From Burkholderia sp. BCC1644 (GTDB lineage: Bacteria; Pseudomonadota; Gammaproteobacteria; Burkholderiales; Burkholderiaceae): a stretch of DNA of 64,000 bases. Positions 1 through 64,000 of the stretch are shown here, one piece after another. Position numbers and translations under genes: made by a program. Every line of letters begins with the position of its first letter. Position 1 is the first letter of the stretch. The stretch spans positions 248,001-312,000 of the forward strand of contig NZ_CADFEI010000007.1 of assembly GCF_902833225.1 (NCBI RefSeq). Direction: 5' to 3'. Below the pieces are notes generated by a model, which was not told the DNA's origin, made no database searches, and was given only the letters and a program-made list of their open reading frames with translations.

Positions 1-524
1 CACGGCAGGTCAAGCCCCTGGCCGAAATTGCGCACGTACAGCAGCTCGCGCTTCTCGAAACGCGCGACGAGCGCCGGATCGAGCGCGCGATACACCGCGC
101 GGCTGTCGGCGATCGGCGTCGCCCCGCCCTTCGGCGCGGCGAGCGCGCAGTGGAACCAGATCCGCAGCGGCCATTCGCGCGTGTACGACTGCTCGTTGTG
201 CAGCGGAATCGCGCGATGCGGCGGATATTCGGTCGACGTGTAGACGGCGCCCTCGACCTGGCTGCGCGGCGTCGACGCGTATTCATAGCCGATCAGCGGA
301 TCGCCGAACGATGCCGCGAACTGCTGGAACGCATCGATCGACGGCACGTGAAAGCCCGTGAACAGCACGCCGCCCGCCCGTTCGAGCGTGTCGGCCGCGA
401 TCTCGCGCGCCAGCGGCGCGACGTCATCGATCGACAGGCCGTCGCTGCTGCGCGGCGACACGACGGTGGGCAGCCCCGGCTCGATACGCAGGTCGTCGAG
501 CGTCGGCAACGAAAGCAGGGTCAT
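1..524 (-). CDS. orbG: TauD/TfdA-family Fe(II)/2-oxoglutarate hydroxylase, ornibactin cluster (3' end outside window)
   Basis: Only the first 174 codons are present; the gene runs off the left edge. The protein looks like a non-haem iron, 2-oxoglutarate-dependent dioxygenase of the TauD/SyrP type. It carries an HNE triad at residues 109-111, which fits the HxD/E part of the iron-binding facial triad. In the ornibactin locus this family is assigned to beta-hydroxylation of the aspartate used by the peptide synthetases. The start is supported by an upstream GAGGA. The gene lies 45 bp after the MbtH-like gene on the same strand, in the known orbS-orbH-orbG order. The identification rests on this context plus the family match; the distal iron ligand cannot be seen. 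Confidence 0.82.
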   Translation of the reverse strand, partial: MTLLSLPTLDDLRIEPGLPTVVSPRSSDGLSIDDVAPLAREIAADTLERAGGVLFTGFHVPSIDAFQQFAASFGDPLIGYEYASTPRSQVEGAVYTSTEYPPHRAIPLHNEQSYTREWPLRIWFHCALAAPKGGATPIADSRAVYRALDPALVARFEKRELLYVRNFGQGLDLP

Positions 525-569
525 GCAACGTCCTCTTCAGGTGGCGCGCCGCAAACGCGGCGCAGCAGG

Positions 570-812
570 TCACGATGCGCGCGACGCGCGCTCGCCGTCC
601 ATGGCGCGGCGCAGGCTCGCGGGGCGCATGTCGGTCCAGACCGTCTCGATGTGCGCGAGACAGTCCGCCTTCGGGCCGCTCACGCCGACCTCGCGCCAGC
701 CGGCCGGCACGGGCCGGAACGTCGGCCAGATCGAGTACTGTTCTTCGTCGTTGATGACGACCGTGTAGACGAGATCGTCGGTGTCGGCGGAAGGCGTCGG
801 GGCTTGCGTCAT
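570..812 (-). CDS. orbH: MbtH-like NRPS accessory protein
   Basis: An 80-residue protein with the full MbtH signature: [10 protein letters not shown] at residues 21-30, PAGW at 36-39, then [13 protein letters not shown] at 52-64. MbtH proteins bind adenylation domains of non-ribosomal peptide synthetases and stabilise or activate them. Here the client would be the ornibactin synthetases encoded beyond the left edge. The frame could extend upstream into the sigma-factor gene, but the ATG chosen gives the usual family length. It sits 86 bp after orbS on the same strand and is probably cotranscribed with it under iron control. Confidence 0.9.
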
Positions 813-898
813 GATCGGAAATCGCTGAGACGGTTGAAGGAGGCGAAGCGGCGGTTTCGGCCGCTCCTGCCTGATAGACGATTGGCCGGCGCGTTTTT

Positions 899-1567
899 TT
901 ACCGCCGCCGCGCGCGGCCGCCCAGGAACACCGGGCACGCGACGCCACGCTGGCACGCGTCGAGGCATTCCGCGCAGTGACGCTCCGCGTCGCGCACCAT
1001 GAAATGCACGAGCGTCTGCGACACGTTCAGCGCGCGCGCCGCGGTCTGCAGCGTTTCCTCGCGCAGCCGCACCATCTCGAAGGCCGCGCGGCTGCGCGCC
1101 GGCAGGTCCTCGAGCGCGGCCCATACGCGCCGCAGCGTATCGCGCGTCATCAGCGCGGCTTCCGGTGTCGGCTCGGGCGACGGCACGTCGAAGCCGTCGT
1201 CCTCTTCCGTGTGATAGACGTTCTCGAGGCTTTGCCGGCGGCATGCGTCGATCGACGCATTGCGCACCATCCGCGTCACGTACGCGACCGGCTGGCGCAC
1301 CGCGTCCTGGTTCGGGAATTCGACGAGCTTCACGAAGACGTCGTGCACGACGTCCTCGGCGCGGCTCGCGCAGCCGACGAAGCCGCGCGCGACGTTGACG
1401 AGCATCGATCGATGCGAGATCAGCACGTCGAGCAGCGCACCCTGCGCGCGGGGCTCCGCGGCACGGCGCGCCCGTGGCGCGGCGCGCGGCGGCAGGTCCG
1501 GATAACTGCCGAGGAACGGGTTCGCCGCTGCTGCCGCCGGTCGGTCGAGCACTTCCGCCATGGCCAT
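899..1567 (-). CDS. orbS: ECF sigma factor for ornibactin genes, iron-starvation type
   Basis: A 222-residue extracytoplasmic-function sigma factor. Region 2 lies around [14 protein letters not shown] and [12 protein letters not shown]; region 4 lies near [16 protein letters not shown] to [12 protein letters not shown]. Unlike FecI-type factors it ends in a short tail with four cysteines (198, 201, 205, 211). An OrbS cysteine-containing extension has been reported to act as an on-board iron sensor (from memory). The start MAMAEVLDR was chosen over an upstream in-frame ATG because the longer form would place codons inside the Fur-like operator. No anti-sigma gene is visible beside it. It heads the minus-strand ornibactin operon and should direct transcription of the biosynthesis and transport genes. 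Confidence 0.88.
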
Positions 1568-1604
1568 CGATCTGCTCCGTCTAATTCCGAGATAGCGCAA
1601 TTTA

Positions 1605-1660
1605 ACGTAAACGCAAATCATTCTCAATCTGATTACCGAATGGCCCTTTCAGTTGTCAGG
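1605..1660 (-). promoter_or_regulatory. orbS promoter with Fur-box-like site
   Basis: On the minus strand a possible sigma-70 promoter reads CTGACA, an 18-bp spacer, then TAATCA. Directly downstream is ATTGAGAATGATTTGCG (about 1611-1627), which resembles one and a half Fur hexamers (TGAGAATNATT). This is the expected position for iron repression of orbS. The -35 and -10 assignments are by eye. Confidence 0.55.
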
Positions 1661-1892
1661 ATTTGTCTGAACAATTACCGGAATCGTTGCTGGGGTAGAT
1701 AGGACGCGTGTCGGTGGGCGTGGTACGCGGTCGTCGGTCAATCCGAACGGCGTGACCGGCTTGCGGCGCGCCGACACGAGCTTTCACCCGTCTGACGAAG
1801 CGCCTGCGCCTGTCATGTGCGGTAGCAACTTCTTACCACGTGAAATTTTGGGGGCTCGTACGATCGGGGTGCCGTTTCCAAGGGAGAAAACC

Positions 1893-2159
1893 ATGAAATC
1901 CATCGTGTTATCCGCCGTCATCGTTGGCGCGCTGTCGAGCGTGATGCTGACCGGGTGCGTTGCCTATCCAGCCGGCCCGGCTCAAGTCACGATCGGCTGG
2001 CATGGCGATCGTTACTGGGACGGGAATCGCTACTGGGAGCGCCGCGACTGGGAAGCCCAGCATCAGCGCGGATATGACGACCGCCGCGACGATCGCCGCG
2101 ACGATCGCCGCGACGACCATCGGGACGACCGGCGCGACGATCAACGGCCGCAGTGGTAA
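1893..2159 (+). CDS. small lipoprotein with DDRR tetrapeptide repeats
   Basis: An 88-residue predicted lipoprotein. The signal peptide ends in the lipobox LTGC with C22 as the lipidation site. The middle is aromatic (HGDRYWDGNRYWERRDW). The C-terminal third consists of six acidic/basic tetrapeptides (DDRR, with DDHR and DDQR variants) encoded by a 12-bp tandem repeat. A strong GGGAG precedes the ATG. The aromatic part resembles small YXWXXGXW-type Burkholderia lipoproteins, but I do not recognise a function. It lies 48 bp before a second small exported protein and both precede one terminator, so they are probably one transcript. Repeat number could vary between strains. Confidence 0.8.
   Translation: MKSIVLSAVIVGALSSVMLTGCVAYPAGPAQVTIGWHGDRYWDGNRYWERRDWEAQHQRGYDDRRDDRRDDRRDDHRDDRRDDQRPQW
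2076..2147 (+). repeat. 12-bp tandem repeat, six units, in frame
   Basis: Six consecutive 12-bp units of consensus GACGAYCGCCGC lie inside the small lipoprotein gene. The first three are near identical and the last three carry substitutions. Each unit encodes DDRR or a variant, so a change in unit number would keep the frame. Confidence 0.85.
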
Positions 2160-2207
2160 GGCCCGCCCGCTTCCCGTGATTCACTTTTCAACGACAAGGA
2201 CTTCAAC

Positions 2208-2345
2208 ATGAAAACGCTACTGAAATCGCTCGCCGTCGCGGCCGTTGCCGCCGCCGTGCTCGTGCCGGCCATCGCCGAAGCGCATCCGCACCGCGTGTGC
2301 CACTTCGACCATCACCATCACAAGATGTGCCGCTGGGTGCGTTGA
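2208..2345 (+). CDS. 45-residue secreted His-rich peptide
   Basis: A 45-residue protein with a clear Sec signal (MKTLLKSLAVAAVAAAVLVP, cleavage near AEA-HP). The mature peptide is only about 20 residues. It contains HPHRVCHFDHHHHKMCRW, that is six histidines and two cysteines. An AAGGA motif lies before the ATG, and a strong terminator begins 22 bp after the stop. The mature part could bind a transition metal or form one disulfide, but this is inference from composition. It is probably cotranscribed with the DDRR lipoprotein. Confidence 0.7.
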   Translation: MKTLLKSLAVAAVAAAVLVPAIAEAHPHRVCHFDHHHHKMCRWVR

Positions 2346-2367
2346 GCATCACGCAGCAGATAAAAAG

Positions 2368-2394
2368 AACGCCGGCTTGCCGGCGTTTTTTGTT
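2368..2394 (+). terminator. rho-independent terminator
   Basis: Stem AACGCCGG / CCGGCGTT with loop CTTG, followed by a T run interrupted by one G. It ends the transcript of the two small exported proteins. Confidence 0.9.
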
Positions 2395-2708
2395 TTACCC
2401 GCGTTGCGGCAGCGACCTGCAGCGAACGAGCCACGCGCGCCCGGTTGGCGTGTGGCCTCCATCGCCGCGCGTCGCAGGCGATCGTTTCGCCGCCGACGCG
2501 CGTGCCTCGAGTTTCAGCGTGGATGTCTGCACGCGTTTCGCATCGGCACTCGGCGCGGCAGGCGGCAGGCGCCAATGCACGCAACGTCGCTGCCTCGATA
2601 TGCACTTGCCGGAACCGAGGCCGCCCCTCGGGGTCGTCCTCACGGTATCCCTGGCCCGTGACGGTCTGCCCGTCCGGACTCAGTCCGCTCGGGCCGTGCC
2701 TGCATGCG
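2395..2708. other. non-coding gap between convergent genes
   Basis: About 310 bp between a plus-strand terminator and the 3' end of a minus-strand fimbrial adhesin gene. I see no credible gene, RNA or repeat here; the open frames have composition typical of antisense reading. Confidence 0.6.
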
Positions 2709-3701
2709 TCAGTAAATAAACAGGCGGATCGTCGCCGTTGCGTCGAACCTGCCGATCTTCGGTGGACCGAACGACTTCAGCACCGCGTCCATCAATACGC
2801 TCTGGTTCATGACGTTCGACGCGAATTGCGCGAGCGTGAACTGTTCGTTGAACGGAATCGCCTTGCCCTGGCTGTCCTCGATGCCGATCCCGAAATTGCT
2901 GTCCGACGCGGGCACCAGCAAACCGTTCTGCACCGGATAGCTCGTTTCGAAGTACCCGTCGACGCGTACCGCGACGTTGCATTTCTTCGTCAACGACAGC
3001 GAAAACCGCTTGCGCGGTACCGCGGGCATGAAGCCCTTGCCCACCGCCTGCACCTGTCCGAAATTGATGATGCCCGGCTCGGGCGTCACGAGCACGTCGA
3101 CGAAACACGGCGTCGGCTTGAGATTGCGCAGCCCGCTCAGGCGGTACTGGAAACTCGGATTGATTGCATTCAGCCCCTTCGCGCCGTCGAACTGGAATAC
3201 CGTGTAGATGTCGCTCGGCGGTTGCACCCATGAACCGCGCTTGCGAACCACCACCTGATAGGCGATATCGATCGGAACTCTCGGGCAACGACCCGCGCTC
3301 AGTTCGCGATCGGTACATGGCGGAACCGTCTTGCCGGTCGGCACGCCCGTGCCGGGCTGACTCCCCGCGCCGAAATAGTCGGTGCCCAGATAGCGGATAC
3401 CGATTTCCAGCCCCCAGGCCGCCGGGTTCTGCTTGTTCGGATTCGCATAGAACGAGATCGGGTCATCGATGTCGATGTTGCCCTTGCCGCCAAGGTCCTT
3501 GAAGCAGTAGCCCGTCGTCGTACGCATCGGCGACACCCAGATGACATAACCATCCGGCGCATCCGTCGGATAAGACGCAACACCCCCGATCGGTTCCGTC
3601 ATCGACGTCGCGCCGCTGTTGGTCACGCAACGTACGGCAAGAGCGGGCTGCATGGCGACGACCAGCGCCGCGAACATCATCCAGCGCAGCCAGGACGCCA
3701 T
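2709..3701 (-). CDS. fimbrial tip adhesin / minor pilin of chaperone-usher system 1
   Basis: A 330-residue exported protein with a signal peptide (MASWLRWMMFAALVVAMQPA). It has scattered cysteine pairs and a C-terminal half that fits a pilin domain (from about KPTPCFVDVLVTPEPGIINFG). It ends in alternating hydrophobic residues (ATATIRLFIY), as donor-strand pilins do. The two-domain size matches a FimH-like tip adhesin; the N-terminal domain would be the receptor-binding part. The chosen ATG is preceded by GAGGAGGG. It is the last gene of a pilin-usher-chaperone-adhesin operon, 29 bp after the chaperone. The receptor cannot be predicted. Confidence 0.78.
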   Translation of the reverse strand: MASWLRWMMFAALVVAMQPALAVRCVTNSGATSMTEPIGGVASYPTDAPDGYVIWVSPMRTTTGYCFKDLGGKGNIDIDDPISFYANPNKQNPAAWGLEIGIRYLGTDYFGAGSQPGTGVPTGKTVPPCTDRELSAGRCPRVPIDIAYQVVVRKRGSWVQPPSDIYTVFQFDGAKGLNAINPSFQYRLSGLRNLKPTPCFVDVLVTPEPGIINFGQVQAVGKGFMPAVPRKRFSLSLTKKCNVAVRVDGYFETSYPVQNGLLVPASDSNFGIGIEDSQGKAIPFNEQFTLAQFASNVMNQSVLMDAVLKSFGPPKIGRFDATATIRLFIY

Positions 3702-3730
3702 CGCTCGCCCTCCTCGTTGTCGGTCGCCGC

Positions 3731-4477
3731 TCATTTCTTCACGCTCTTGCAGGCACCGCCCTCACACGCATACTCGACCGCCACCTGGCCGCCGTAATCG
3801 TCGATATGCGTGACGAACAGCGTGGAAGGCGTCGCGGCCTTGAACGGCACGTCGGCCGTGCTCATCGGGCTCACCATCACCGGCTCGATCGGCGCCGGCG
3901 TCTTCTGCGCGCCCGATGTCACCTCGACCACCGTCACGTGATACGGCGTCGGATTGTCGAACACCAGCTTGTGCGCGGCAGCGTCGATGCGCAGCGTCAT
4001 CGGCAGCGTCCAGTCCTCGTCGCGCGCGGGCTGCACGGCCTTCGGCCGGTAGAACAGCTTCATCTGCGTATGCAGTGCGATCTGCAGCGTGTTCGGCGTG
4101 TCGGTCTTCGGCGGCACTTCGCGGATGTTCAGGTAGAACACCGATTCGCGATCGGCCGGCAGTTCGGTGCCCGGCAGCTTCGCGATCCGCAGCACGTTGC
4201 GCTCGTTCGCCTCGATGCGCTGCAGCGGCGGCACGACCATCAGCGGCGTCGTGATCTTGTTGCCTTTCGCGTCCTCGAGCCACGACTGAACGAGATACGG
4301 ATACGTCGTGCTCTTGTTCGTGATCGTGACGATCGCGGCCTGCTCGCCTTCGTTGAAGATCACGCGCGTGCGATCGGGGACGATCGCCGCCTGCGCGGCG
4401 CCTGCAAGCAGCGCGCCGGCGGTCGCGAGCACGCACCACGCGCGCCGCGAAAAGGAAAGGGAGAAAGCGTTCTTCAT
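3731..4477 (-). CDS. periplasmic fimbrial chaperone (PapD/FimC family), system 1
   Basis: A 248-residue PapD-like chaperone with a signal peptide ending AGAAQA-A. The family pattern is present: RTRVIFNEGEQAAIVTITN with the N-terminal-strand arginine, PYLVQSWLED, VVPPLQRIEANERNVLRI, and the ADRESVFYLNIREVPP motif. It is followed by ALHTQMKLFYRP with the conserved lysine that holds the subunit carboxylate. It folds and caps pilin subunits by donor-strand complementation and hands them to the usher. An earlier in-frame ATG lies 12 bp upstream. The usher stop is just 16 bp upstream, so translation is probably coupled. Confidence 0.92.
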   Translation of the reverse strand: MKNAFSLSFSRRAWCVLATAGALLAGAAQAAIVPDRTRVIFNEGEQAAIVTITNKSTTYPYLVQSWLEDAKGNKITTPLMVVPPLQRIEANERNVLRIAKLPGTELPADRESVFYLNIREVPPKTDTPNTLQIALHTQMKLFYRPKAVQPARDEDWTLPMTLRIDAAAHKLVFDNPTPYHVTVVEVTSGAQKTPAPIEPVMVSPMSTADVPFKAATPSTLFVTHIDDYGGQVAVEYACEGGACKSVKK

Positions 4478-4493
4478 CACTGGATCCATGAAA

Positions 4494-6980
4494 TCATCGT
4501 TCGAGCCGCGCGGCCGCTGCATGCGACTCGCCGGGCGTCTGGCACGTCACCGGGATCGGCGTGCCTTCGAGTTGGAGCTGGTTCGGCAGTGCATCGACCG
4601 TGCAGAGCGTGCGCTCGCCCGCGCGCACCGCCAGCGTGGACTTCGGCTGAACCTGGGTCAGGAACGCCGCGCCGCCCTCGCCGACGATGCCGAGTTCCCT
4701 GCCGTTCGCCGCGTCCTGCACCGACGCGCCGAACGGCAGCGGCTTGCCGGCCGGGTCGGTCAGTGTCAGGTACAGGTTGCTGCCGCGCGCGGCGGAGAAC
4801 TTCACGAAGCCGATCGCGCCGTCGGTCAGCACCATGCGCTGGATCGGGTTCGACACCTGCACTTCGAGCGGCAGCTTCTCGACGTTGACGGTCGCGTCGT
4901 ACACGTTGTACGGCGAGATGCCGTCGAGCACCGCATAGCCGCGCGAATCGGTGTGCGAGAGCGTGCCGGACAGCGGCACGTCTGGCACGCCGTCGGTCGA
5001 CACCAGCAGCCGCGTATCGCCCGCATTGCCGTTCGCATGCGCGGACACGCCGTACTGCGTCGCGACGAACGAACCGTCGACTTCCAGCGACGCGGCCGCG
5101 TAGGAATTGGCCACCGACGACGCCTGCGCGGTGAGCTGGTACGCCGACGTGCGCTGGCGGAAGCTCGCGTTCGCCGACGCGCGGCCGTCGGTCGCGCCCG
5201 CATTGACCTGATAGGTACGGCCGTCCGGATCGTCGTAGATATAACCGGCGTTCACGCTCGTGCTGCCGCTGCCGGTCGTCAGGTTCGACGTGACGGTATG
5301 GCGGCCGCCGATCGGCAGCGTCGCGGTGACCGAGAACTGGTTGCCGCTCGCGCCCGCGCTCTGCGTGCGGAATGCCGACACGCTGACGTTCACGTTGCGC
5401 AGCGTGCCGATCGAGAACGCGCGCGTCAGCGTGAGGCCGACACGCTGCTCGGACGAACGCGCCCAGTAGGTCGTCTGGTCGTACGAGAAATAGGTCGACG
5501 TGTCGCCGAAGCGCTTCGACATCGTCGCCGAGTAGCGCTGCTTGCTGTTGGCGAGGCCGTACGCGGTCGGGTCGCCCGAGAATTGCGCGAAGTTCGTGTA
5601 GTCGCGTTCGGAGAAGCGGTAACCGAAGAAGCGCACGTCGGCATCGAGCCCGTCGAAGTGCTTCGAATAATTGATGCGATACGAGTTGCCGTTGCGCGTC
5701 GCGCCGCTCCACCACAGACGCGCCCGCGCATGCGTGACGTCGGCCGATACCGCGCCGAACGTCCCGAAATCGCGGCCGACGCCGAGCGCGACCGACGTAT
5801 AGCCCGACGCGGCGATGAAGCCGCCGTACGCGGTAATGTCGAACGGCAGGCCGTACGCGATTTCACCGAAGCCGAAGAAAGGCGTGATGCCGGCGCCGCC
5901 GAACAGGCGCGGCTTGCCGACGGCGGCCTTGTAGCGCAACTGCCCGGTGCGCGCGAGGAACGGCACGGCGGCCGTGGTCACCTGGAAGCGCTGCACGCTG
6001 CCGTCCTCTTCCTCGACCGCGACGTCGAGCGTGCCCTGCACGCTCGTGTTGATGTTCTGCAGCGCGAACGCGCCCGGCGACACGCGCGTCACGTACAGCA
6101 CGCGGCCCGCCTGCGACACGGTCACCGTCGCGTTGGTGCGCGCCACGCCCGAGATCAGCGGCGCATAACCACGCAGCGAAGGCGGCAGCATGCGGTCGTC
6201 GCTGCGGATCGACGCGCCCGTCAGGGCGAACGTGTCGAAGATGTCGGAGGTCAGGTAGTCATCGCCGAACGTCACCGTCGACTGGATCGACGGCAGCGCG
6301 CGAAATGCATACAGCCGGCTGAAGCGGAACGTGCGGTCCGCGTATGCCGTGTTGCCCACGTTCGATTGCGCCTGGTAGTCGCCACGAAAGCGCCACGCAT
6401 CCCAATTCGCGCCAACCGTCCCGTAGGCCTGGATCGAATTCGTCTGCCCGCCGCTCGTGCCGAAGTTGCGGTTCGTGTTCGCGATCACGCGATAGTCGAG
6501 CATCGCGCCGGGGATCCCTTCCGACCACCGCTCCGGCGGCAGATAGGTCGAGTCGCTGAATTCGAGCGCAGCCTGCGGAATCGTGATCTTGAGCCGTCCG
6601 TCGCTCTTCAGGTAACGCACGGTCGCGCCCTCGATCGCGCCGAGGTCGACGCAACGTCCGCCCTGGAAGCGCGGCAGGTCCTTCGCGAGCGACGGTTTCA
6701 GCCCGAACTGCGCGACGAGCTCCGGCGGCAGGCAGGGCTTGCCCGCGCCGGACGTGTCGACGGCGATGAATTCGATCGCCTGCAGTCCGTAGAACAGGTC
6801 GTTGACCTGCACGTCGAGCATGTACTCGCCCGGCAACGTGAAGTCGGCCTGCGAGAACTGCGACAGGTCGACATTGCTCGTTCCGTCGATGTCGAGGAAC
6901 GACGAATTGAATTCCGTCGCATGGCTCTGGCTGCCGACGACCAGCACGGAGACGCAAAGGAAGGAATGTCTGATTCGCAC
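4494..6980 (-). CDS. outer-membrane fimbrial usher (FimD/PapC family), system 1
   Basis: An 828-residue usher. After a signal peptide (cleavage near SQSHA) comes the N-terminal chaperone-binding domain (FNSSFLDIDG, YMLDVQVND). The 24-strand barrel with plug follows, including the family segment SDDRMLPPSLRGYAPLISGVA, and then C-terminal domains with the LPFGASV motif. It forms the outer-membrane pore that polymerises and secretes the fibre. It is shorter than E. coli FimD (about 870) but has every recognisable region. It lies between the major pilin and the chaperone on the same strand. Confidence 0.93.
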   Translation of the reverse strand: MRIRHSFLCVSVLVVGSQSHATEFNSSFLDIDGTSNVDLSQFSQADFTLPGEYMLDVQVNDLFYGLQAIEFIAVDTSGAGKPCLPPELVAQFGLKPSLAKDLPRFQGGRCVDLGAIEGATVRYLKSDGRLKITIPQAALEFSDSTYLPPERWSEGIPGAMLDYRVIANTNRNFGTSGGQTNSIQAYGTVGANWDAWRFRGDYQAQSNVGNTAYADRTFRFSRLYAFRALPSIQSTVTFGDDYLTSDIFDTFALTGASIRSDDRMLPPSLRGYAPLISGVARTNATVTVSQAGRVLYVTRVSPGAFALQNINTSVQGTLDVAVEEEDGSVQRFQVTTAAVPFLARTGQLRYKAAVGKPRLFGGAGITPFFGFGEIAYGLPFDITAYGGFIAASGYTSVALGVGRDFGTFGAVSADVTHARARLWWSGATRNGNSYRINYSKHFDGLDADVRFFGYRFSERDYTNFAQFSGDPTAYGLANSKQRYSATMSKRFGDTSTYFSYDQTTYWARSSEQRVGLTLTRAFSIGTLRNVNVSVSAFRTQSAGASGNQFSVTATLPIGGRHTVTSNLTTGSGSTSVNAGYIYDDPDGRTYQVNAGATDGRASANASFRQRTSAYQLTAQASSVANSYAAASLEVDGSFVATQYGVSAHANGNAGDTRLLVSTDGVPDVPLSGTLSHTDSRGYAVLDGISPYNVYDATVNVEKLPLEVQVSNPIQRMVLTDGAIGFVKFSAARGSNLYLTLTDPAGKPLPFGASVQDAANGRELGIVGEGGAAFLTQVQPKSTLAVRAGERTLCTVDALPNQLQLEGTPIPVTCQTPGESHAAAARLER

Positions 6981-7068
6981 GCGGCGCTACCGGAAGTCCG
7001 AGGAGAAGGAAACGGGAGGAAAGCAGAAGGAGGAAGGGATGCACGCATCCTTCCTCCGGTACGGACGC

Positions 7069-7581
7069 TTACTGGTAGCGGACCGTGAAGTTCGCGACGC
7101 CGTCGGCGGTACCCGGCGTCACGTCGGCAGCCGTCGACTCGTACATCGCCGCGAAGCGCACGACGTTCGTGCCGTTCGCCAGCACGGTCGGCGCCTTTTG
7201 CTCGACACCGTTGTCGAGGTATTCACCCGACGCGGACTGCAGGCGGATGCCGACGTTGGTTGCCGAACCGATCGTCGCGATCAGCTTCGGCTGGCCTGCG
7301 CTCGACGTGCCCGTGAACGTGAAAAGCGCGGTCTTCGAGATGCTGGTGTCGCAGTCGGTCAGGTTGATATCGAACTTGACCGGCGTGGACTTGTCGCCGA
7401 CTTGCTTGAACGTATGGGTCGGCACCTTGCCGAGCTGCACCGTCTGGTTGACCGAGCCCGAATCGATGCCGCATGCGCCCGCGACGATCTCGCCCGTGAA
7501 GTTGATCGTGCCGGTGCCCGCTGCGAAGGCCGAGGTCGACAGGGCCGCGAGTGCGACAGCGGTCAGGATGGATTTTTTCAT
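7069..7581 (-). CDS. major fimbrial subunit (type 1 pilin family), system 1
   Basis: A 170-residue type 1 pilin. A signal peptide (MKKSILTAVALAALSTSAFA) precedes GTGTINFTGEIVAGACGID. The cysteine pair (GACGID and LTDCDT) would form the single pilin disulfide. The C-terminus shows the pilin pattern GVANFTVRYQ with the penultimate tyrosine-like donor-groove strand. The ATG at MKKS was chosen over an upstream start because the signal peptide begins there. It is the first gene of the operon, and a long AT-rich leader lies upstream. About 88 bp separate it from the usher, where differential expression could arise. Confidence 0.93.
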   Translation of the reverse strand: MKKSILTAVALAALSTSAFAAGTGTINFTGEIVAGACGIDSGSVNQTVQLGKVPTHTFKQVGDKSTPVKFDINLTDCDTSISKTALFTFTGTSSAGQPKLIATIGSATNVGIRLQSASGEYLDNGVEQKAPTVLANGTNVVRFAAMYESTAADVTPGTADGVANFTVRYQ

Positions 7582-8436
7582 GACGTTTCCCGTAAGGAGT
7601 GCAAATGGATTGGACGACGTGGCGGACACAAACGGCAGCGCATGGTGGCTTCCGTCCGACACGAGGCGGCATTATCGAGATAATCGTGAAAGATTTCTGT
7701 AAATCATTGTCAAATGCATCTTACAATGTCCGATTTACCCCTCCAGATCTCCATTCTTTCCACTCAATTTTCAATCCCGTATTCTTTATCCGCAGTCCTT
7801 TTTTATTTCACGGAACCGATTGAAGATTAAGGGAAATTCTTTCCGATAACCGCCCGCACCCCGCACTGCCTTGCCAGCATTGGCCGCGACGACATCCATC
7901 GCCCCAAAGACAAAATATTGTCCAATGCCGCCATCGTTGCCCGACGGCAACGCCAATATCCAATCATTTTCAACTGACAGGAAATTAACCGAGGCATTTC
8001 ATCAATACGAATTTGCCGCGCAAACGATTGCGAATAAATACAAACGTTTTACTGCGACACTTTGCCACCCTCATTGATTCCAATTCATTGATTAATCCGC
8101 CCGCCAATTCAAGATTGGAAATCGCACGCATGCGCGGTCATCGGAATGCGATTTTCCGGCCTGGATGGACGCGATGAAATGACGAGGATGCAGCGCAACC
8201 GTTTGCGCCGGTGGGCGGCATGATCGGTCGCCGGATGCGGATTCTGCGGAAGGTGTGCTTCGGCCCTGCCGCGAGATGAAGACGTCGGGATGGTTCGCCG
8301 GACAGCGAAAGGAAATGCCGGCCGTGATCGGCGATACGGCGGGCAGCACGACAATCGAAGCGGCGGCCGCACGTCGGATCGTACGGCCGCCATCAGGTCG
8401 CCCGACACGCAGCGGCGTCGGGCGATGGCACACACC
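7582..8436. promoter_or_regulatory. AT-rich intergenic region upstream of fimbrial operon 1
   Basis: No convincing gene in about 850 bp. The part from roughly 7680 to 8110 is far richer in A and T than the rest of the window, and the remainder returns to high GC. An inverted repeat ATTATCGAGATAAT at 7671-7684 lies about 90 bp upstream of the pilin start and could be an operator. The composition fits a promoter region open to H-NS-type silencing, or acquired DNA; this is inference. The RND efflux operon ends at the far side. Confidence 0.5.
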
Positions 8437-9900
8437 TCAAGCGGAAGCCGCGGCCTCCGCCGATGCCGGTGTCCAGCCGCCGCCGAGCGCACGGTACAGC
8501 GCGATCGCATTTGCGAGCCTGAGCTGCTTGAGCCTGATCAGCTCCTGCCCCGACTCGTACGTGCTGCGCTGTGCGTCGAGCAGTTCGAGATACGTCGAGA
8601 CGCCCCCCGCATAACGGCGCTCCGCGAGCTTCAGCCGCGCGCCGTCGGCCGCATACACGTCCTGCTGCGCGGCAAGCTGGCGATCGATCCAGTCGCGCGC
8701 GGCGAACGCGTCGGCCACTTCGCGGAACGCGGTCTGCACCGTCTTCTCGTATTCGGCGACCGCAATGTGCTTGCGCGCGTTCGCGACGTCGAGGTTCGCG
8801 CGGTTGCGGCCGCCCGCGAAGATCGGCAGCGTGATGCGCGGTGCAAACGTCCACACGCTCGTGCCGGCGGAGAACAGGCTCGAGAACGCGTCGCTGACCG
8901 AGCCGTAGTCGGTCGTCAGCGCAATGCGCGGAAAGAACGCCGCGCGTGCGGCGCCGATCTGCGCATTGGCGGCCTTGAGCCGCGCCTCGGCCTGCCGGAT
9001 GTCCGGCCGCCGTTCGAGCAGCTCGCTCGGCGCGCCCGGCGCCACCGGTGCGATCGACAGCGTGTCGAGCGCGCTCGCCTCGCCAGGCGCGTGACGCGCG
9101 AAATCGCCCGCCAGCAGCTGCAACGCCCGCACGGCCTGCGCATGCTCGCGCTGCAGTGCGGCCTGCGACGCGCGCGCCGATGCCACCAGCATCTCGGCCG
9201 AGCGCAGCTCGATCGCGTCGCTCGTGCCGGCCGCGTAGCGGCGCTGCGTGAGCGCGGCCATGCGTTCGCGCGCGTCGAGCGTGCGCTGCGCGAGCGCAAG
9301 CTGTTCGTGCAGCGAGCGTTCCGACACGTACGCGCCCGCCACTTCGGCAATCACGCCGATGCGAACCGTGCGCTGTGCATCGGCCGTCGCGAAATACTCG
9401 GCGAGCGCCGCATCGGACAGGTTGCGTACGCGGCCGAACAGGTCGAGCTCGTACGCACTGACACCCACGCCCGCGCGGTACAGCCCGCTGATCGCGCTTT
9501 CGCGTACGACCGGGTCGTACTGCCGGGCGCGCTCGTAGCCGAGATTCGCGTCGACCGACGGCATCAGGTCCGCGCGCTGCACGCCGTACAGCGCGCGCGC
9601 TTCGTCGAGCCGGCCGGCCGCGATCCGCAAATCGCGGTTGTTCGCGAGCGCGGCGTCGATCCACGCCTGCAGCGCCGGATCGGTGAAATACGCGTGCCAG
9701 TCGTCGAGCAGCGCGGCGTCCTGCGCCGCGGCGCGTTCTGCAGCCGGCGCCGCGCTGCCGTCGACCGGCGCATAAGTCGCCGGCACCGGCGCCGCCGGCC
9801 GCTCATAACGCGGCGCGAGCGAACACCCGACGAGCGCGAGCGCGGCGGCCAGCGCGAGCTGAACCCGCAGCGCGGCGCGTGCATTCAGCGCAAACTTCAT
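8437..9900 (-). CDS. oprM: RND efflux outer-membrane lipoprotein (OprM/TolC type)
   Basis: A 487-residue outer-membrane efflux channel of the NodT/OprM family. The signal peptide ends with lipobox LVGC (C26), so it is probably lipid-anchored. Two repeated halves carry the family motifs, for example LFGRVRNLSDAALAEY in the first and RPDIRQAEARLKAANAQIG then FPRIALTTDYG in the second. It would form the trimeric exit duct of the pump. The start overlaps the stop of the inner-membrane pump gene by ATGA, so translation is coupled. The reading frame stays open upstream into the pump gene, but only this start gives a signal peptide. Confidence 0.92.
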   Translation of the reverse strand: MKFALNARAALRVQLALAAALALVGCSLAPRYERPAAPVPATYAPVDGSAAPAAERAAAQDAALLDDWHAYFTDPALQAWIDAALANNRDLRIAAGRLDEARALYGVQRADLMPSVDANLGYERARQYDPVVRESAISGLYRAGVGVSAYELDLFGRVRNLSDAALAEYFATADAQRTVRIGVIAEVAGAYVSERSLHEQLALAQRTLDARERMAALTQRRYAAGTSDAIELRSAEMLVASARASQAALQREHAQAVRALQLLAGDFARHAPGEASALDTLSIAPVAPGAPSELLERRPDIRQAEARLKAANAQIGAARAAFFPRIALTTDYGSVSDAFSSLFSAGTSVWTFAPRITLPIFAGGRNRANLDVANARKHIAVAEYEKTVQTAFREVADAFAARDWIDRQLAAQQDVYAADGARLKLAERRYAGGVSTYLELLDAQRSTYESGQELIRLKQLRLANAIALYRALGGGWTPASAEAAASA

Positions 9901-12900
9901 TGCGAACCCTCCATCGCCGCCGGCTGCGCCGCGCCGCGTCGGCGCGGGCCGACGTCGAACAAGCGGCCGACGATCACGAAAAACAGCGGGACGAGAAACA
10001 CCGCGAGCACGGTCGCCGTGATCACGCCGCCGAGCACGCCGGTGCCGATCGCCATCTGCGCGCCGGATGCGGCGCCCGACGCGAACGCGAGCGGCAGCAC
10101 GCCGACGCCGAACGCGAGCGACGTCATCACGATCGGCCGCAGCCGCAGGCGGGCGGCCTCGAGCGCTGCGTCGACGAGCGACATGCGCTGCGCCACGAGA
10201 TCCTTCGCGACTTCGACGATCAGGATCGCGTTCTTCGCGGACAGCCCGATCGTCGCGATCAGCCCCACCTTGAAATAGATGTCGTTCGGCATCATCCGCA
10301 GCGTGACGCCGAGCACCGCGCCGATCACGCCGAGCGGGACGACCAGCATCACCGCGAACGGAATCGACCAGCTCTCGTAGAGCGCCGCGAGCGCAAGGAA
10401 CACGACGAGCACCGACAGCGCGAACAGCATCGGCGCCTGCGCGCCCGACAGCCGCTCCTCGAACGATTGCCCCGACCACGAATAGCCGATGCCGGCCGGC
10501 AGCTTCGCGGCGATCCGCTCGATCGCGGTCATCGCCTCGCCGCTGCTGTGGCCCGGCGCGGCCGAGCCGTTGATCGTGAACGACGGATAGCCGTTGTAGC
10601 GCGTGAGCTGCGGCGGCCCGAGCGTCCAGTGCAGTGTCGTGAACGCCGCGAGCGGCACCATCTCGCCGCGCGCGTTGCGCACGCGCAGCTTCTTCACGTC
10701 GTCCGGATCGAGCCGGTGCAGCCCGTCGGCCTGCACCATCACGCGCCGCACCTGCGTGCCGTGCATGAAGTCGCCGATATAGTCGGAGCCGAACATCACC
10801 GCGAGCGTCGTATTGATCTCGTCCATCGACACGCCGAGCGCGGATGCCTTCGCGCGATCGATGTCGAGCTTCAGTTGCGGCGCGTCCTGCGTGCCCGCGA
10901 ACATCAGGTCGGTGAGCGCACGGTCCTTGCCGCCCGCCGCGAGCAGTTGCTCGCGCGCGGCGCTGAACGTCGCGTAATCGAGCCCGCCGCGGTTCTGCAG
11001 CCGGAAGTCGAAACCGCTCGACGAACCGAGATCGGGCAGCGCCGGCGAATTCATCGCGAACACCGTCGTGTTCGGCGTGCCCGTGAAGCGCTCGTTGACG
11101 CGCGCGACGATCGACTGCACGTGATCGCGCTCGGCCTTGCGCTCCTTCCAGTTCTTCAGCGTGACGAAGATCATCCCGCCGTTCGGCCCTTCGCCGTACA
11201 GGTTGAAGCCGCCGAGCGCGAACGTGTACGCAGCCGGTTCGTCCTTGCGGATATACGACTCGACCTCGCGCACGCTCTGCATCGTTTCCGCGAGCGGCGT
11301 GCCTTGCGGGCGGATCACCATCACCATGAAGTTGCCCTGGTCCTCGTCCGGCAGGAACGCGGTCGGCAGTTGCGTGAGCATCAGCGCCGCGGCCGCGGTC
11401 AGCGCACCGTATACGACGAGCCAGCGCACCGGCTTCTTCAGCATCGCGCCGACGCGTGTCGCATAGCGCTGCGTCGCACGTGCGACGCAGCGGTTGAACC
11501 AGCCGAAGAAGCCGCGCTTCTCGTGATGGTCGCCGGACACGGGCTTGAGCAGCGTCGCGCACAGCGCGGGTGTCAGCGACAGCGCGAGGAACGCCGAGAA
11601 GCCGATCGACACCGCGAGCGACAGCGCGAACTGCCGGTAGATGTTGCCCACCGCACCGCCGAAGAACGCCATCGGCACGAATACCGACGTCAGCACCACG
11701 GTGATCCCGATGATCGCGCCGCTGATCTGCTTCATCGCCTTGACGGTCGCGTCGTAAGGCCCGAGCCCTTCCTCGACCATCAGCCGCTCGACGTTCTCGA
11801 CGACGACGATCGCATCGTCGACGAGGATGCCGATCGCGAGCACCATCCCGAACATCGTCAGCACGTTGATCGAGAAGCCGGCCGCATACATCACGCCGAA
11901 CGTGCCCGCGAGCGCGACCGGCACGACGAGCGTCGGGATCAACGTCGCGCGCAGGTTCTGCATGAACAGGAACATCACGAGGAACACGAGCACGCCGGCC
12001 TCGATCAGCGTCGTGACGACCTTGTTCATCGATACGCGCACGAACGACGACGTCTCGTACGGGATCTGGTACTTCACGCCCGGCGGAAAGTACGCGGACA
12101 ACTCGTCCATCGTCGCGCGCACGCGCTTCTCGGTGGACACCGCGTTCGAGCCCGGCGCGAGCTTGATGCCCATGCCGGTCGCGACCTTGCCGTTCACGTA
12201 CGACGGATAGTTGTAGTCGTTGCCGCCGAATTCGATGCGTGCGACGTCGCGCAGAAACAGCGCGGACCCGTCGGCCTGCGCACGCAGTGCGATCGCGCCG
12301 AAATCGGCCGGCGTCTTCAGCGGCGCGTCGGCGAATACGGTCGCCGCGATCGGCGCGCTGTCCGGCACCGCGCTGCGGCCGATGTCGCCGATCGTCACGC
12401 GCGCGTTGTGCGCACGCACGGCCGACGCGATGTCCGACGCGGTGAGGCCGTGCCCGGCCATCTTCACCGGGTCGGGCCAGATCCGCATCGCATATTCGGC
12501 GCCCCAGAACTGCACCTTGCCGACGCCCTCGACGCGGCGCAGCGCCTGCACGACGTTCGCCGACGCATACTCGCCGAGCTGCACGTCGGTCATCCGGCCG
12601 TCGTCGGACGTCAGCGACACGACGAGCTGGATGTTGTCGGCGGCCTTCTCGACCTGGATGCCGTCGCGGCGCACGGGCTCGGGCAGGCGTGCGTCGACCG
12701 TCTTCAGCCGGTTCTGCACTTCGACGGCCGCGAGATCGGCATTCACGCCCTGCTTGAACGTCAGGTACAGCGACGCCATCCCGGCGCTGCTCGTCGCGGA
12801 CGTATACATCAGGCCCGGCGCGCCGTTCATTTCGCGCTCGATCAGCGCGGTCACCGATTCCTCGACGACCTGCGCGGATGCGCCCGGATACGTCGCATAG

Positions 12901-13034
12901 ATGCTGACGACAGGCGGCGCGATGTCCGGGTACTGCGCAACGGGCAGCGCGCGGATCGCGAACATGCCGCCCAGCATCATGAAGATGGCGATCACCCACG
13001 CGAAGACGGGGCGATCGATGAAGAAACGTGCCAT
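9897..13034 (-). CDS. amrB: RND multidrug efflux pump, inner-membrane subunit (HAE1 family)
   Basis: A 1045-residue AcrB/MexB-type proton-drug antiporter. It starts MARFFIDRPVFAWVIAIFMM and has the expected twelve membrane segments and two large periplasmic loops. The proton-relay aspartates are in GILVDDAIVVVENVER (near residue 405), and the family segment MARFFIDRPVFAWV marks the N-terminus. It expels hydrophobic or cationic drugs from periplasm and membrane. Adaptor, pump and channel genes are in order on one strand. The arrangement with a divergent TetR gene matches the Burkholderia amrR-amrAB-oprA/M type (RND-3 in B. cenocepacia, from memory). Substrates cannot be read from sequence. Confidence 0.93.
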   Translation of the reverse strand: MARFFIDRPVFAWVIAIFMMLGGMFAIRALPVAQYPDIAPPVVSIYATYPGASAQVVEESVTALIEREMNGAPGLMYTSATSSAGMASLYLTFKQGVNADLAAVEVQNRLKTVDARLPEPVRRDGIQVEKAADNIQLVVSLTSDDGRMTDVQLGEYASANVVQALRRVEGVGKVQFWGAEYAMRIWPDPVKMAGHGLTASDIASAVRAHNARVTIGDIGRSAVPDSAPIAATVFADAPLKTPADFGAIALRAQADGSALFLRDVARIEFGGNDYNYPSYVNGKVATGMGIKLAPGSNAVSTEKRVRATMDELSAYFPPGVKYQIPYETSSFVRVSMNKVVTTLIEAGVLVFLVMFLFMQNLRATLIPTLVVPVALAGTFGVMYAAGFSINVLTMFGMVLAIGILVDDAIVVVENVERLMVEEGLGPYDATVKAMKQISGAIIGITVVLTSVFVPMAFFGGAVGNIYRQFALSLAVSIGFSAFLALSLTPALCATLLKPVSGDHHEKRGFFGWFNRCVARATQRYATRVGAMLKKPVRWLVVYGALTAAAALMLTQLPTAFLPDEDQGNFMVMVIRPQGTPLAETMQSVREVESYIRKDEPAAYTFALGGFNLYGEGPNGGMIFVTLKNWKERKAERDHVQSIVARVNERFTGTPNTTVFAMNSPALPDLGSSSGFDFRLQNRGGLDYATFSAAREQLLAAGGKDRALTDLMFAGTQDAPQLKLDIDRAKASALGVSMDEINTTLAVMFGSDYIGDFMHGTQVRRVMVQADGLHRLDPDDVKKLRVRNARGEMVPLAAFTTLHWTLGPPQLTRYNGYPSFTINGSAAPGHSSGEAMTAIERIAAKLPAGIGYSWSGQSFEERLSGAQAPMLFALSVLVVFLALAALYESWSIPFAVMLVVPLGVIGAVLGVTLRMMPNDIYFKVGLIATIGLSAKNAILIVEVAKDLVAQRMSLVDAALEAARLRLRPIVMTSLAFGVGVLPLAFASGAASGAQMAIGTGVLGGVITATVLAVFLVPLFFVIVGRLFDVGPRRRGAAQPAAMEGSQ

Positions 13035-13049
13035 GTTGGTTTGAACCGG

Positions 13050-14249
13050 TCAGGTTTGACGGGCGGCCGTCTGCGAAGCGGCCGCTGCCGGCGCCGCCTT
13101 CGACGGCGGCGACTTCTCGACGGGCTTGACGGCCGTATCGGGCGCGAACTGCGCTGCGTCGTCGACGATCACGCGCTCGCCGCCCGCGAGGCCGCGCGTG
13201 ATGCGCCAGTCACGGCCGCTCATCTGGTCGGCCGTGACTTCGACGTCCTTGACCTTGCCGCTCGTGCCGACCACGCGCACCGACGTGCGGTCGGCCGTGC
13301 GCAGCAGCGCGTCGCGCGGCACGAGGATCGCGCGCTGGTCGACCGCCGTGTCGAGCGCGATCCGCACGTACGCACCCGGCAACAGTTCGCGTTCGGGGTT
13401 CGGGAACAGCGCGCGCATCGCAACGGTGTCGGTGGTCGGATCGACCGCGAGATCGCTGAACAGCAGCTTGCCCTTCAACGGATACGCGGTGCCGTCGGCA
13501 CGCAGCAGCGTCACCGCGACGTCGTGCTGCGCGATGCCCGTCGCGCGCCCGCTCTTCACCGCGCGGCGCAATGCGTCGACGTCGGCGGCCGGTTGCGAGA
13601 AGTTCACGTAGATCGGATCGAGTTGCTCGACGGTCGTGAGCGGCGTCGCCTGGTCCTGGCCGACGAGCGCGCCTTCGGTCACGAGCGCGCGTCGCGCACG
13701 GCCCGCGATCGGCGCGGTAACGGTTGCATAGTCGAGTTGCAGTTGCGCACGCGCGAGTTCGGCCTTCGCCGATGCGACCTCGGCCTTCGCCTGCGTATCG
13801 GCCGCAACGGCTTCGGTATGGTCGCGCTCGCTCACGGCGCGGTCGCGCACGAGATCGTCGTAACGGCGACGCTTGTCGCTCGCCGCCAGCACGGCGGCCT
13901 GCGCCTTCGCGAGCGCGCCCTGCGCGGCATCGCGTGCGGCCTTCAGCGGCGCGGGATCGATGCGGAACAGCACCGCGCCCTGCTTCACTTCCTGGCCTTC
14001 CTCGTAGGTGCGCGCGGTGACGACGCCCGCGACCCGCGCACGGACTTCCGCCTGCCGGTATGCGTCGAGCCGGCCCGGCAATTCGACGGTCATCGGGACG
14101 GCCGTCGGATGCACCGTCACGACGGTGGCCTGCTTCGCGGTCTCCGGCGCGGCGTCCTTGTCGCCCTTTCCACATCCGGCCACGGCCAGTACGGCCGCCA
14201 GCGCGAACGGCGCCAGCCCGTGGCGCAACAGGGAGCGATTGTTATTCAT
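13050..14249 (-). CDS. amrA: RND efflux periplasmic adaptor lipoprotein (membrane fusion protein)
   Basis: A 399-residue AcrA/MexA-type adaptor. The signal peptide ends in lipobox VAGC (C26). The lipoyl half-motifs surround an alpha-helical hairpin (ARVAGVVTARTYEEGQEVKQGAVLFRID and later ITAPIAGRARRALVTEGALV-like sequence). The beta-barrel and membrane-proximal domains follow. It bridges the pump to the outer-membrane channel. It is the promoter-proximal gene of the operon, 15 bp before the pump, and faces the TetR gene across a 150-bp region holding a palindrome. Confidence 0.92.
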   Translation of the reverse strand: MNNNRSLLRHGLAPFALAAVLAVAGCGKGDKDAAPETAKQATVVTVHPTAVPMTVELPGRLDAYRQAEVRARVAGVVTARTYEEGQEVKQGAVLFRIDPAPLKAARDAAQGALAKAQAAVLAASDKRRRYDDLVRDRAVSERDHTEAVAADTQAKAEVASAKAELARAQLQLDYATVTAPIAGRARRALVTEGALVGQDQATPLTTVEQLDPIYVNFSQPAADVDALRRAVKSGRATGIAQHDVAVTLLRADGTAYPLKGKLLFSDLAVDPTTDTVAMRALFPNPERELLPGAYVRIALDTAVDQRAILVPRDALLRTADRTSVRVVGTSGKVKDVEVTADQMSGRDWRITRGLAGGERVIVDDAAQFAPDTAVKPVEKSPPSKAAPAAAASQTAARQT

Positions 14250-14306
14250 ATGTGACCTCGGATCGTTCGCCGCCGATACAATGCGGCGGCTCAGGGTGGC
14301 CGATTA

Positions 14307-14326
14307 TAATCAGTCACGACTGATTA
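14307..14326. promoter_or_regulatory. 20-bp palindrome, probable TetR-family operator
   Basis: Perfect inverted repeat TAATCAGT-CACG-ACTGATTA between the divergent efflux operon and its TetR regulator gene. Position, size and symmetry fit an AmrR/AcrR-type operator that would control both promoters. Binding is inferred. Confidence 0.7.
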
Positions 14327-14399
14327 AATACATGCGGTTTCAATCTGACCGACACTCTGTCTCAATAAAACGACAGCGAATTGTAAGGAATTTCACGAC

Positions 14400-15047
14400 A
14401 TGGCCCGCAAGACCCGGGAAGAATCGCTCGCCATCAAGCACCGGATCCTCGACGCCGCCGAACTGGTGCTGCTCGAGAAAGGCGTCGCGCAAACCGCGAT
14501 GGCGGACCTCGCCGAGGCTGCCGGGATGTCTCGCGGCGCCGTCTACGGCCACTACCGCAACAAGATGGAGGTGTGTCTCGCGATGTGCGACCGCGCGTTC
14601 GCGCGCACGTCGGAAGGCTTCGACGCAGGCGACGGCCTGCCGCCGCTCGCCACGCTGCGGCGCGCCGCGTCGCACTACCTGCAGGAATGCGGCGAGCCGG
14701 GCCCGATGCAGCGCGTGCTCGTGATCCTCTATACGAAGTGCGAGCAAAGCGAGGAGAACGGCGCGCTGCAGCGGCGCCGGATGCTGCTCGAACTGCAGAT
14801 GCTGCGGATCACGAAGGCGCTGCTGCGCCGCGCGATCGCGGCCGGCGAACTCGCCGCCGATCTCGACGTGCATCTGGCCGCCGTCTATCTCGTGTCGCTG
14901 CTCGAAGGCGTGTTCGCGTCGATGATCTGGACCAACCGGCTGCGCGGCAATTTGTGGAACGACGCCGAAGCGATGCTCGACGCCGGGTTCGACACCGTCC
15001 GCACGTCCGCCGCGTTGCGCGGACGCGCGCACAAATTGCCGGACTGA
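14400..15047 (+). CDS. amrR: TetR-family repressor of the RND efflux operon
   Basis: A 215-residue TetR/AcrR regulator. The N-terminal helix-turn-helix spans about residues 33-56 (AMADLAEAAGMSRGAVYGHY). The C-terminal domain, of the TtgR/AcrR type, would bind pump substrates. It is transcribed away from the efflux genes. The palindrome 74 bp upstream of its start is the likely target, giving repression of the pump operon and itself. Induction by pump substrates is family knowledge, not seen in the sequence. Confidence 0.9.
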   Translation: MARKTREESLAIKHRILDAAELVLLEKGVAQTAMADLAEAAGMSRGAVYGHYRNKMEVCLAMCDRAFARTSEGFDAGDGLPPLATLRRAASHYLQECGEPGPMQRVLVILYTKCEQSEENGALQRRRMLLELQMLRITKALLRRAIAAGELAADLDVHLAAVYLVSLLEGVFASMIWTNRLRGNLWNDAEAMLDAGFDTVRTSAALRGRAHKLPD

Positions 15048-15159
15048 TGGAATTTATCGTAACAAATGCTGATTTAGCCCGATTTACCGCACTGCGAAAC
15101 GAATGAGCTGACCCCCTTTAAAATTTTTAACGTTTCGCGGAACATCGGTAGACTGACGC

Positions 15160-15290
15160 TGTCATCTTTCTTTAGCGTCTTCGTGATAACCGGGTTCGAC
15201 CCGGTATGCACGCCGCCGTTCGAAGCGGGCCCGCCCCGTGTGTTGGGTCGAACGGAAACGACACAGGCCCCTGGCGGGGCCTGTTTTGTT
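15160..15290 (+). ncRNA. candidate structured small RNA upstream of the M23 peptidase gene
   Basis: In the gap after amrR, three strong foldable elements lie in a row. They are ACCGGG-TTCGA-CCCGGT (15189-15205), an 8-bp long-range stem CCGTTCGA/TCGAACGG (15216-15223 with 15248-15255) enclosing a GC-rich hairpin, and a terminator. A possible promoter (TTAACG, 16 bp, TAGACT) would start transcription near 15160. There is no credible ORF in it. It does not match tRNA, 6S, SRP RNA or tmRNA as I know them. It could instead be the 5' leader of the peptidase gene with an attenuator. Confidence 0.42.
15263..15290 (+). terminator. rho-independent terminator
   Basis: Nine-base-pair stem ACAGGCCCC / GGGGCCTGT with loop TGGC, followed by TTTTGTT. 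It lies 87 bp before the peptidase start, so it either ends a small RNA or attenuates the peptidase transcript. Confidence 0.8.
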
Positions 15291-15376
15291 GCACGCCCGC
15301 CACCCGCCCCGTCGCCGTTCGACGGATGAGCCGCCGGCGGCCCCTGCCCACACCCCTTTGAACCGCTTTCCTGGAT

Positions 15377-16651
15377 GTGGACACCTTGGTCAAGTCTGCC
15401 GCTACCCCTGATGCTTTCGCGCCCGGCCGCGCGCAGCGCGTCGCGCGCGCGCTCGTACCGGCCGCCGTGCTCGGCGCCCTCGCCGCATTCGGTCTCGCCG
15501 CCGCGCTGCCTGCCGTATCGCAACTGCCCGGCGCCGTCGATTCCGGCACGGCCGCGCTGCCGCAGCGCGTGCTGTCCGACACGCCGTTTCCCACCGCGCA
15601 GCATTTCGTGACGAGCGAACTCGCGCGCACGATCGGCGAGCGCAACGAACACGCCGATCGCATCGACCGCAGCCCGCAGCCCGGCCTGTTCGCACCGCTC
15701 AGCGCGCACCGCAACGACATGCTCGGCTATGCGAGCCTGTTCCAGTTCGCGCCGGCCGAGAGCCAGCACGGGATGCGCGCGGGCGACATCGAGCTCACGC
15801 TGTCCGATACGCTGAACCGTCTCGACGTCCCGCCCGAAGTACGCATCCAGCTCGGCGATCTCGTCACCGGCAAGGTTGCGATGCGCGCGAGTGCGCAGCG
15901 CGGCGACTACTACCGCGTCGCGTTCGACACGAACGACGGCACGCCGCGCCTCACCGCGCTCGAGCTGCGCGTCGCCGGCCGCACGTTCGGCGCGATCTGG
16001 TTCCGCGCGCCGGGCGCCGACCACGGCGCGTACTACACGCTCGACGGCTCGCCGCTCGAAGCCGCTGCCTTCACGATGCCGGTCAAGTGGACGCGCATCA
16101 GCTCGTTCTTCGGCGAGCGCATCCATCCGCTGTCGCAGGCGATGGCGTTCCATACGGGCGTCGATCTCGCCGCGCCGAGCGGCACGCCCGTCGACGCGGC
16201 GGCCGACGGCGTCGTGTCGTTCGCCGGGTTCGATCCGGGTGGCTACGGCCGCTACGTGGTCGTCGATCATGCGGATGGCTACTCGACCTACTACGCGCAC
16301 CTGTCCGCGTTCGCACACGGGCTCAAGGTCGGCGAAACCGTCAAGCAGGGCCAGCGGATCGGATCGGTCGGGATGACGGGCGCCGCCACGGGCCCGCACC
16401 TGCATTTCGAGGTGCGTGTCGCGAACGATCCGGTCGACCCGCTCGTCACGCTCGCCAACGCGCAGACGGCGCTGTCCGACATGCAGCTCACCGCATTCCG
16501 CCAGGAAGCCACGCAATGGCGCTTCCGCCTCGCGTCGATCAATACGACGCCGTTCGCGTTCGCGCAGAGCGACGGGCCGCTGTGGGGTGATTTCGCCACC
16601 GACACATCGACGCTGCGCGCGGTCTTCAACACGCACTACTCGGCGTCGTGA
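15377..16651 (+). CDS. M23-family zinc metallopeptidase (peptidoglycan endopeptidase type)
   Basis: A 424-residue envelope protein starting at GTG. It has an N-terminal hydrophobic segment (about residues 24-47), a central non-catalytic region and a C-terminal LytM/M23 domain. Zinc ligands H259 and D263 are in HTGVDL and the catalytic HLH is at 341-343 in GPHLHFEV, so it looks active. Such enzymes cleave cross-bridges of the cell wall during growth or division. An ATG two bases upstream is out of frame, leaving GTG as the best start. The next gene is convergent, so this is a single-gene unit. Confidence 0.88.
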   Translation: MDTLVKSAATPDAFAPGRAQRVARALVPAAVLGALAAFGLAAALPAVSQLPGAVDSGTAALPQRVLSDTPFPTAQHFVTSELARTIGERNEHADRIDRSPQPGLFAPLSAHRNDMLGYASLFQFAPAESQHGMRAGDIELTLSDTLNRLDVPPEVRIQLGDLVTGKVAMRASAQRGDYYRVAFDTNDGTPRLTALELRVAGRTFGAIWFRAPGADHGAYYTLDGSPLEAAAFTMPVKWTRISSFFGERIHPLSQAMAFHTGVDLAAPSGTPVDAAADGVVSFAGFDPGGYGRYVVVDHADGYSTYYAHLSAFAHGLKVGETVKQGQRIGSVGMTGAATGPHLHFEVRVANDPVDPLVTLANAQTALSDMQLTAFRQEATQWRFRLASINTTPFAFAQSDGPLWGDFATDTSTLRAVFNTHYSAS

Positions 16652-16679
16652 TGCACATGCCGCAGGGTGCGGCACGCCG

Positions 16680-17405
16680 TTACCGCGCGGGTTCCGTGTA
16701 TTCCGCCGTCGCCTGCGCGGCGCGCTCCGCGCGCGGGCGGCGCGACAGCAGCCAGCGTGCCGCGCCGTCGAGCGACGTGCACAGCACCAGATAGATCACG
16801 GCGACGAACAGGAAGATCGGCGCCGGATACACCATCAGCCGGTTGTTCACCTGCGTCGCGACGAACGACAGTTCCGGCACGCCGACGATATACGCGAGCG
16901 ACGTGTCCTTCACCAGCGCGACCCACTGGTTGACGAACGACGGCGTCATGATCCGGATCGCCTGCGGCAGCAGCACGTAACGCACCGTCTGCCAGCGCGT
17001 GAGCCCGAGCGACAGCCCGGCCTGCCACTGCCCGTCGCCGGCCGCGACGATGCCCGCATGCACCGCATGCGCGAGATACGCGCCGCCGATCAGCGCGAGC
17101 GCGCACACGACCGTCGCGAGCCCCGGCACGTCCATGTGCAGCAGCACGGGCATCAGGAAATACGTCCAGAAAATCAGCATCAGCACCGGAATCGCGCGAA
17201 AGAAGCCGATGAACGCGAGCAGCAGCACGCGCACCGGCCCGCGAGCGAGCGCCATCGCGACTCCGAGCGCCACGCCGAGCACGGCCGACGCGACGGCCGA
17301 CGCGATCGCCAGCACCAGCGACAGCGCAGCGCCGCCGAGCGGGCCGTCCGGAAACGCGCCGACGAGCAGGTACGGGAGGTTGGAGAGAAGCAGCGAAAGA
17401 TCCAT
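16680..17405 (-). CDS. polar amino-acid ABC transporter permease 2
   Basis: A 241-residue inner-membrane permease of the His/Glu/Gln/Arg family. It has about five membrane segments and the permease EAA-like loop QWQAGLSLGLTRWQTVRYV followed by LPQAIRIMTPSF. Its start lies 2 bp from the stop of permease 1. It pairs with that protein to form the channel for the substrate delivered by the upstream binding protein. No ATPase gene follows; the next gene is convergent. Confidence 0.88.
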   Translation of the reverse strand: MDLSLLLSNLPYLLVGAFPDGPLGGAALSLVLAIASAVASAVLGVALGVAMALARGPVRVLLLAFIGFFRAIPVLMLIFWTYFLMPVLLHMDVPGLATVVCALALIGGAYLAHAVHAGIVAAGDGQWQAGLSLGLTRWQTVRYVLLPQAIRIMTPSFVNQWVALVKDTSLAYIVGVPELSFVATQVNNRLMVYPAPIFLFVAVIYLVLCTSLDGAARWLLSRRPRAERAAQATAEYTEPAR

Positions 17406-17407
17406 CG

Positions 17408-18130
17408 TCAGCGCCCTGCTCCGAGCCGGTCGCGCCATTGCGTGGCCGCATACGCGCCGGCCTCGATCGCGGCCACCGCCGCGACGTACAGCAACGTTGC
17501 GACGCCGAACGCGGCGAACGTCTTGAACGTCTCGGTCTCGACCTGCCTCGATGCATACGACAGTTCGGCCACGCCGATCGCCATCGCGAGCGACGAGTTC
17601 TTCACGAGATTCATGTACTGGCCGAACAGCGGCGGCAGCGCGATGCGCACGGCCTGCGGCAGCACCACGTAACGCAGCGACTGCATCGGCGTGAGGCCGA
17701 GCGCCGCCGCCGCGTCATGCTGCGCGCGACGCACGCCGCGCAGGCCGGCTTCGCATTCCTCGGCAACGAACGCGGCAGTATACGCACTCAGCCCGACCCA
17801 GCCCGCGACGAATTCGAACGACGGCCACGCAAGCGTGAACGGGCCCGCGCTCAACGCATGGCGCGCATTCAGCCACGCGATCCACGTGTCGGGCAGCAAC
17901 GACGCGACGCCGAAATACCAGAACAGCAGCTGCACGAGCAGCGGCGTGTTGCGGAACGCGACGACGTACGCGGCGGCGGCCGCGCGCGGCGCCGCGCCGC
18001 GTGCGTGACGCATGACCGCGAGCAGCAGCCCGCCCGCGGTCGCGGCAATGGCCGACGCGGCCGCGAGACCGAGTGTCAGCAGGAAGCCCTGCCAGAGCCA
18101 GGACAGATATTTGGGAGCCAACCCGAGCAT
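17408..18130 (-). CDS. polar amino-acid ABC transporter permease 1
   Basis: A 240-residue permease of the same family as its neighbour. The EAA-type loop reads HDAAAALGLTPMQSLRYVV, then LPQAVRIALPPLFGQ. The N-terminus (MLGLAPKYLSWLWQGFLLTL) begins the first membrane helix. The two permeases together match the GltJ/GltK arrangement. A terminator-like hairpin separates the gene from the binding-protein gene 94 bp upstream, which would lower permease expression. Confidence 0.88.
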   Translation of the reverse strand: MLGLAPKYLSWLWQGFLLTLGLAAASAIAATAGGLLLAVMRHARGAAPRAAAAAYVVAFRNTPLLVQLLFWYFGVASLLPDTWIAWLNARHALSAGPFTLAWPSFEFVAGWVGLSAYTAAFVAEECEAGLRGVRRAQHDAAAALGLTPMQSLRYVVLPQAVRIALPPLFGQYMNLVKNSSLAMAIGVAELSYASRQVETETFKTFAAFGVATLLYVAAVAAIEAGAYAATQWRDRLGAGR

Positions 18131-18174
18131 GCTGGGGGGCGCGTGCGAGGCACGCGATCGGAAGAAAACGAAAA

Positions 18175-18210
18175 GCGCCGCGACGCCGAGGTTCCGGCCG
18201 GCCGCGGCGC
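18175..18210 (-). terminator. attenuator-like hairpin between binding-protein and permease genes
   Basis: On the minus strand GCGCCGCG pairs with CGCGGCGC around a 20-nt loop that can itself fold, followed by TTTTCGTTTT. It lies inside the operon, so partial termination would give excess binding protein over permease. Confidence 0.6.
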
Positions 18211-18224
18211 GCGTGCGGCGAAGG

Positions 18225-19040
18225 TCAGGTCTTGTCGCCGATCCGGAAGATGCGCGTGAGCGGCGTCTTCGTCGCCGGTCCGAACCATGCGTCGTAGATC
18301 TGCGTCGCGCGGCCGTTCGCCTCGAGGCCCTTCAACGTGTCGTTGACGAAACCGAGCAGACGCGTCTCGCCCTTCGGCACGCCGACGCCCATGTAGTCGT
18401 TCGAGATCGTGAACGCCGGGATCTCGTAGTTCTGCTTGTCGGGCACGTTCGCGAGCAGGCCGATCAGCTTCGGGCCGTCCTGCGTGATCGCCTGCACGTT
18501 GCCGGCGCGCAGCGCGGCGAACGCGAACGGCGTGTCGTCGTACGCGACGATCGTCGCCTTCGGGAATTTCTCGCGCAGCGTGATCTCGTTGGTCGTGCCC
18601 TTGTCCGCGCCGACGCGCAGGCCGTTCAACTGGTCGGCCGATTTCAGCACGCCCTTCTTCGAGAGAAACTGCTGGCCCGACGAGAAATACGGAATGCTGA
18701 AGTCGACCTGCTTCGCACGCTCGTCGGTGATCGTGAAGTTCGCAAGCACGAGGTCGACCTTGCCGGACGTCAGGAACGGAATGCGGTTCGCGGGATTGGT
18801 CGGCTGCAGTTGCAGCTTCACGCCGAGCTTGTCGGCGAGCGCCTTCGCATAGTCGACGTCGAGGCCGACGATGTGGTTGTTCTTCGCATCGACATAGCCG
18901 AACGGCGGGTTGCTGTCGAACGTCGCGACGCGCAGCACGCCGGCCTTCTTGATATCGTCGAGCCGGTCCGCATGCGCGACGGTGCCTGCGGTAATGAGCG
19001 CGGCCCCGACGAGCCACGTAGCGAGAGTGTGGAATTTCAT
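18225..19040 (-). CDS. periplasmic amino-acid-binding protein (family 3)
   Basis: A 271-residue solute-binding protein. The signal peptide MKFHTLATWLVGAALITAGTVAHA precedes DRLDDIKKAGVLRVATFDSNPPFGYVD, the usual start of family 3 proteins that bind glutamate, aspartate, histidine, glutamine or related solutes. The motif KVDLVLANFTITDERAKQVDFSIPYF is the family signature. The exact ligand is not evident. The ATG chosen starts the signal peptide. It heads an operon with two permeases but no ATPase. The leader upstream has a partial copy at 20295-20413. Confidence 0.88.
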   Translation of the reverse strand: MKFHTLATWLVGAALITAGTVAHADRLDDIKKAGVLRVATFDSNPPFGYVDAKNNHIVGLDVDYAKALADKLGVKLQLQPTNPANRIPFLTSGKVDLVLANFTITDERAKQVDFSIPYFSSGQQFLSKKGVLKSADQLNGLRVGADKGTTNEITLREKFPKATIVAYDDTPFAFAALRAGNVQAITQDGPKLIGLLANVPDKQNYEIPAFTISNDYMGVGVPKGETRLLGFVNDTLKGLEANGRATQIYDAWFGPATKTPLTRIFRIGDKT

Positions 19041-19078
19041 GAGCACGACCTGATTTGTTATGAAGGCCGCCGCGGATC

Positions 19079-19202
19079 GCGCGGCGGCCCGGTTCGAAGA
19101 ACATCGCGACGGAGTGTGTCGTCGCGAAGCCGCTAACGTATCAGTGCGTGCGGCGAATCCGAACCAACAAATGGTGCTTTGCTCTGCGGGTTTCGTGATG
19201 AA
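19079..19202 (-). repeat. leader repeat, copy A (upstream of binding-protein gene)
   Basis: About 120 bp that align without large gaps to 20295-20413. Best-conserved blocks on the minus strand are GCAAAGCACCATTTG, TTCGGATTCGC and GATGTTC followed by GGGCCGCCGCG. Identity looks near 75 per cent by eye. Copy A is the 5' region of the amino-acid-binding-protein gene. Confidence 0.65.
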
Positions 19203-19264
19203 CCACGTGGGGCACGGGCGCGGCATCGCGCCGTGCCCTGCCCGTCATCGCTGCTTCCCGCGCT

Positions 19265-19957
19265 CTACCCGGCGAGTGCCGTCGCGGCCTCGTCGATCAG
19301 CGCGGCAACGGCCACCGCTTTCGACGCAAGCGACGCATGGCTCGCATCGAGCGTGATGATCTTGCGCGCGCCCATCCGCGCCGACATCCGCTGCTGGTTT
19401 TCCGGCGCGATCATCCGGTCCTCGCTGGAGATCTGGTACCACGACGGTTTCGAGCGCCATGCGGGCGTACTGATGGTGTCCGCGAAGGTACTCGCCACCG
19501 GCGCCTTCTGCGTGACGGCCATCACCAGTGCTTCGTCCGACGAAAGATCCTGGCAGAAGCTCTCGTGGAACTTGTCGGGCTTGATCCACAGATAGCCGTC
19601 GCTGTCGGGCGCGAGATTTGGCGCGGCTTCCGGCAGGTGTTCCTGCGTGATCGCGCCGGGGCTTTCGCCGGCATCCGGCGCGAACGCGGCGATGAACACG
19701 AGGCCCGCGACATTCGGCAGGTTGCCTGCCTCGCTGATCACGGCGCCGCCGTACGAATGGCCGACCAGCAGCACGGGGCCGGCCTGCTGCGCGACCATCT
19801 TGCGCGTGCGTTCGGCATCGTCGGCGAGCGACGTCAGCGGTACCTCGACCGCATGCAGCGATGTACGGCCTTTGCGCGCGAGTTCGACGATTACTTTTGC
19901 CCAGTGCGCGGCGCCGCCCCAGAAGCCGTGCACGAGCACGATCGCGGGTTTGCTCAT
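19265..19957 (-). CDS. alpha/beta hydrolase
   Basis: A 230-residue cytoplasmic alpha/beta hydrolase. The oxyanion-hole segment LVHGFWGG is at residues 8-15 and the nucleophile elbow GHSYGG has S68. The late histidine is in DASHASL and an acid candidate in SSEDRMIAPE. It most resembles the small esterase-like alpha/beta hydrolases often annotated as salicylate-esterase-like. The substrate is unknown. It starts MSKPAIVLVHG, with AAGGAGA before the ATG. It lies upstream of the amino-acid transport operon on the same strand, 224 bp away, with no sign of shared function. Confidence 0.88.
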   Translation of the reverse strand: MSKPAIVLVHGFWGGAAHWAKVIVELARKGRTSLHAVEVPLTSLADDAERTRKMVAQQAGPVLLVGHSYGGAVISEAGNLPNVAGLVFIAAFAPDAGESPGAITQEHLPEAAPNLAPDSDGYLWIKPDKFHESFCQDLSSDEALVMAVTQKAPVASTFADTISTPAWRSKPSWYQISSEDRMIAPENQQRMSARMGARKIITLDASHASLASKAVAVAALIDEAATALAG

Positions 19958-20099
19958 CGTGTATCTCCTTGACGTGGCATGTCATCGAACCGTCACCGGC
20001 CCGGCCGATCCGGACCGGCGCGCGGACACGCAGCAACCAGCATAGGCGAGCGGCCGCACGCCACCAACCCTGCCGGTGCCGGCATGCGGTGCAGCGCAC

Positions 20100-20130
20100 A
20101 AAAAAAGACGCCCGCTGCACGCAGCGGGCG
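20100..20130 (-). terminator. rho-independent terminator of small-ORF element, copy 1
   Basis: Minus-strand stem CGCCCGCT / AGCGGGCG with a six-base loop, then TCTTTTTTT. The same stem occurs in copy 2 at 30525-30555. Confidence 0.88.
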
Positions 20131-20160
20131 CGAATCCCAGTCAAGGAGGTGTTACACGAA

Positions 20161-20232
20161 CTACGCCGTCAGGGTGCGGAAATCTCGCGTGATGAACAAC
20201 GAATCGATTTCGATATCGATATGACGGGACAC
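20161..20232 (-). CDS. 23-codon small ORF (SRHIDIEIDSL type), copy 1
   Basis: A very short ORF starting at GTG and encoding MSRHIDIEIDSL then FITRDFRTLTA. It aligns without gaps to the 25-residue ORF at 30586, sharing SRHID, EIDSL and RDF. This in-frame conservation supports translation, but the length is small. Its stop leads directly into the conserved TTCGTGTAACACCTCCTTGA segment and a terminator. An ATG in another frame lies 4 bp upstream. The 3' region may act as an RNA in its own right. I do not recognise the peptide. Confidence 0.45.
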   Translation of the reverse strand: MSRHIDIEIDSLFITRDFRTLTA

Positions 20233-20294
20233 GCATTCGTGGAATCTTCCCGCGTCGAGCCGTGAACGCCGCAGCCCGACGCGAGGCCGGGGAG

Positions 20295-20413
20295 CGCGGC
20301 GGCCCGGCTCGACGAACATCGCGAAGCGTGCCGGTCGCGAAACCGCCAGTGCATCGGCGCGCGTCGCGAATCCGAACCGGCAAATGGTGCTTTGCGCCAC
20401 ACGCAGTGCGATG
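20295..20413 (-). repeat. leader repeat, copy B (upstream of small-ORF element)
   Basis: Counterpart of 19079-19202. Here the leader does not precede a transporter gene; going downstream on the minus strand it reaches the small ORF within about 65 bp. It may be the promoter and leader of that small transcript, or the remnant of a lost gene. Confidence 0.6.
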
Positions 20414-20460
20414 AAGGCCACTGCACGCATCTTCTCCGCATGCGCGCAGTGCCGGGGCCG

Positions 20461-21636
20461 TTACGGAAACGTGAACGTAAACTCCGCGGCGCCGCCCGCG
20501 TAGCCGGCCCTGAGTTCGCTGTCGGTGCCGGTCCGGATGTACTGCGCGCTCAACGGCATCACGGCGGTGTCGCCGACGCGCTTCATCGGATACTGCTTCG
20601 CGCTGTCCGGTTCATCGTAGCTGATCCGCTCGCCAGTCAGGCCGTTCGTCATCACGATGTTGAAGCCGCGGGCGGTCGCCTGCCCTTCGGGCGCGCTGAG
20701 CTGCAGCAGCGTCTTGTCCGCATTCGGCTGGACGGCCTTGTCGCGGAAGCTGATCGTCGGTTTCGCCGCCGCCGCGCACCGGCTGAGCGTGATGTTGAAA
20801 TCGACCGGCTGCGACGTTGCATGCAGGCTCGGGAACTGACCGAGCGACGCTCTGCCGAGATTGACCGGAACGATCATGTTCGACTCGACTTCGCATTGCT
20901 TCGGTATCGGAATGCCGCCACCGCCGCCGATCGTCAGGTTGCCGACGCCGGTATAGCTAATCGACTGCTTGCACATGTTCCATGGAAGCGGTGGGGTCAA
21001 GATCACTTCGTTGCCGAGCGACGCGGCGTTTTCCGGCAACGTATACGCGTACAACGTGATGCGCGGCGTCCCGAGCAGGTCGTTCACGACGATCTCGCCC
21101 TCCGGCAACGAGGTCGCCGCCTTGGTCAGCATGAGGTGCTGCTCGAAATAGACCATGATCGTATCGCCGGCGGACGTCCCGCCCCCCTCCACGCGATTGA
21201 TCGCCGACTTCGCGACCGCGGTCGGATAGACACTCTGCACCAGCTTGCGCGATTCGCCGTCGCTGTCGACACCCGACCAGCGCAACGCGATGCCGTCCAC
21301 GTTCGTCCGCGCGAGGCCGTCGGTAACGACCGTCCCCACCTCCCAGTGCCCGGCACTCACCAGCTCGTACGCGTAGGGCCCTTGAGGTCCGTACCTGTAC
21401 GCCACCATGAGCGACACCATGCGCTGATAGAGCACGGCGCCGACCGGTGTGCTGTTCGTCAGGCGCGTGACCTGCCTCCAGCTCGTCGCCTGGACGTTGC
21501 TGAACGTGCAATCGACGGCCGTCGTCCCCGCCGTTGCCGCATAGACATAGCATGCGCACGCCGCGCACACGGCGGCCCTGAACAAGCGCGCGGGCGTACG
21601 CCCCCATCGACATACGCGCCGCAGTATCGTTGTCAT
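20461..21636 (-). CDS. fimbrial tip adhesin / minor pilin of chaperone-usher system 2
   Basis: A 391-residue protein with an N-terminal export signal (hydrophobic stretch ending near YVYAATAG) and a two-domain build. The N-terminal region has many aromatic residues and few cysteines. The C-terminal region, from about NMIVPVNLGRASLGQF with SQPVDFNITLSRC, has the pilin-domain pattern and ends GGAAEFTFTFP, a donor-strand type C-terminus. It is the last gene of the six-gene operon. GGGAGA precedes the start. It would cap the fibre; the receptor is unknown. Note the glycine run (GNLTIGGGGGIPI), probably the linker between domains. Confidence 0.75.
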   Translation of the reverse strand: MTTILRRVCRWGRTPARLFRAAVCAACACYVYAATAGTTAVDCTFSNVQATSWRQVTRLTNSTPVGAVLYQRMVSLMVAYRYGPQGPYAYELVSAGHWEVGTVVTDGLARTNVDGIALRWSGVDSDGESRKLVQSVYPTAVAKSAINRVEGGGTSAGDTIMVYFEQHLMLTKAATSLPEGEIVVNDLLGTPRITLYAYTLPENAASLGNEVILTPPLPWNMCKQSISYTGVGNLTIGGGGGIPIPKQCEVESNMIVPVNLGRASLGQFPSLHATSQPVDFNITLSRCAAAAKPTISFRDKAVQPNADKTLLQLSAPEGQATARGFNIVMTNGLTGERISYDEPDSAKQYPMKRVGDTAVMPLSAQYIRTGTDSELRAGYAGGAAEFTFTFP

Positions 21637-21689
21637 GCTGTCTCCCGTTGAAGCGGCGACGGGCGTCGCATCGCCCGTCGCCGAATGCC

Positions 21690-24600
21690 TTACTGTTCGA
21701 TCACACCGAGGTTGACGCCCGCGATCTTTTGCTGCGCGGCGGCACCGACCGCATGGCTCCACCGGAACGTGCCGCGATTGACGCCGACGAGGCCGCCGTA
21801 AACCTGCTGCCACGACGAATAGGCGCTGTTGTTGACGCGACCGCTTGCCGCCGAGCTCTCGACCAGCCCCGCGTTCAGCCCGACCAGGCCGCCGAGCGTT
21901 GCCTGGCAGCCACCGCCGACCGTGCCCGACGCCGACGAGCCGAAGATCTCGCCGAGGTTGTCGCCGACGAGCCCGCCCACGACGCTCGACGTACTGCCCT
22001 GAACGTTGCCCGTCGCCGATGCGACGGCGAGCGTGCCCGACGTTGCGTTGGTACCGGCAAAGCCGCCCACCGACGCATACATGCCGGCGGATACGTCGCC
22101 GCTCGCATCGTTGTCGGCCAGTACGCTCTCGTTGTAGCCGGCGAAGCCGCCCGTCTTGCTGTAGTTGCCGCCGGTCGTCTTGCCACGCGCGACCGAATGC
22201 GCGATCGTCCCGTTGATGTGGCTGCCGACGAAGCCGCCGACGGTGCCCTGCCCGCCGGAGACCGTGCCGTGTGCCTGTGCATCGTCAATCAGCGCATCGC
22301 GGCCCTGGTTGATGCCGACAAAGCCGCCGGTTGCGCCGGACGACGCGCTGGTGACCGCGCCCAGCGCCTTGCTCTTGACCACGGAGCCCTGGTTCAGCCC
22401 GGCGAACCCGCCGATGGCTTGCGCGGACCTGCCGTCGACCACACCGCTTGCAGTCGAATCGGAAATCTTGCCGGTGTTGTAGCCGACAAAACCGCCCGCC
22501 GTACCGGCCGTGCCACCCGTCGTGCGTCCGGAGGCGCTGCCCTGCACGACCCCGTTGGCCAGGTTCGCGCCGACCAGGCCGCCGACGTTGACGCCCGACA
22601 AGCCATAGGCGGATGTCGAGCCGAGGCTCGTGCCGTTGCGAATCGCACCGTCGCGGTTCAGGCCGACGAGACCACCCAGCGATGCGATGTTCGACGCGCC
22701 TCCCGACACGGTGGCGTTCGCCGTGCCGTCGGATATCGTTGCCATCGCATGCCCGGCAATCGACGCCTGCTCGCCGACGAGGCCACCCGCGGCGTAAGTC
22801 ATGCCGTTGCCTTCCACCCTGCCGGTAAACGACGATTGCGCCACGCTGCCGCGGTTGATGCCGACGAGGCCGCCGAGCACGTTGCTGCGGCTCGCGCCGG
22901 CTCGCACCAGCGTGTTGTCCGACACGACGACGTTCGCGATCTCGCCGCGATTCTCGCCAGCCACCGCACCGATCGCGACCGGTCCCGGGCCTGTGGCCGC
23001 ACCGACGCTCGACGATTTCAGCACGAGGTTCGCGATGCGGCCCGTATTGAGGCCGAACAGGCCCGCATAGGGGCTGCCGCTCGTCATCGACAGCCTGCTG
23101 ACCGAATGACCGAGGCCGTCGAACGCACCGGAGAACGGCGTGTCGGCGCCGATCGTCTGGAACGTGGTGTTGTAATAGCCGCCGGCGATGTCGTTGCCGA
23201 GCACGTACAGGCCGCCCAGGTTCGCGTTGATCGCCTGCAACTGCGCGAGGGTCTGGATCACCGTATGGAGAAACCCGTTCGACTCGAACCCTGCGCCCGC
23301 ACCGGACAGCGTGACGGATGCGCTGTTGCCGAGCGAATACGCGCCAACGTAGTCGAGCTTGAAACGGGCGTTCGCGCCGGTCAGCGCGACCGGCGCGTTG
23401 ATCTGCGCGCCTTGTGCCGCGTCGATGGCCACCCCGGCGTTCGCACCCGTTGCACGTAGCGCGCCGTTCACCGCGACGTCGCCCTGCCGGCTCGTCAGCG
23501 TCAGCTGATTGCCGGTTGCCCAGTTCACCGGGCCGTCGACCGACAGCTTGCCCTGCTCGGCGACGAGTTCGATATCCGTCATCCCCAGGTTGCGCGACAG
23601 CGTATCGGCGACGATCGTCCCCTGCCGGCTCGCACCCGGCGTGACCGACAGGTCGGACGACGCAATGCGCCACACGCCGTTGCGTCCGTTGGTGGCACGG
23701 GTATCGACCGTCGCGCCGAGCGCAACCTTCACGTCCGCACCGCGCGTGTCGATCGTGCCGCCGTTGCCGGGGGTCGTCGCGCTGGCGTTCAGCGTACCGG
23801 CAACGTTGACCGTCCCTGCATCGTGACCGTCCAGCGAGATCCGCCCGGCGGAATTCCTGAGCGTGCGCGCCTCGATGGCGCCCTGGTTGTTCACCACCGT
23901 CTGCAACAGCGCATTGGCAGTGCGCGCGCTCATCAGCACCTGACCGCCATCGGCCTTGAGCAGACGTTCATTGCTGACCAGCGCGCCGACCGCACGCTCG
24001 TCGACCTGCAGGTTGAGCAGCTTGCTGCCGTCGAAGTTCAGCGTGACGGCGTCGCCCGCGGCGAGCGCGACGGTGCCCATCTGGGCCTGGACGACGCCAC
24101 GGTTCACGACCTGCGCGCCGAGCAACGCAATAGCGCCGCCTTCGGCCGCGACGAGGTTGCCGCGGTTCTGTACGTTGCCGATCGACGAGCCGGAGAATCG
24201 ATAATTCCCGGCGGCGAAATCGGCATTCTTGATGTCGAGCGTCGAGGCCACGAGGCCGCCGACGTTGACCTGCGCACCGTTGCCGAACAGGATCCCGTTC
24301 GGGTTGACGAGAAACACGCGGCCGTTCGCGTCGATGCTGCCGTGAATCGTACTGCCTTGCTGCCCCACGACCCGGTTCAGCGCGATCGACGACGCGGACG
24401 GCTGGTTGAACTTGACGCGCTGCCCCGCATCGACGTTGAACGACGACCATTCGGTCAGCAGCTTGTCGCTGTGCTGGTTGATCGACATCTGCCGGCCGTT
24501 GTCGTAACGCAGGATGTCGGCACTCCCGGACACGACGTTCTCGCCGACCGGCAACGCATGCGCGGCGCTCATCGCACCGCCGGCGACGCATGCGACGGCC

Positions 24601-24710
24601 AGCATCCTCCTGGTGCGCGTCGATGCCTTGCCTCGGCGACGCGCGCGTTCACCTGCAACCTGCCACACTCCCTGCCCGCTGTTCCACACCAGAGCGTAGG
24701 TTTTGTTCAT
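21690..24710 (-). CDS. haemagglutinin-type (TPS domain) protein with GLUG repeats
   Basis: A 1006-residue secreted protein. Residues 1-25 (MNKTYALVWNSGQGVWQVAG) match the extended signal peptide region of large autotransported and two-partner secreted proteins. A hydrophobic signal ends near SAAHA. Residues about 52-310 form a TPS/haemagglutination activity domain with the NPNGI motif at 136-140. From about residue 570 to the end are many GLUG-type repeats (GGLVGxNxGxV, GGFVGYNTG), predicted to form a right-handed beta-helix. It lacks an autotransporter barrel, so it needs a TpsB partner, and none is in the window. It sits between a chaperone gene and an adhesin gene inside a fimbrial operon, which is unusual. 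Confidence 0.88.
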   Translation of the reverse strand: MNKTYALVWNSGQGVWQVAGERARRRGKASTRTRRMLAVACVAGGAMSAAHALPVGENVVSGSADILRYDNGRQMSINQHSDKLLTEWSSFNVDAGQRVKFNQPSASSIALNRVVGQQGSTIHGSIDANGRVFLVNPNGILFGNGAQVNVGGLVASTLDIKNADFAAGNYRFSGSSIGNVQNRGNLVAAEGGAIALLGAQVVNRGVVQAQMGTVALAAGDAVTLNFDGSKLLNLQVDERAVGALVSNERLLKADGGQVLMSARTANALLQTVVNNQGAIEARTLRNSAGRISLDGHDAGTVNVAGTLNASATTPGNGGTIDTRGADVKVALGATVDTRATNGRNGVWRIASSDLSVTPGASRQGTIVADTLSRNLGMTDIELVAEQGKLSVDGPVNWATGNQLTLTSRQGDVAVNGALRATGANAGVAIDAAQGAQINAPVALTGANARFKLDYVGAYSLGNSASVTLSGAGAGFESNGFLHTVIQTLAQLQAINANLGGLYVLGNDIAGGYYNTTFQTIGADTPFSGAFDGLGHSVSRLSMTSGSPYAGLFGLNTGRIANLVLKSSSVGAATGPGPVAIGAVAGENRGEIANVVVSDNTLVRAGASRSNVLGGLVGINRGSVAQSSFTGRVEGNGMTYAAGGLVGEQASIAGHAMATISDGTANATVSGGASNIASLGGLVGLNRDGAIRNGTSLGSTSAYGLSGVNVGGLVGANLANGVVQGSASGRTTGGTAGTAGGFVGYNTGKISDSTASGVVDGRSAQAIGGFAGLNQGSVVKSKALGAVTSASSGATGGFVGINQGRDALIDDAQAHGTVSGGQGTVGGFVGSHINGTIAHSVARGKTTGGNYSKTGGFAGYNESVLADNDASGDVSAGMYASVGGFAGTNATSGTLAVASATGNVQGSTSSVVGGLVGDNLGEIFGSSASGTVGGGCQATLGGLVGLNAGLVESSAASGRVNNSAYSSWQQVYGGLVGVNRGTFRWSHAVGAAAQQKIAGVNLGVIEQ

Positions 24711-24793
24711 TGTCGATTTGCCTCGTAATGGTTGAATCCCTGCCGATATCCCCGGCAGGACGGGTATTGCATGGTTTGCCGGGGTACCGGCGA

Positions 24794-25597
24794 TCAATGC
24801 GCATCGAGCCGCCCCCGGTGCTCGCGCGACCGGCCGCCGTCATCGACCGCGTCAAAGAGGATGTCGTCCGCCGGTGGGCCTGACGGCGCATCGAGCGGAA
24901 TCTCGGTGCGACCGAACGGCTCGACGTCGACCGCGCCGCCGGCCAGCACGATGGGCCGCCCTTGCACGACGACGCGCGTCAGCGTCACGTAGTACGGCGT
25001 CGGGTTGACCGACACGAGGACGGGATGCGCCCGCGCATCCGACACCGTCCACCTCAGGCGATCCGGTGCGTCGCGCGGATCGCCGTCGATGCCGCGCGGC
25101 CGGTACAGCAGCTTCATGCGCAACCGGTACGCGATGCGCAGCATGTTGTCGGCCTGCCCGGCAGGCGGAACTTCGAGCAGGTTGATCCAGAAGCGGGATT
25201 CCCGATCCGTTGCCAACTCGTCGCCCATCGCGCGCACCTGTACCGCCAGCGCCTGCTGCGGGTCGAGCCGCGCAAGCGGCGGCGCGACGACGAAGGGCAC
25301 ACGAAGCCCGCCCGGATCGGCGTTCGCGTTGCCGTCGTCGAGCCAGATCTGAACGAGGATCGGCGTGCTGCCGAGATTGCGGGCGGCGATCGTCTGCGCG
25401 CGCGCACCGCCGGAATAAATGAAGCGCGTGCCGACGACCGACAGCGCTGCCGACGCGGGGACGGAAACGATGGCCGGCACGAACACGGCGGCCGCGAGCA
25501 ACGCCACCCGTATCACGTGGGGCAGAATGTGCGCGTTGCGCCGCATGGACGGCCTCCGGGCCGCGAGCGATACGAAACGGGAGAGAACGACGCGCAT
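24794..25597 (-). CDS. periplasmic fimbrial chaperone B, system 2
   Basis: A PapD-like chaperone of 267 residues from this start. The signal peptide is long; a shorter start at 25546 (MRRNAHILPH) is also possible. Family markers are GTRFIYSGGARAQTIAARN, TPILVQIWLDDG, VVAPPLARLDPQQ, TDRESRFWINLLEVPP and YRLRMKLLYRP with the conserved lysine. The C-terminus carries a few extra residues. GGGAGG upstream supports the longer start. The start lies only 4 bp from the usher stop. As the second chaperone of one operon it may serve the tip adhesin rather than the main pilin; this is inference. Confidence 0.88.
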   Translation of the reverse strand: MRVVLSRFVSLAARRPSMRRNAHILPHVIRVALLAAAVFVPAIVSVPASAALSVVGTRFIYSGGARAQTIAARNLGSTPILVQIWLDDGNANADPGGLRVPFVVAPPLARLDPQQALAVQVRAMGDELATDRESRFWINLLEVPPAGQADNMLRIAYRLRMKLLYRPRGIDGDPRDAPDRLRWTVSDARAHPVLVSVNPTPYYVTLTRVVVQGRPIVLAGGAVDVEPFGRTEIPLDAPSGPPADDILFDAVDDGGRSREHRGRLDAH

Positions 25598-25601
25598 CGA
25601 A

Positions 25602-28337
25602 CTACGGCCTCCCGGCCCGCGGTGGCAGTGACGCGGGCGCACGGCACACGCGCGTGAGCGTCACATAGCCCGTGCCCGCGCGTTGCTCCGCCGGCACCGA
25701 ATAGTCGATCGCGCACTGCTGATCCTGTCGCTGACCCCACTCGACCCGGATTCGGCCGTCATGCTCGCCGCTGCGCACGAACAGACGACTGCCCTGGCCG
25801 ACTGCCCCGAGCGGTGCGCCCGTCCGCGCATCGAGCGCGCGCGCGGCGAACGGCAACGGGCGGCCGTCCTCGGTTGTCGCGTCGATCAGCAGCGCGCGCG
25901 CCTTCACCGTATCGTATGAAAGCATCACGACCGCGCCGGCGCGGGGCGCGACGCTGCGCGAGACCGTCGTCATCTCGACGTCGTCCGCCACGTCCTTCGG
26001 ATCGATGTCGACCCGGTTGAGTTGATAAGGGACGAGACTCGGGACGATCGCATAGCCGAACCGGTTGACCCTGGCATCCGAATTGCCGACCGACGCGCCT
26101 TGCGCGTCCGGCGCGCGCACGACACCGACCGTCTCGCCCAGCGTCGGCCCGGGCGTCACGCCGCCCGGGTGCACGACCAGCCCGCCCGACGCACTGAGCG
26201 ACGCCTGCTGGTAGCCGCTGCCCATCCCGAAGTTACCCGCGAGCGACGCCGTCGGCATCCGGTAGCCGACACCGACACTGCCCGACGACGCGCGGTTGCT
26301 GCCGTCGTAGGTCGCCGACAGCGAGTACGAGCCGTCGCCCTGTTCGCCGAAACGCCCGGACACGCCTGCCATTGCACTCGTGCCCGCGCTGCTGTCGTGC
26401 GTGACGAGCGTGTTGAACGTCGGTGCGCGACGCGCGTTCCGGTCGAGCGGAATCGACACGCTCACACTCGCGAGCGTGTTGCCTTCCGGGCGCCCGAACG
26501 ACGACATGCCGGCCGACATGTTGCGCACCCGCTGGACCGACGCGCTCAGCGTCACGTCACGCCACTGCTTGCTGTAGCCGAGCGTGAAGCTGAGCGTCTG
26601 GCCGCGTCCCGCCCAATAACTGAGCGACGAGCCGTTCAGATAGACATTGCCGGCCTGCCCGATCTGCTGGCTGATGTTGAGATCGACGCGATTGCGCAAC
26701 CGGGGAAACGCGTCGGCCGACAGCCCCTGGGCCGTCCTGCCGGCCAGTTGCAGCGCATCGCTCAGGCCGAGATAGCCTTTCGTCGAATAGCGATACGCAA
26801 GCAGCGAGAAGTTCGTGCCGCTGTTCGGCAAATTCTTGCTGTACGACACGCGGATACTGGACCCGTTCATCCGCTCGGCGCCGGCCGGCTGCGTGCGCGC
26901 AACCGTGACGTCGGCCGCGATGCCGCCGATCGGTGTATTGAACGCGATGCCCATCAGCGCCGACTGGTAGCGCCCGGTGAACGCGCCGCCGCCGTATGCC
27001 GTCACCAGGTTGTTGATCCCCCGCTGCACGGTGAACTGGCCGACATACTGCGCGCCGCCGCCGGTACCTGAACCGAAATCGATCGCGCGGCCCGCCATCG
27101 CGCTGAATCGTGTGCTCCCCGGCCGCAGCAGCTGGACCGTCGTCGCGAACGGCACGATGAAGCTGTGCGCGTCGCCGTTCGCTTCGGTCACCGTCACGTT
27201 CAGGTCGCCGCCGTAACTCATCGCCTGCAGGTCGTCGATCTCGAACGGACCCGGTGCAACCGTCGTTTCATGCACGAGATAGCCGCGCTGGCGAATCGTC
27301 ACGCGCGCATTGGACTGGGCAACGCCGCGCACGACGGGCGCGTAGTAGCGCAGCGTATCGGGCAGCATCCGGTCGTCGCTCGAGATCTGGACGCCGCGAA
27401 ACGATACGGCGTCGAACAGGTCGCCGCTCGTCGAGCTTTCCCCGACGAGCAACTGGGCCCGCCATGCAGGCAGATCCGTCTGTGCGTAGACGTTGCCGCG
27501 CTGGTAGCGCACGACACCGCGCTGCGACCAGGTGAAATTGCCCGTATGGCGAATCCGGAACGGCCCGGCGCTCGCACCCATCGTCAGCCCCGTATAGAGC
27601 TGCGCGAACTCGTAGCCGCCGGCGCGCGTCGTAAACGCCATCGCGTTGTAGTTCACGAGGGCGGCCGGCACGCCGTTCGTCCAGGTCGACGGGTCGACGT
27701 AAGTGCTCCGGTTCGCGAGCCGCATGTAGAACTGCGGGACGACCAGATACAGCTTCTGTTCGTCCTGATCGAACGACAGCTCGGCCCCGGGAACATGGCG
27801 GGCGATCGGCTCGCAAAGCAACCCGTCGGGCATCGGTTCGGGCCGCGCATCGCGATCCTGGCCGCGCTCGCTGCGCGCCAGATCGACGCCCGCGCGCTGC
27901 AGCATCGCACGGTCGTAGCACGGCCGCACGCGGCCGTCGCCGGCGCGCCGGAACGCGATCTCTTCCACGCCGCGCCATTGCCCGTTGACGACGAAATCCA
28001 CGCGACGCTGCCCTTCCGTCAGCACGTTCGGACGCTCGTAGGGCGTCGTGTCGATCGGTGTGGCCCCGGCCCCGTGCATCAGCATCGATTCGTCGAAGCG
28101 GACCGTGTCGCCGGCCTGCGATGCCGGCTCCGCCGCAACCGGCGTGTCGTGGCCTGTGTCGTCGTGCGCCAGCGTTGCGGTTGCCGCGGCCGCGCGTTCC
28201 ACGAGCAGGCCCGCGCTCGCGACGGCGACCGCCACCGGCGTCAGTGCCGATGCGATCGCCCGCCGACGCGATCGCGATCGGCGGCGCGACGCCGGTACCG
28301 GAGCGTGCAAGGTAGGAATAACCGAAAAGCTCTGCAT
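25602..28337 (-). CDS. outer-membrane fimbrial usher, system 2
   Basis: A 911-residue FimD/PapC usher. After the signal peptide there is an N-terminal extension rich in His/Asp (ATLAHDDTGHDTPVAAEP), then the chaperone-binding domain with VDFVVNGQWRGVEEIAF. The barrel includes SSDDRMLPDTLRYYAPVVRGVA and the C-terminal plug-type domain contains LPFAARALDARTGAPLG. It is distinct from the usher of system 1 (much lower similarity by eye). It is followed directly by chaperone B and preceded by chaperone A. The N-terminal extension before the usher domain is longer than usual. Confidence 0.92.
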   Translation of the reverse strand: MQSFSVIPTLHAPVPASRRRSRSRRRAIASALTPVAVAVASAGLLVERAAAATATLAHDDTGHDTPVAAEPASQAGDTVRFDESMLMHGAGATPIDTTPYERPNVLTEGQRRVDFVVNGQWRGVEEIAFRRAGDGRVRPCYDRAMLQRAGVDLARSERGQDRDARPEPMPDGLLCEPIARHVPGAELSFDQDEQKLYLVVPQFYMRLANRSTYVDPSTWTNGVPAALVNYNAMAFTTRAGGYEFAQLYTGLTMGASAGPFRIRHTGNFTWSQRGVVRYQRGNVYAQTDLPAWRAQLLVGESSTSGDLFDAVSFRGVQISSDDRMLPDTLRYYAPVVRGVAQSNARVTIRQRGYLVHETTVAPGPFEIDDLQAMSYGGDLNVTVTEANGDAHSFIVPFATTVQLLRPGSTRFSAMAGRAIDFGSGTGGGAQYVGQFTVQRGINNLVTAYGGGAFTGRYQSALMGIAFNTPIGGIAADVTVARTQPAGAERMNGSSIRVSYSKNLPNSGTNFSLLAYRYSTKGYLGLSDALQLAGRTAQGLSADAFPRLRNRVDLNISQQIGQAGNVYLNGSSLSYWAGRGQTLSFTLGYSKQWRDVTLSASVQRVRNMSAGMSSFGRPEGNTLASVSVSIPLDRNARRAPTFNTLVTHDSSAGTSAMAGVSGRFGEQGDGSYSLSATYDGSNRASSGSVGVGYRMPTASLAGNFGMGSGYQQASLSASGGLVVHPGGVTPGPTLGETVGVVRAPDAQGASVGNSDARVNRFGYAIVPSLVPYQLNRVDIDPKDVADDVEMTTVSRSVAPRAGAVVMLSYDTVKARALLIDATTEDGRPLPFAARALDARTGAPLGAVGQGSRLFVRSGEHDGRIRVEWGQRQDQQCAIDYSVPAEQRAGTGYVTLTRVCRAPASLPPRAGRP

Positions 28338-28441
28338 GAGAAATTTCGTTTTTTCGCATGCCGAATCAACTGGTCGTCCATATCGACCCGTGAAACGGCA
28401 TGTTGAATCGTGCCTCGATACGGTGTGGCCTGACGCCCTGC

Positions 28442-29212
28442 TCAGTCCGCCAGTTTTTTCGTTATCGTGGTGCGACCGCCGTAGTCGTCGATGACCATGT
28501 ACCGCACGGTTGCCGGCTTCCGCGTCGATGCGGCAACACCCGGCAGTACAAACCGGGCGTGGTCGAACGGTGCGACCATTCCGCCGCCTGCCGATACGAA
28601 CGTGCCACCCGCATCGCTCTCCACCTTGCCGAACGAAACGTAATACGGCGTGGGGTTGGCAACCTCGAGTACGACCGTGCGGCCGCCCGCGCCCGGCGCT
28701 GCCGCGGCCGCTTTCCAGATGAGTTGATCGGGTGCGGCATCCACGCCGTCGGCAATCGCCGCCGGTCTGAAGAAGAGCTTGATGCGCGTCCGGAATCCGA
28801 AGCGCAGCTGGTTACCGGCATCCTTCGGGCCGGCCGGCACCTCGAGTACGTTCAGCCAGTAGATCGATTCGCGGTCGCCGGGCAGCGATGCCGGCGTGTG
28901 CGTGATGCGTAGCACGGCACTGCGGCCAGGCTCGACGCGCTTCAGGGACGGAGCGACGATGAACGGCACCTGCAATTGTTCGGGCGGCACGTCGACACGG
29001 CCATCGTCGACCCAGCTTTGCGCAAGCACCGGCTGCTCCGACGTGTTTTCGACGCGCACCGTCACGTCGCGCTCGCGTTCCGGGAAAACCACACGCGTGC
29101 CGTTCAATACAAGCGCCGCCTGCGCCGGCACGGCGCAGGCAGCCCATGCCACGACGCAACACGTCACCACATAATTAATAGTCCGAAATGACAAGATCAT
29201 GGCATGGAACAT
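28442..29212 (-). CDS. periplasmic fimbrial chaperone A, system 2
   Basis: A PapD-like chaperone of 256 residues from the ATG chosen. A TTG nine bases earlier and an ATG twelve bases later are alternatives, and no clear ribosome-binding site decides between them. Markers are GTRVVFPERERDVTVRVEN, AQSWVDDG, VAPSLKRVEPGRSAVLRI, GDRESIYWLNVLEVPAGP and RTRIKLFFRP. It follows the major pilin gene with no useful gap, so it probably handles that subunit. The intervening chaperone-usher gap is about 104 bp. Confidence 0.9.
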   Translation of the reverse strand: MFHAMILSFRTINYVVTCCVVAWAACAVPAQAALVLNGTRVVFPERERDVTVRVENTSEQPVLAQSWVDDGRVDVPPEQLQVPFIVAPSLKRVEPGRSAVLRITHTPASLPGDRESIYWLNVLEVPAGPKDAGNQLRFGFRTRIKLFFRPAAIADGVDAAPDQLIWKAAAAAPGAGGRTVVLEVANPTPYYVSFGKVESDAGGTFVSAGGGMVAPFDHARFVLPGVAASTRKPATVRYMVIDDYGGRTTITKKLAD

Positions 29213-29224
29213 GGACAGCAACGA

Positions 29225-29809
29225 TCAGTAGTAAGCGAGCGTGTAGCGGATGAACGAATTGCCCGAGCCGGTCTTGATGGCGGCCTGGTCGACCGTCGAC
29301 ACGTAGACGGCCGAATAGGTCAGCGTCGCCGTATTGTTCTTCACGGTTGCGACCTGCGCATCCGCCAGGTTTTGCGGCTTGCCGAGCCAGATCTTGCCGG
29401 CCTTGCCGTTGCCGGCGTCGCTGACCTGAATCTCCACGCCTACGGCCGGTTTCGTCCCGACGAGCTTCAGGTTGCCGGTGGCCGGATTGACGTTGACCGA
29501 TGCCGGGTCGAAATCGATCACGACCTTGGTATCGTCGGTACAACCCGCGTTGCCGCCGATATTCAGCGCAAACGGCACGGGTGTGGACGTCGAGCCGGCC
29601 GTGGCGAACGTGCTGGGGTTGATATGGTCGCCCAGCGACACTTCGCGGATATTGTCTACGCCAGGCGCCTGGCCGTTGATGTTGCACGTCACGTCCGAGA
29701 TGCTGCCCTCGAACTTGATCGTCCCGTCGTATGCATGGGCAACCGTCGGAGCCAGGACCGCGCTTGCGATACCGGCCGCAACCCAGCACTGAAGAAGTTT
29801 CATCTTCAT
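29225..29809 (-). CDS. major fimbrial subunit, system 2
   Basis: A 194-residue pilin. Signal peptide MKMKLLQCWVAAGIASAVLA is followed by YDGTIKFEGSISDVTCNINGQ. The pilin cysteine pair lies at DVTCNI and NAGCTDD. The C-terminus NSFIRYTLAYY fits the penultimate-aromatic donor-strand pattern. The start MKMKLL is preceded by AGGAAAGTGGAA. It is the first gene of the six-gene operon and the likely shaft subunit. It differs from the pilin of system 1 apart from family residues. Confidence 0.92.
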   Translation of the reverse strand: MKMKLLQCWVAAGIASAVLAPTVAHAYDGTIKFEGSISDVTCNINGQAPGVDNIREVSLGDHINPSTFATAGSTSTPVPFALNIGGNAGCTDDTKVVIDFDPASVNVNPATGNLKLVGTKPAVGVEIQVSDAGNGKAGKIWLGKPQNLADAQVATVKNNTATLTYSAVYVSTVDQAAIKTGSGNSFIRYTLAYY

Positions 29810-30523
29810 TTCCACTTTCCTATGAGATTGATTGGCTTGTGGCATACCGGCCGACATGCGCAATACCGCTTGCTTCAACGACATGACGCGAAATGACGGC
29901 CGCGCCGTCATTCCCGGAGAAACGGAATGCTCCGTTCCCCTTCGAATATTGACGACCACGCAATTCTATTTATCCGAGCCTGAAATTAATATCGTACAAG
30001 TAAGAAATTGACGGAACCGAAAGCATGCGTGAAGAACCGGATTCGGGCAGATTATTTTCGCATCCGCTATCGAAACGGCTCTCCAGTCAACGAGGCCATT
30101 CCGGCACGCCGGTGCCGCCGTCCCGGCAGGCCATTCAACGACCGGCTCAGGCATGGATAAATAATCGTGTCAATACGCTCAACGGCAGAGATTTTCGGGT
30201 CAGCAGAAAAGTCCTAATTCAATACACAAAGTCGGGATAAAACCCAATCCAGCTACCGTGATTCATGATTGAAATGGAAAGCGGCCCTGTCCGCGAGAAA
30301 AAGCAATGCGCCAGTGTCCGATGTTTTCGTTTTTTATTACTGCGGCACGTCGGGAGAACGCGCGGTGTCCATTACCGCAAATCCGAACGGCCTGGACCCG
30401 AAGGCAAGGAAATATCGTGATGCAGGCCGGCGCCTGCATGCGTCGGTCGGGCGGCCGCGCGCGAAGTCCGCGCGCTTCGGCAGACGTGAAGGGACCGATC
30501 GTGGCGCCGTGGCCGGCGGCACG
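29810..30523. promoter_or_regulatory. AT-rich leader region of fimbrial operon 2
   Basis: No convincing gene in about 700 bp. The section from roughly 29960 to 30300 is AT-rich (for example ATAAATAATCGTG) against high-GC surroundings, like the region upstream of fimbrial operon 1. The operon 2 promoter, on the minus strand, should lie here. The remainder leads into the small-ORF element copy 2. Confidence 0.5.
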
Positions 30524-30524
30524 C

Positions 30525-30555
30525 AAAAAAAGACGCCCGCTGTACGCAGCGGGCG
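30525..30555 (-). terminator. rho-independent terminator of agmatine operon and small-ORF element, copy 2
   Basis: Minus-strand stem CGCCCGCT / AGCGGGCG with loop GCGTAC, then TCTTTTTTT. It ends the long polyamine operon. Confidence 0.88.
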
Positions 30556-30585
30556 CGAATCCCAGTCAAGGAGGTGTCACACGAA

Positions 30586-30663
30586 CTACAGGCCCAGATT
30601 AAGGAAATCGCGTGCAACGGACAACGAATCGATTTCCATATCGATATGACGGGATACGCTCAT
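30586..30663 (-). CDS. 25-residue small protein overlapping deiminase stop, copy 2
   Basis: Encodes MSVSRHIDMEIDSL followed by SVARDFLNLGL. Its ATG overlaps the stop of the exported deiminase gene by ATGA, a classic translational-coupling arrangement. It aligns without gaps with the ORF at 20161. The stop is followed by a conserved segment holding CACCTCCTT, which resembles the 16S rRNA anti-Shine-Dalgarno tail, and then the operon terminator. The layout recalls small-protein genes whose 3' UTR yields regulatory RNAs (Cuckoo/CcsR type in other Proteobacteria). I do not know this peptide. Confidence 0.5.
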   Translation of the reverse strand: MSVSRHIDMEIDSLSVARDFLNLGL

Positions 30664-32171
30664 GCCGGTACTTCCCGCGTCGCACAGTGGATGCCGCCAC
30701 CGCCGGACGCGATGCCGAGGATGTCGACCTGCACGATCGCGCGGTTCGCCGCATATGGCCGGATCGCGGCAACCGCGGCCGCGTCGGCCGCCGCGTCGTT
30801 GAACTTCGGCATCACGATCGCGCCGTTGCACGTGTAGAAATTGATGTAGCCGGCCGCGAAATGCGACATCTGCCGCGCGCTCAGCGTCGTACCGGCCGAC
30901 GTGCCGTAGTTGACCGGCGGCACGAGTTCGACGATCTGCAGCGGCCGGCCGTTCGCGTCGGTCTGGCCGGCCAGGCGTTTCCGGTTCGCATCCGTCAATG
31001 CGCGCTCGCCGGTCGAATTCGACGCGTCGTAACAGCATGCGACCACGCCGGGCGCGAGAAAGCGCGCGTAGAAATCGACGTGACCGTTCGTGATGTCGCT
31101 CTCGTCAGCCGGCGACGCCGCGCCGCCGGCGCCACCCACGCCGCTGCCGCGCGGGTAGGTCGCCGTGCCCGGCAGCCAGATGATCTTCTGCACGCCGAGC
31201 GTGCGCTTCAGTTCGGCCAGCACGGTATCGCGGGCCGTCGGCAACAGCGTCGCGTTGGCGATCGCGCCGTTCGGGATGTCGAACAGCTGCGGATTGCGGT
31301 TCACGTGCAGCACGGCCGACTCGGTGAGGATCGCCGTCGCGTCGCCGTCGAATTCGATCGCACCGCCTTCGAGCGTCAACGTGCTGCGGATCAGGTTCGC
31401 GCCTCTGGTCTGCGCCATCCAGCCCGCCACCCTGCTGTCCTGGCTGAACGACTGGAAGAACTTGCCCGCTTTCGACCGGTTGCTCGCGGCCAGGATCGCC
31501 GGCGGAATCGTCCCCGCACTCTGGCCGGCGCCGTCGGTGTTCGCGTTGCCCCAGCCGTTGAAATTGAAGCCGATCGCGTTCAGCGCATTGCCGTTCGCCG
31601 TATCGCGGACGAACACGCAACCCGTGTCGCGCACCCAGAAATCGTTGAAGCCGCCGGCGAGCGGCACGAGGGTGATCCCGCCGGTACCCGCGGCGCGCGT
31701 CGCATAGCGCGCATGCAGGTCCGGATTCGCGACGCTCGCGGTCGCGAGCAGCGTGCGCGCCGCGTCCAGATCGACCGGCAGCACCAGCATGTTGACCGGC
31801 TCGGTTGCGCCGATCGCCTTCGCGACGTCCATCAGGTCGGCCCGCACGCGGTCGATGCCGGCATCCGTACTCTGTGACGTGACGGGCGCCCAGATGCCGT
31901 CCACGGCGGACGCGAAGGTCATGTAGGTCAATGCGTGCGGCGTATCTTCGGCCGGCATCCGGTACCCGGCCGGCCGTGCCGACGGCGTCGGGCGCGACGC
32001 GGACGCCGCGTCGGACGTGCCGCCGCCGTCGCCGCCGCCGCACGCGGCCAGGCTGCCCAACAGCGGCATGCCGAGCCACGCGGCCGAACAGCGGATGAAT
32101 CCGCGTCGGCCGGCATCCGGCATGGGCGGCGCGTGCGGGTTCGTGCTCGCGTTGTTGCCTTTCTTCGTCAT
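30660..32171 (-). CDS. exported agmatine deiminase / PAD-family paralogue, Tat lipoprotein
   Basis: A 503-residue member of the agmatine deiminase (Porphyromonas-type PAD) family. A twin-arginine signal RRGFIR (22-27) leads to the lipobox LAAC (C44), predicting a folded lipoprotein moved by Tat. Catalytic features are kept: WVRDTG, LEGGAIEFDG, NGHVDFYARF and the nucleophile C496 in GGGGIHC. It is about 140 residues longer than the cytosolic enzyme, with insertions near IPPAILAASNRSKAGKFFQ and PRGSGVGGAGGAASPADESD. It would deiminate agmatine or a related guanidine outside the cytoplasm. It is the last full-length gene of the polyamine operon. Confidence 0.85.
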   Translation of the reverse strand: MTKKGNNASTNPHAPPMPDAGRRGFIRCSAAWLGMPLLGSLAACGGGDGGGTSDAASASRPTPSARPAGYRMPAEDTPHALTYMTFASAVDGIWAPVTSQSTDAGIDRVRADLMDVAKAIGATEPVNMLVLPVDLDAARTLLATASVANPDLHARYATRAAGTGGITLVPLAGGFNDFWVRDTGCVFVRDTANGNALNAIGFNFNGWGNANTDGAGQSAGTIPPAILAASNRSKAGKFFQSFSQDSRVAGWMAQTRGANLIRSTLTLEGGAIEFDGDATAILTESAVLHVNRNPQLFDIPNGAIANATLLPTARDTVLAELKRTLGVQKIIWLPGTATYPRGSGVGGAGGAASPADESDITNGHVDFYARFLAPGVVACCYDASNSTGERALTDANRKRLAGQTDANGRPLQIVELVPPVNYGTSAGTTLSARQMSHFAAGYINFYTCNGAIVMPKFNDAAADAAAVAAIRPYAANRAIVQVDILGIASGGGGIHCATREVPA

Positions 32172-32322
32172 GTATTTCAACTCCGTTGCGCGGACGGCGC
32201 GCAGGCGTGCACGCCGGCTTCCGTCCCGTGGGACGGATTCCGCCTTGTTTTCAGTAGTCCGGAAAGACTGGAAAATGGAAGCAGCCTGCGGACCGGTCAC
32301 GCGGACCGGCCCGTCGCCGTGC

Positions 32323-33435
32323 TCAGGCCGGCTGCTGTTGCGTGGTGCAGTGGATGCCGCCGCCGCCCGCGGCGATGCCGTCGATGTTCAGCTGGATGAC
32401 CTCGCGGCCGGGGAACAGGTCGACGAGCGTGTCGCGCGTATTGCGGTCGGCGCGACTGTCGCCGAACTGCGGTGCGATCACCGCGCGGTTGCACACGTAG
32501 AAGTTGATGTAGCCGGCCGCGAACTCCGCGTTCTCGTAGGTGTGCCGGACGGTCTTCGGCCCCGGCAGCACGACGACCTTCAACGGGCGCCCCTTCGCAT
32601 CGGTGGATTTCCGCAGGATCTCCAGATGCTGCCGCGTCACCGCGTGATCGTACGACGACGGATCGGTGTCGAGCCCGGCCACCACGACGCCCGGGCTCGT
32701 GAAACGCGCGTAGAAGTCGGTATGCCCGTCGGTGATGTCCTTGCCTGCGATGCCGGGCAGCCAGATGATCTTCTTCAGCCCGAGCAGGCGGCTCAGTTCG
32801 GCCTCGCACTGCGCCTGGCTGACGCCCGGGTTGCGGTTCGCATTCAGCACGCAACTGCGCGTGATGATCGCCGTACCCTCGCCGTCCACCTCGATGCCGC
32901 CGCCTTCCAGCACGAGCTTCGTGTCGATCAGCCGCACGCCGGCGCGCTCGGTCACGAACGGTGCGACTTCCGCATCCTGGTCGTGCTCCTGCTTGTTGCC
33001 CCAGCCGTTGAAATTGAAGCTCACGCCGCCGAGCTGGCCCGACGCGTTCTTCACGAACACGGGCCCCGTATCGCGCATCCACAGATCGTCCACCGGATGC
33101 TGGACGAGCTCGACCGACGAACCGCACAGCCGCGATGCGATCGCATAGTCCTGCTCCCGCACCAGCATCTTCAGCGGCTCGTGCGCCGCGATTGCCTTCG
33201 CGACGGCCGCGAGGTTCTCGCGCACCACCGGCAGCAGCCGCGCGCCCCAGATGTCCTCGCTCGGGCCGAACGCCATCCAGGTCGCCGTGTGCGGCGCGCC
33301 CTCGTCCGGCATGTGCCAGGTGGCGCCCTGCTGCGCGTACGCGGCGCGGCCGAACAATCCGCCCAGCGTACCGGCGGCCAGCGCCGCGCCCGATACGGAC
33401 AGGCCGCGTTTCAACAGTTGACGTCGTGTGGTCAT
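32323..33435 (-). CDS. exported agmatine deiminase, Tat substrate (AguA'-like)
   Basis: A 370-residue agmatine deiminase with an N-terminal Tat signal: MTTRRQLLKRGLSVSGAALA, cleavage near AAYA-QQ, and no lipobox. The catalytic elements WMRDTGPVF, LEGGGIEVDG, TDGHTDFYARF and C363 in GGGGIHC are intact. It should hydrolyse agmatine to N-carbamoylputrescine and ammonia in the periplasm. P. aeruginosa agu2ABCA' likewise ends in a signal-bearing deiminase (from memory). It lies 50 bp after the binding-protein gene and 151 bp before the lipoprotein paralogue. Confidence 0.88.
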   Translation of the reverse strand: MTTRRQLLKRGLSVSGAALAAGTLGGLFGRAAYAQQGATWHMPDEGAPHTATWMAFGPSEDIWGARLLPVVRENLAAVAKAIAAHEPLKMLVREQDYAIASRLCGSSVELVQHPVDDLWMRDTGPVFVKNASGQLGGVSFNFNGWGNKQEHDQDAEVAPFVTERAGVRLIDTKLVLEGGGIEVDGEGTAIITRSCVLNANRNPGVSQAQCEAELSRLLGLKKIIWLPGIAGKDITDGHTDFYARFTSPGVVVAGLDTDPSSYDHAVTRQHLEILRKSTDAKGRPLKVVVLPGPKTVRHTYENAEFAAGYINFYVCNRAVIAPQFGDSRADRNTRDTLVDLFPGREVIQLNIDGIAAGGGGIHCTTQQQPA

Positions 33436-33485
33436 GGCATTCCTCTTTCGCTTGCCGGTTGCTTCAATGATTTCATGGTGCGCCG

Positions 33486-34598
33486 TCACGGCCGCGCGGT
33501 CTTGAAGCCGAGCCAGGTCCGGCCTTCCAGACGCATCGCGGCCGGCGACTCGGCGATCGGCGTGAACAGTGTGCGCCGGGTCGCGTCGTCCGGATAGATG
33601 CCCGGATCGCGAACCAGCGCCGGGTCCATCAGCTTCAGCGCGCCCTGGTTCGCGTTCGCGTAGCGCGTCGAATTCGAGATCTTCGCGATCACGTCCGGAC
33701 GCAGGATGTAGTTGATGAACGCGTGCGCGTTGTCCGGATGCTTCGCCGACGCCGGGATCACCATCGCGTCGAACCACATCAGGGTGCCGATGCGCGGGAT
33801 GTCGTACACGACGTCGCGCTTCGGATCGCGCGCCTTCGCCTTCTGCGCGGCCAGGTTGATCGCGCCGGAGAAGCCGACCGTCACGCACAGCTCGCCTTCG
33901 ATCAGCTCGTTGGCGTCGGACGACCCGACGAACTGACGGATGTACGGCCGGACCTTCATCAGCATCGCCTGCGCGGCCGCGTAATCCTGCGCGGACGGAC
34001 GCATCGGATCGCGGCCGATGTAGCGCAGCGCCAGCGGCAGCACCGTGCTCGCGGAGTCCTGCAGGCCCAGCCCGCATTTCGCGGCGACGCGCGCCGCGAT
34101 CGCCGGGTTGAACAGCAGGTCGAGACTGTCGGCCGGCATGTCCTTGCCGAGGATCGCGCTCACCTTCGCGCGGTCGTAGCCGACGCCCACGGTGCCCCAC
34201 ATGTACGGCACGCCATACTGGTTGCCGGGATCGGACTGCGCCATCTGCTTCAGCAGCGACGGGTCGAGATACTTCAGGTTCGGCAGCCGGCCCTTGTCGA
34301 GCTTCCGATACACGCCGGCCTGGATCTGCTTGGCCATGAAGTCGTTGGTCGGCCACACGAGGTCGTAGCCGCTGTTGCCGGTCAGCAGCTTCGACTGCAG
34401 CGTCTCGTCGCTGTCGTACGCGTCGTAGCGCACCTTGATGCCGGTTTCCTTCTCGAACGCGGCAATCGTATCCGGCGCGAAGTAGTTGCTCCAGTTGTAC
34501 AGGTTCAGCACCTTCTCTTCGTCGGCGCGGGCCGCAGCGGCCAGCACGCACAACGCGAGGCCCGGCGCCGCGACGCGCAGCCATCCTTTCCGTTTCAT
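33486..34598 (-). CDS. periplasmic polyamine-binding protein (PotD/PotF family)
   Basis: A 370-residue solute-binding protein. The signal peptide ends near AAARA, followed by EKVLNLYNWSNYFAPDTIAAFEKETGI, the start typical of spermidine/putrescine-binding proteins. YDLVWPTNDFMAKQIQAG and GTLMWFDAMVIPASAKHPDNAHAFINY are further family segments. No permease or ATPase gene follows, so it must use an unlinked transporter or act as a sensor. Its place between the amidase and the exported deiminases suggests it captures putrescine, agmatine or N-carbamoylputrescine. Confidence 0.88.
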   Translation of the reverse strand: MKRKGWLRVAAPGLALCVLAAAARADEEKVLNLYNWSNYFAPDTIAAFEKETGIKVRYDAYDSDETLQSKLLTGNSGYDLVWPTNDFMAKQIQAGVYRKLDKGRLPNLKYLDPSLLKQMAQSDPGNQYGVPYMWGTVGVGYDRAKVSAILGKDMPADSLDLLFNPAIAARVAAKCGLGLQDSASTVLPLALRYIGRDPMRPSAQDYAAAQAMLMKVRPYIRQFVGSSDANELIEGELCVTVGFSGAINLAAQKAKARDPKRDVVYDIPRIGTLMWFDAMVIPASAKHPDNAHAFINYILRPDVIAKISNSTRYANANQGALKLMDPALVRDPGIYPDDATRRTLFTPIAESPAAMRLEGRTWLGFKTARP

Positions 34599-34608
34599 GG
34601 CGAATCCC

Positions 34609-35523
34609 TTATCGATAACAGGACGACACGCCGTCGCTGGTCAGCAACGTGCGATACATCTCCGGGCGGCGATCGCGGAAAAAGCCCCACGATTGGCGGT
34701 CGGCGCGGATCGCGTCGAGGTCGAACGTCTGCACGAGCACGGCTTCGTCGGTGCGGTTCGCCTCGGCCCGTTTCTCGCCGGTGTGATCCGCGATGAAGCT
34801 CGACCCGTAGAACACGCCGGTCAGCCCCTGCTGCTGCGGATTGCCGTTGCCGAAGCCCGTTTCGCGGCCGATCCGGTTGGCCGCGACGACCGGCACCATG
34901 TTGGCCGCCGCATGGCCCTGCATCGTGCGCTGCCAGTGGCCGGCCGAATCGAATTCGCTGCTGAACGGCTCCGAACCGATGATGGTCGGAAAGCACAGGA
35001 TCTCGGCGCCCATCAGCGCGAGACTGCGCGCCGTCTCCGGATACCACTGATCCCAGCAGATGCCGATGCCGATCCGCCCGAAACGCGTGTCCCACACCTT
35101 GAAGCCGGTGTCGCCCGGCGTGAAATAGAACTTCTCCGTATAGCCGGGCCCGTCCGGGATATGCGTCTTGCGATAGACGCCGAGTACGCGCCCGTCCGCA
35201 TCCGCCACGGCGATCGAGTTGTAGGCGGCATTGCCCGCACGCTCGAAGAAGCCGATCGGCAGCACGATGCCGAGCTCGCCGGCCAGTGCCGCGAACCGGG
35301 CGATCTGCACGTTGCCTTCGAACGGCTGCGCGAGTTCGAGATGGCGCACGTTCTGGTCGAGACAGAAGTACGGCATCGCGAACAGCTCCGGGCACAGCAC
35401 GAGATTCGCGCCCTGTGCGGCGGCCACACGGATCAGGCGCTCCGCGGTGGCCATGTTGTCTTCGAGATTCCAGCTGCCCGACGCCATCTGCACGGCGGCG
35501 ACGGTAATGTATTTGGACGGCAT
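34609..35523 (-). CDS. aguB: N-carbamoylputrescine amidase
   Basis: A 304-residue nitrilase-superfamily enzyme. The catalytic triad is visible: E46 in LCPELF, K119 in YRKTHIPDGPG and C156 in GIGICWDQWYPE. The segment GPGYTEKFYFTPGDTGF is characteristic of AguB. It hydrolyses N-carbamoylputrescine to putrescine, CO2 and ammonia in the cytosol, the step after agmatine deiminase. It starts 45 bp after the aguA stop and ends 10 bp before the binding-protein gene, so all are in one operon. Confidence 0.93.
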   Translation of the reverse strand: MPSKYITVAAVQMASGSWNLEDNMATAERLIRVAAAQGANLVLCPELFAMPYFCLDQNVRHLELAQPFEGNVQIARFAALAGELGIVLPIGFFERAGNAAYNSIAVADADGRVLGVYRKTHIPDGPGYTEKFYFTPGDTGFKVWDTRFGRIGIGICWDQWYPETARSLALMGAEILCFPTIIGSEPFSSEFDSAGHWQRTMQGHAAANMVPVVAANRIGRETGFGNGNPQQQGLTGVFYGSSFIADHTGEKRAEANRTDEAVLVQTFDLDAIRADRQSWGFFRDRRPEMYRTLLTSDGVSSCYR

Positions 35524-35568
35524 TGCGTTGCTCCTCGGTAGGACCGGAAACCGCTGATGGAACGTCGC

Positions 35569-36606
35569 TCAGCGCGCGACGGACGGCTGCTGCTGCGTCG
35601 AACAGTGGATGCTGCCGCCGCCGATCGACAGCGTCGGAATCGGCAGCATCTCCACCTTACGCCCCGGGAATGCCTGGCTGAAAGCGTCGCGCGCGGCCTC
35701 GTCCTGCTCGACGCCGAACGCGGTCACGATCACCGCGCCGTTCACCAGGATGTAGTTCGCATAGCAATCGCAGTAGCGCTCCGAGCCGAAGCGTTCGCTG
35801 ACGATCGGCGACGGCAGGTCGAGCAACTCGAAACGGCGCCCCGCCGCATCGGTCGCGAGTTCCAGCGCGCGGCGGTTTTCGCGCATCACGCGGAAATAGT
35901 CGCCCTGCTCGGGTACGGCGGTCTGGCACAGCATCCGGCCGGGCGCGATGAACGACGCGATGCCGTCGACGTGCCCGTTCGTCTCCACTTCGTCGGGGTT
36001 GCCCGGCAGCCACACGATCTTCTCGACGCCCAGCATCCGGCGCAGCTCCGCCTCGATCTCCGTGCGGCTCAGGTGCGGATTGCGGTTGGGATGCAGCAGG
36101 CAGCTTTCGGTCGTGACCAGCGTGCCCTGCCCGTCGACGTAGAACGAGCCGCCTTCCAGCACCATGTGCGAGTTGAAGATCTCGGCGCCGGCCGCGCGCG
36201 CGATGTCCTGCCCGGCCTGCTGGCAGCCGTCGTACGGCTGGTACTTCTCGCCCCAGCAGTTGAAGCGGAACACAGCCGCGCCGAGCCCGTGCTGCTCGCT
36301 CACGAGGAAGATCGGCCCGCAGTCGCGCAGCCAGTTGTCCTCGGCCGCGACCGGCAGCACGTCGACGCTCGGGCCCATCAGCTCTCGCGCGGCGTCGGCC
36401 TGGCTGTGGTGCGCCGCGACCACGCAGCGCTGGTAGCGCGCGATCGTCCGCGCGACCAGCGCGAATTCGCGGCAAACCTGCGCGTAATGCGTCCCCCACA
36501 AGTCCTCGCGGTCTTCGAGAACCGGCCATCCGAGCCACGTGGCGTGCATGGATTCCCATTCGGCGGGCATCCGGTAACCGCGCTGGCGAGCATCAAAGCG
36601 ACCCAT
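35569..36606 (-). CDS. aguA: agmatine deiminase (cytosolic)
   Basis: A 345-residue agmatine iminohydrolase without a signal peptide. It shows MPAEWESMHATWLGWP, NWLRDCGPIF, LEGGSFYVDGQG, ETNGHVDGIASF and the nucleophile C335 in GGGSIHCSTQQQP. It converts agmatine to N-carbamoylputrescine in the route from arginine to putrescine. It is the first gene of the operon, 101 bp from the divergent LysR gene. The length matches the family norm, unlike the two exported paralogues. Confidence 0.93.
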   Translation of the reverse strand: MGRFDARQRGYRMPAEWESMHATWLGWPVLEDREDLWGTHYAQVCREFALVARTIARYQRCVVAAHHSQADAARELMGPSVDVLPVAAEDNWLRDCGPIFLVSEQHGLGAAVFRFNCWGEKYQPYDGCQQAGQDIARAAGAEIFNSHMVLEGGSFYVDGQGTLVTTESCLLHPNRNPHLSRTEIEAELRRMLGVEKIVWLPGNPDEVETNGHVDGIASFIAPGRMLCQTAVPEQGDYFRVMRENRRALELATDAAGRRFELLDLPSPIVSERFGSERYCDCYANYILVNGAVIVTAFGVEQDEAARDAFSQAFPGRKVEMLPIPTLSIGGGSIHCSTQQQPSVAR

Positions 36607-36707
36607 CGATCCGACTCCGTTGTGATTGATGAGCGATTGTCCGTCAGGTTAAACTTGATGAATATTGATATTTCTTGGCCGAATTAATCAATTCACCTCA
36701 TACCTTC
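36607..36707. promoter_or_regulatory. divergent promoter region of agmatine operon and its LysR gene
   Basis: The 101 bp between the two divergent starts turn AT-rich around AATATTGATATTTC (36661-36674) and GAATTAATCAATTC (36681-36694), the latter a near-palindrome and a candidate LysR-type operator. Assignment is by position. Confidence 0.5.
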
Positions 36708-37637
36708 ATGCAACGCGTTCCGTCCCTGAAACTGCTGAGCGGCTTCGAAGCCGCAGCCCGGCTGGGCAACTTCTCGCGTGCCGCCGACGAGCTGCACCTG
36801 TCGCAATCGGCGATCAGCCATCAGATCCAGCAGCTCGAAGCGCAACTCGGGCAGCCCCTGTTCCGCCGGCGCGGCCGCGGCGTCGAGCTGACCATCGCCG
36901 GCGAGGTCCTGCAGCGCAGCGTGCAGCGTGCGATGGACACGTTGCGCGGCGGGCTCGACCGCATCGCGACCTACCTGAACCCGGGGCTCGTCGTGCTGGT
37001 GTGTCCGGCGCCGTTGCTGCACGGCTGGCTGCAGCCGCGCCTCGAGCAGTTGCAGCAGGTGCTGCCGGACCTGTGCCCGCTGCTGTCGACCGACGAGACG
37101 GCGCGCTATGTCGACGAGATCGACGTCGACATGACGATCGGCACGCGGCCGATGCTGCAGCCCGGCCTGGTCGATATCCCGTTCATGCGCGACGAGTGGG
37201 TGACGGTGTGCGCGACGCCGCTGGCCGAGACGCTCGCCCGCGTGCCGCGCGCCGAACACGCGCGGCACGCGGGGCTCGTCTGCCTCGAAGCGAGCCTGAC
37301 CGACGAGCGCATGGCGACCGTCTTTCGCGAGCAGCTGTCGGACTTCCGGATGCAAGCGATCTATGACGATCAGCGGCTCGTGCTGGACGCCGTGCAGCGC
37401 GGTCGCGGCATCGCGTGCCTGCCGCGCCTCGTCGCACAAGCCGGCCTCGACCAGCACGCGCTGACCGTGCTCGCCGACTACCCGCGCCTGCCCGGCACCA
37501 CCTGGTGGCTGTCGCGGATGGAAGGCCCGTCGCGCTCGCCGATCGTCGAGCAGATGTTCGACTGGCTGGTCGAGCAAGGCATCCTGTCGAGCGTCGCCGA
37601 CCCGGCGCCCGACCGCGCGAAGCCGCCGTCCGCGTAA
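36708..37637 (+). CDS. LysR-family regulator, divergent from agmatine operon
   Basis: A 309-residue LysR regulator of the GcvA type. The helix-turn-helix is in FSRAADELHLSQSAISHQIQQLEAQLGQPLF (about residues 20-50), and the effector domain follows. The ATG at MQRVPSLKLL was preferred over an upstream TTG because family members begin here. It is transcribed divergently from the agmatine operon, so it probably activates that operon in response to agmatine or its product; the ligand is not shown by sequence. It ends 12 bp before the hairpin of the MFS terminator. Confidence 0.9.
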   Translation: MQRVPSLKLLSGFEAAARLGNFSRAADELHLSQSAISHQIQQLEAQLGQPLFRRRGRGVELTIAGEVLQRSVQRAMDTLRGGLDRIATYLNPGLVVLVCPAPLLHGWLQPRLEQLQQVLPDLCPLLSTDETARYVDEIDVDMTIGTRPMLQPGLVDIPFMRDEWVTVCATPLAETLARVPRAEHARHAGLVCLEASLTDERMATVFREQLSDFRMQAIYDDQRLVLDAVQRGRGIACLPRLVAQAGLDQHALTVLADYPRLPGTTWWLSRMEGPSRSPIVEQMFDWLVEQGILSSVADPAPDRAKPPSA

Positions 37638-37648
37638 TCGCGCGCCGC

Positions 37649-37680
37649 AAAAAAAACGTCCCGCCGGTTGGCGGGACGTT
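37649..37680 (-). terminator. rho-independent terminator of the MFS gene
   Basis: Stem AACGTCCCGCC / GGCGGGACGTT (11 bp) with loop GGTT. On the minus strand it runs into eight T, so it ends the MFS transcript; the hairpin may also stop LysR transcription from the other side. Confidence 0.9.
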
Positions 37681-37714
37681 CGTCATCACACACATGCGCG
37701 CAACGCGCAGCCGA

Positions 37715-39019
37715 TCACGGCTCGTGACGCAGATAGCCTTCCTTGCTCGGGTCGCGCATCCGCCACGACACGATCAGCGAGATCGCGCACAGCACGGTCA
37801 CGTACCAGTAGAAGGTTTCCTCGCTGCCGATCGACTTGAACCACAGCGCGACGTACTCGGCCGAACCGCCGAAGATTGCGTTCGCAACCGCATACGACAG
37901 GCCGACGCCCATCGCGCGCACTTCGGGCGGGAACATCTCGGCCTTGATGAGGCCGCTGATCGACGTGTAGAAGCTGACGATCGCGAGCGCGACCGTGATC
38001 AGCACGAACGCGGCCACGGGGCTCGTCACGTCCTTCAGCGCATGCATCAGCGGCACGGTGCCGATCACCGCGAACGAGCCGAACAGGATCATCGACGTAC
38101 GGCGGCCGATCCGGTCGGACAGCGCGCCGAACACCGGCTGCATCAGCATGTAGACGAGCAGCGCGACGGTCATCACGTTGCTGGCCGTCTTCGCATGCAT
38201 GCCGGCCGTGTTCACGAGGTACTTCTGCATGTACGTCGTGAACGTGTAGAAGATCAGCGAGCCGCCGGCCGTGAAACCGACCACCGTGAAGAACGCGCCC
38301 TTGTGCTCCCACACGCCGCGGATCGTGCCGGCATTCTTCTTGTCGCGCGATTCGCTGGTCGACGTCTCGTCGAGCGATTTCCGCAGGTACAGCGAGATCA
38401 GCGCGGCCGCCGCGCCGACCACGAACGGAATGCGCCAGCCCCATGCCTTCAGCTCGTCGGTCGACAGCGTCTGTTGCAGGATCACGAGCACCAGCAGCGC
38501 GCACAGCTGGCCGCCGATCAGCGTCACGTACTGGAACGACGCGAAGAAGCCGCGGCGCCCCTTCAGCGCGACTTCACTCATGTAGGTCGCGCTGGTGCCG
38601 TACTCGCCGCCCACCGACAGGCCCTGGAACAGGCGCGCGACCAGCAGCAGCGCCGGCGCGAGCGCGCCGATCTGTGCGTAGGTCGGCAGCACCGCGATCA
38701 CGAGCGACCCGCCGCACATCATCAGCACCGAGATCATCATCGCCGCGCGGCGGCCGTGACGGTCGGCGATGCGGCCGAACAGCCAGCCGCCGATCGGACG
38801 CATCAGGAAGCCGGCCGCGAACACGCCGGCCGTGTTCAGCAGCTGCGTCGTCGTGTTGCCGCTCGGGAAGAACGCCGGCGCGAAGTACAGCGCGCAGAAC
38901 GAGTAGATGTAGAAGTCGAACCACTCGACGAGGTTGCCCGATGAGGCGCCGACGATGGCGAACACGCGCCGCCGGGTGTCATGCGCGGACAGCGCAGCTT
39001 GGTCGGTCTGGACGTCCAT
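37715..39019 (-). CDS. MFS metabolite:H+ symporter (KgtP/ShiA/ProP family)
   Basis: A 434-residue transporter with about twelve membrane segments. It carries the MHS-family motifs: [25 protein letters not shown] at the first helix, [13 protein letters not shown] in loop 2-3 and [18 protein letters not shown]. The relatives are alpha-ketoglutarate permease KgtP and the shikimate/proline symporters. The substrate is probably a small carboxylate such as 2-oxoglutarate. The start at MDVQTD was chosen because the family does not have the longer N-terminal extension. It stands alone between the LysR gene and the SpoVR gene. Confidence 0.85.
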
Positions 39020-39200
39020 GGGTTGGTCTGTTCCTTTTAGTGCTTTCTGGGCGAGACGGCTGGGGGCCGCCGCGTGCGGTCGCACGTGGCACCGGTTCCG
39101 GCGCACGGCGCTACGGGATTTTAGCGAAATGTAAAGTAACAAGCGCTCCGGGTTCGTCCGGATGTAGAAAAATTTTCTCCCGCCACGTGTTCGTCATATG

Positions 39201-39225
39201 AAAACGCCAGCCGTCAGGCTGGCGT
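39201..39225 (-). terminator. rho-independent terminator after the SpoVR gene
   Basis: Stem ACGCCAGCC / GGCTGGCGT with loop GTCA, followed on the minus strand by TTTTCAT. It closes the prkA-yeaH-spoVR operon. Confidence 0.75.
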
Positions 39226-39253
39226 CCGATGCAAACATTTTCGAAGGCACCGA

Positions 39254-40777
39254 TCAAACGCGGATCTCCGGCGGCACGTAGCGGCACTCGTAGCGCTTGC
39301 GCACCGTACCGGCCTCGTCGACGCTTTCCAGGTACACGTCGAACTGCCAGAGCCGCGCCATGTGCTTGAGCACTTCGTCGCTGTCGTTCGACAGGTGACG
39401 GTTGTCGGTCATGAAGTGGCGCAGCGTGAGGCTGCGGTCGCCTCGCGTGTTGACGGCCCACACCTGGATATTCGGCTCGCGGTGATGGATGTCGTACTGC
39501 CGCGACAATGCCTGCCGCACGTACTGGTAGCCGGAATCGTCGTGGATCGCCGACACCTCGAGCGAATCGCGCATGTCGTCGTCGAGCACCGAGAAGAGCC
39601 GCATGTCGCGGATCAGGCTCGGCGACAGGTACTGCGCGATGAAGCTCTCGTCCTTGAAGTTGCGCATCGCGTAATGCATCGCCGGCAGCCACGGGGTGCC
39701 CGCGATCTCCGGAAACCACTTGTAGTCTTCTTCCGTCGGCGCTTCGCAGATCCGCCGGATGTCGCTCATCATCGAGAAACCGAGCGCATACGGGTTGATG
39801 CCGCTGTAGTACGGCTTCGTGACGGGCGGCTGGTAGACCACGTTGCTGTGCGAATGCAGGAACTCCATCATGAAGCTGTCTTCCAGCTTCCCCTGGTTGT
39901 ACAGCGTATTCAGCAGCGTGTAATGCCAGAACGTCGCCCAGCCTTCGTTCATCACCTGCGTCTGCCGCTGCGGGTAGAAATACTGGCCGATCTTGCGCAC
40001 GATGCGGATCACTTCCCGCTCCCACGGCTCGAGCAGCGGCGCATTCTTTTCCGCGAAATACAGCAGGTTTTCCTGCGGCTCGGGCGGATAACGGCCTTCC
40101 TGCTCTTCCATCAACTCGGGCTTCTTGCCCGGCAGCGTGCGCCACAGTTCGTTCACCTGCGACTGCAGGTATGCCTCGCGTTCGCGCCGCAGCGCGGCTT
40201 CCTTCGACAGCGAAGGCTTCTGCGGCCGCTTGTAGCGGTCAACGCCATAGTTCATCAGCGCATGGCACGAATCGAGCAGTTCCTCGACGCGATCGAGGCC
40301 GTAGCGCTCCTCGCATTCCGCCACGTAGTTCTTCGCGTACACGAGATAGTCGATGATCGCGTGCGCGTCGGTCCACAGCCGGAACAGGTAGTTGCCCTTG
40401 AAGAACGAGTTGTGCCCGTACGCCGCGTGCGCGATGACGAGCGCCTGCATCGTCATCGTGTTCTCTTCCATCAGATATGCGATGCACGGGTTCGAGTTGA
40501 TGACGATTTCGTACGCGAGCCCCATCTGGCCGCGACGATAGCTCTTCTCGGTCGACAGGAAGTGCTTGCCGAACGACCAGTGACGGTAGTTGACGGGCAT
40601 CCCGACCGACGCATACGCGTCCATCATCTGCTCGGCGCTGATCAGTTCGAGCTGGATCGGATAGATGTCGAGCTCGTATTGTTCGGCGACCTGCGAGATG
40701 TGCGTGTCGTATTCCTCGAGCAGTTCGAACGTCCAGTCGGACGGGCACGGCAGCGGCTTGCGTTCGGCAACGTTCAT
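39254..40777 (-). CDS. ycgB: SpoVR family protein (YcgB-like)
   Basis: A 507-residue soluble protein without a signal or membrane segment. It matches the SpoVR family of E. coli YcgB (about 510 residues), for example WTFELLEEYDTHISQVAEQY and NEGWATFWHYTLLNTLY. The function is unknown; the family is linked to stress and stationary-phase programmes. The start MNVAERK is preceded by AAGGAAG. A longer frame opens at 40933 with an ATGA overlap to the DUF444 gene and adds 52 low-complexity residues; either start is possible. It is the third gene of the conserved PrkA-DUF444-SpoVR module. Confidence 0.88.
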   Translation of the reverse strand: MNVAERKPLPCPSDWTFELLEEYDTHISQVAEQYELDIYPIQLELISAEQMMDAYASVGMPVNYRHWSFGKHFLSTEKSYRRGQMGLAYEIVINSNPCIAYLMEENTMTMQALVIAHAAYGHNSFFKGNYLFRLWTDAHAIIDYLVYAKNYVAECEERYGLDRVEELLDSCHALMNYGVDRYKRPQKPSLSKEAALRREREAYLQSQVNELWRTLPGKKPELMEEQEGRYPPEPQENLLYFAEKNAPLLEPWEREVIRIVRKIGQYFYPQRQTQVMNEGWATFWHYTLLNTLYNQGKLEDSFMMEFLHSHSNVVYQPPVTKPYYSGINPYALGFSMMSDIRRICEAPTEEDYKWFPEIAGTPWLPAMHYAMRNFKDESFIAQYLSPSLIRDMRLFSVLDDDMRDSLEVSAIHDDSGYQYVRQALSRQYDIHHREPNIQVWAVNTRGDRSLTLRHFMTDNRHLSNDSDEVLKHMARLWQFDVYLESVDEAGTVRKRYECRYVPPEIRV

Positions 40778-40929
40778 ACGCGCTTCCTTTTGCCCTGAGC
40801 CGGGCAAGTCGGCGGCCGGCGGCGGCGGTTCGGCCTGCCCGCGTTGCTGCGATGCGGCAGAGCCGGCCGGGTCGTCGCCGGAGGGGCGCGGCGCGTAGCC
40901 GCGCGACTCGTTGTGCAGATGGCGGGTCG

Positions 40930-42198
40930 TCATGACATTTCCACCTGCTTTTCGAACAATTCGCGAAACACCGGGTAAATGTCGGCAGCCGATTCCACTT
41001 TTTTCATCGCGAGATGCGGCTGCGACAAGGCCAGTTGCGCGTATTCCAGCCACAGGTTCTGCTCTTCCGGCGCGACCTGGATATACGCGAAGTAACGCGT
41101 CTTCGTGAGGATATCCTCTTCCAGGATTTTGCGACACTTGGGCGAATCGTCGGTCCAGTTGTCGCCGTCGGACGCTTGCGCGCCGTAGATGTTCCACTCG
41201 GTCGGCGAGTAGCGCTCGTTCATCACCTTGCGCATCAGCTCGAGCGCACTCGACACCACCGTGCCGCCGCTCTCGGTCGAATGGAAGAAGGTGTCCTCGT
41301 CGACTTCCTCGGCACGCGTGTGGTGACGGATGAACACCACCTCGATGCGCTCGTAGTTACGCTTGAGGAACAGGTACAGCAGGATGAAGAAGCGCTTCGA
41401 CAGATCCTTGCGCTGCTCGTCCATCGAGCCCGACACGTCCATCAGGCAGAACATCACGGCCTGGCTCGACGGTTGCGGCTGCTTCACGCGGTTGATGTAG
41501 CGCAGGTCGAACGGATCGATGAACGGAATCCGCCAGATGCGCCCCTTCAGGTGATGGATCTCGGCCTCGAGCACCGCGATCTCCGCGCGCCGGTCCTCCG
41601 GATCGCACTTCATCGCCTCGAGCTGCGCCTCGAGCTCGCGCAGCTCGTTGACGAGCGGCGAGCCGAGCGCGATGCGACGCCCGAGTGCGCTGCGCAGCGA
41701 ACGCACGACATCGATGTTGTTCGGCGTGCCTTCCGCCGACCAGCCCGCGCGTACGTTCTTCCAGCTCGGCACCGTCAGCAGGTGCGTCTTCACGAGGCGC
41801 GGCAGTTCGAGATCGTCGAAGAAGTACTGCATGAACTCGTCGCGCGACAACTCGAACACGAAGTCGTCCTGCCCTTCGCCCTCGTTGCTCGCCTGACTGC
41901 CTCCGCCGCCCGAGCCGCCCTGCGGACGCGGGATCTTGTCGCCGCGCACGTAGTCCTCGTTGCCGGGGTGCACGTATTCGCGACGCCCGCCCGGCCCGTG
42001 CCGGAAATTCGGCTCTGCGATGTCCTTGCGCGGGATCGTGATGCTCTGCGTGCTCTGGATATCCTTGATGCTACGGTCGCGCACCGCGTCGGACACGGCA
42101 CGACGAATGTAGTTCTTGACGCGACGCAGAAAGCGTTCGCGGTTGGCGATACTCTTGTTCTTGCCGGCCAGCCTGCGGTCGATGATTTGATGAAGCAC
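40930..42198 (-). CDS. yeaH: DUF444 family protein (YeaH)
   Basis: A 422-residue protein of the YeaH/YhbH family. The N-terminal part is basic (MLHQIIDRRLAGKNKSIANRERFLRR), with a glycine/serine-rich linker (QGGSGGGGSQASNEG). The C-terminal half contains a von Willebrand A-like segment: MFCLMDVSGSMDEQRKDLSKRF has the DxSxS metal-binding pattern. It is the usual partner of PrkA kinase. It lies 126 bp after prkA and overlaps the possible longer SpoVR start by ATGA. Its molecular role is not established. Confidence 0.92.
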   Translation of the reverse strand: MLHQIIDRRLAGKNKSIANRERFLRRVKNYIRRAVSDAVRDRSIKDIQSTQSITIPRKDIAEPNFRHGPGGRREYVHPGNEDYVRGDKIPRPQGGSGGGGSQASNEGEGQDDFVFELSRDEFMQYFFDDLELPRLVKTHLLTVPSWKNVRAGWSAEGTPNNIDVVRSLRSALGRRIALGSPLVNELRELEAQLEAMKCDPEDRRAEIAVLEAEIHHLKGRIWRIPFIDPFDLRYINRVKQPQPSSQAVMFCLMDVSGSMDEQRKDLSKRFFILLYLFLKRNYERIEVVFIRHHTRAEEVDEDTFFHSTESGGTVVSSALELMRKVMNERYSPTEWNIYGAQASDGDNWTDDSPKCRKILEEDILTKTRYFAYIQVAPEEQNLWLEYAQLALSQPHLAMKKVESAADIYPVFRELFEKQVEMS

Positions 42199-42323
42199 TG
42201 CCGGTCTCCCGCTCGAAAGTCGATCTGCCGGGACGCTCGCCGCACATGCCGTCTCCCGTCATGCGGGCGGCGCCTCTGAAAGCGCCCGCACGGCGAGGCC
42301 GTACGGGCGCGGTACCGCGCGCG

Positions 42324-44246
42324 TCATGATGACTTGCGCACGCGCAGGTACCAGTCGCAAAGCAGCCTCACCTGCTTCGGCGTATAGCCCTTCGCGACCA
42401 TCCGGTTCACAAAGTCCTCATGCTTGCGCTGTTCCTCCGCCGAACCCTTTGCGTTGAACGAAATCACCGGCAACAGTTCCTCGGTATTCGAGAACATCTT
42501 CTTCTCGATCACGACGCGCAACTTCTCGTAGCTCGTCCACACGGGGTTCTTGCCGGCGTTCGCCGCCCGTGCGCGCAACACGAAGTTCACGATCTCGTTG
42601 CGGTAATCCTTCGGATTACTGATGCCTGCCGGCTTCTCGATCTTCTCCAGCTCCGCGTTCAGCGCGGCACGGTCGAAGCTCTCGCCCGTGTCGTGATCGC
42701 GGAATTCCTGGTCCTGGATCCAGAAGTCCGCATACGTGACGTAGCGGTCGAAGATGTTCTGGCCATACTCCGAATACGACTCGAGGTAGGCCGTCTGGAT
42801 CTCCTTGCCGATGAATTCCGCGTAGCGCGACGCGAGCACGTCCTTCACGAAGGACAGGTACTTCTGCTCGGTTTCCGGCGGGAACTGCTCGCGTTCGATC
42901 TGCTGTTCGAGCACGTACATCAGGTGCACGGGGTTGGCCGCGACCTCGCTCGAATCGAAGTTGAACACGCGCGACAGGATCTTGAACGCGAAGCGTGTCG
43001 ACACGCCCGTCATCCCTTCGTCCACGCCCGCGTAGTCGCGGTACTCCTGGTACGACTTCGCCTTCGGATCGGTGTCCTTGAGATTTTCGCCGTCATACAC
43101 CTGCATCTTCGAGAACAGGCTCGAATTCTCCGGCTCGTGCAGGCGCGAGAGCACCGAGAACTGCGACATCATCTTCAGCGTGCCCGGTGCGCACACGGCC
43201 TCGGCCAGCGACGAGTTGCGGATCAGCTTCTCGTAGATCTTGGTCTCTTCCGATACGCGCAGGCAGTACGGCACCTTCACGACGAAGATCCGGTCGAGCA
43301 GTGCCTCGTTGTTGCGGTTGTTGCGGAACGCCTTCCACTCCGACTCGTTCGAGTGCGCGAGGATGATCCCGTCGAACGGAATCGCGCCGAAGCCCTCGGT
43401 GCCCTTGAAGTTGCCTTCCTGCGTGGCGGTGAGCAGCGGGTGCAACACCTTGATCGGCGCCTTGAACATTTCGACGAACTCGAGCAGGCCCTGGTTCGCG
43501 AGGCACAGGCCACCCGAGTAGCTGTACGCATCGGCGTCGTCCTGCGCGTACTGTTCGAGCTTGCGGATATCGACCTTGCCGACCAGCGACGAGATGTCCT
43601 GGTTGTTCTCGTCACCCGGCTCCGTCTTCGCGATGCCGACCTGCCGCAGGATCGACGGATAGCGACGCACCACGCGGAACTGGCGGATATCGCCGTTGTA
43701 TTCGTGCAGGCGCTTGACGGCCCACGGACTCAGGATGTTCTTCAGGTAGCGGCGTGGAATGCCGTACTGTTCCTCGAGGATCGGGCCGTCTTCGTCATAG
43801 TCGAACAGCCCGAGCGGCGATTCGTTGACGGGCGAGCCCTTCAGCGAATAGAACGGCACGCGCTCCATCAGTTGCTTCAGACGCTCGGCGATCGACGACT
43901 TGCCGCCGCCCACCGGGCCCAGCAGATAGAGGATCTGCTTCTTCTCTTCGAGCCCTTGCGCAGCGTGGCGGAAGTACGCGACCACCTGCTCGATCACTTC
44001 CTCCATTCCGTAGAACTCACGGAATGCCGGATAGACCTTGATGACCTTGTTCGCAAAGATGCGCGACAGGCGCGGATCGTTGCGGGTATCGATGTGTTCA
44101 GGTTCCCCGATTGCTTCCAGCATGCGTTCACCAGCCGTCGCGTACGCGGATGGATCGTTCTTGCAGAGCGCGAGATACTCCTCCAGCGAGAGCTCTTCCT
44201 CTCGCGTTTTTTCGAAGCGGTTCGCGAAGCTGCTGTAAATATCCAT
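42324..44246 (-). CDS. prkA: PrkA family serine protein kinase (YeaG)
   Basis: A 640-residue protein matching YeaG/PrkA (E. coli 644). An AAA+ ATPase-like N-terminal half contains the P-loop GPVGGGKSS at 110-117 and VNESPLGLFDYDEDGP. The C-terminal PrkA domain follows. Members act as stress-related kinases or AAA proteases; the E. coli protein is linked to nitrogen starvation and stationary phase. The start MDIYSSFANRFEK is preceded by GGAGGTAGC, a strong ribosome-binding site, which rules out the longer frame. First gene of the three-gene operon. Confidence 0.94.
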   Translation of the reverse strand: MDIYSSFANRFEKTREEELSLEEYLALCKNDPSAYATAGERMLEAIGEPEHIDTRNDPRLSRIFANKVIKVYPAFREFYGMEEVIEQVVAYFRHAAQGLEEKKQILYLLGPVGGGKSSIAERLKQLMERVPFYSLKGSPVNESPLGLFDYDEDGPILEEQYGIPRRYLKNILSPWAVKRLHEYNGDIRQFRVVRRYPSILRQVGIAKTEPGDENNQDISSLVGKVDIRKLEQYAQDDADAYSYSGGLCLANQGLLEFVEMFKAPIKVLHPLLTATQEGNFKGTEGFGAIPFDGIILAHSNESEWKAFRNNRNNEALLDRIFVVKVPYCLRVSEETKIYEKLIRNSSLAEAVCAPGTLKMMSQFSVLSRLHEPENSSLFSKMQVYDGENLKDTDPKAKSYQEYRDYAGVDEGMTGVSTRFAFKILSRVFNFDSSEVAANPVHLMYVLEQQIEREQFPPETEQKYLSFVKDVLASRYAEFIGKEIQTAYLESYSEYGQNIFDRYVTYADFWIQDQEFRDHDTGESFDRAALNAELEKIEKPAGISNPKDYRNEIVNFVLRARAANAGKNPVWTSYEKLRVVIEKKMFSNTEELLPVISFNAKGSAEEQRKHEDFVNRMVAKGYTPKQVRLLCDWYLRVRKSS

Positions 44247-44733
44247 GCTACCTCCCTCGCCTGAGTCTGAAGACGTGCCTGCCTTCGTACGACTGCGCAG
44301 AAGCAAGCGCGTTCGAATTCATCCTAAACCCTTTCTTATTTTTTTTCACGAACTCTTCGTATGAAGTTCGTCATTCTCGACAACACCGCTTGGACAACGC
44401 ATTTCGTCGTTTTACAATTGTCGTCCCGAGCCGCAGAAACTGCATCCGTCACGTCTCGTTGAACGACGGAACGTCTTGTGCGTTGGACACATCCGACGTC
44501 GTCACTTCCTCCCTTCATCCCTATACGTTCGAGCAGCCGCGTGCGATGACACGCCGCGCGCACCGTTACAAATTTTTTCGCAGCGCCCTTACGGAGATAC
44601 CCGTACGACGGATGCGGGAACATGATTGATGCTGCACGCGTACACGTATCCATCGATGCGGGACGAGCAGCGCTCGCGACGATGCACGATCGATCATGCG
44701 CGCTGTCACATTTCGTCTGCCGCGGAAACGACA
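44247..44733. promoter_or_regulatory. upstream region of prkA
   Basis: About 490 bp without a credible gene. It includes a low-GC segment (44330-44420). The prkA promoter should lie on the minus strand here. I searched by eye for a sigma-54 motif (GGCAC-GC type) and found none convincing. Confidence 0.4.
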
Positions 44734-44754
44734 ACGCCCGCATGTCGCGGGCGT
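44734..44754 (-). terminator. terminator-like hairpin after the chemoreceptor gene
   Basis: Stem ACGCCCGC / GCGGGCGT with a five-base loop. On the minus strand it is followed by TGTCGTTTCC, a weak U tract. Confidence 0.55.
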
Positions 44755-44795
44755 CGTTCGTCACCAAATGGGGATAGATGCGCGGCACGCGCGAA

Positions 44796-46559
44796 TCAGA
44801 AGGTCTCCCAGTCGTCACCGCCGGCGGTAGCAGCAGAGGCAGCCGGTGCCGGTACGGCTACGGCGGGCTTGCGTGCCGGCATCGTCGCGGCCGTGCGCTT
44901 CGGCGGTGCATCGCGATCGTCGCGCGCAGCGACCTGCACGGGCGCGGCAACCGCGGCGGAAGGCGCACGCGATACGTGACGCGCCGCAACCGGCGCGACA
45001 GCGCGTGCCGCTTCATCATCGAGCTGGAATACGGCTGCCGTCTCACGCAAGCGCCCGGCCTGCTCGTCGAGCGACTGCGCGGCGGCCGCGGCTTCCTCGA
45101 CGAGCGCCGCGTTCTGCTGCGTGACTTCGTCCATCTGCGCGACGGCACGCGCGACCTGGTCGATCCCGCCGCTCTGCTCCTCCGACGCCGCCGCGATCTC
45201 ACCCATGATGTCGGTCACGCGCTGCACCGCGCCGATCACGTCGCTCATCGTGCGCCCTGCTTCATCGACCAGCGTCGAACCCGTCCGGATACGCTCCACC
45301 GACGCGTCGATCAGCGCCTTGATTTCCTTCGCCGCGCTCGACGAACGCTGCGCGAGGCTGCGCACCTCGCCCGCGACGACCGCGAAGCCGCGGCCCTCCT
45401 CGCCCGCACGTGCGGCTTCGACGGCCGCATTCAGCGCAAGAATGTTGGTCTGGAACGCGATTCCCTCGATGATCGCAATGATGTCCGCGATCTTCGCCGA
45501 GCTGTCGTTGATCTCGCCCATCGTGCCGACCACCTGGCCGACCACCGTATTGCCCTTGTTTGCAATCTCCGACGCATTCGCGGCCAGCGAACTGGCCTGG
45601 CGCGCATTGTCCGCGTTCTGTTTCACGGTGCCGGTCAGCTGTTCCATGCTCGACGCAGTTTCCTGCAGCGCGGCGGCCTGCTCCTCGGTGCGCGACGACA
45701 GATCGATGTTGCCGGCCGCGATCTGGCGCGCCGCGGTCGCGATCGACTCGCTGCCGCCGCGCACGGTGCGCACCGTGTCGACGAGTCCGCGCTGCATCTT
45801 CGCGAGCCCTTCGAGCAACTGGCCCATCTCGTCGCGCCGGTCCACGACGATCGGACGGCGCAGGTCGCCGGCGGCGATTGCGTCGAAATGCGACAGCGCG
45901 TCGGCGATCGGGCGGCCGATCGCGCGGCTCAGCGTCAGCCACGACAGCAGCGCGGCGCCGATGCCGGCCAGCAGCGCGACGATCGACAGCACGCGCAGTG
46001 TGTCGAACACGGATTCCGCCTGGTTGAAGCTCGCCTGCGCATCGGTGAACTGGAAATTGCGCAACGCTTCGCTGGACACCGCGAGGTCGTTGTAGAGCGC
46101 CTGGAGCTGCTTGGCGCCGTCGCCGATGCGATCGCGCTGGTCGGCCCCGAGGAGGCTCGCGAACGCGTCACAGGCGCGCTGCAGCGCCTGCCGCTTCGCG
46201 GCGACGTCCTGCGCGAGCCGATCCTCTTCCGGCCCGCGCGGCAGCGCGAGGTACTTCTGCCACCATGCGTCGGACTGCGTGCGCATCCCGTGGCTGCGCT
46301 CGACGGCCGCCGCCGAGTCGGGCGTGCCGGCCAGCAGCGCCGCGCGGTCGAGCGCGAGGCGTTCGCGCGCAGCGAACATTTCCGCGACGGCCACGTCGAC
46401 CGCGCTCGGCATCTGGTTCGTGAAAATTTCGCGCGTCGAGTCGTTCGAACGCGTCATCCCGTACAGCCCGAGCACGCCTGTTACGCCCAGCAGCACCGCC
46501 AGAAACGCCATCGTCAAACCGATGCGCGCACGAATCGTCAGGTTCCTGAACACCATCAT
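44796..46559 (-). CDS. methyl-accepting chemotaxis protein
   Basis: A 587-residue chemoreceptor. TM1 is at about residues 12-34 and TM2 near [20 protein letters not shown] (189-208). A periplasmic four-helix-bundle-like domain of about 150 residues lies between them, followed by a HAMP domain. The signalling domain has the conserved hairpin [20 protein letters not shown] and [20 protein letters not shown]. The C-terminus DDWETF resembles the NWETF tail that tethers CheR/CheB. The ligand is not predictable. It is a single-gene unit, and an ATG one codon later is an alternative start. Confidence 0.92.
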
Positions 46560-46851
46560 CCATCCTGTGTTGCGTCGTCATGAACGGGCCCGGCCCGTTG
46601 CGTGGAAGCATTGCTTCACTCGGTGCATTTACGACCGTGCAGCGCACAACTTGATGGTTTTCTGCGGTTTTTTTCGAATTATTCGTCTGCTTATTACAAA
46701 CAGCTGAACAATTATTTCAGCACCCGACGGACGCGAAAAACATGACGGAACCGCGACGCGCCGCGGTTTGAGCGCGCTGCAGTCGGCGCGACCGGCCGTC
46801 CCGGGAGACTGGCCGGTCGCGATACGGGATCGTGAGCAGGAGGATCCGGCC

Positions 46852-47781
46852 CTAATCGGCCAGTTCGGCGCGGGTCGGAATCGACGGTTGTGCGCCCGCG
46901 CGCGTGACCGACAGCGCCGCCGCGCGTTGCGCGAAGCGGATGGCCGTGTCGACGTCGGCGCCGGCCGCCAGACGGGCGGAAAAACCGCCGATGAAGGTGT
47001 CGCCTGCGGCCGTCGTGTCGACGGCCTGCACGACCGGTGCCGGATAGTGCCGCGCGGTGCCGTCGGCCGTCAGCGCGAGCACGCCGCGCGCGCCGAGCGT
47101 GACCAGCACGTTGCGCGCGCCGCCGGCCTGCAGCGCCCGTGCGGCAATTTCCGCCTCCGCCGGGTCGCGCACGGGCAGCGCGGTCAACGCGGCCGCCTCG
47201 ACCTCGTTCGGGATCAGGTAATCGACGAGCGGCAGCCAGCCGTCCGGCAGCGGCGCGACGGCCGGCGCCGGATTGAGCACCACCGTGCGGCCGAGCCGAC
47301 GCCCGGCCGACAGCGCCGCGAACACGGCGTCCGGCGGCGTCTCGAGCTGGCAGATCAGCACGTCGGCCGCCGCCAGTGCGGCCTCGTGCCGCGCAACCGT
47401 CCCGGTCGTGACCTCGCCGTTGCCCCCCGCGACGATCACGATCGCATTCTGGCTCGCATCGTCGACGACGATCAGCGCGACGCCGGTCGACGCCGACGCG
47501 CTCGTCGCGAGCCCCGCGCAGTCGATTCCCTCGGCTTCCAGGCCCGCGCGCAGTGCCGCGCCGTGCGCATCCGCGCCGACGCAGCCGATCATCGCGACTT
47601 GCGCACCGAGCCGTGCGGCGGCCACGGCCTGGTTGCCGCCCTTGCCGCCCGCCGCCTGTGCAAACGCATGCCCGGCGAGCGTTTCGCCGGGCAGCGGCAG
47701 CCGGGGCGCACGCACGACGAGATCCATGTTGAGGCTGCCGACCACCGTCACGCGGCCGGTGTTCGTTGCGGGCGCCGTCAT
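46852..47781 (-). CDS. rbsK: ribokinase
   Basis: A 309-residue PfkB-family kinase. The two family signatures are GGKGGNQAVAAARLG near the N-terminus and DTTAAGDTFIGGF near the C-terminus, the latter with the catalytic aspartate. GSLNMDLVV is the typical ribokinase start. It phosphorylates ribose to ribose-5-phosphate. Its ATG overlaps the rbsR stop by ATGA. It is the last gene of the ribose operon rbsBACRK. Confidence 0.95.
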   Translation of the reverse strand: MTAPATNTGRVTVVGSLNMDLVVRAPRLPLPGETLAGHAFAQAAGGKGGNQAVAAARLGAQVAMIGCVGADAHGAALRAGLEAEGIDCAGLATSASASTGVALIVVDDASQNAIVIVAGGNGEVTTGTVARHEAALAAADVLICQLETPPDAVFAALSAGRRLGRTVVLNPAPAVAPLPDGWLPLVDYLIPNEVEAAALTALPVRDPAEAEIAARALQAGGARNVLVTLGARGVLALTADGTARHYPAPVVQAVDTTAAGDTFIGGFSARLAAGADVDTAIRFAQRAAALSVTRAGAQPSIPTRAELAD

Positions 47782-48809
47782 GCGCGACCGCCCGACACGG
47801 GCGGCTCGCGGTAGACGGCCGTCGATTCGCGCAGCACGAGGCGCGGCGACACCACGCGGCGACGGCTCGGCACGGCCGTCGAGCCGCCGCCGATCCGCTC
47901 GATCAGCGTCTGCGCGGCCATTTCGCCGAGCGCGCGCACCGACTGGCCGACCGTCGACAGCGCCGGATACGTGTAGCGGGAAAATTCGATGTCGTCGAAA
48001 CCGATGATCGAGCAGTCGTCCGGCACGCGCAGCCCGCGCTCGGCCGCCGCGCGCAGCGCGCCGACGCCCATCAGGTCGTTGCCCGCGAAGATCGCGCTCG
48101 GCCGCACCGATTCGAACAGCCGCGACGCCGCGTGATAGCCGCCAAGGCACGAGAAATCGCTTTCCGCGATCGCGCCCGGCACGATATCGACGCCGCGCTC
48201 GGCCATCGCGCGGATGAAGCCGTGCACGCGCATCGCGCTGACGGCCGTGTCGGTCGGCCCCGTGATGCAGCCGATCTTCGCGTGTCCGAGTTCGAGCAGG
48301 TGGCGCGTCGCCAGATACGCGCCGCGCTCGTGGTCGATCTGCACGAGATCGGCCGCGAGCCCTTCGATGTTGCGGTCGACCACGACGAGCGGCGCATGGA
48401 TATCCGCGAGCGTCTGTGCGAGCACCGCGTCCTCGCCGGCCGATGCGACGATCAGCCCGTCGATGCGCTTTTCCTGCAGCACGCGCAGATAGTTGCGCTG
48501 CTTCACGGGATCGTCGTCCGAGTTGCAGAAGAACACGCAATAGCCGTTGGCCGCGCACTGATCCTCGATGCCGCGCGCGAGCTCGGCAAAATACGGATTC
48601 GTGCTGTTCGGCACGACGAGGCCGATGGTCGCCGTCGCACGCGCCTTCAGCGAGCGCGCCACGGCCGACGGCACGTAATTCAGCTCGCGGATCGCACCCT
48701 CGACCTTCGCACGCACGTCCGCGGACACCGGCCGCGAATTGTTCACCACGTGCGAGACGGTCGTAAACGACACGCCCGCCATGGCTGCCACATCCTTGAT
48801 CGTCGCCAT
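47778..48809 (-). CDS. rbsR: LacI-family ribose operon repressor
   Basis: A 343-residue LacI-family regulator. The helix-turn-helix begins [26 protein letters not shown], and a periplasmic-binding-protein-like effector domain follows. Similarity to the RbsR/PurR group and its place inside the ribose operon make ribose the expected inducer. The perfect 12-bp palindrome upstream of rbsB is the likely target. It lies 35 bp after rbsC and overlaps rbsK. Confidence 0.92.
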
Positions 48810-48844
48810 TTCCCGTTTCTCTCTGGTCTGTTCTGTCTGTCTTT

Positions 48845-49864
48845 CTACCGCACGCGCGAGCGCCGGCTGCGATACGTATCGAGCACGACGGCCACCACGA
48901 TCACCGCGCCGGTGATGATCCGTTTCGTCGGCTCGTTCGCGCCGATCTGCGCCAGCCCCGCGGCCAGCACGGAGATGATCAACACGCCGAAAAACGTGCT
49001 GATCACCGAGCCGCGCCCGCCCATCAGGCTCGTGCCGCCGATCACGACGGCCGCGATGACCTGCAGTTCGAGGCCCACGCCCGCATTCGGGTCGGCCGCC
49101 TCGAGCCGCGAAATCTGGAACAGCGACGCAAGCCCCGCGAGCGCGCCCATCAACGCGAATACGAGAATTTTATACGGACGCGGGTTAACCCCCGCAAGTC
49201 TGACTGCTTCTTCGTTCGTGCCGATCCCGACGAGATAGCGTCCGAACACCGTACGCGAGAGCACGAACTGGGCCGCGATCATCACCGCGACCGCAATCAG
49301 GAACGCGGGCGAGATGCCGAGCGCGATCGGGTTCGACAGGAAATCGAACGCGTCGCCGATATACGCCGTACGCGAATTCGTCAGCTGGTACGCGAGGCCG
49401 CGCGCGGCCTCCAGCACGCCGAGCGACACGATGAACGACGGGATCCGCCAGCCGACCGTCACCGCGCCGGTCAGCGCACCCGTGACGGTCGCGACCGCGA
49501 TCCCGATCAGCGCGGCCGGCAGCGGCCCCCACTGCCATTTCAGCGCGGCGACGCTGACCATCGACGCGGCGAGCGCGAGCACCGAGCCGACCGACAGGTC
49601 GATCCCGGCGATGATCAGCACGAAAGTCATCCCGACCGACATCACGACGAGATCGGGAATCTGGTTCGCGATCGTGCTGAACGTGTCGTAGGTCAGGAAA
49701 TGCGAGCTCAGCACCGAAAACAGCGCGATCATCGCGGCGAGCGCACCGGCGAGCCCGAGATAGTTCGACAGGCCGAGGCGCGTGCCGGACAGCATGCGCG
49801 CGCGGCGCCCCGTCACGTCCTGCTGGGCGCCTGCGTCGGTCGGGGAAACGGGAGGCTGGGTCAT
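48845..49864 (-). CDS. rbsC: ribose ABC transporter permease
   Basis: A 339-residue sugar permease of the RbsC/BPD-2 family with about eight to ten membrane segments. It has AGIDLSVGSVLALAASMVS and the conserved loop AVRLAGVNPRPYKILVFALMG. The N-terminus is a longer polar tail than in E. coli RbsC. It overlaps rbsA by ATGA. It forms the ribose channel with the RbsA ATPase. Confidence 0.94.
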   Translation of the reverse strand: MTQPPVSPTDAGAQQDVTGRRARMLSGTRLGLSNYLGLAGALAAMIALFSVLSSHFLTYDTFSTIANQIPDLVVMSVGMTFVLIIAGIDLSVGSVLALAASMVSVAALKWQWGPLPAALIGIAVATVTGALTGAVTVGWRIPSFIVSLGVLEAARGLAYQLTNSRTAYIGDAFDFLSNPIALGISPAFLIAVAVMIAAQFVLSRTVFGRYLVGIGTNEEAVRLAGVNPRPYKILVFALMGALAGLASLFQISRLEAADPNAGVGLELQVIAAVVIGGTSLMGGRGSVISTFFGVLIISVLAAGLAQIGANEPTKRIITGAVIVVAVVLDTYRSRRSRVR

Positions 49865-51471
49865 TGCTGTCGTCCTGTCGTCGAATTGCCCGGAGCGGCG
49901 CCTGGCGCCTGCCCCGCGTCCGGATGCTGCGCGCCCTGCGGCGTCTCGCGGCCGAAGCCGGCGAACGCCGCGGCCAGCAGCCCATCCTGGGTCCAGTTGC
50001 CGCGCTCGAACACGGCGGTCATGCGGCCGGCCGACATCACGCCGATCCGGTCGCAGATCAGCATCAGCTCGCGCAGGTCGCTCGACACGACGACGAGCGC
50101 GCGGCCTTCACGCGCGAGCGCGCCCATCAAAGTGTAGATCTCGAACTTCGCGCCGACATCGATCCCGCGCGTCGGCTCGTCGAACAGCAGCACGCCCATG
50201 TCGCGCGCGAGCCAGCGGCCGATCACGACCTTCTGCTGATTGCCGCCCGACAGCTCGCCGACCGCCTGCGCCGCACCGTGCGTGCGGATCCGCAGCGCAT
50301 CGATCTGCTGCTCGGCGAGTGCCGTTTCACGCGCGGAGTCGACGATGCCGCCGCGCGCGAGCCGGTCGAGCTGGCCGAGCGACACGTTCGCGGTGATCGA
50401 CTGCGACAGCAGCAACCCCTCGCCCTTGCGATCCTCGGTAATCAGCGCGATGCCCAGCTTCACCGCATCGACGGGGGAATCGATCTTCGCCGGCTTCAGC
50501 GGCTGGCCGACCGCGATCATCCCCGCATCCGGCGTATCGGCGCCGTAAATCAGCCGCAGCAGCTCGGTGCGCCCCGCGCCGATCAGCCCCGAGATGCCGA
50601 AGATCTCGCCCGCGCGCACCTCGAGCGACACGTCGCGCACGGCCGTCCCGCGCGTAAGCCCCGACACGACGAGCCGCGGCGAGCCGATATGGCGCTCGCC
50701 GAGATCGATCTGCTCGCCGATCTCGCGTCCGACCATCAGCGTGACGAGCCCGTCGGACGTCGTCGCGGCCATGTCTCCCGCATGCACGAGCCGGCCGTCG
50801 CGCAACACCGCGACGCGCTCGGCAACACGCGCGAGTTCCTCGAGCCGGTGCGAGATGTAGACGATCGCGACGCCGCGCGCCTTCAGCCGGTCGATCTGCT
50901 CGAACAGCAGCTCGACTTCGCGCGCGGTCAGCATCGCGGTCGGCTCGTCGAGAATCAGCACGCGGCAGTCGCCGATCAGGTTGCGCGCGATCTCGACCAT
51001 CTGCTGATGGCCGATGCCGAGTGCGCCGACCGGCGTATCGGGATCGACCGCGTCGAGCCCGACCTGCGCCATCGCGGCACGCGCGTCCTCGCGCAGCCGC
51101 GCACGATCGATGATCCCGAAGCGGCGCGGCAGGCGGTTCAGGAACAGGTTTTCGGCGATCGTCAGCGTCGGCAGCAGGTTCAGCTCCTGCATCACCATGC
51201 GCACGCCGAGCGCCTCGGCCTGCGTACGGCTGGCCGGCGCATACGCGTGGCCGCCGAGCTGCATCGTGCCGGTGGTCGGGTCGACGAGCCCGCCGATGAT
51301 CTTCGACAGCGTGCTCTTGCCGGCGCCGTTCTCGCCCGTCAGCGCGAGCGCATGGCCCGCCTCGAGCGTCAGCGTGACGTCGGCGAGCACGGGTTCGGCA
51401 TAGGTCTTGCCGATGCCGGATACGGACAGCACGGGAGGGGCTGAACGGGAGGGTTGGAAGGTCGGTTCCAT
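49861..51471 (-). CDS. rbsA: ribose ABC transporter ATP-binding protein (two domains)
   Basis: A 536-residue protein with two ABC domains. The first has the P-loop TGENGAGKST (about 45-54) and DEPTAMLT. The second domain is degenerate at the P-loop (SGLIGAGRTELLRLIYG) but keeps ELSGGNQQKVVIGRWLA and FDEPTRGIDVGAKFEIY. It powers ribose import. The start MEPTFQP was preferred to a start 51 bp upstream because AGGATCGCG directly precedes it. A stem-loop lies between rbsB and this gene. Confidence 0.93.
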   Translation of the reverse strand: MEPTFQPSRSAPPVLSVSGIGKTYAEPVLADVTLTLEAGHALALTGENGAGKSTLSKIIGGLVDPTTGTMQLGGHAYAPASRTQAEALGVRMVMQELNLLPTLTIAENLFLNRLPRRFGIIDRARLREDARAAMAQVGLDAVDPDTPVGALGIGHQQMVEIARNLIGDCRVLILDEPTAMLTAREVELLFEQIDRLKARGVAIVYISHRLEELARVAERVAVLRDGRLVHAGDMAATTSDGLVTLMVGREIGEQIDLGERHIGSPRLVVSGLTRGTAVRDVSLEVRAGEIFGISGLIGAGRTELLRLIYGADTPDAGMIAVGQPLKPAKIDSPVDAVKLGIALITEDRKGEGLLLSQSITANVSLGQLDRLARGGIVDSARETALAEQQIDALRIRTHGAAQAVGELSGGNQQKVVIGRWLARDMGVLLFDEPTRGIDVGAKFEIYTLMGALAREGRALVVVSSDLRELMLICDRIGVMSAGRMTAVFERGNWTQDGLLAAAFAGFGRETPQGAQHPDAGQAPGAAPGNSTTGRQQ

Positions 51472-51568
51472 CGCGATCCTGGTTGCGGCCGCGCGCACGC
51501 GGCGCGCGGGTGTGACGCTCACAAGTGCATGTGCATGCAGTGGCCGTGATCGCGCTCACTCCGGATAA

Positions 51569-51603
51569 CGGCCGCCACGCCGGATTCTTGAGGGCGGCGG
51601 CCG
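51569..51603 (-). other. stem-loop between rbsB and rbsA
   Basis: Eight-base-pair inverted repeat CGGCCGCC / GGCGGCCG with a 19-base loop, in the 145-bp gap between rbsB and rbsA. There is no U tract. It probably protects the 3' end of the rbsB message or reduces read-through into rbsA. Confidence 0.5.
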
Positions 51604-51616
51604 GCCCGGAGCCGCG

Positions 51617-52567
51617 TCACTTCGTCACGAGATCCACCGGCGTCTCGACCACGCCGGACATGTCGGCCTGCTTGCGATGCTCAGAGATCGCCTTGAGCGC
51701 GGTGTCGATGCCGAATACGGCCTGCTTCGCCGCGTACTGGTCGGCAGTCGCGAGCACACGGCCGTCCTTCAGCATCGGCTTGATCGCGTTGATGTTGTCG
51801 TAACCGACCACGAGCACCTTGCCCTGCTTGCCGGCCGCGCGCACGGCCGACACGGCGCCGATCGCCATGTTGTCGTTGCCGCACAGCAGCGCCTTCAGGT
51901 TCGGGTATTCGTTGAGCATCGCGGCAGCCACCGCATTGCCCTTGTCGATTTCCCATTCGCCCGACTGCACCGACACGACCTTCATCCCGCCCGCCTTCAT
52001 CGCGTCCTGGAAACCGGCCGTGCGCTGTTGCGCATTGGTCGTCGTCGACACGCCTTCGACGATGCCGACCTGGTCGCCCGCCTTCAACCGCTTCGCGAGG
52101 TAATCGCCGATCTTGCGCGCCCCCTTGCGGTTGTCCGGGCCGACGAACGGCACGTTCAGGTTCTTCGACTTCAGGACGTCGGGATCGAGCCGGTTGTCGA
52201 TGTTCACGACGATGATGCCCGCGTCGACGGCCTTCTTCACGACCGGCACGAGCGCCTTCGAATCGGCCGGCGCGAGCACGATCGCATCGACCTTCGACAC
52301 GATCATCTGCTCGACGATGCGGATCTGGTTCGCGGTGTCGGTCTCGTCCTTGATGCCGTTGGTGATCAGGTCGAACTGATTCGCGTTGTGCTTCTGGTAT
52401 TCCTTCGCGCCGGTTTCCATGGTCAGGAAGAACTCGTTGGCGAGCGACTTCATCACGAGCGCGACCTTCGGCTTGGCCGCAGATTGCGCGTGGACGGCCG
52501 GGGCGGCAGCAACCGCGACGGCGGCGAGCGCGGCGGTCAGGAAGCGACGGCGAAAGCGGACATTCAT
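51617..52567 (-). CDS. rbsB: ribose-binding periplasmic protein
   Basis: A 316-residue sugar-binding protein of the RbsB type. Signal peptide ends near AAPAVHA-QSA. The mature part begins KPKVALVMKSLANEFFLTMETGAKEYQKHN and includes IVLAPADSKALVPVVKKAVDAGI and NDNMAIGAVSAVRAAG. The start MNVRFRRRF follows AGGAGATGTGT; an ATG two codons earlier (MCMNV) is possible. It heads the operon, behind a LacI-type operator. Confidence 0.95.
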   Translation of the reverse strand: MNVRFRRRFLTAALAAVAVAAAPAVHAQSAAKPKVALVMKSLANEFFLTMETGAKEYQKHNANQFDLITNGIKDETDTANQIRIVEQMIVSKVDAIVLAPADSKALVPVVKKAVDAGIIVVNIDNRLDPDVLKSKNLNVPFVGPDNRKGARKIGDYLAKRLKAGDQVGIVEGVSTTTNAQQRTAGFQDAMKAGGMKVVSVQSGEWEIDKGNAVAAAMLNEYPNLKALLCGNDNMAIGAVSAVRAAGKQGKVLVVGYDNINAIKPMLKDGRVLATADQYAAKQAVFGIDTALKAISEHRKQADMSGVVETPVDLVTK

Positions 52568-52627
52568 ACACATCTCCTGGCGACTGGCCCGTAGGGCCGG
52601 ACTGTTGTTTGACTGTTGTTTTAATGT

Positions 52628-52643
52628 GAGCAAACGTTTGCGC
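52628..52643. promoter_or_regulatory. RbsR-type operator upstream of rbsB
   Basis: The palindrome GCAAACGTTTGC (52630-52641), with a near-symmetric flank, is of LacI-family type (consensus core AAACGTTT). It lies about 65 bp upstream of the rbsB start. Confidence 0.72.
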
Positions 52644-52891
52644 CACACTACCCGGGCAATGGCCATCGATGCTGCTGTCGGTACCACGGAATGGAAGCGA
52701 GGCAGACGGCCGACTGCCTGGCGCGTGCTGTCGTTGACGCGCCGCCGCCGGCGGGACGCCGGCGGAGTGGAAGCTATGCTGTACCGATTCGCTTCGACGC
52801 GCAACCTGTCTGATCAATATTTAAGGGTTTATTCGGAGTGCCAGATCGTGCCGCGCGACGCGCAAATGCGACAGTCGCAACGCCGCACGCA

Positions 52892-53278
52892 TCACGCCGG
52901 ATCCTGCGACGCGGGTTCGTCTTCGTCGATCGCCGGCGGCTCGCCGAAGCGGTTCGCATGCGGCGTACCGGCGATGAAACCGTTCATCACGAACAACGCG
53001 ATCGCACCGACGATCGGCACGAACAGCAGCAGCATCCACCACCCCGACTTGTCGATGTCGTGCAGCCGCTTCATGGTGACCGCCAGCCACGACCACGTCG
53101 CGACAACGGCGATCGCGACCGCGACAAGCACCGCCAGCAGCGGCAGATCGTCGTTCGACGAACCGCGCGAACCCGCGTCGAAGAACACGCCGATCGTCCC
53201 GGAAACCAGCGTGTAGATCCACCACGGCAGGCGCTCGGTCCGGCCTTTGAAGGAAAAGAGAAACCACTTGAGATTCAT
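52892..53278 (-). CDS. DUF805 membrane protein
   Basis: A 128-residue inner-membrane protein with about four membrane segments. The N-terminus MNLKWFLFSFKGRTERLPWWIYTL and the central segment TMKRLHDIDKSGWWMLLLFVPIVG are the DUF805 hallmarks. The C-terminal tail is acidic (IDEDEPASQDPA). Function unknown. It lies alone between rbsB and cysB. Confidence 0.88.
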   Translation of the reverse strand: MNLKWFLFSFKGRTERLPWWIYTLVSGTIGVFFDAGSRGSSNDDLPLLAVLVAVAIAVVATWSWLAVTMKRLHDIDKSGWWMLLLFVPIVGAIALFVMNGFIAGTPHANRFGEPPAIDEDEPASQDPA

Positions 53279-53612
53279 TGTTCGCCTCTTCGTCGTGCGG
53301 CGTGAACACCCGCCATCGGACAATGCCCGCGCATTGAATCATATCTTCCGAAACATGGCGCGGCCTGGATGGCCGGCACCGGATCGAAGCGTTCGCCTGT
53401 GCCGTCTTGTTGTTCTGTGGGCACGAGAACGCGCGTCGATCGCCGCTCATGGCGAAGAACCGGGCCGGGAGCGGCAACCGCAACCGATGGTTCGATGAAT
53501 CATGCAACCGTGACGGCGGCCATTCCGCTGCCGCCGCCCGGTGTACGGCGCGATGCGCGCACATCGCGCCATCCGGGGCGACTGACCGGACGGCGCGCGC
53601 GGCACGCAACCG

Positions 53613-54539
53613 TCAAACGGCTTCGCGCAACAGCGCCGCGATTTCCGCTTCGTTCAGGTGCGGTGCAAACATCTCGATCAGCCGGTACGCATACGCGCGC
53701 AGGAACGCGCCCTTGCGCAGACCGACGCGCGTCGTGCTCGCCTCGAACAGGTGCTGCGTATCGAGCGCGACGAGCCCCGTGTCGCGCTGCGGATCGTAGG
53801 CCATCGCGGCGACCACGCCGATCCCCATCCCCAGCTCGACGTAGGTCTTGATCACGTCCGCATCGATTGCGGTCAGCACGACGTCCGGCACCGCGCCCGC
53901 CTGCGTGAACGCCTGGTCGATGTGCGAACGGCCCGTGAAGTCCTGGTCGTACGTGATGATCGGGTACTCGGCGATTTCCTCGAGCGTCAGGTTCTCGCGG
54001 CCGACGAGCGGGTGCCCCTTCGGCACGACGACCGTGTGATGCCACGAATAGCACGGGAACGTGACGATGTCCGGGTAGCGGTCGAGCGCCTCGGTCGAGA
54101 TGCCGAGATCGGCTTCGCCGTTCAGGATCATCTGCGCGATCTGCTGCGGGCTGCCCTGGCGCAGCGCCAGATGCACCTTCGGGAACACGTCGGTGAACTG
54201 CCGGATCACCTTCGGCAGCGCGTAGCGCGCCTGCGTGTGCGTCGTCGCGACGACGAGGTGGCCGCTGTCCTGGTCGGCGAACTGGCGCGCGACACGGCGC
54301 AGGTTCTCGGCGTCGAGCAGCATCCGCTCGATCAGCTGGTGCACGGCCTTGCCGGGCTCCGTGAGGCCCGTCAACCGCTTGCCGCGCCGGATGAAGATGT
54401 CGACGCCCAGTTCATCCTCGAGATCCTTGATCTGCTTCGACACGCCCGACTGCGACGTGTACAGCACGTTCGCGACTTCCGTCAGGTTCATGTTCTGGCG
54501 CACCGCTTCGCGCACGAACCGCAATTGCTGAAAATTCAT
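53613..54539 (-). CDS. cysB: LysR-family regulator of sulfur assimilation
   Basis: A 308-residue CysB-type LysR protein. The start MNFQQLRFVREAVRQNMNLTEVANVLYTSQSGVSKQI contains the helix-turn-helix. The inducer-binding domain includes GEADLGISTEAL and TYDQDFTGRSHIDQAF. CysB responds to N-acetylserine or O-acetylserine and activates the cys genes. It follows cysA by 75 bp on the same strand, so it may be in the sulfate operon and form a feedback loop. Confidence 0.94.
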   Translation of the reverse strand: MNFQQLRFVREAVRQNMNLTEVANVLYTSQSGVSKQIKDLEDELGVDIFIRRGKRLTGLTEPGKAVHQLIERMLLDAENLRRVARQFADQDSGHLVVATTHTQARYALPKVIRQFTDVFPKVHLALRQGSPQQIAQMILNGEADLGISTEALDRYPDIVTFPCYSWHHTVVVPKGHPLVGRENLTLEEIAEYPIITYDQDFTGRSHIDQAFTQAGAVPDVVLTAIDADVIKTYVELGMGIGVVAAMAYDPQRDTGLVALDTQHLFEASTTRVGLRKGAFLRAYAYRLIEMFAPHLNEAEIAALLREAV

Positions 54540-54614
54540 GGGTATGCCTCTTAGGCTGTCGTTGTTTGATTGTCGATTCGGAGCGTGTTCCGCCCCCTGC
54601 CCTGCATTTTCTCG

Positions 54615-55673
54615 TCAACGCGCGGGAAACACACGCACCGCGCGCGGCACGGCCGTCGCACCGTCGCCGACCTGCAGCGACAGCGCCCGCCACGCATCGC
54701 GATCGAGTTCGGCCTCGAGCGCACCGCCCGCGCGCGCCTCGAGCTCCACGCGCACCGACCCGCCAAGCGGGATCACGCGGCGCACGTCCACCGCGATGCC
54801 GTCGCGGTGCCCTTCGCCCGCCGGCCACAGCTGCAGGTCGTGCGGTCGCACGTAGGCGTTCGCGGGGCCCGCGAAATCGGCGTCGACCTCGATCGGCGCA
54901 GCCGCGCCCTCGGCGACGAAGCCGCGCCCGGCCACCGTGCCCGGCAGCCGGTTCGCCGCGCCGAGAAACTCGTACACGAACGCGCTTTGCGGATGATCGT
55001 AGACGTCCTGCGGGCTGCCGACCTGCTCGACGTGGCCGCGATTCAGCACGACGATGCGGTCCGCGACTTCCAGCGCCTCCTCCTGGTCGTGCGTGACGAA
55101 GATCGTCGAGATGTGCAGGTCGTCGTGCAGCCGGCGCAGCCAGCCGCGCAGTTCCTTGCGGACCTTCGCGTCGAGCGCGCCGAACGGCTCGTCGAGCAGC
55201 AGCACCTTCGGCTCGACCGCGAGCGCGCGGGCCAGCGCGATGCGCTGGCGCTGGCCGCCCGACAGCTCGGACGGATAGCGTTGCGCGAGCCAGTCGAGCT
55301 GCACGAGCTTCAGCAATTCATGCACCTTGTCGCGAATCGCCGCCTCCGACGGCCGCTCGCGGCGCGGCTTCACGCGCAGCCCGAATGCGACGTTCTCGAA
55401 TACCGTCATGTGGCGGAACAGCGCGTAGTGCTGGAACACGAAGCCGACCTGGCGGTCGCGCGCGCCGACCGACGCGACATCGAGCCCTTGCAGCACGACC
55501 TGGCCGGCGTCCGCGTGCTCGAGGCCCGCGATCACGCGCAGCAGCGTGGTCTTGCCGCAGCCGGACGGCCCGAGCAGCGCGACCAGTTCGCCCGGCGGAA
55601 AGTCGAGCGATACGTTGTCGAGCGCCGTGAAATCGCCGAAGCGCTTCTGAAGGTTACGGACGGTGATACCCAT
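54615..55673 (-). CDS. cysA: sulfate ABC transporter ATP-binding protein
   Basis: A 352-residue ABC ATPase. P-loop GPSGCGKT at 35-42, signature [16 protein letters not shown] and Walker [16 protein letters not shown]-terminal regulatory TOBE domain follows. It energises sulfate/thiosulfate import. The frame opens 51 bp earlier but [12 protein letters not shown] is the family start, preceded by GAGGCAACC. It lies 13 bp after cysW. Confidence 0.95.
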
Positions 55674-55686
55674 TCTGGTTGCCTCT

Positions 55687-56631
55687 TTACGATTTCGACG
55701 AAACGGCGGCGACGGGGCCGGCATGTGCGGGAACGGTGTCGCTCGCGCCGGCCAGTTCGGCGGCGAGATGACGCTCGGCGATCAGCTTCAGCGCGAGCGT
55801 GACGAGCGCGAGCAGCGCGAGCACCGACGCCACCGCGAACGCCGCCGCGAAGTTGTATTCGTTGTACAGGATCTCGACGTGCAGCGGCATCGTGTCGGTC
55901 ACGCCGCGGATGTGGCCCGACACGACCGACACTGCGCCGAACTCGCCCATCGCGCGCGCGTTGCACAGGATCACGCCGTACAGCAGGCCCCACCGCACGT
56001 TCGGCAGCGTCACGCGCCGGAAGATCTGCCAGCCCGACGCGCCGAGCACGCGCGCGGCTTCCTCCTCGTCGGTGCCTTGCGCCTGCATCAGCGGAATCAG
56101 CTCGCGCGCGACGAACGGGAACGTGACGAAGATCGTCGCGAGCACGATGCCCGGCACCGCGAAGATGATCTGCACGTCGTGGTCCTGCAGCCACGGCCCG
56201 AGCCAGCCCTGCGCGCCGAACAGCAGCACGTACACGAGGCCCGAGATCACCGGCGACACCGAGAACGGCAGGTCGATCAGCGTCGTCAGCAGCGCCTTGC
56301 CGCGGAATTCGAACTTCGCGATCGCCCACGACGCGCACACGCCGAACACGAGGTTCAGCGGCACGGCGATCACGGCGACGGTCAGCGTCAGCTTGATCGC
56401 CGACCACGCATCGGGATCGGCCAGCGATTCGAGATAGAAGCCGACGCCCTTGCGCAGCGCCTCGACGAACACCGCGGCGAGCGGCACGACGAGGAAGAAC
56501 GCGAGGAACGCCAGCGCGATGCCCGTGAGCAGCCAGCGCACGACGCGCGACTCACTGACGGGGTCGCGCCGTTTCGCGGCGCGCACGGCCGGCGACGGGG
56601 TTTTCAGCACGACGGTGGCCTCCTGGCTCAT
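55687..56631 (-). CDS. cysW: sulfate ABC transporter permease
   Basis: A 314-residue permease with about six membrane segments. The cytoplasmic EAA loop reads [42 protein letters not shown] is another CysW-type segment. It overlaps cysT by ATGA. The N-terminus is longer than E. coli CysW and polar, which is common in Burkholderia. Confidence 0.94.
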
Positions 56632-57521
56632 TGCTGGCCTCCTGCTGCGACGGCGGTGACGGCGGCGGGCGCGGGGCCGCTAGCGCCCTTGCTCGTGCGG
56701 CGCTGCAGATACCACTGCAGCGTATTGATCAGCAGCAGCATCAGGAACGACACGACCAGCATCACGACCGCCAGCGCGGTCGCGCCCGCGTAGTCGTACT
56801 GCTCGAGCTTCGTGATGATCAGCAACGACGTGATCTCGGATTTCATCGGCACGTTGCCGGCGATGAAAATCACCGATCCGTATTCGCCGAGCGCACGCGC
56901 GAACGCGAGCGCGAACCCGGTGAGGAGCGCCGGCAGCACGGCCGGCAGCACGACGCGGCGGAACGTCAGCCAGCGCGATGCGCCGAGGCATGCGGCCGCT
57001 TCCTCCTGCTCGCGCTCGAAATCCTCGAGCACCGGCTGCACGGTGCGCACGACGAACGGCAGCCCGATGAAGGTCAGCGCGACCAGCACGCCGGCCGGCG
57101 TGAACGCGATCTTGATGCCGAGCGGCGCGAGATACTGGCCGACCCAGCCGTTGGTCGCGTAGACGGCCGCGAGCGAGATGCCGGCGACCGACGTCGGCAG
57201 CGCGAACGGCAAATCGACGATCGCATCGACGAGGCGCTTGAACGGGAACGTGTAGCGCACGAGCACCCACGCGACGAGGAAGCCGAACACGGCGTTGATC
57301 AGCGCGCCGCCGAGTGCGGACGTGAACGTCAGCCGGTACGACGCGAGCACGCGCGGCGACGTGACGGCGGTGACGAACTGGTCCCACGACAGCGTCGCGG
57401 TCTTCAGGAACGTGGCGGCGAGCGGGATCAGCACCACGAGGCTCAAATAGGCCACCGTGATACCGAGTGTCACGCCGAAACCGGGCAGCGCGCTCGGCTT
57501 GCGAAAGGTGTACGTCGTCAT
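56628..57521 (-). CDS. cysT: sulfate ABC transporter permease
   Basis: A 297-residue permease (CysT/CysU) with about six membrane segments. The EAA loop reads [19 protein letters not shown], and [19 protein letters not shown] is typical of the family. It forms the channel with CysW. It follows sbp after a 121-bp gap that holds a strong hairpin. Confidence 0.94.
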
Positions 57522-57605
57522 CGGATGCTCTTGCTGGGTCGATGCTGCTCATGGGTCCGACGCAAACGCCGGCGCAGTGAATCGCGCCGGCGGGCCGTCG
57601 GGGAT

Positions 57606-57629
57606 GCGGCGCGCTGCGTGGCGCGCCGC
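57606..57629 (-). other. stem-loop between sbp and cysT
   Basis: Nine-base-pair perfect inverted repeat GCGGCGCGC / GCGCGCCGC with loop TGCGTG, starting 13 bp after the sbp stop. There is no U tract; it probably stabilises the sbp message. Confidence 0.55.
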
Positions 57630-57642
57630 TGTCGTTATGGCG

Positions 57643-58680
57643 TTACTGCGGCTTGTAGATCGAATCGAACACGCCGCCGTCCGCAAAATGCGTCTTCTGC
57701 GCATTCGTCCAGCCGCCGAACGTGTCGTCGACCGTGTACAGCTTCAGCTTCGGGAACTGCTTCGTCAGTTCCGCCGGCACGTTCTTCGAACGCGGCCGGT
57801 AGTAATTGCGCGCCGCGATCTCCTGGCCCTGCGGGCTGTACAGGAAATTCAGGTACGCGTCGGCCAGCTTGCGCGTGCCCTTCTTGTCGACCACCTTGTC
57901 GACGACCGCGACGGGCGGCTCGGCCAGGATGCTCACCGACGGCACGACGATCTCGAACTTGTCGGTGCCGAATTCCTTCACCGACAGGAATGCCTCGTTT
58001 TCCCATGCGATCAGCACGTCGCCGATCCCGCGCTGCACGAAGCTCGTCGTCGCGCCTCGCGCGCCCGAATCCAGCACGCCGGCGTTCTTGTAGAGCTTCG
58101 TGACGAATTCCTTGGCCGTCTGCTCGTTGCCGCCCGGCTTGTGCACCGCGTACGCCCATGCGGCCAGGTAGTTCCAGCGTGCGCCGCCCGACGTCTTCGG
58201 ATTCGGCGTGACGATCGAGATGCCAGGCTTGGTCAGGTCGTCCCAGTCCTTGATCCCTTTCGGATTGCCCTTGCGCACCAGGAACACGATCGTCGACGTG
58301 TACGGCGACGCGTTGTCGGGCAGGCGCTTCTGCCAGTCCTTGTTCACGAGCCCCTTGTTCGCGAGCGCATCGATGTCGTACGCGAGCGCCAGCGTGACGA
58401 CGTCGGCCTGCAGGCCATCGAGTACCGAGCGCGCCTGCGCGCCAGACCCGCCATGCGACTGCTTGAAGTTGACGGTCTCGCCCGTCTTCGCCTTCCACTC
58501 CTTGCCGAACGCCTGGTTGAAGTCCTGATACAGCTCGCGCGTCGGGTCGTACGACACGTTCAGGAACGTCGTATCGGCCTGGGCATGCGTCGCGACGCCC
58601 AGCGCCGCCGCCGCGCCCAGCGCGAGTGTTGCGATCAGGCGGCCCACTCCGCCCACCAGCCCCGTATTGCGCTTCGCCAT
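57643..58680 (-). CDS. sbp: periplasmic sulfate-binding protein
   Basis: A 345-residue sulfate-binding protein. Signal peptide ends near GVATHA-QAD. The family segments [32 protein letters not shown] and [16 protein letters not shown] are all present. It hands sulfate to CysTWA. First gene of the operon, preceded by an AT-rich promoter region. Confidence 0.95.
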
Positions 58681-58734
58681 CCTTGGTTCTCCAGTGTTGT
58701 CGGTATTGCGATGTCGGGCCAGTCTAACGAACGG

Positions 58735-58780
58735 GTTACATGATTAAAAATAATCGTTCTTCATTTTTTAATACTCAAAA
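58735..58780 (-). promoter_or_regulatory. AT-rich upstream region of sbp, probable CysB site
   Basis: On the minus strand an AT-rich segment (CGATTATTTTTAATCATG) lies about 60-95 bp upstream of sbp. CysB sites are AT-rich and poorly conserved, so the match is loose; position supports it. Confidence 0.4.
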
Positions 58781-58901
58781 GTGCTAACGCAGACGGGATG
58801 GACGGTTGCGGCAGATAAACCGCCGTCCGGACGTCGCGAAATCACGCCGGAACCGGCGTGATCGCGTCGAACCTCAAGTAACACTTGAAATTCCCGAAGT
58901 A

Positions 58902-58917
58902 CTGTATAAAAATACAG
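58902..58917. promoter_or_regulatory. SOS (LexA) box 1 of lexA
   Basis: CTGTATAAAAATACAG fits the CTGT-N8-ACAG consensus perfectly. It lies 28 bp upstream of the lexA ATG. Confidence 0.93.
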
Positions 58918-58921
58918 CTCA

Positions 58922-58937
58922 CTGTCTATCCATACAG
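58922..58937. promoter_or_regulatory. SOS (LexA) box 2 of lexA
   Basis: CTGTCTATCCATACAG, a second exact CTGT-N8-ACAG match, is 4 bp after box 1 and 7 bp before the start codon. Tandem boxes imply tight autorepression. Confidence 0.9.
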
Positions 58938-58944
58938 TTGAGCC

Positions 58945-59592
58945 ATGACCAAACTCACCGCCCGTCAGCAGCAAGTGTTCGACTTGATCCGTCGCGCGAT
59001 CGAGCGCTCCGGATTCCCGCCCACCCGCGCCGAGATCGCGGCCGAACTGGGCTTCAGCTCGCCGAATGCGGCCGAGGAGCACCTGCGTGCGCTGGCACGC
59101 AAGGGCGTGATCGAGCTGGCTGCCGGTGCGTCGCGCGGCATCCGCCTGCTCGGCATCGACGATGCCCCGCACCAGTTCACGCTGCCGCACGCCGGCCTGA
59201 TGCAGTTGTCGCTGCCGCTCGTCGGCCGCGTCGCGGCCGGTAGCCCGATCCTTGCGCAGGAGCACATCTCGCAGCACTACGCATGCGATCCCGCGCTGTT
59301 CACGAGCAAGCCCGACTACCTGTTGAAGGTGCGCGGCCTGTCGATGCGCGACGCCGGCATTCTCGACGGCGACCTCCTCGCCGTGCAGAAGCGCACGGAA
59401 GCGAAGGACGGCCAGATCATCGTCGCGCGTCTCGGCGACGACGTCACGGTCAAGCGCCTGATGCGCCGGCCGGGCGGTCTCGAACTGATCGCGGAGAACC
59501 CGGATTACGAAAACATCTTCGTCAAGGCCGGCAGCGCGGAATTCGCGCTGGAAGGCATCGCCGTCGGGCTGATCCGCTCGGGCGAACTCTGA
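58945..59592 (+). CDS. lexA: LexA repressor
   Basis: A 215-residue LexA. The N-terminal winged helix-turn-helix includes [26 protein letters not shown]. The cleavage site is A98-G99 in VAAGSP. The Ser-Lys dyad is S133 (in GLSMRD) and K170 (in DVTVKRL). RecA-stimulated self-cleavage would relieve repression of SOS genes. Two SOS boxes precede it. The next gene starts 26 bp after its stop and is probably cotranscribed. Confidence 0.96.
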
Positions 59593-59618
59593 CATTCCGT
59601 CTCGCTGAGGAGAACATC

Positions 59619-59954
59619 ATGGAACGCCTTGCCCGCCTGCTGCCTTTCCGTCAATTCGGTCGCCTGCGTCATCTGCGCGGCCGTACGCCCTGCGCACCGC
59701 TGTCCGCGGCCGCGCCCGTGCAAGAAGAAGTCGCAGTCGAACGGCAGGCGTCCCTGCTGCCGTCGGCGCTCCCCGCGTTCGCGCGGGTATCGCTGAACGC
59801 CGGCCTGAATCACGCGGAACCCGCGCGCCGCGCGCCGGTGCGCGTCTATCACGGCCGTTCGCGCCTGATCATGGTCGGTACGATCGATGCCGTGTGCCGG
59901 ATGATCGACCGCTGCATCGCAGAGGAACGATCGGCTACACCGGGCGGTCTCTGA
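59619..59954 (+). CDS. uncharacterised protein downstream of lexA
   Basis: A 111-residue basic protein with no signal peptide or membrane segment visible. It is rich in Arg/Ala, and the more conserved-looking C-terminus reads PVRVYHGRSRLIMVGTIDAVCRMIDRCIAEE. GAGGAG precedes the start. It follows lexA by 26 bp, so it should be SOS-induced. It could play the role of a small cell-division inhibitor such as SulA, but no SulA motif is visible and I do not assign it. Confidence 0.68.
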   Translation: MERLARLLPFRQFGRLRHLRGRTPCAPLSAAAPVQEEVAVERQASLLPSALPAFARVSLNAGLNHAEPARRAPVRVYHGRSRLIMVGTIDAVCRMIDRCIAEERSATPGGL

Positions 59955-59983
59955 TTGCGGAACATCCCCGCACCGGAGGCAAC

Positions 59984-60694
59984 GTGACTGGATCTTCGGG
60001 CCGCGCATGGCGGCTCAAGCCCCTGCTGATCGTCGTGCTGGCCGTCGCCGTCGTGGCGGCGATCGGCTATGCGTACGCGTCACCGTATGTCGCGCTCGGT
60101 CGCCTGAAATCGGCGATCGATGCGCGCGATGCGCAGGCCATCAGCGAATATGTCGATTTCCCGTCGCTGCGCATCAGCCTGAAGCAGCAGGTCACGGAAG
60201 AGTTGATGCGCCGGATCGACGCGGTGAAGAAGAACAATCCGTTCGCGGTCATCGGCGCGCTGATCGGATCCGCTCTGGTCGGCCCGCTGGTCGATGCGTA
60301 TGCAACACCGGAGGGTGTGGCCGCGCTGATGAGCGGATTGCCGCCACGCGGCAATCCGGGCGAGCGTCCACCCGACTGGTCGAATCAGCCGCAAGGCAAT
60401 GCACCGGCGGATACGCCGGCCACACCGCGGGCCAATCCGGCACCGGCAAGCGCCGCCGCTCCGGGCAACGACCCGGCGGCTGCGTCATCGCCGGCACCTG
60501 CCTCTGCCGCACCGGCCAGTGCGAACGATGCAACGCATGCGCCGCATCAGCAGCAAACCAGCGCGGGCTACCGGAATATCGATGAATTCGTCGTGACGTA
60601 CCAGCGCAGTGCCGACGGCACGCGCTACGCAGCGATATTCCACCGCTTCGGGCTGTTCTCGTGGAAATTGTCCGCGATCGACCTGCACGCGTAG
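59984..60694 (+). CDS. DUF2939-like single-pass membrane protein
   Basis: A 236-residue protein. One membrane helix near the N-terminus (LLIVVLAVAVVAAIGYAYA) is followed by SPYVALGRLKSAIDARDAQAISEYVDFPSLRISLKQQ, typical of DUF2939. A Pro/Ala-rich low-complexity linker lies in the middle (about residues 115-190), then a C-terminal segment (FVVTYQRSADGTRYAAIF). The start is GTG, preceded by ACCGGAGGCAAC. An upstream ATG lies in the lexA-linked gene and was rejected. Function unknown. Confidence 0.8.
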   Translation: MTGSSGRAWRLKPLLIVVLAVAVVAAIGYAYASPYVALGRLKSAIDARDAQAISEYVDFPSLRISLKQQVTEELMRRIDAVKKNNPFAVIGALIGSALVGPLVDAYATPEGVAALMSGLPPRGNPGERPPDWSNQPQGNAPADTPATPRANPAPASAAAPGNDPAAASSPAPASAAPASANDATHAPHQQQTSAGYRNIDEFVVTYQRSADGTRYAAIFHRFGLFSWKLSAIDLHA

Positions 60695-60732
60695 CAGGCC
60701 GCGCGGTATCCGTGCCGCTGATGCGGCACGGC

Positions 60733-60761
60733 GCCTGACCGGCGCGCATCGCCGGTCAGGC
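60733..60761. terminator. hairpin between convergent genes
   Basis: Perfect 12-bp stem GCCTGACCGGCG / CGCCGGTCAGGC with loop CGCAT. There is no U run, but it sits between the ends of two convergent genes and may stop both. Confidence 0.5.
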
Positions 60762-60779
60762 CGTCATCGAATCATTCGA

Positions 60780-61277
60780 TCATTTGCCGTTCGCCGTGGC
60801 GGCTTCCCGCTCGCGCGCGATTTCTTCCTTCTGCTCCTGTGCCGACGAACACGCCACCAGGATGCTGCAGTTCACGCGATCGAGCAGTTGCGTATTGCCC
60901 GACCCCATCCACCATCTCGACAGCCCGCTGCGGCAGCGGTGGCCGACGACGACGAGGTCAGCCTTCAGTTCCGTCGCGAGATTCGCGATTTCGTCGATCG
61001 GGTAGCCAAATGCGAAATGGCCTTCGGCCTGCACACCGCGCTCACGCAGCCAGTTCACGCCTTCCTGCAGGATTTCACGCGCGGTTTCCTCGAACCGTCC
61101 GCACGCGACATCGGTCAGCAGACCTGCGCTTTGCGCAATGCTCGAACGCATGTCGACGACCGACAGCAAGTGCGTTTCGGCCTTCAGGTCCATTGCGAGA
61201 TTGGCACCGCAGCGCAGTGCCTTGCGCCCTTCGAGCGTGCCGTCGTAACACAGCAAAATCTTGTTGTAGCTAGCCAT
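60780..61277 (-). CDS. universal stress protein (UspA family)
   Basis: A 165-residue UspA-like protein. The start MASYNKILLCYDGTLEGRKAL is the usual strand, and the late segment LVVVGHRCRSGLSRWWMGSGNTQLLDRVNCSILV follows the Usp nucleotide-binding pattern (G-x2-G-x9-G-S/T), although the first glycine pair is changed (GHRCRSG for GSHGRSG). The C-terminal tail is charged. It is a single gene, convergent with the DUF2939 gene. Confidence 0.88.
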   Translation of the reverse strand: MASYNKILLCYDGTLEGRKALRCGANLAMDLKAETHLLSVVDMRSSIAQSAGLLTDVACGRFEETAREILQEGVNWLRERGVQAEGHFAFGYPIDEIANLATELKADLVVVGHRCRSGLSRWWMGSGNTQLLDRVNCSILVACSSAQEQKEEIAREREAATANGK

Positions 61278-61603
61278 GAAACCTCCCTATCGCGACAACG
61301 AGCCTACGCATTCATCATGGTGCGCCGCAATTCAGGACGCAAGGGATGGAAAACGCTGATTCGCCCCGCTCGGCGCGTGCGCGATGATGCAGTGCACGAT
61401 CGGTGCGCGCATGCATCGCACCGTGCAGGCGTGCCCTGAAGAGACGCAGCCGATGCACTAGAATGGCCCGTTCGTACTCCAGCGGGCCATCGACACGCCG
61501 GCGTCGCGCGCTTCGGTCATGCCCGTGTGACAAGCAATCGCGCGATCCGTTCGCCAACCGGCCACGCATCGGGCCGCCAGGCGCGCCCGCTTACAACGAC
61601 AAC

Positions 61604-62524
61604 ATGCCCATGTCCGTCGCACCGATCGATTTCCGCAACGTCGAAAAGCGCTATGGCGACAAGCTCGTCGTCAACGACCTGTCCTTCAACGTGCAGGCCG
61701 GCGAATGCTACGGCCTGCTCGGGCCGAACGGCGCCGGCAAGACCACCACGCTGAAAATGCTGCTCGGTCTCGCGCATCCCGATGCCGGCACCATTTCCCT
61801 GTGCGGCGAACCGGTTCCATCGCGTGCGCGGCATGCACGCCAGCGCGTCGGCGTCGTCCCGCAGTTCGACAATCTCGACCCCGACTTCACCGTCCGCGAG
61901 AACCTGCTCGTGTTCAGCCGCTATTTCGGAATGTCAGCGCAGGCCGCGCGCGCGCTCGTGCAGCCGCTGCTCGAATTCGCGAAGCTCGAGAGCAAGGCCG
62001 ATGCGAAGGTCGGCGAACTGTCGGGCGGCATGCGGCGGCGCCTCACGCTCGCCCGCGCGCTCGTCAACGATCCCGACGTGCTGGTGCTCGACGAGCCGAC
62101 GACGGGCCTCGATCCGCAGGCGCGGCACCTGATGTGGGAGCGGTTGCGCTCGCTGCTCGCACGCGGCAAGACGATCCTGATCACCACGCATTTCATGGAA
62201 GAAGCCGAACGCCTGTGCGATCGGCTGTGCGTGATCGAGGAGGGTCGCAAGATCGCCGAAGGCGCGCCGCACGCGCTGATCGAATCGGAGATCGGTTGCG
62301 ACGTGATCGAGATCTACGGGCCGGATCCGGTCGCGCTGCGCGACGAGTTGTCGGCATTCGCGAAACACACCGAGATCAGCGGCGAGACGCTGTTCTGCTA
62401 CGTCAGCGACGCGGAGCCGCTCAGCGCGCGACTCAAGGGTCGCGCGGGGTTGCGCTATCTGCATCGCCCGGCCAATCTGGAGGATGTGTTCCTGCGGCTC
62501 ACGGGCCGCGAAATGCAGGACTGA
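61604..62524 (+). CDS. ABC exporter ATPase (NodI/DrrA type)
   Basis: A 306-residue ATP-binding protein. P-loop GPNGAGKT at 40-47, signature [16 protein letters not shown], and Walker [13 protein letters not shown]. The family is the NodI/ABC-2 group for export of lipo-oligosaccharides or drugs. An earlier frame opens further upstream, but MPMSV or MSV (61610) is more likely; no strong ribosome-binding site decides. The permease gene follows after 6 bp. Confidence 0.9.
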
Positions 62525-62530
62525 TCGATC

Positions 62531-63364
62531 ATGGACGTGCGCAACTATTCCGCCGCCACACCGTCCGCGCCGCCGCGCGAGTCACGCTTCGCGATCGCGA
62601 TGCCCGCGAACGCAACGAACTGGATTGCCGTCTGGCGGCGCAACTATCTCGTCTGGCGCAAGCTCGCGCTCGCGTCGATGTTCGGCAATCTTGCCGATCC
62701 GATGATCTATCTGTTCGGGCTGGGTTTCGGGCTCGGCCTGATGCTCGGCCATGTCGACGGCGTGTCGTATATCGCGTTCCTGGCGGCCGGCACGGTCGGG
62801 TCGAGCGTGATGATGTCCGCGAGCTTCGAGTCGATGTATTCGGGCTTCTCGCGGATGCACGTGCAGCGCACGTGGGAAGCGATCATGCATACGCCGCTCG
62901 CGCTCGGCGACATCGTGCTCGGCGAAATCGTCTGGGGCGCCAGCAAGGCGATGCTGTCGGGGGTCGCGATCATGCTGGTCGCGAGCGCGCTCGGCTATGC
63001 GCAGTTTCCGTCGATGCTCGCGGCGCTGCCCGTGATCGCGCTCGCGGGCCTCGCGTTTGCCAGCATCGCGATGATCGTCACGGCGCTTGCGCCGTCCTAC
63101 GATTTCTTCATGTTTTATCAGACGCTCGTGCTGACGCCGATGCTGCTGCTGTCGGGCGTGTTCTTCCCGATCACGCAGTTGCCGCCCGTCGCACAGCACG
63201 CGGCGCAGGCGCTGCCGCTCGCGAACGCGGTCGAGCTGATCCGGCCCGCGATGCTCGGCCGGCCGGCCACCGACATCGCGTTGCACGTCGCGGTGCTCGC
63301 CGGCTACGCGGTCGGCGGATTCCTGCTGTCCGCGTGGCTGTTCCGGCGGCGGATGATGCGCTGA
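62531..63364 (+). CDS. ABC-2 type permease (NodJ type)
   Basis: A 277-residue permease with about six membrane segments. The NodJ-type segments [20 protein letters not shown] and [20 protein letters not shown] are present. With the ATPase before it, it forms an exporter. In rhizobia NodIJ export Nod factor; here no nod genes are seen, so the substrate is unknown. Confidence 0.9.
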
Positions 63365-63365
63365 C

Positions 63366-63388
63366 AGCCGGCGCATCGGGCGCCGGCT
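63366..63388. terminator. terminator-like hairpin after the permease gene
   Basis: Stem AGCCGGCGC / GCGCCGGCT with loop ATCGG just after the permease stop. Only TCAT follows, so termination would be weak; it may act on both strands. Confidence 0.5.
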
Positions 63389-63401
63389 TCATGCGACGAC
63401 G

Positions 63402-63824
63402 TTATTCGTCGTCGTCGCTCCACGGGATCTCGACGTCGGTCAGGAACGCGACGGTCGCGAGCGGGCCGCCTTCCTGGCGACCGAGCTTGCCGTCCGCGCG
63501 ATGCCATTCGACGCGGAACTGCGTACCCGGATCGTCGGCCACCAGATAGACCGAGCGCAGTTCGTCCGCATCGGCTTCGTCCACCGGGCCGTCGAACGAT
63601 ACCAGCATCTTCTGCGGCCACAGGCCGTTGACGGGATCGTAAATGCGGTCGCCCTGCGGAATGTCGATGCTGGCTTCGACGCCGATCGTTGAAGAGGCTT
63701 CGATGATCATCGTGCCGAGCGCGTTCAGCACGGCAGTTGCCCGCGCGGAATTGGCCTGGCGGATCGCGAGATCGCCGCGCGTCAGCGCCTTTTCGAGTCG
63801 AGGATGGATCTTCGGTTGGGTCAT
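63402..63824 (-). CDS. uncharacterised acidic protein
   Basis: A 140-residue soluble protein I do not recognise. It has an acidic C-terminus (EIPWSDDDE), a helical N-terminal segment (HPRLEKALTRGDLAIRQANSARATAVLNALG) and a beta-rich core. No signal peptide. AGGAAAACGC precedes the start. It is convergent with the exporter genes. Confidence 0.72.
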   Translation of the reverse strand: MTQPKIHPRLEKALTRGDLAIRQANSARATAVLNALGTMIIEASSTIGVEASIDIPQGDRIYDPVNGLWPQKMLVSFDGPVDEADADELRSVYLVADDPGTQFRVEWHRADGKLGRQEGGPLATVAFLTDVEIPWSDDDE

Positions 63825-63851
63825 GCGTTTTCCTGTTTGCTTCTTGTAAAG

Positions 63852-63879
63852 GGCGCCGCACGCGTGAAGCCGCGGCGCC
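63852..63879 (-). other. hairpin after the right-edge gene
   Basis: Stem GGCGCCGC / GCGGCGCC with a 12-base loop, 42 bp past the stop of the gene that enters from the right. On the minus strand it continues CTTTACA. It may end that transcript. Confidence 0.4.
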
Positions 63880-63920
63880 GGATGAATATGAATACGGCTA
63901 TCGCACCGGGCCGGCGCGCG

Positions 63921-64000
63921 TCAGAACCCGAACGCGATCGCGAGCAAGCCGCTCACGATCCCGAACACGACGACGAGCGTCGCGACGATCGCCAGCATGT
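63921..64000 (-). CDS. 3' end of a membrane-protein gene (5' part outside window)
   Basis: The last 26 codons before a stop, in a frame that is open to the right edge. They encode a strongly hydrophobic helix (MLAIVATLVVVFGIVSGLLA then IAFGF). It is probably the C-terminal membrane segment of a protein starting beyond the window. Too little is visible to identify it. Confidence 0.4.
   Translation of the reverse strand, partial: MLAIVATLVVVFGIVSGLLAIAFGF

Follow-up and report, generated by a model that had tools for sequence, protein, structure and literature searches.

Two copies of a short element in the window

The window, a 64,000-nt stretch of the genome of Burkholderia sp. BCC1644, contains two copies of a short element, both on the minus strand and at the positions given in the original prediction (Table 1). 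The duplicated segment covers 136 nt with 87% identity (E = 9.9e-41). A 140-nt query retrieved only these two significant copies from the 8.25-Mb genome (253 and 163 bits); the next match had an E-value of 0.154. Each copy had been described as a small open reading frame (ORF) with a conserved 3' segment, and the features underlying this description are present. Between the stop codon and the terminator loop, the DNA is near-identical, with a single difference plus another inside the loop, and both copies carry the anti-Shine-Dalgarno (anti-SD) segment CACCTCCTTGA. The frame of copy 2 starts with an ATG at position 30663, forming an ATGA overlap with the stop codon of the preceding gene, and ends with a TAG at 30588-30586; that of copy 1 runs from a GTG at 20232 to a TAG at 20163-20161.

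Table 1. Features of the two copies and their surroundings (positions in the window)
Feature	Position	Strand	Remarks
Conserved 29-nt element	19172..19200	-	In front of amino-acid ABC binding-protein gene; far side of cassette slot
Copy 1, sRNA segment	20100..20164	-	Secondary copy; one of the 32 nt that are invariant in 62 of 63 primary copies is changed
Copy 1, degraded -10	20171..20176	-	Departs from TAnnCT
Copy 1, upstream motif	20197..20218	-	Pattern still matched
Decayed 3' end of agmatine-deiminase gene (probable)	20235..20460	-	In front of copy 1; from alignment
Chaperone-usher fimbrial cluster	20461..29959	-	Between copies 1 and 2; FimA-like protein (FimA match 28.7 bits, cut-off 30), chaperone, usher, second chaperone, TPS-domain protein, fimbrial-domain protein
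Copy 2, putative 65-nt sRNA	30525..30589	-	Primary, intact copy; seven U at end; 5' end placed at G30589 from promoter spacing, the G of GUAGUUCG
Copy 2, intrinsic terminator stem-loop	30533..30556	-	10 pairs, then U run
Copy 2, ORF of the original prediction	30586..30663	-	Overlaps promoter; judged not coding; TAG equals letters 2-4 of the putative RNA
Copy 2, -10 hexamer	30596..30601	-	Pattern TAnnCT, in 63/63 primary copies
Copy 2, -35 hexamer	30619..30624	-	17-bp spacer
Copy 2, conserved 22-nt upstream motif	30622..30643	-	Overlaps -35; possible activator site
PAD_porph-type (agmatine deiminase) gene	30660..32300	-	In front of copy 2; ATGA overlap with ORF

Conservation in the genus Burkholderia

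The search for further copies in related genomes recovered the element in 63 of 65 Burkholderia genomes but in none of 24 genomes from other families of the order. Because so many members of the genus carry it, the element cannot be attributed to chance. All share a layout consisting of the upstream motif, a -35 hexamer, a spacer, a -10 hexamer, and then the putative 65-nt RNA. Among the 63 primary copies, mean conservation is 0.485 in the flank at -120 to -70, 0.659 in the spacer, 0.84 in the upstream motif, and 1.000 (rounded) in the first 32 nt of the RNA, which are identical in 62 copies. The superior conservation of the 3' segment over the codons, first noticed in the window, is therefore a property of the entire genus. 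The TTG of the -35 box occupies a fixed place in 61 primary copies and lies one nucleotide further in the other two; a simple consensus scan called no promoter. The stem and loop of the terminator differ across the genus, unlike the 32 nt ahead of them. The invariant stretch includes CACCUCCUU, whose letters are the same as those of the 16S rRNA tail and which is present in all 40 distinct RNAs, except for one letter change in two of them.

Secondary copies occur in three genomes, namely that of the window (G000; copy 1), G088, and G073; they are not independent because G000 and G088 represent one species. All three deviate within the 32 nt as well as at the -10 hexamer, compared with one and none of the 63 primary copies, respectively; changes are thus mostly confined to secondary copies. 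Copy 2 is the intact gene, and copy 1 seems to be a redundant copy in decay beside an inserted fimbrial cluster.

The segment in front of copy 1 is probably the remnant of an agmatine-deiminase gene (alignment score of 73, maximum of 50 in 200 mononucleotide shuffles), which the controls separate in part only. In a weak test with 226 nt, the scores of G000, G088, and G073 were reached by 3, 6, and 49 of 400 random segments, the three highest of which (304-402) are probably real agmatine-deiminase pieces. With 82 nt, the same loci score 65, 79, and 50, versus 136-156 in 15 primary copies with the agmatine-deiminase gene and a median of 26 (maximum 80) in 44 loci without it.

Relation to known sRNA families and proposed mode of action

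The RNA is probably related, in a compact and divergent form, to the "double-hairpin" sRNAs (RF02278), which bind ribosome-binding sites (RBSs). Copies 1 and 2 score 24.5 and 29.1 bits with the RF02278 model, far below its gathering score of 50, and at gathering score no Rfam family matches the window or the loci of eight relatives; weak RF02278 matches (E up to 10) are found also in 13 of 14 control genomes. Twenty of the 40 distinct RNAs, none of them a secondary copy, went into a covariance model (R1), and 20 of its matches were examined (the nine best outside the genus and 11 chosen lower ones, including one within the genus, in G067). Eight of the nine best matches outside the genus are RF02278 members above the cut-off, and the two models recover each other's members. 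For the 5' part alone, the similarity to RF02278 is only suggestive (45 of 2000 shuffles).

Like the RF02278 members ncS03, ncS05, ncS27, and ncS62 (bdhR1), the element would encode a short, stand-alone RNA with a 5' CCUCC able to bind RBSs and a GGAUU before a GCCCG terminator. By contrast, it does not show the two stable hairpins of the family, the first of which has a C/U-rich loop; hairpin 1 is cut to four predicted base pairs, and its insert is 9-10 nt shorter. S17 of Bordetella pertussis shares the binding of RBSs, the conserved 5' end, the terminator, and the likeness to RF02278 but is cut by RNase E from a 190-nt RNA (excerpt of PMC11722255), whereas the element's RNA would have its own adjoining promoter. 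The Burkholderia sRNA anti-hemB (RF02837, ncS04), which also combines CCUCC with a terminator, gives a 19.3-bit match to copy 1, far under its cut-off of 49.5 bits and with broken model pairs. RNAs of the Cuckoo/CcsR type, to which the element had originally been compared, carry the motif CCUCCUCCC in hairpin loops and follow a gene for a DUF1127 small protein. The element's RNA resembles them in having an anti-SD-like C/U motif in a small RNA, but CCUCCUCCC is absent from all 56 distinct 70-nt RNA segments, and no DUF1127 domain was detected in 12 proteins or protein pieces (eight proteins of the window in one scan; in another, two proteins of the window plus two 120-residue pieces from genes next to the element in relatives), which speaks against this affiliation.

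Literature searches for strings of the RNA and for Burkholderia sRNA, SpoVR, and intergenic context yielded no match, and none of the sRNAs in Tables 3 and 4 of PMC4603805 or Table 1 of PMC5688073 is identifiable as that of the element. This comparison covered those tables and was made without J2315 coordinates for the element, so an earlier transcriptome record is possible.

A second RF02278-like sRNA in the same genome (L055; G000:C8:286622-286690; 42.5 bits, under the Rfam cut-off) also has the 22-nt upstream motif, and there too it lies 20 nt from the -10 hexamer. The motif shared at this spacing is matched in all 65 genomes (reversed control, 0). L055 also has a CUCC-rich 5' end and a terminator but differs in its longer hairpin 1, and its 5' part is no closer to the element's RNA than shuffles (922 of 2000). 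The upstream regions of the four RF02278 members over the cut-off in this genome contain no copy of the motif that is clear by eye, and among the matches listed outside the genus in a pattern search of 398 genomes, all have at least two mismatches. The regulator of the RF02278-type sRNAs is called unknown in the Discussion of PMC5688073.

In the predicted fold, hairpin 1 consists of four pairs around CACCUCCUU and half covers UCCU; the 5' part is otherwise single-stranded, and the terminator alone is stable. The 65-nt fold is little more stable than those of shuffles, 14 of 200 of which do equally well, and no covariation comes from the invariant 5' part. Apart from the two sRNA genes themselves, no site in a search for mRNA targets reached 16 complementary letters out of 19, and duplex energies to neighboring genes were uninformative. 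Sites of the type AGGAGGTGT-ATG number three, versus one in the reversed control, which is not taken as proof of targets. One of these sites lies in front of gene L265, whose protein is PstS-like by eye.

The element is best explained, with good probability, as a stand-alone Burkholderia sRNA gene whose RNA pairs with RBSs, copy 2 being the working and copy 1 the decaying gene. The comparative evidence comprises the gene layout, the conservation of the promoter, the invariance of the RNA, the lack of a coding signature, the changing neighbors, and the concentration of changes in secondary copies; we infer the exact start, expression, an activator, and the pairing with RBSs. A weak sigma-70-type promoter would drive transcription from about position 30589, probably aided by an activator bound at the conserved site next to the -35 box; the transcript would end at 30525, where a strong hairpin is followed by seven U. 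The RNA would most likely pair with the RBSs of several mRNAs and block their translation, and mRNAs with AAGGAGGUG-like RBSs would be the expected targets. Such pairing has been proposed for the double-hairpin sRNAs; for their relative S17 in Bordetella, it has been demonstrated with one target (excerpt of PMC11722255).

The same sRNA gene might instead act more broadly than on a set of specific targets, its RNA mimicking the 16S tail and competing for many strong RBSs, which would dampen translation or growth overall. The location of CACCUCCUU in the invariant stretch, the lack of long complementarity to any mRNA, and the slower growth upon overexpression of RF02278 relatives (excerpt of PMC5688073) are consistent with such a role. 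Nevertheless, we consider it unlikely, because the invariance extends beyond the anti-SD letters to all 32 nt, which suggests specific contacts, because the predicted mini-hairpin 1 half hides UCCU, and because S17S of Bordetella left the exponential growth of E. coli unimpaired (excerpt of PMC11722255).

Small ORF, neighboring genes, and implications

According to the original prediction, the sRNA derives from the 3' UTR of an mRNA for a small protein, whose translation is coupled to the preceding gene. The RNA of about 60-65 nt, its anti-SD segment, the intrinsic terminator, and the existence of further copies in related genomes are supported; the coupled peptide and the 3'-UTR origin are not. 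Coupling is suggested by the ATGA overlap and the open frame in the window, and 42 of the 63 primary copies have some frame of at least 20 codons starting with ATG, GTG, or TTG (15 with ATG). However, the start codon is kept in only 20 primary copies, mostly where the agmatine-deiminase gene precedes (5 of 44 genomes without this gene), and there is no third-position excess (entropy by codon position 0.635/0.819/0.626; 63 primary copies). On these data, a peptide gene was rejected; the "ORF" looks like a frame that coincides with the promoter of the sRNA gene.

The gene in front of the element varies: in 19 of 63 genomes it encodes agmatine deiminase, and an MFS-type gene is nearest in 38 of 62 other genomes, while the promoter elements are conserved, so the sRNA is not tied to the 3' end of one mRNA. 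Of 64 copies examined with a script, 26 have a terminator in the interval that separates the promoter from the gene ahead of it. No terminator precedes the element in the agmatine-deiminase genomes, including the window, where 16 nt separate the agmatine-deiminase stop codon from the upstream motif, and read-through from the upstream gene may occur there. As the origin of the sRNA, a 3' UTR is nonetheless very improbable.

It is equally improbable that the element serves in cis as a leader or attenuator for the amino-acid ABC transporter gene downstream, which lies on the same strand, or for the following gene. A search within 12 kb located the transporter's 29-nt element for 45 of the 63 primary copies. 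In 21 of these it follows the anti-SD at a distance of 72-300 nt, but in 24 the sRNA is split from the transporter gene by cassettes of about 0.9, 2.1, or 10-11 kb (up to 11.4 kb), and the RNA stays the same. Moreover, a conserved element of its own precedes the transporter gene, and the few folds made gave similar terminator strength, not alternative structures. A conserved terminator merely duplicated by recombination, without RNA function, would account for two copies flanking a rearranged cluster but can practically be dismissed, because the stem and loop vary in the genus and the preceding 32 nt do not.

A joint reading that goes beyond the stand-alone sRNA gene is put forward only tentatively and is rather doubtful. 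The genus-invariant 16S-tail mimic and the second sRNA may form a co-regulated pair under one activator (motif CGATANNNRAAATGCTTGGTTG) and act together as a growth brake on strong RBSs; the slot just behind the terminator of the first sRNA would be where the genus exchanges cassettes, and the second copy in the window would be a fossil from the entry of the fimbrial cassette.

As the findings caution, a promoter can be mistaken for a conserved small ORF when the RNA behind it begins with GUAG. In three genomes, a live copy occurs together with a decaying one, which reveals the letters that are kept, and the promoter motif common to two sRNAs provides a starting point for finding the regulator of this sRNA group. 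The 32-nt stretch that is the same in 62 of 63 Burkholderia genomes, with the letters of the 16S tail at its center, suggests that an RNA without an Rfam entry is under strong constraint.

Occurrence of the element in the genus Burkholderia

The window carries two copies of an element that comprises a promoter and a predicted 65-nt anti-Shine-Dalgarno (anti-SD) sRNA with its terminator; they share 87% identity across 136 nt. The reading frames, the ATGA overlap, CACCTCCTTGA, the terminators and the letters given in the original prediction are all present in the window sequence. A search of the 8.25-Mb genome returned no significant third copy (best further match E 0.154). The further copies expected in related genomes do exist: a search with copy 2 (140 nt) matched the element in 63 of 65 Burkholderia genomes (E 0.001 or better), the exceptions being G067 and G032 (82% complete), and in none of 24 genomes from other families of the order. 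These 63 genomes yielded 66 elements, two each from the window's genome (G000), G088 (same species) and G073, and one from each of the others. Scanning named genome contigs for the pattern gave 35 stretches, all from Burkholderia.

Features of the two loci and of related sites (coordinates without a genome handle are window positions)
Feature	Position	Strand	Remark
Copy 1 (secondary) segment	about 20234-20100	minus	
Copy 2 (primary) segment	30663-30524	minus	
29-nt conserved element	19200-19172		ahead of amino-acid ABC binding-protein gene; downstream of sRNA
TPS-domain protein	21690-24797		
Second sRNA (L055)	G000:C8:286622-286690		RF02278 42.5 bits, below Rfam cut-off
Two-mismatch motif variant (L181)	G000:C5:212975-212996		
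Weaker motif copy (L186)	G000:C6:316953-316974		
AGGAGGTGT site (L265)	G000:C3:142840-142854		candidate target
R1 match in another genus (L216)	G326:C61:9487-9548		

The promoter and its upstream motif

The supposed small ORF is a promoter. Among the 63 primary copies (one per genome), the -10 hexamer is always TAnnCT, and the -35 TTG is fixed in position in 61 and shifted one nt further in two; conservation of the spacer is low (mean 0.659), and the 32 nt from the start on are identical in 62, the transcription start itself being inferred from promoter spacing. The TAG stop, placed 13 nt 5' of ACCTCC in all 66 elements, merely represents letters 2-4 of the RNA. A small-protein gene, as originally proposed, is rejected: although a frame of at least 20 codons persists in 42 of the 63 primary copies with ATG, GTG or TTG as start (in 15 with ATG), the start codon at the window's position is present in 15 of the 19 genomes where agmatine deiminase precedes the element, against 5 of the other 44, and the entropies at codon positions 1, 2 and 3 (0.635, 0.819 and 0.626) do not follow the pattern of a protein gene.

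A simple promoter scan called a promoter in neither copy; the weak consensus is compatible with a putative activator requirement but no proof of one. The 22-nt stretch that adjoins the -35 has a similar counterpart at a second sRNA gene (L055) of the window's genome and lies 20 nt from the -10 in both, which points to a putative control site common to both sRNAs. The pattern CGATANNNRAAATGCTTGGTTG, composed after the second sRNA had been seen, was matched in 65 of 65 genomes at up to two mismatches, with none for the reversed control among the matches listed. Thirty motif loci were fetched (L267-L296): 24 belong to the second sRNA, four to the sRNA of the window and two to neither. The variants L181 and L186 each lie ahead of a GntR-type-like regulator gene (by eye).

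Flanking genes and the origin of the two copies

The nearest upstream gene is an MFS-type transporter in 38 of 62 other genomes, an assignment based on a 120-residue piece whose match lies slightly below the Pfam cut-off; in many genomes it follows a DUF444 gene. Agmatine deiminase precedes the element in 19 of 63 genomes, and in 14 of the 63 the stretch fetched includes the fimbrial cluster downstream. A script search found a terminator between upstream gene and promoter in 26 of 64 copies examined, and none between agmatine deiminase and promoter save a match inside a 1.4-kb gap in G010, so that read-through is possible in genomes having that gene.

The 29-nt transporter element was located at most 12 kb away for 45 of the 63 primary copies, at 72-300 nt (21), 0.9-1.0 kb (10), about 2.1 kb (8) or 10-11.4 kb (6) past the anti-SD. 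These variable distances identify the slot behind the sRNA terminator as a recurrent landing site for gene cassettes. They also make it unlikely that the sRNA element is a cis-leader of the amino-acid ABC transporter gene, which has its own conserved 29-nt element and in 24 of the 45 copies is separated by cassettes of about 0.9, 2.1 or 10-11 kb. The chaperone-usher fimbrial cluster of the window also encodes a protein that combines a TPS secretion domain with GLUG repeats and an extended signal peptide; this order recurs in several relatives.

The native right flank is that of copy 1, which scores 254, 250, 246 and 230 against the single-copy genomes G027, G036, G029 and G016. For the right flank of copy 2, G088 (252) gives the one strong match and G073 (111) a weaker one, the next score being 38, and the secondary copy of G073 has a different native flank (188 against G035). 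The fimbrial cluster, along with a duplicated sRNA, therefore lies between the two halves of an older locus. The stretch ahead of copy 1 is probably what is left of an agmatine-deiminase 3' end, a decayed remnant that controls separate only partly. All three secondary copies deviate from the otherwise invariant -10 and show one, one and two changes within the 32 nt, where one of 63 primary copies is changed (G087); those of G000 and G088 do not count as independent cases, since the two genomes are one species. The best reading of copy 1 is a redundant, decaying copy.

Relation to RF02278 and predicted action

The anti-SD type of sRNA is already known; this sRNA, its promoter motif and its link to the second sRNA were not found among the literature matches listed, supplementary tables aside. 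The sRNA has no match in Rfam at curated thresholds. Its best lower-threshold match is the double-hairpin family RF02278 (24.5 bits for copy 1, 29.1 for copy 2), for which copy 2 ranks seventh in the genome, outscored by two weaker matches and by four members that exceed the cut-off; of 14 control genomes, 13 likewise show weak matches at E up to 10, all of them under the cut-off. With R1, a covariance model built from this Burkholderia sRNA alone, RF02278 members were the third and fourth matches in the window's genome and, over the cut-off, eight of the nine best outside the genus; 20 R1 places fetched comprised 13 members over the cut-off and one further at 49.4 bits. The hairpin 1 insert is 9-10 nt longer in aligned RF02278 than in the Burkholderia sRNA, and the 5' part alone is suggestive at most, its summed score being reached by 45 of 2000 shuffles (against L055 alone, 922 of 2000). 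On these grounds, the predicted sRNA is classed as RF02278-like, not as a member. A divergent GTGACACTCCTCTGACAGGG RNA with a similar promoter layout, found in a different genus within the family (4 of 58 genomes; L260-L263), is likely a more divergent relative. In a further observation, L216 reaches 36.8 bits with R1, has no RF02278 match at E 0.01 and may be a distant relative.

In the predicted fold the 5' end is free and is followed by a hairpin of 4 bp and then by the terminator; its stability is near that of shuffled sequences (14 of 200 as stable). The sRNA contains CACCUCCUU, identical to the 16S tail; the flanking letters are equally invariant. Target searches found no strong single mRNA target. 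At L265, AGGAGGTGT precedes the start of a PstS-like gene, with nine letters complementary to the sRNA, making this gene a possible target.

According to the portions of the literature consulted, double-hairpin sRNAs of B. cenocepacia contain reverse complements of ribosome-binding sites, and overexpression of ncS27 slows growth, with the opposite effect on silencing (PMC5688073); in Bordetella lacking S17, 92 genes are up, 70 of which carry complementary sequence that covers the ribosome-binding site or lies close to it, and BP2158 is a direct repression target of S17S (PMC11722255). A more general brake on translation or growth is a live rival. By analogy with its RF02278 relatives and S17, we infer that the sRNA of the window would act by pairing with ribosome-binding sites.
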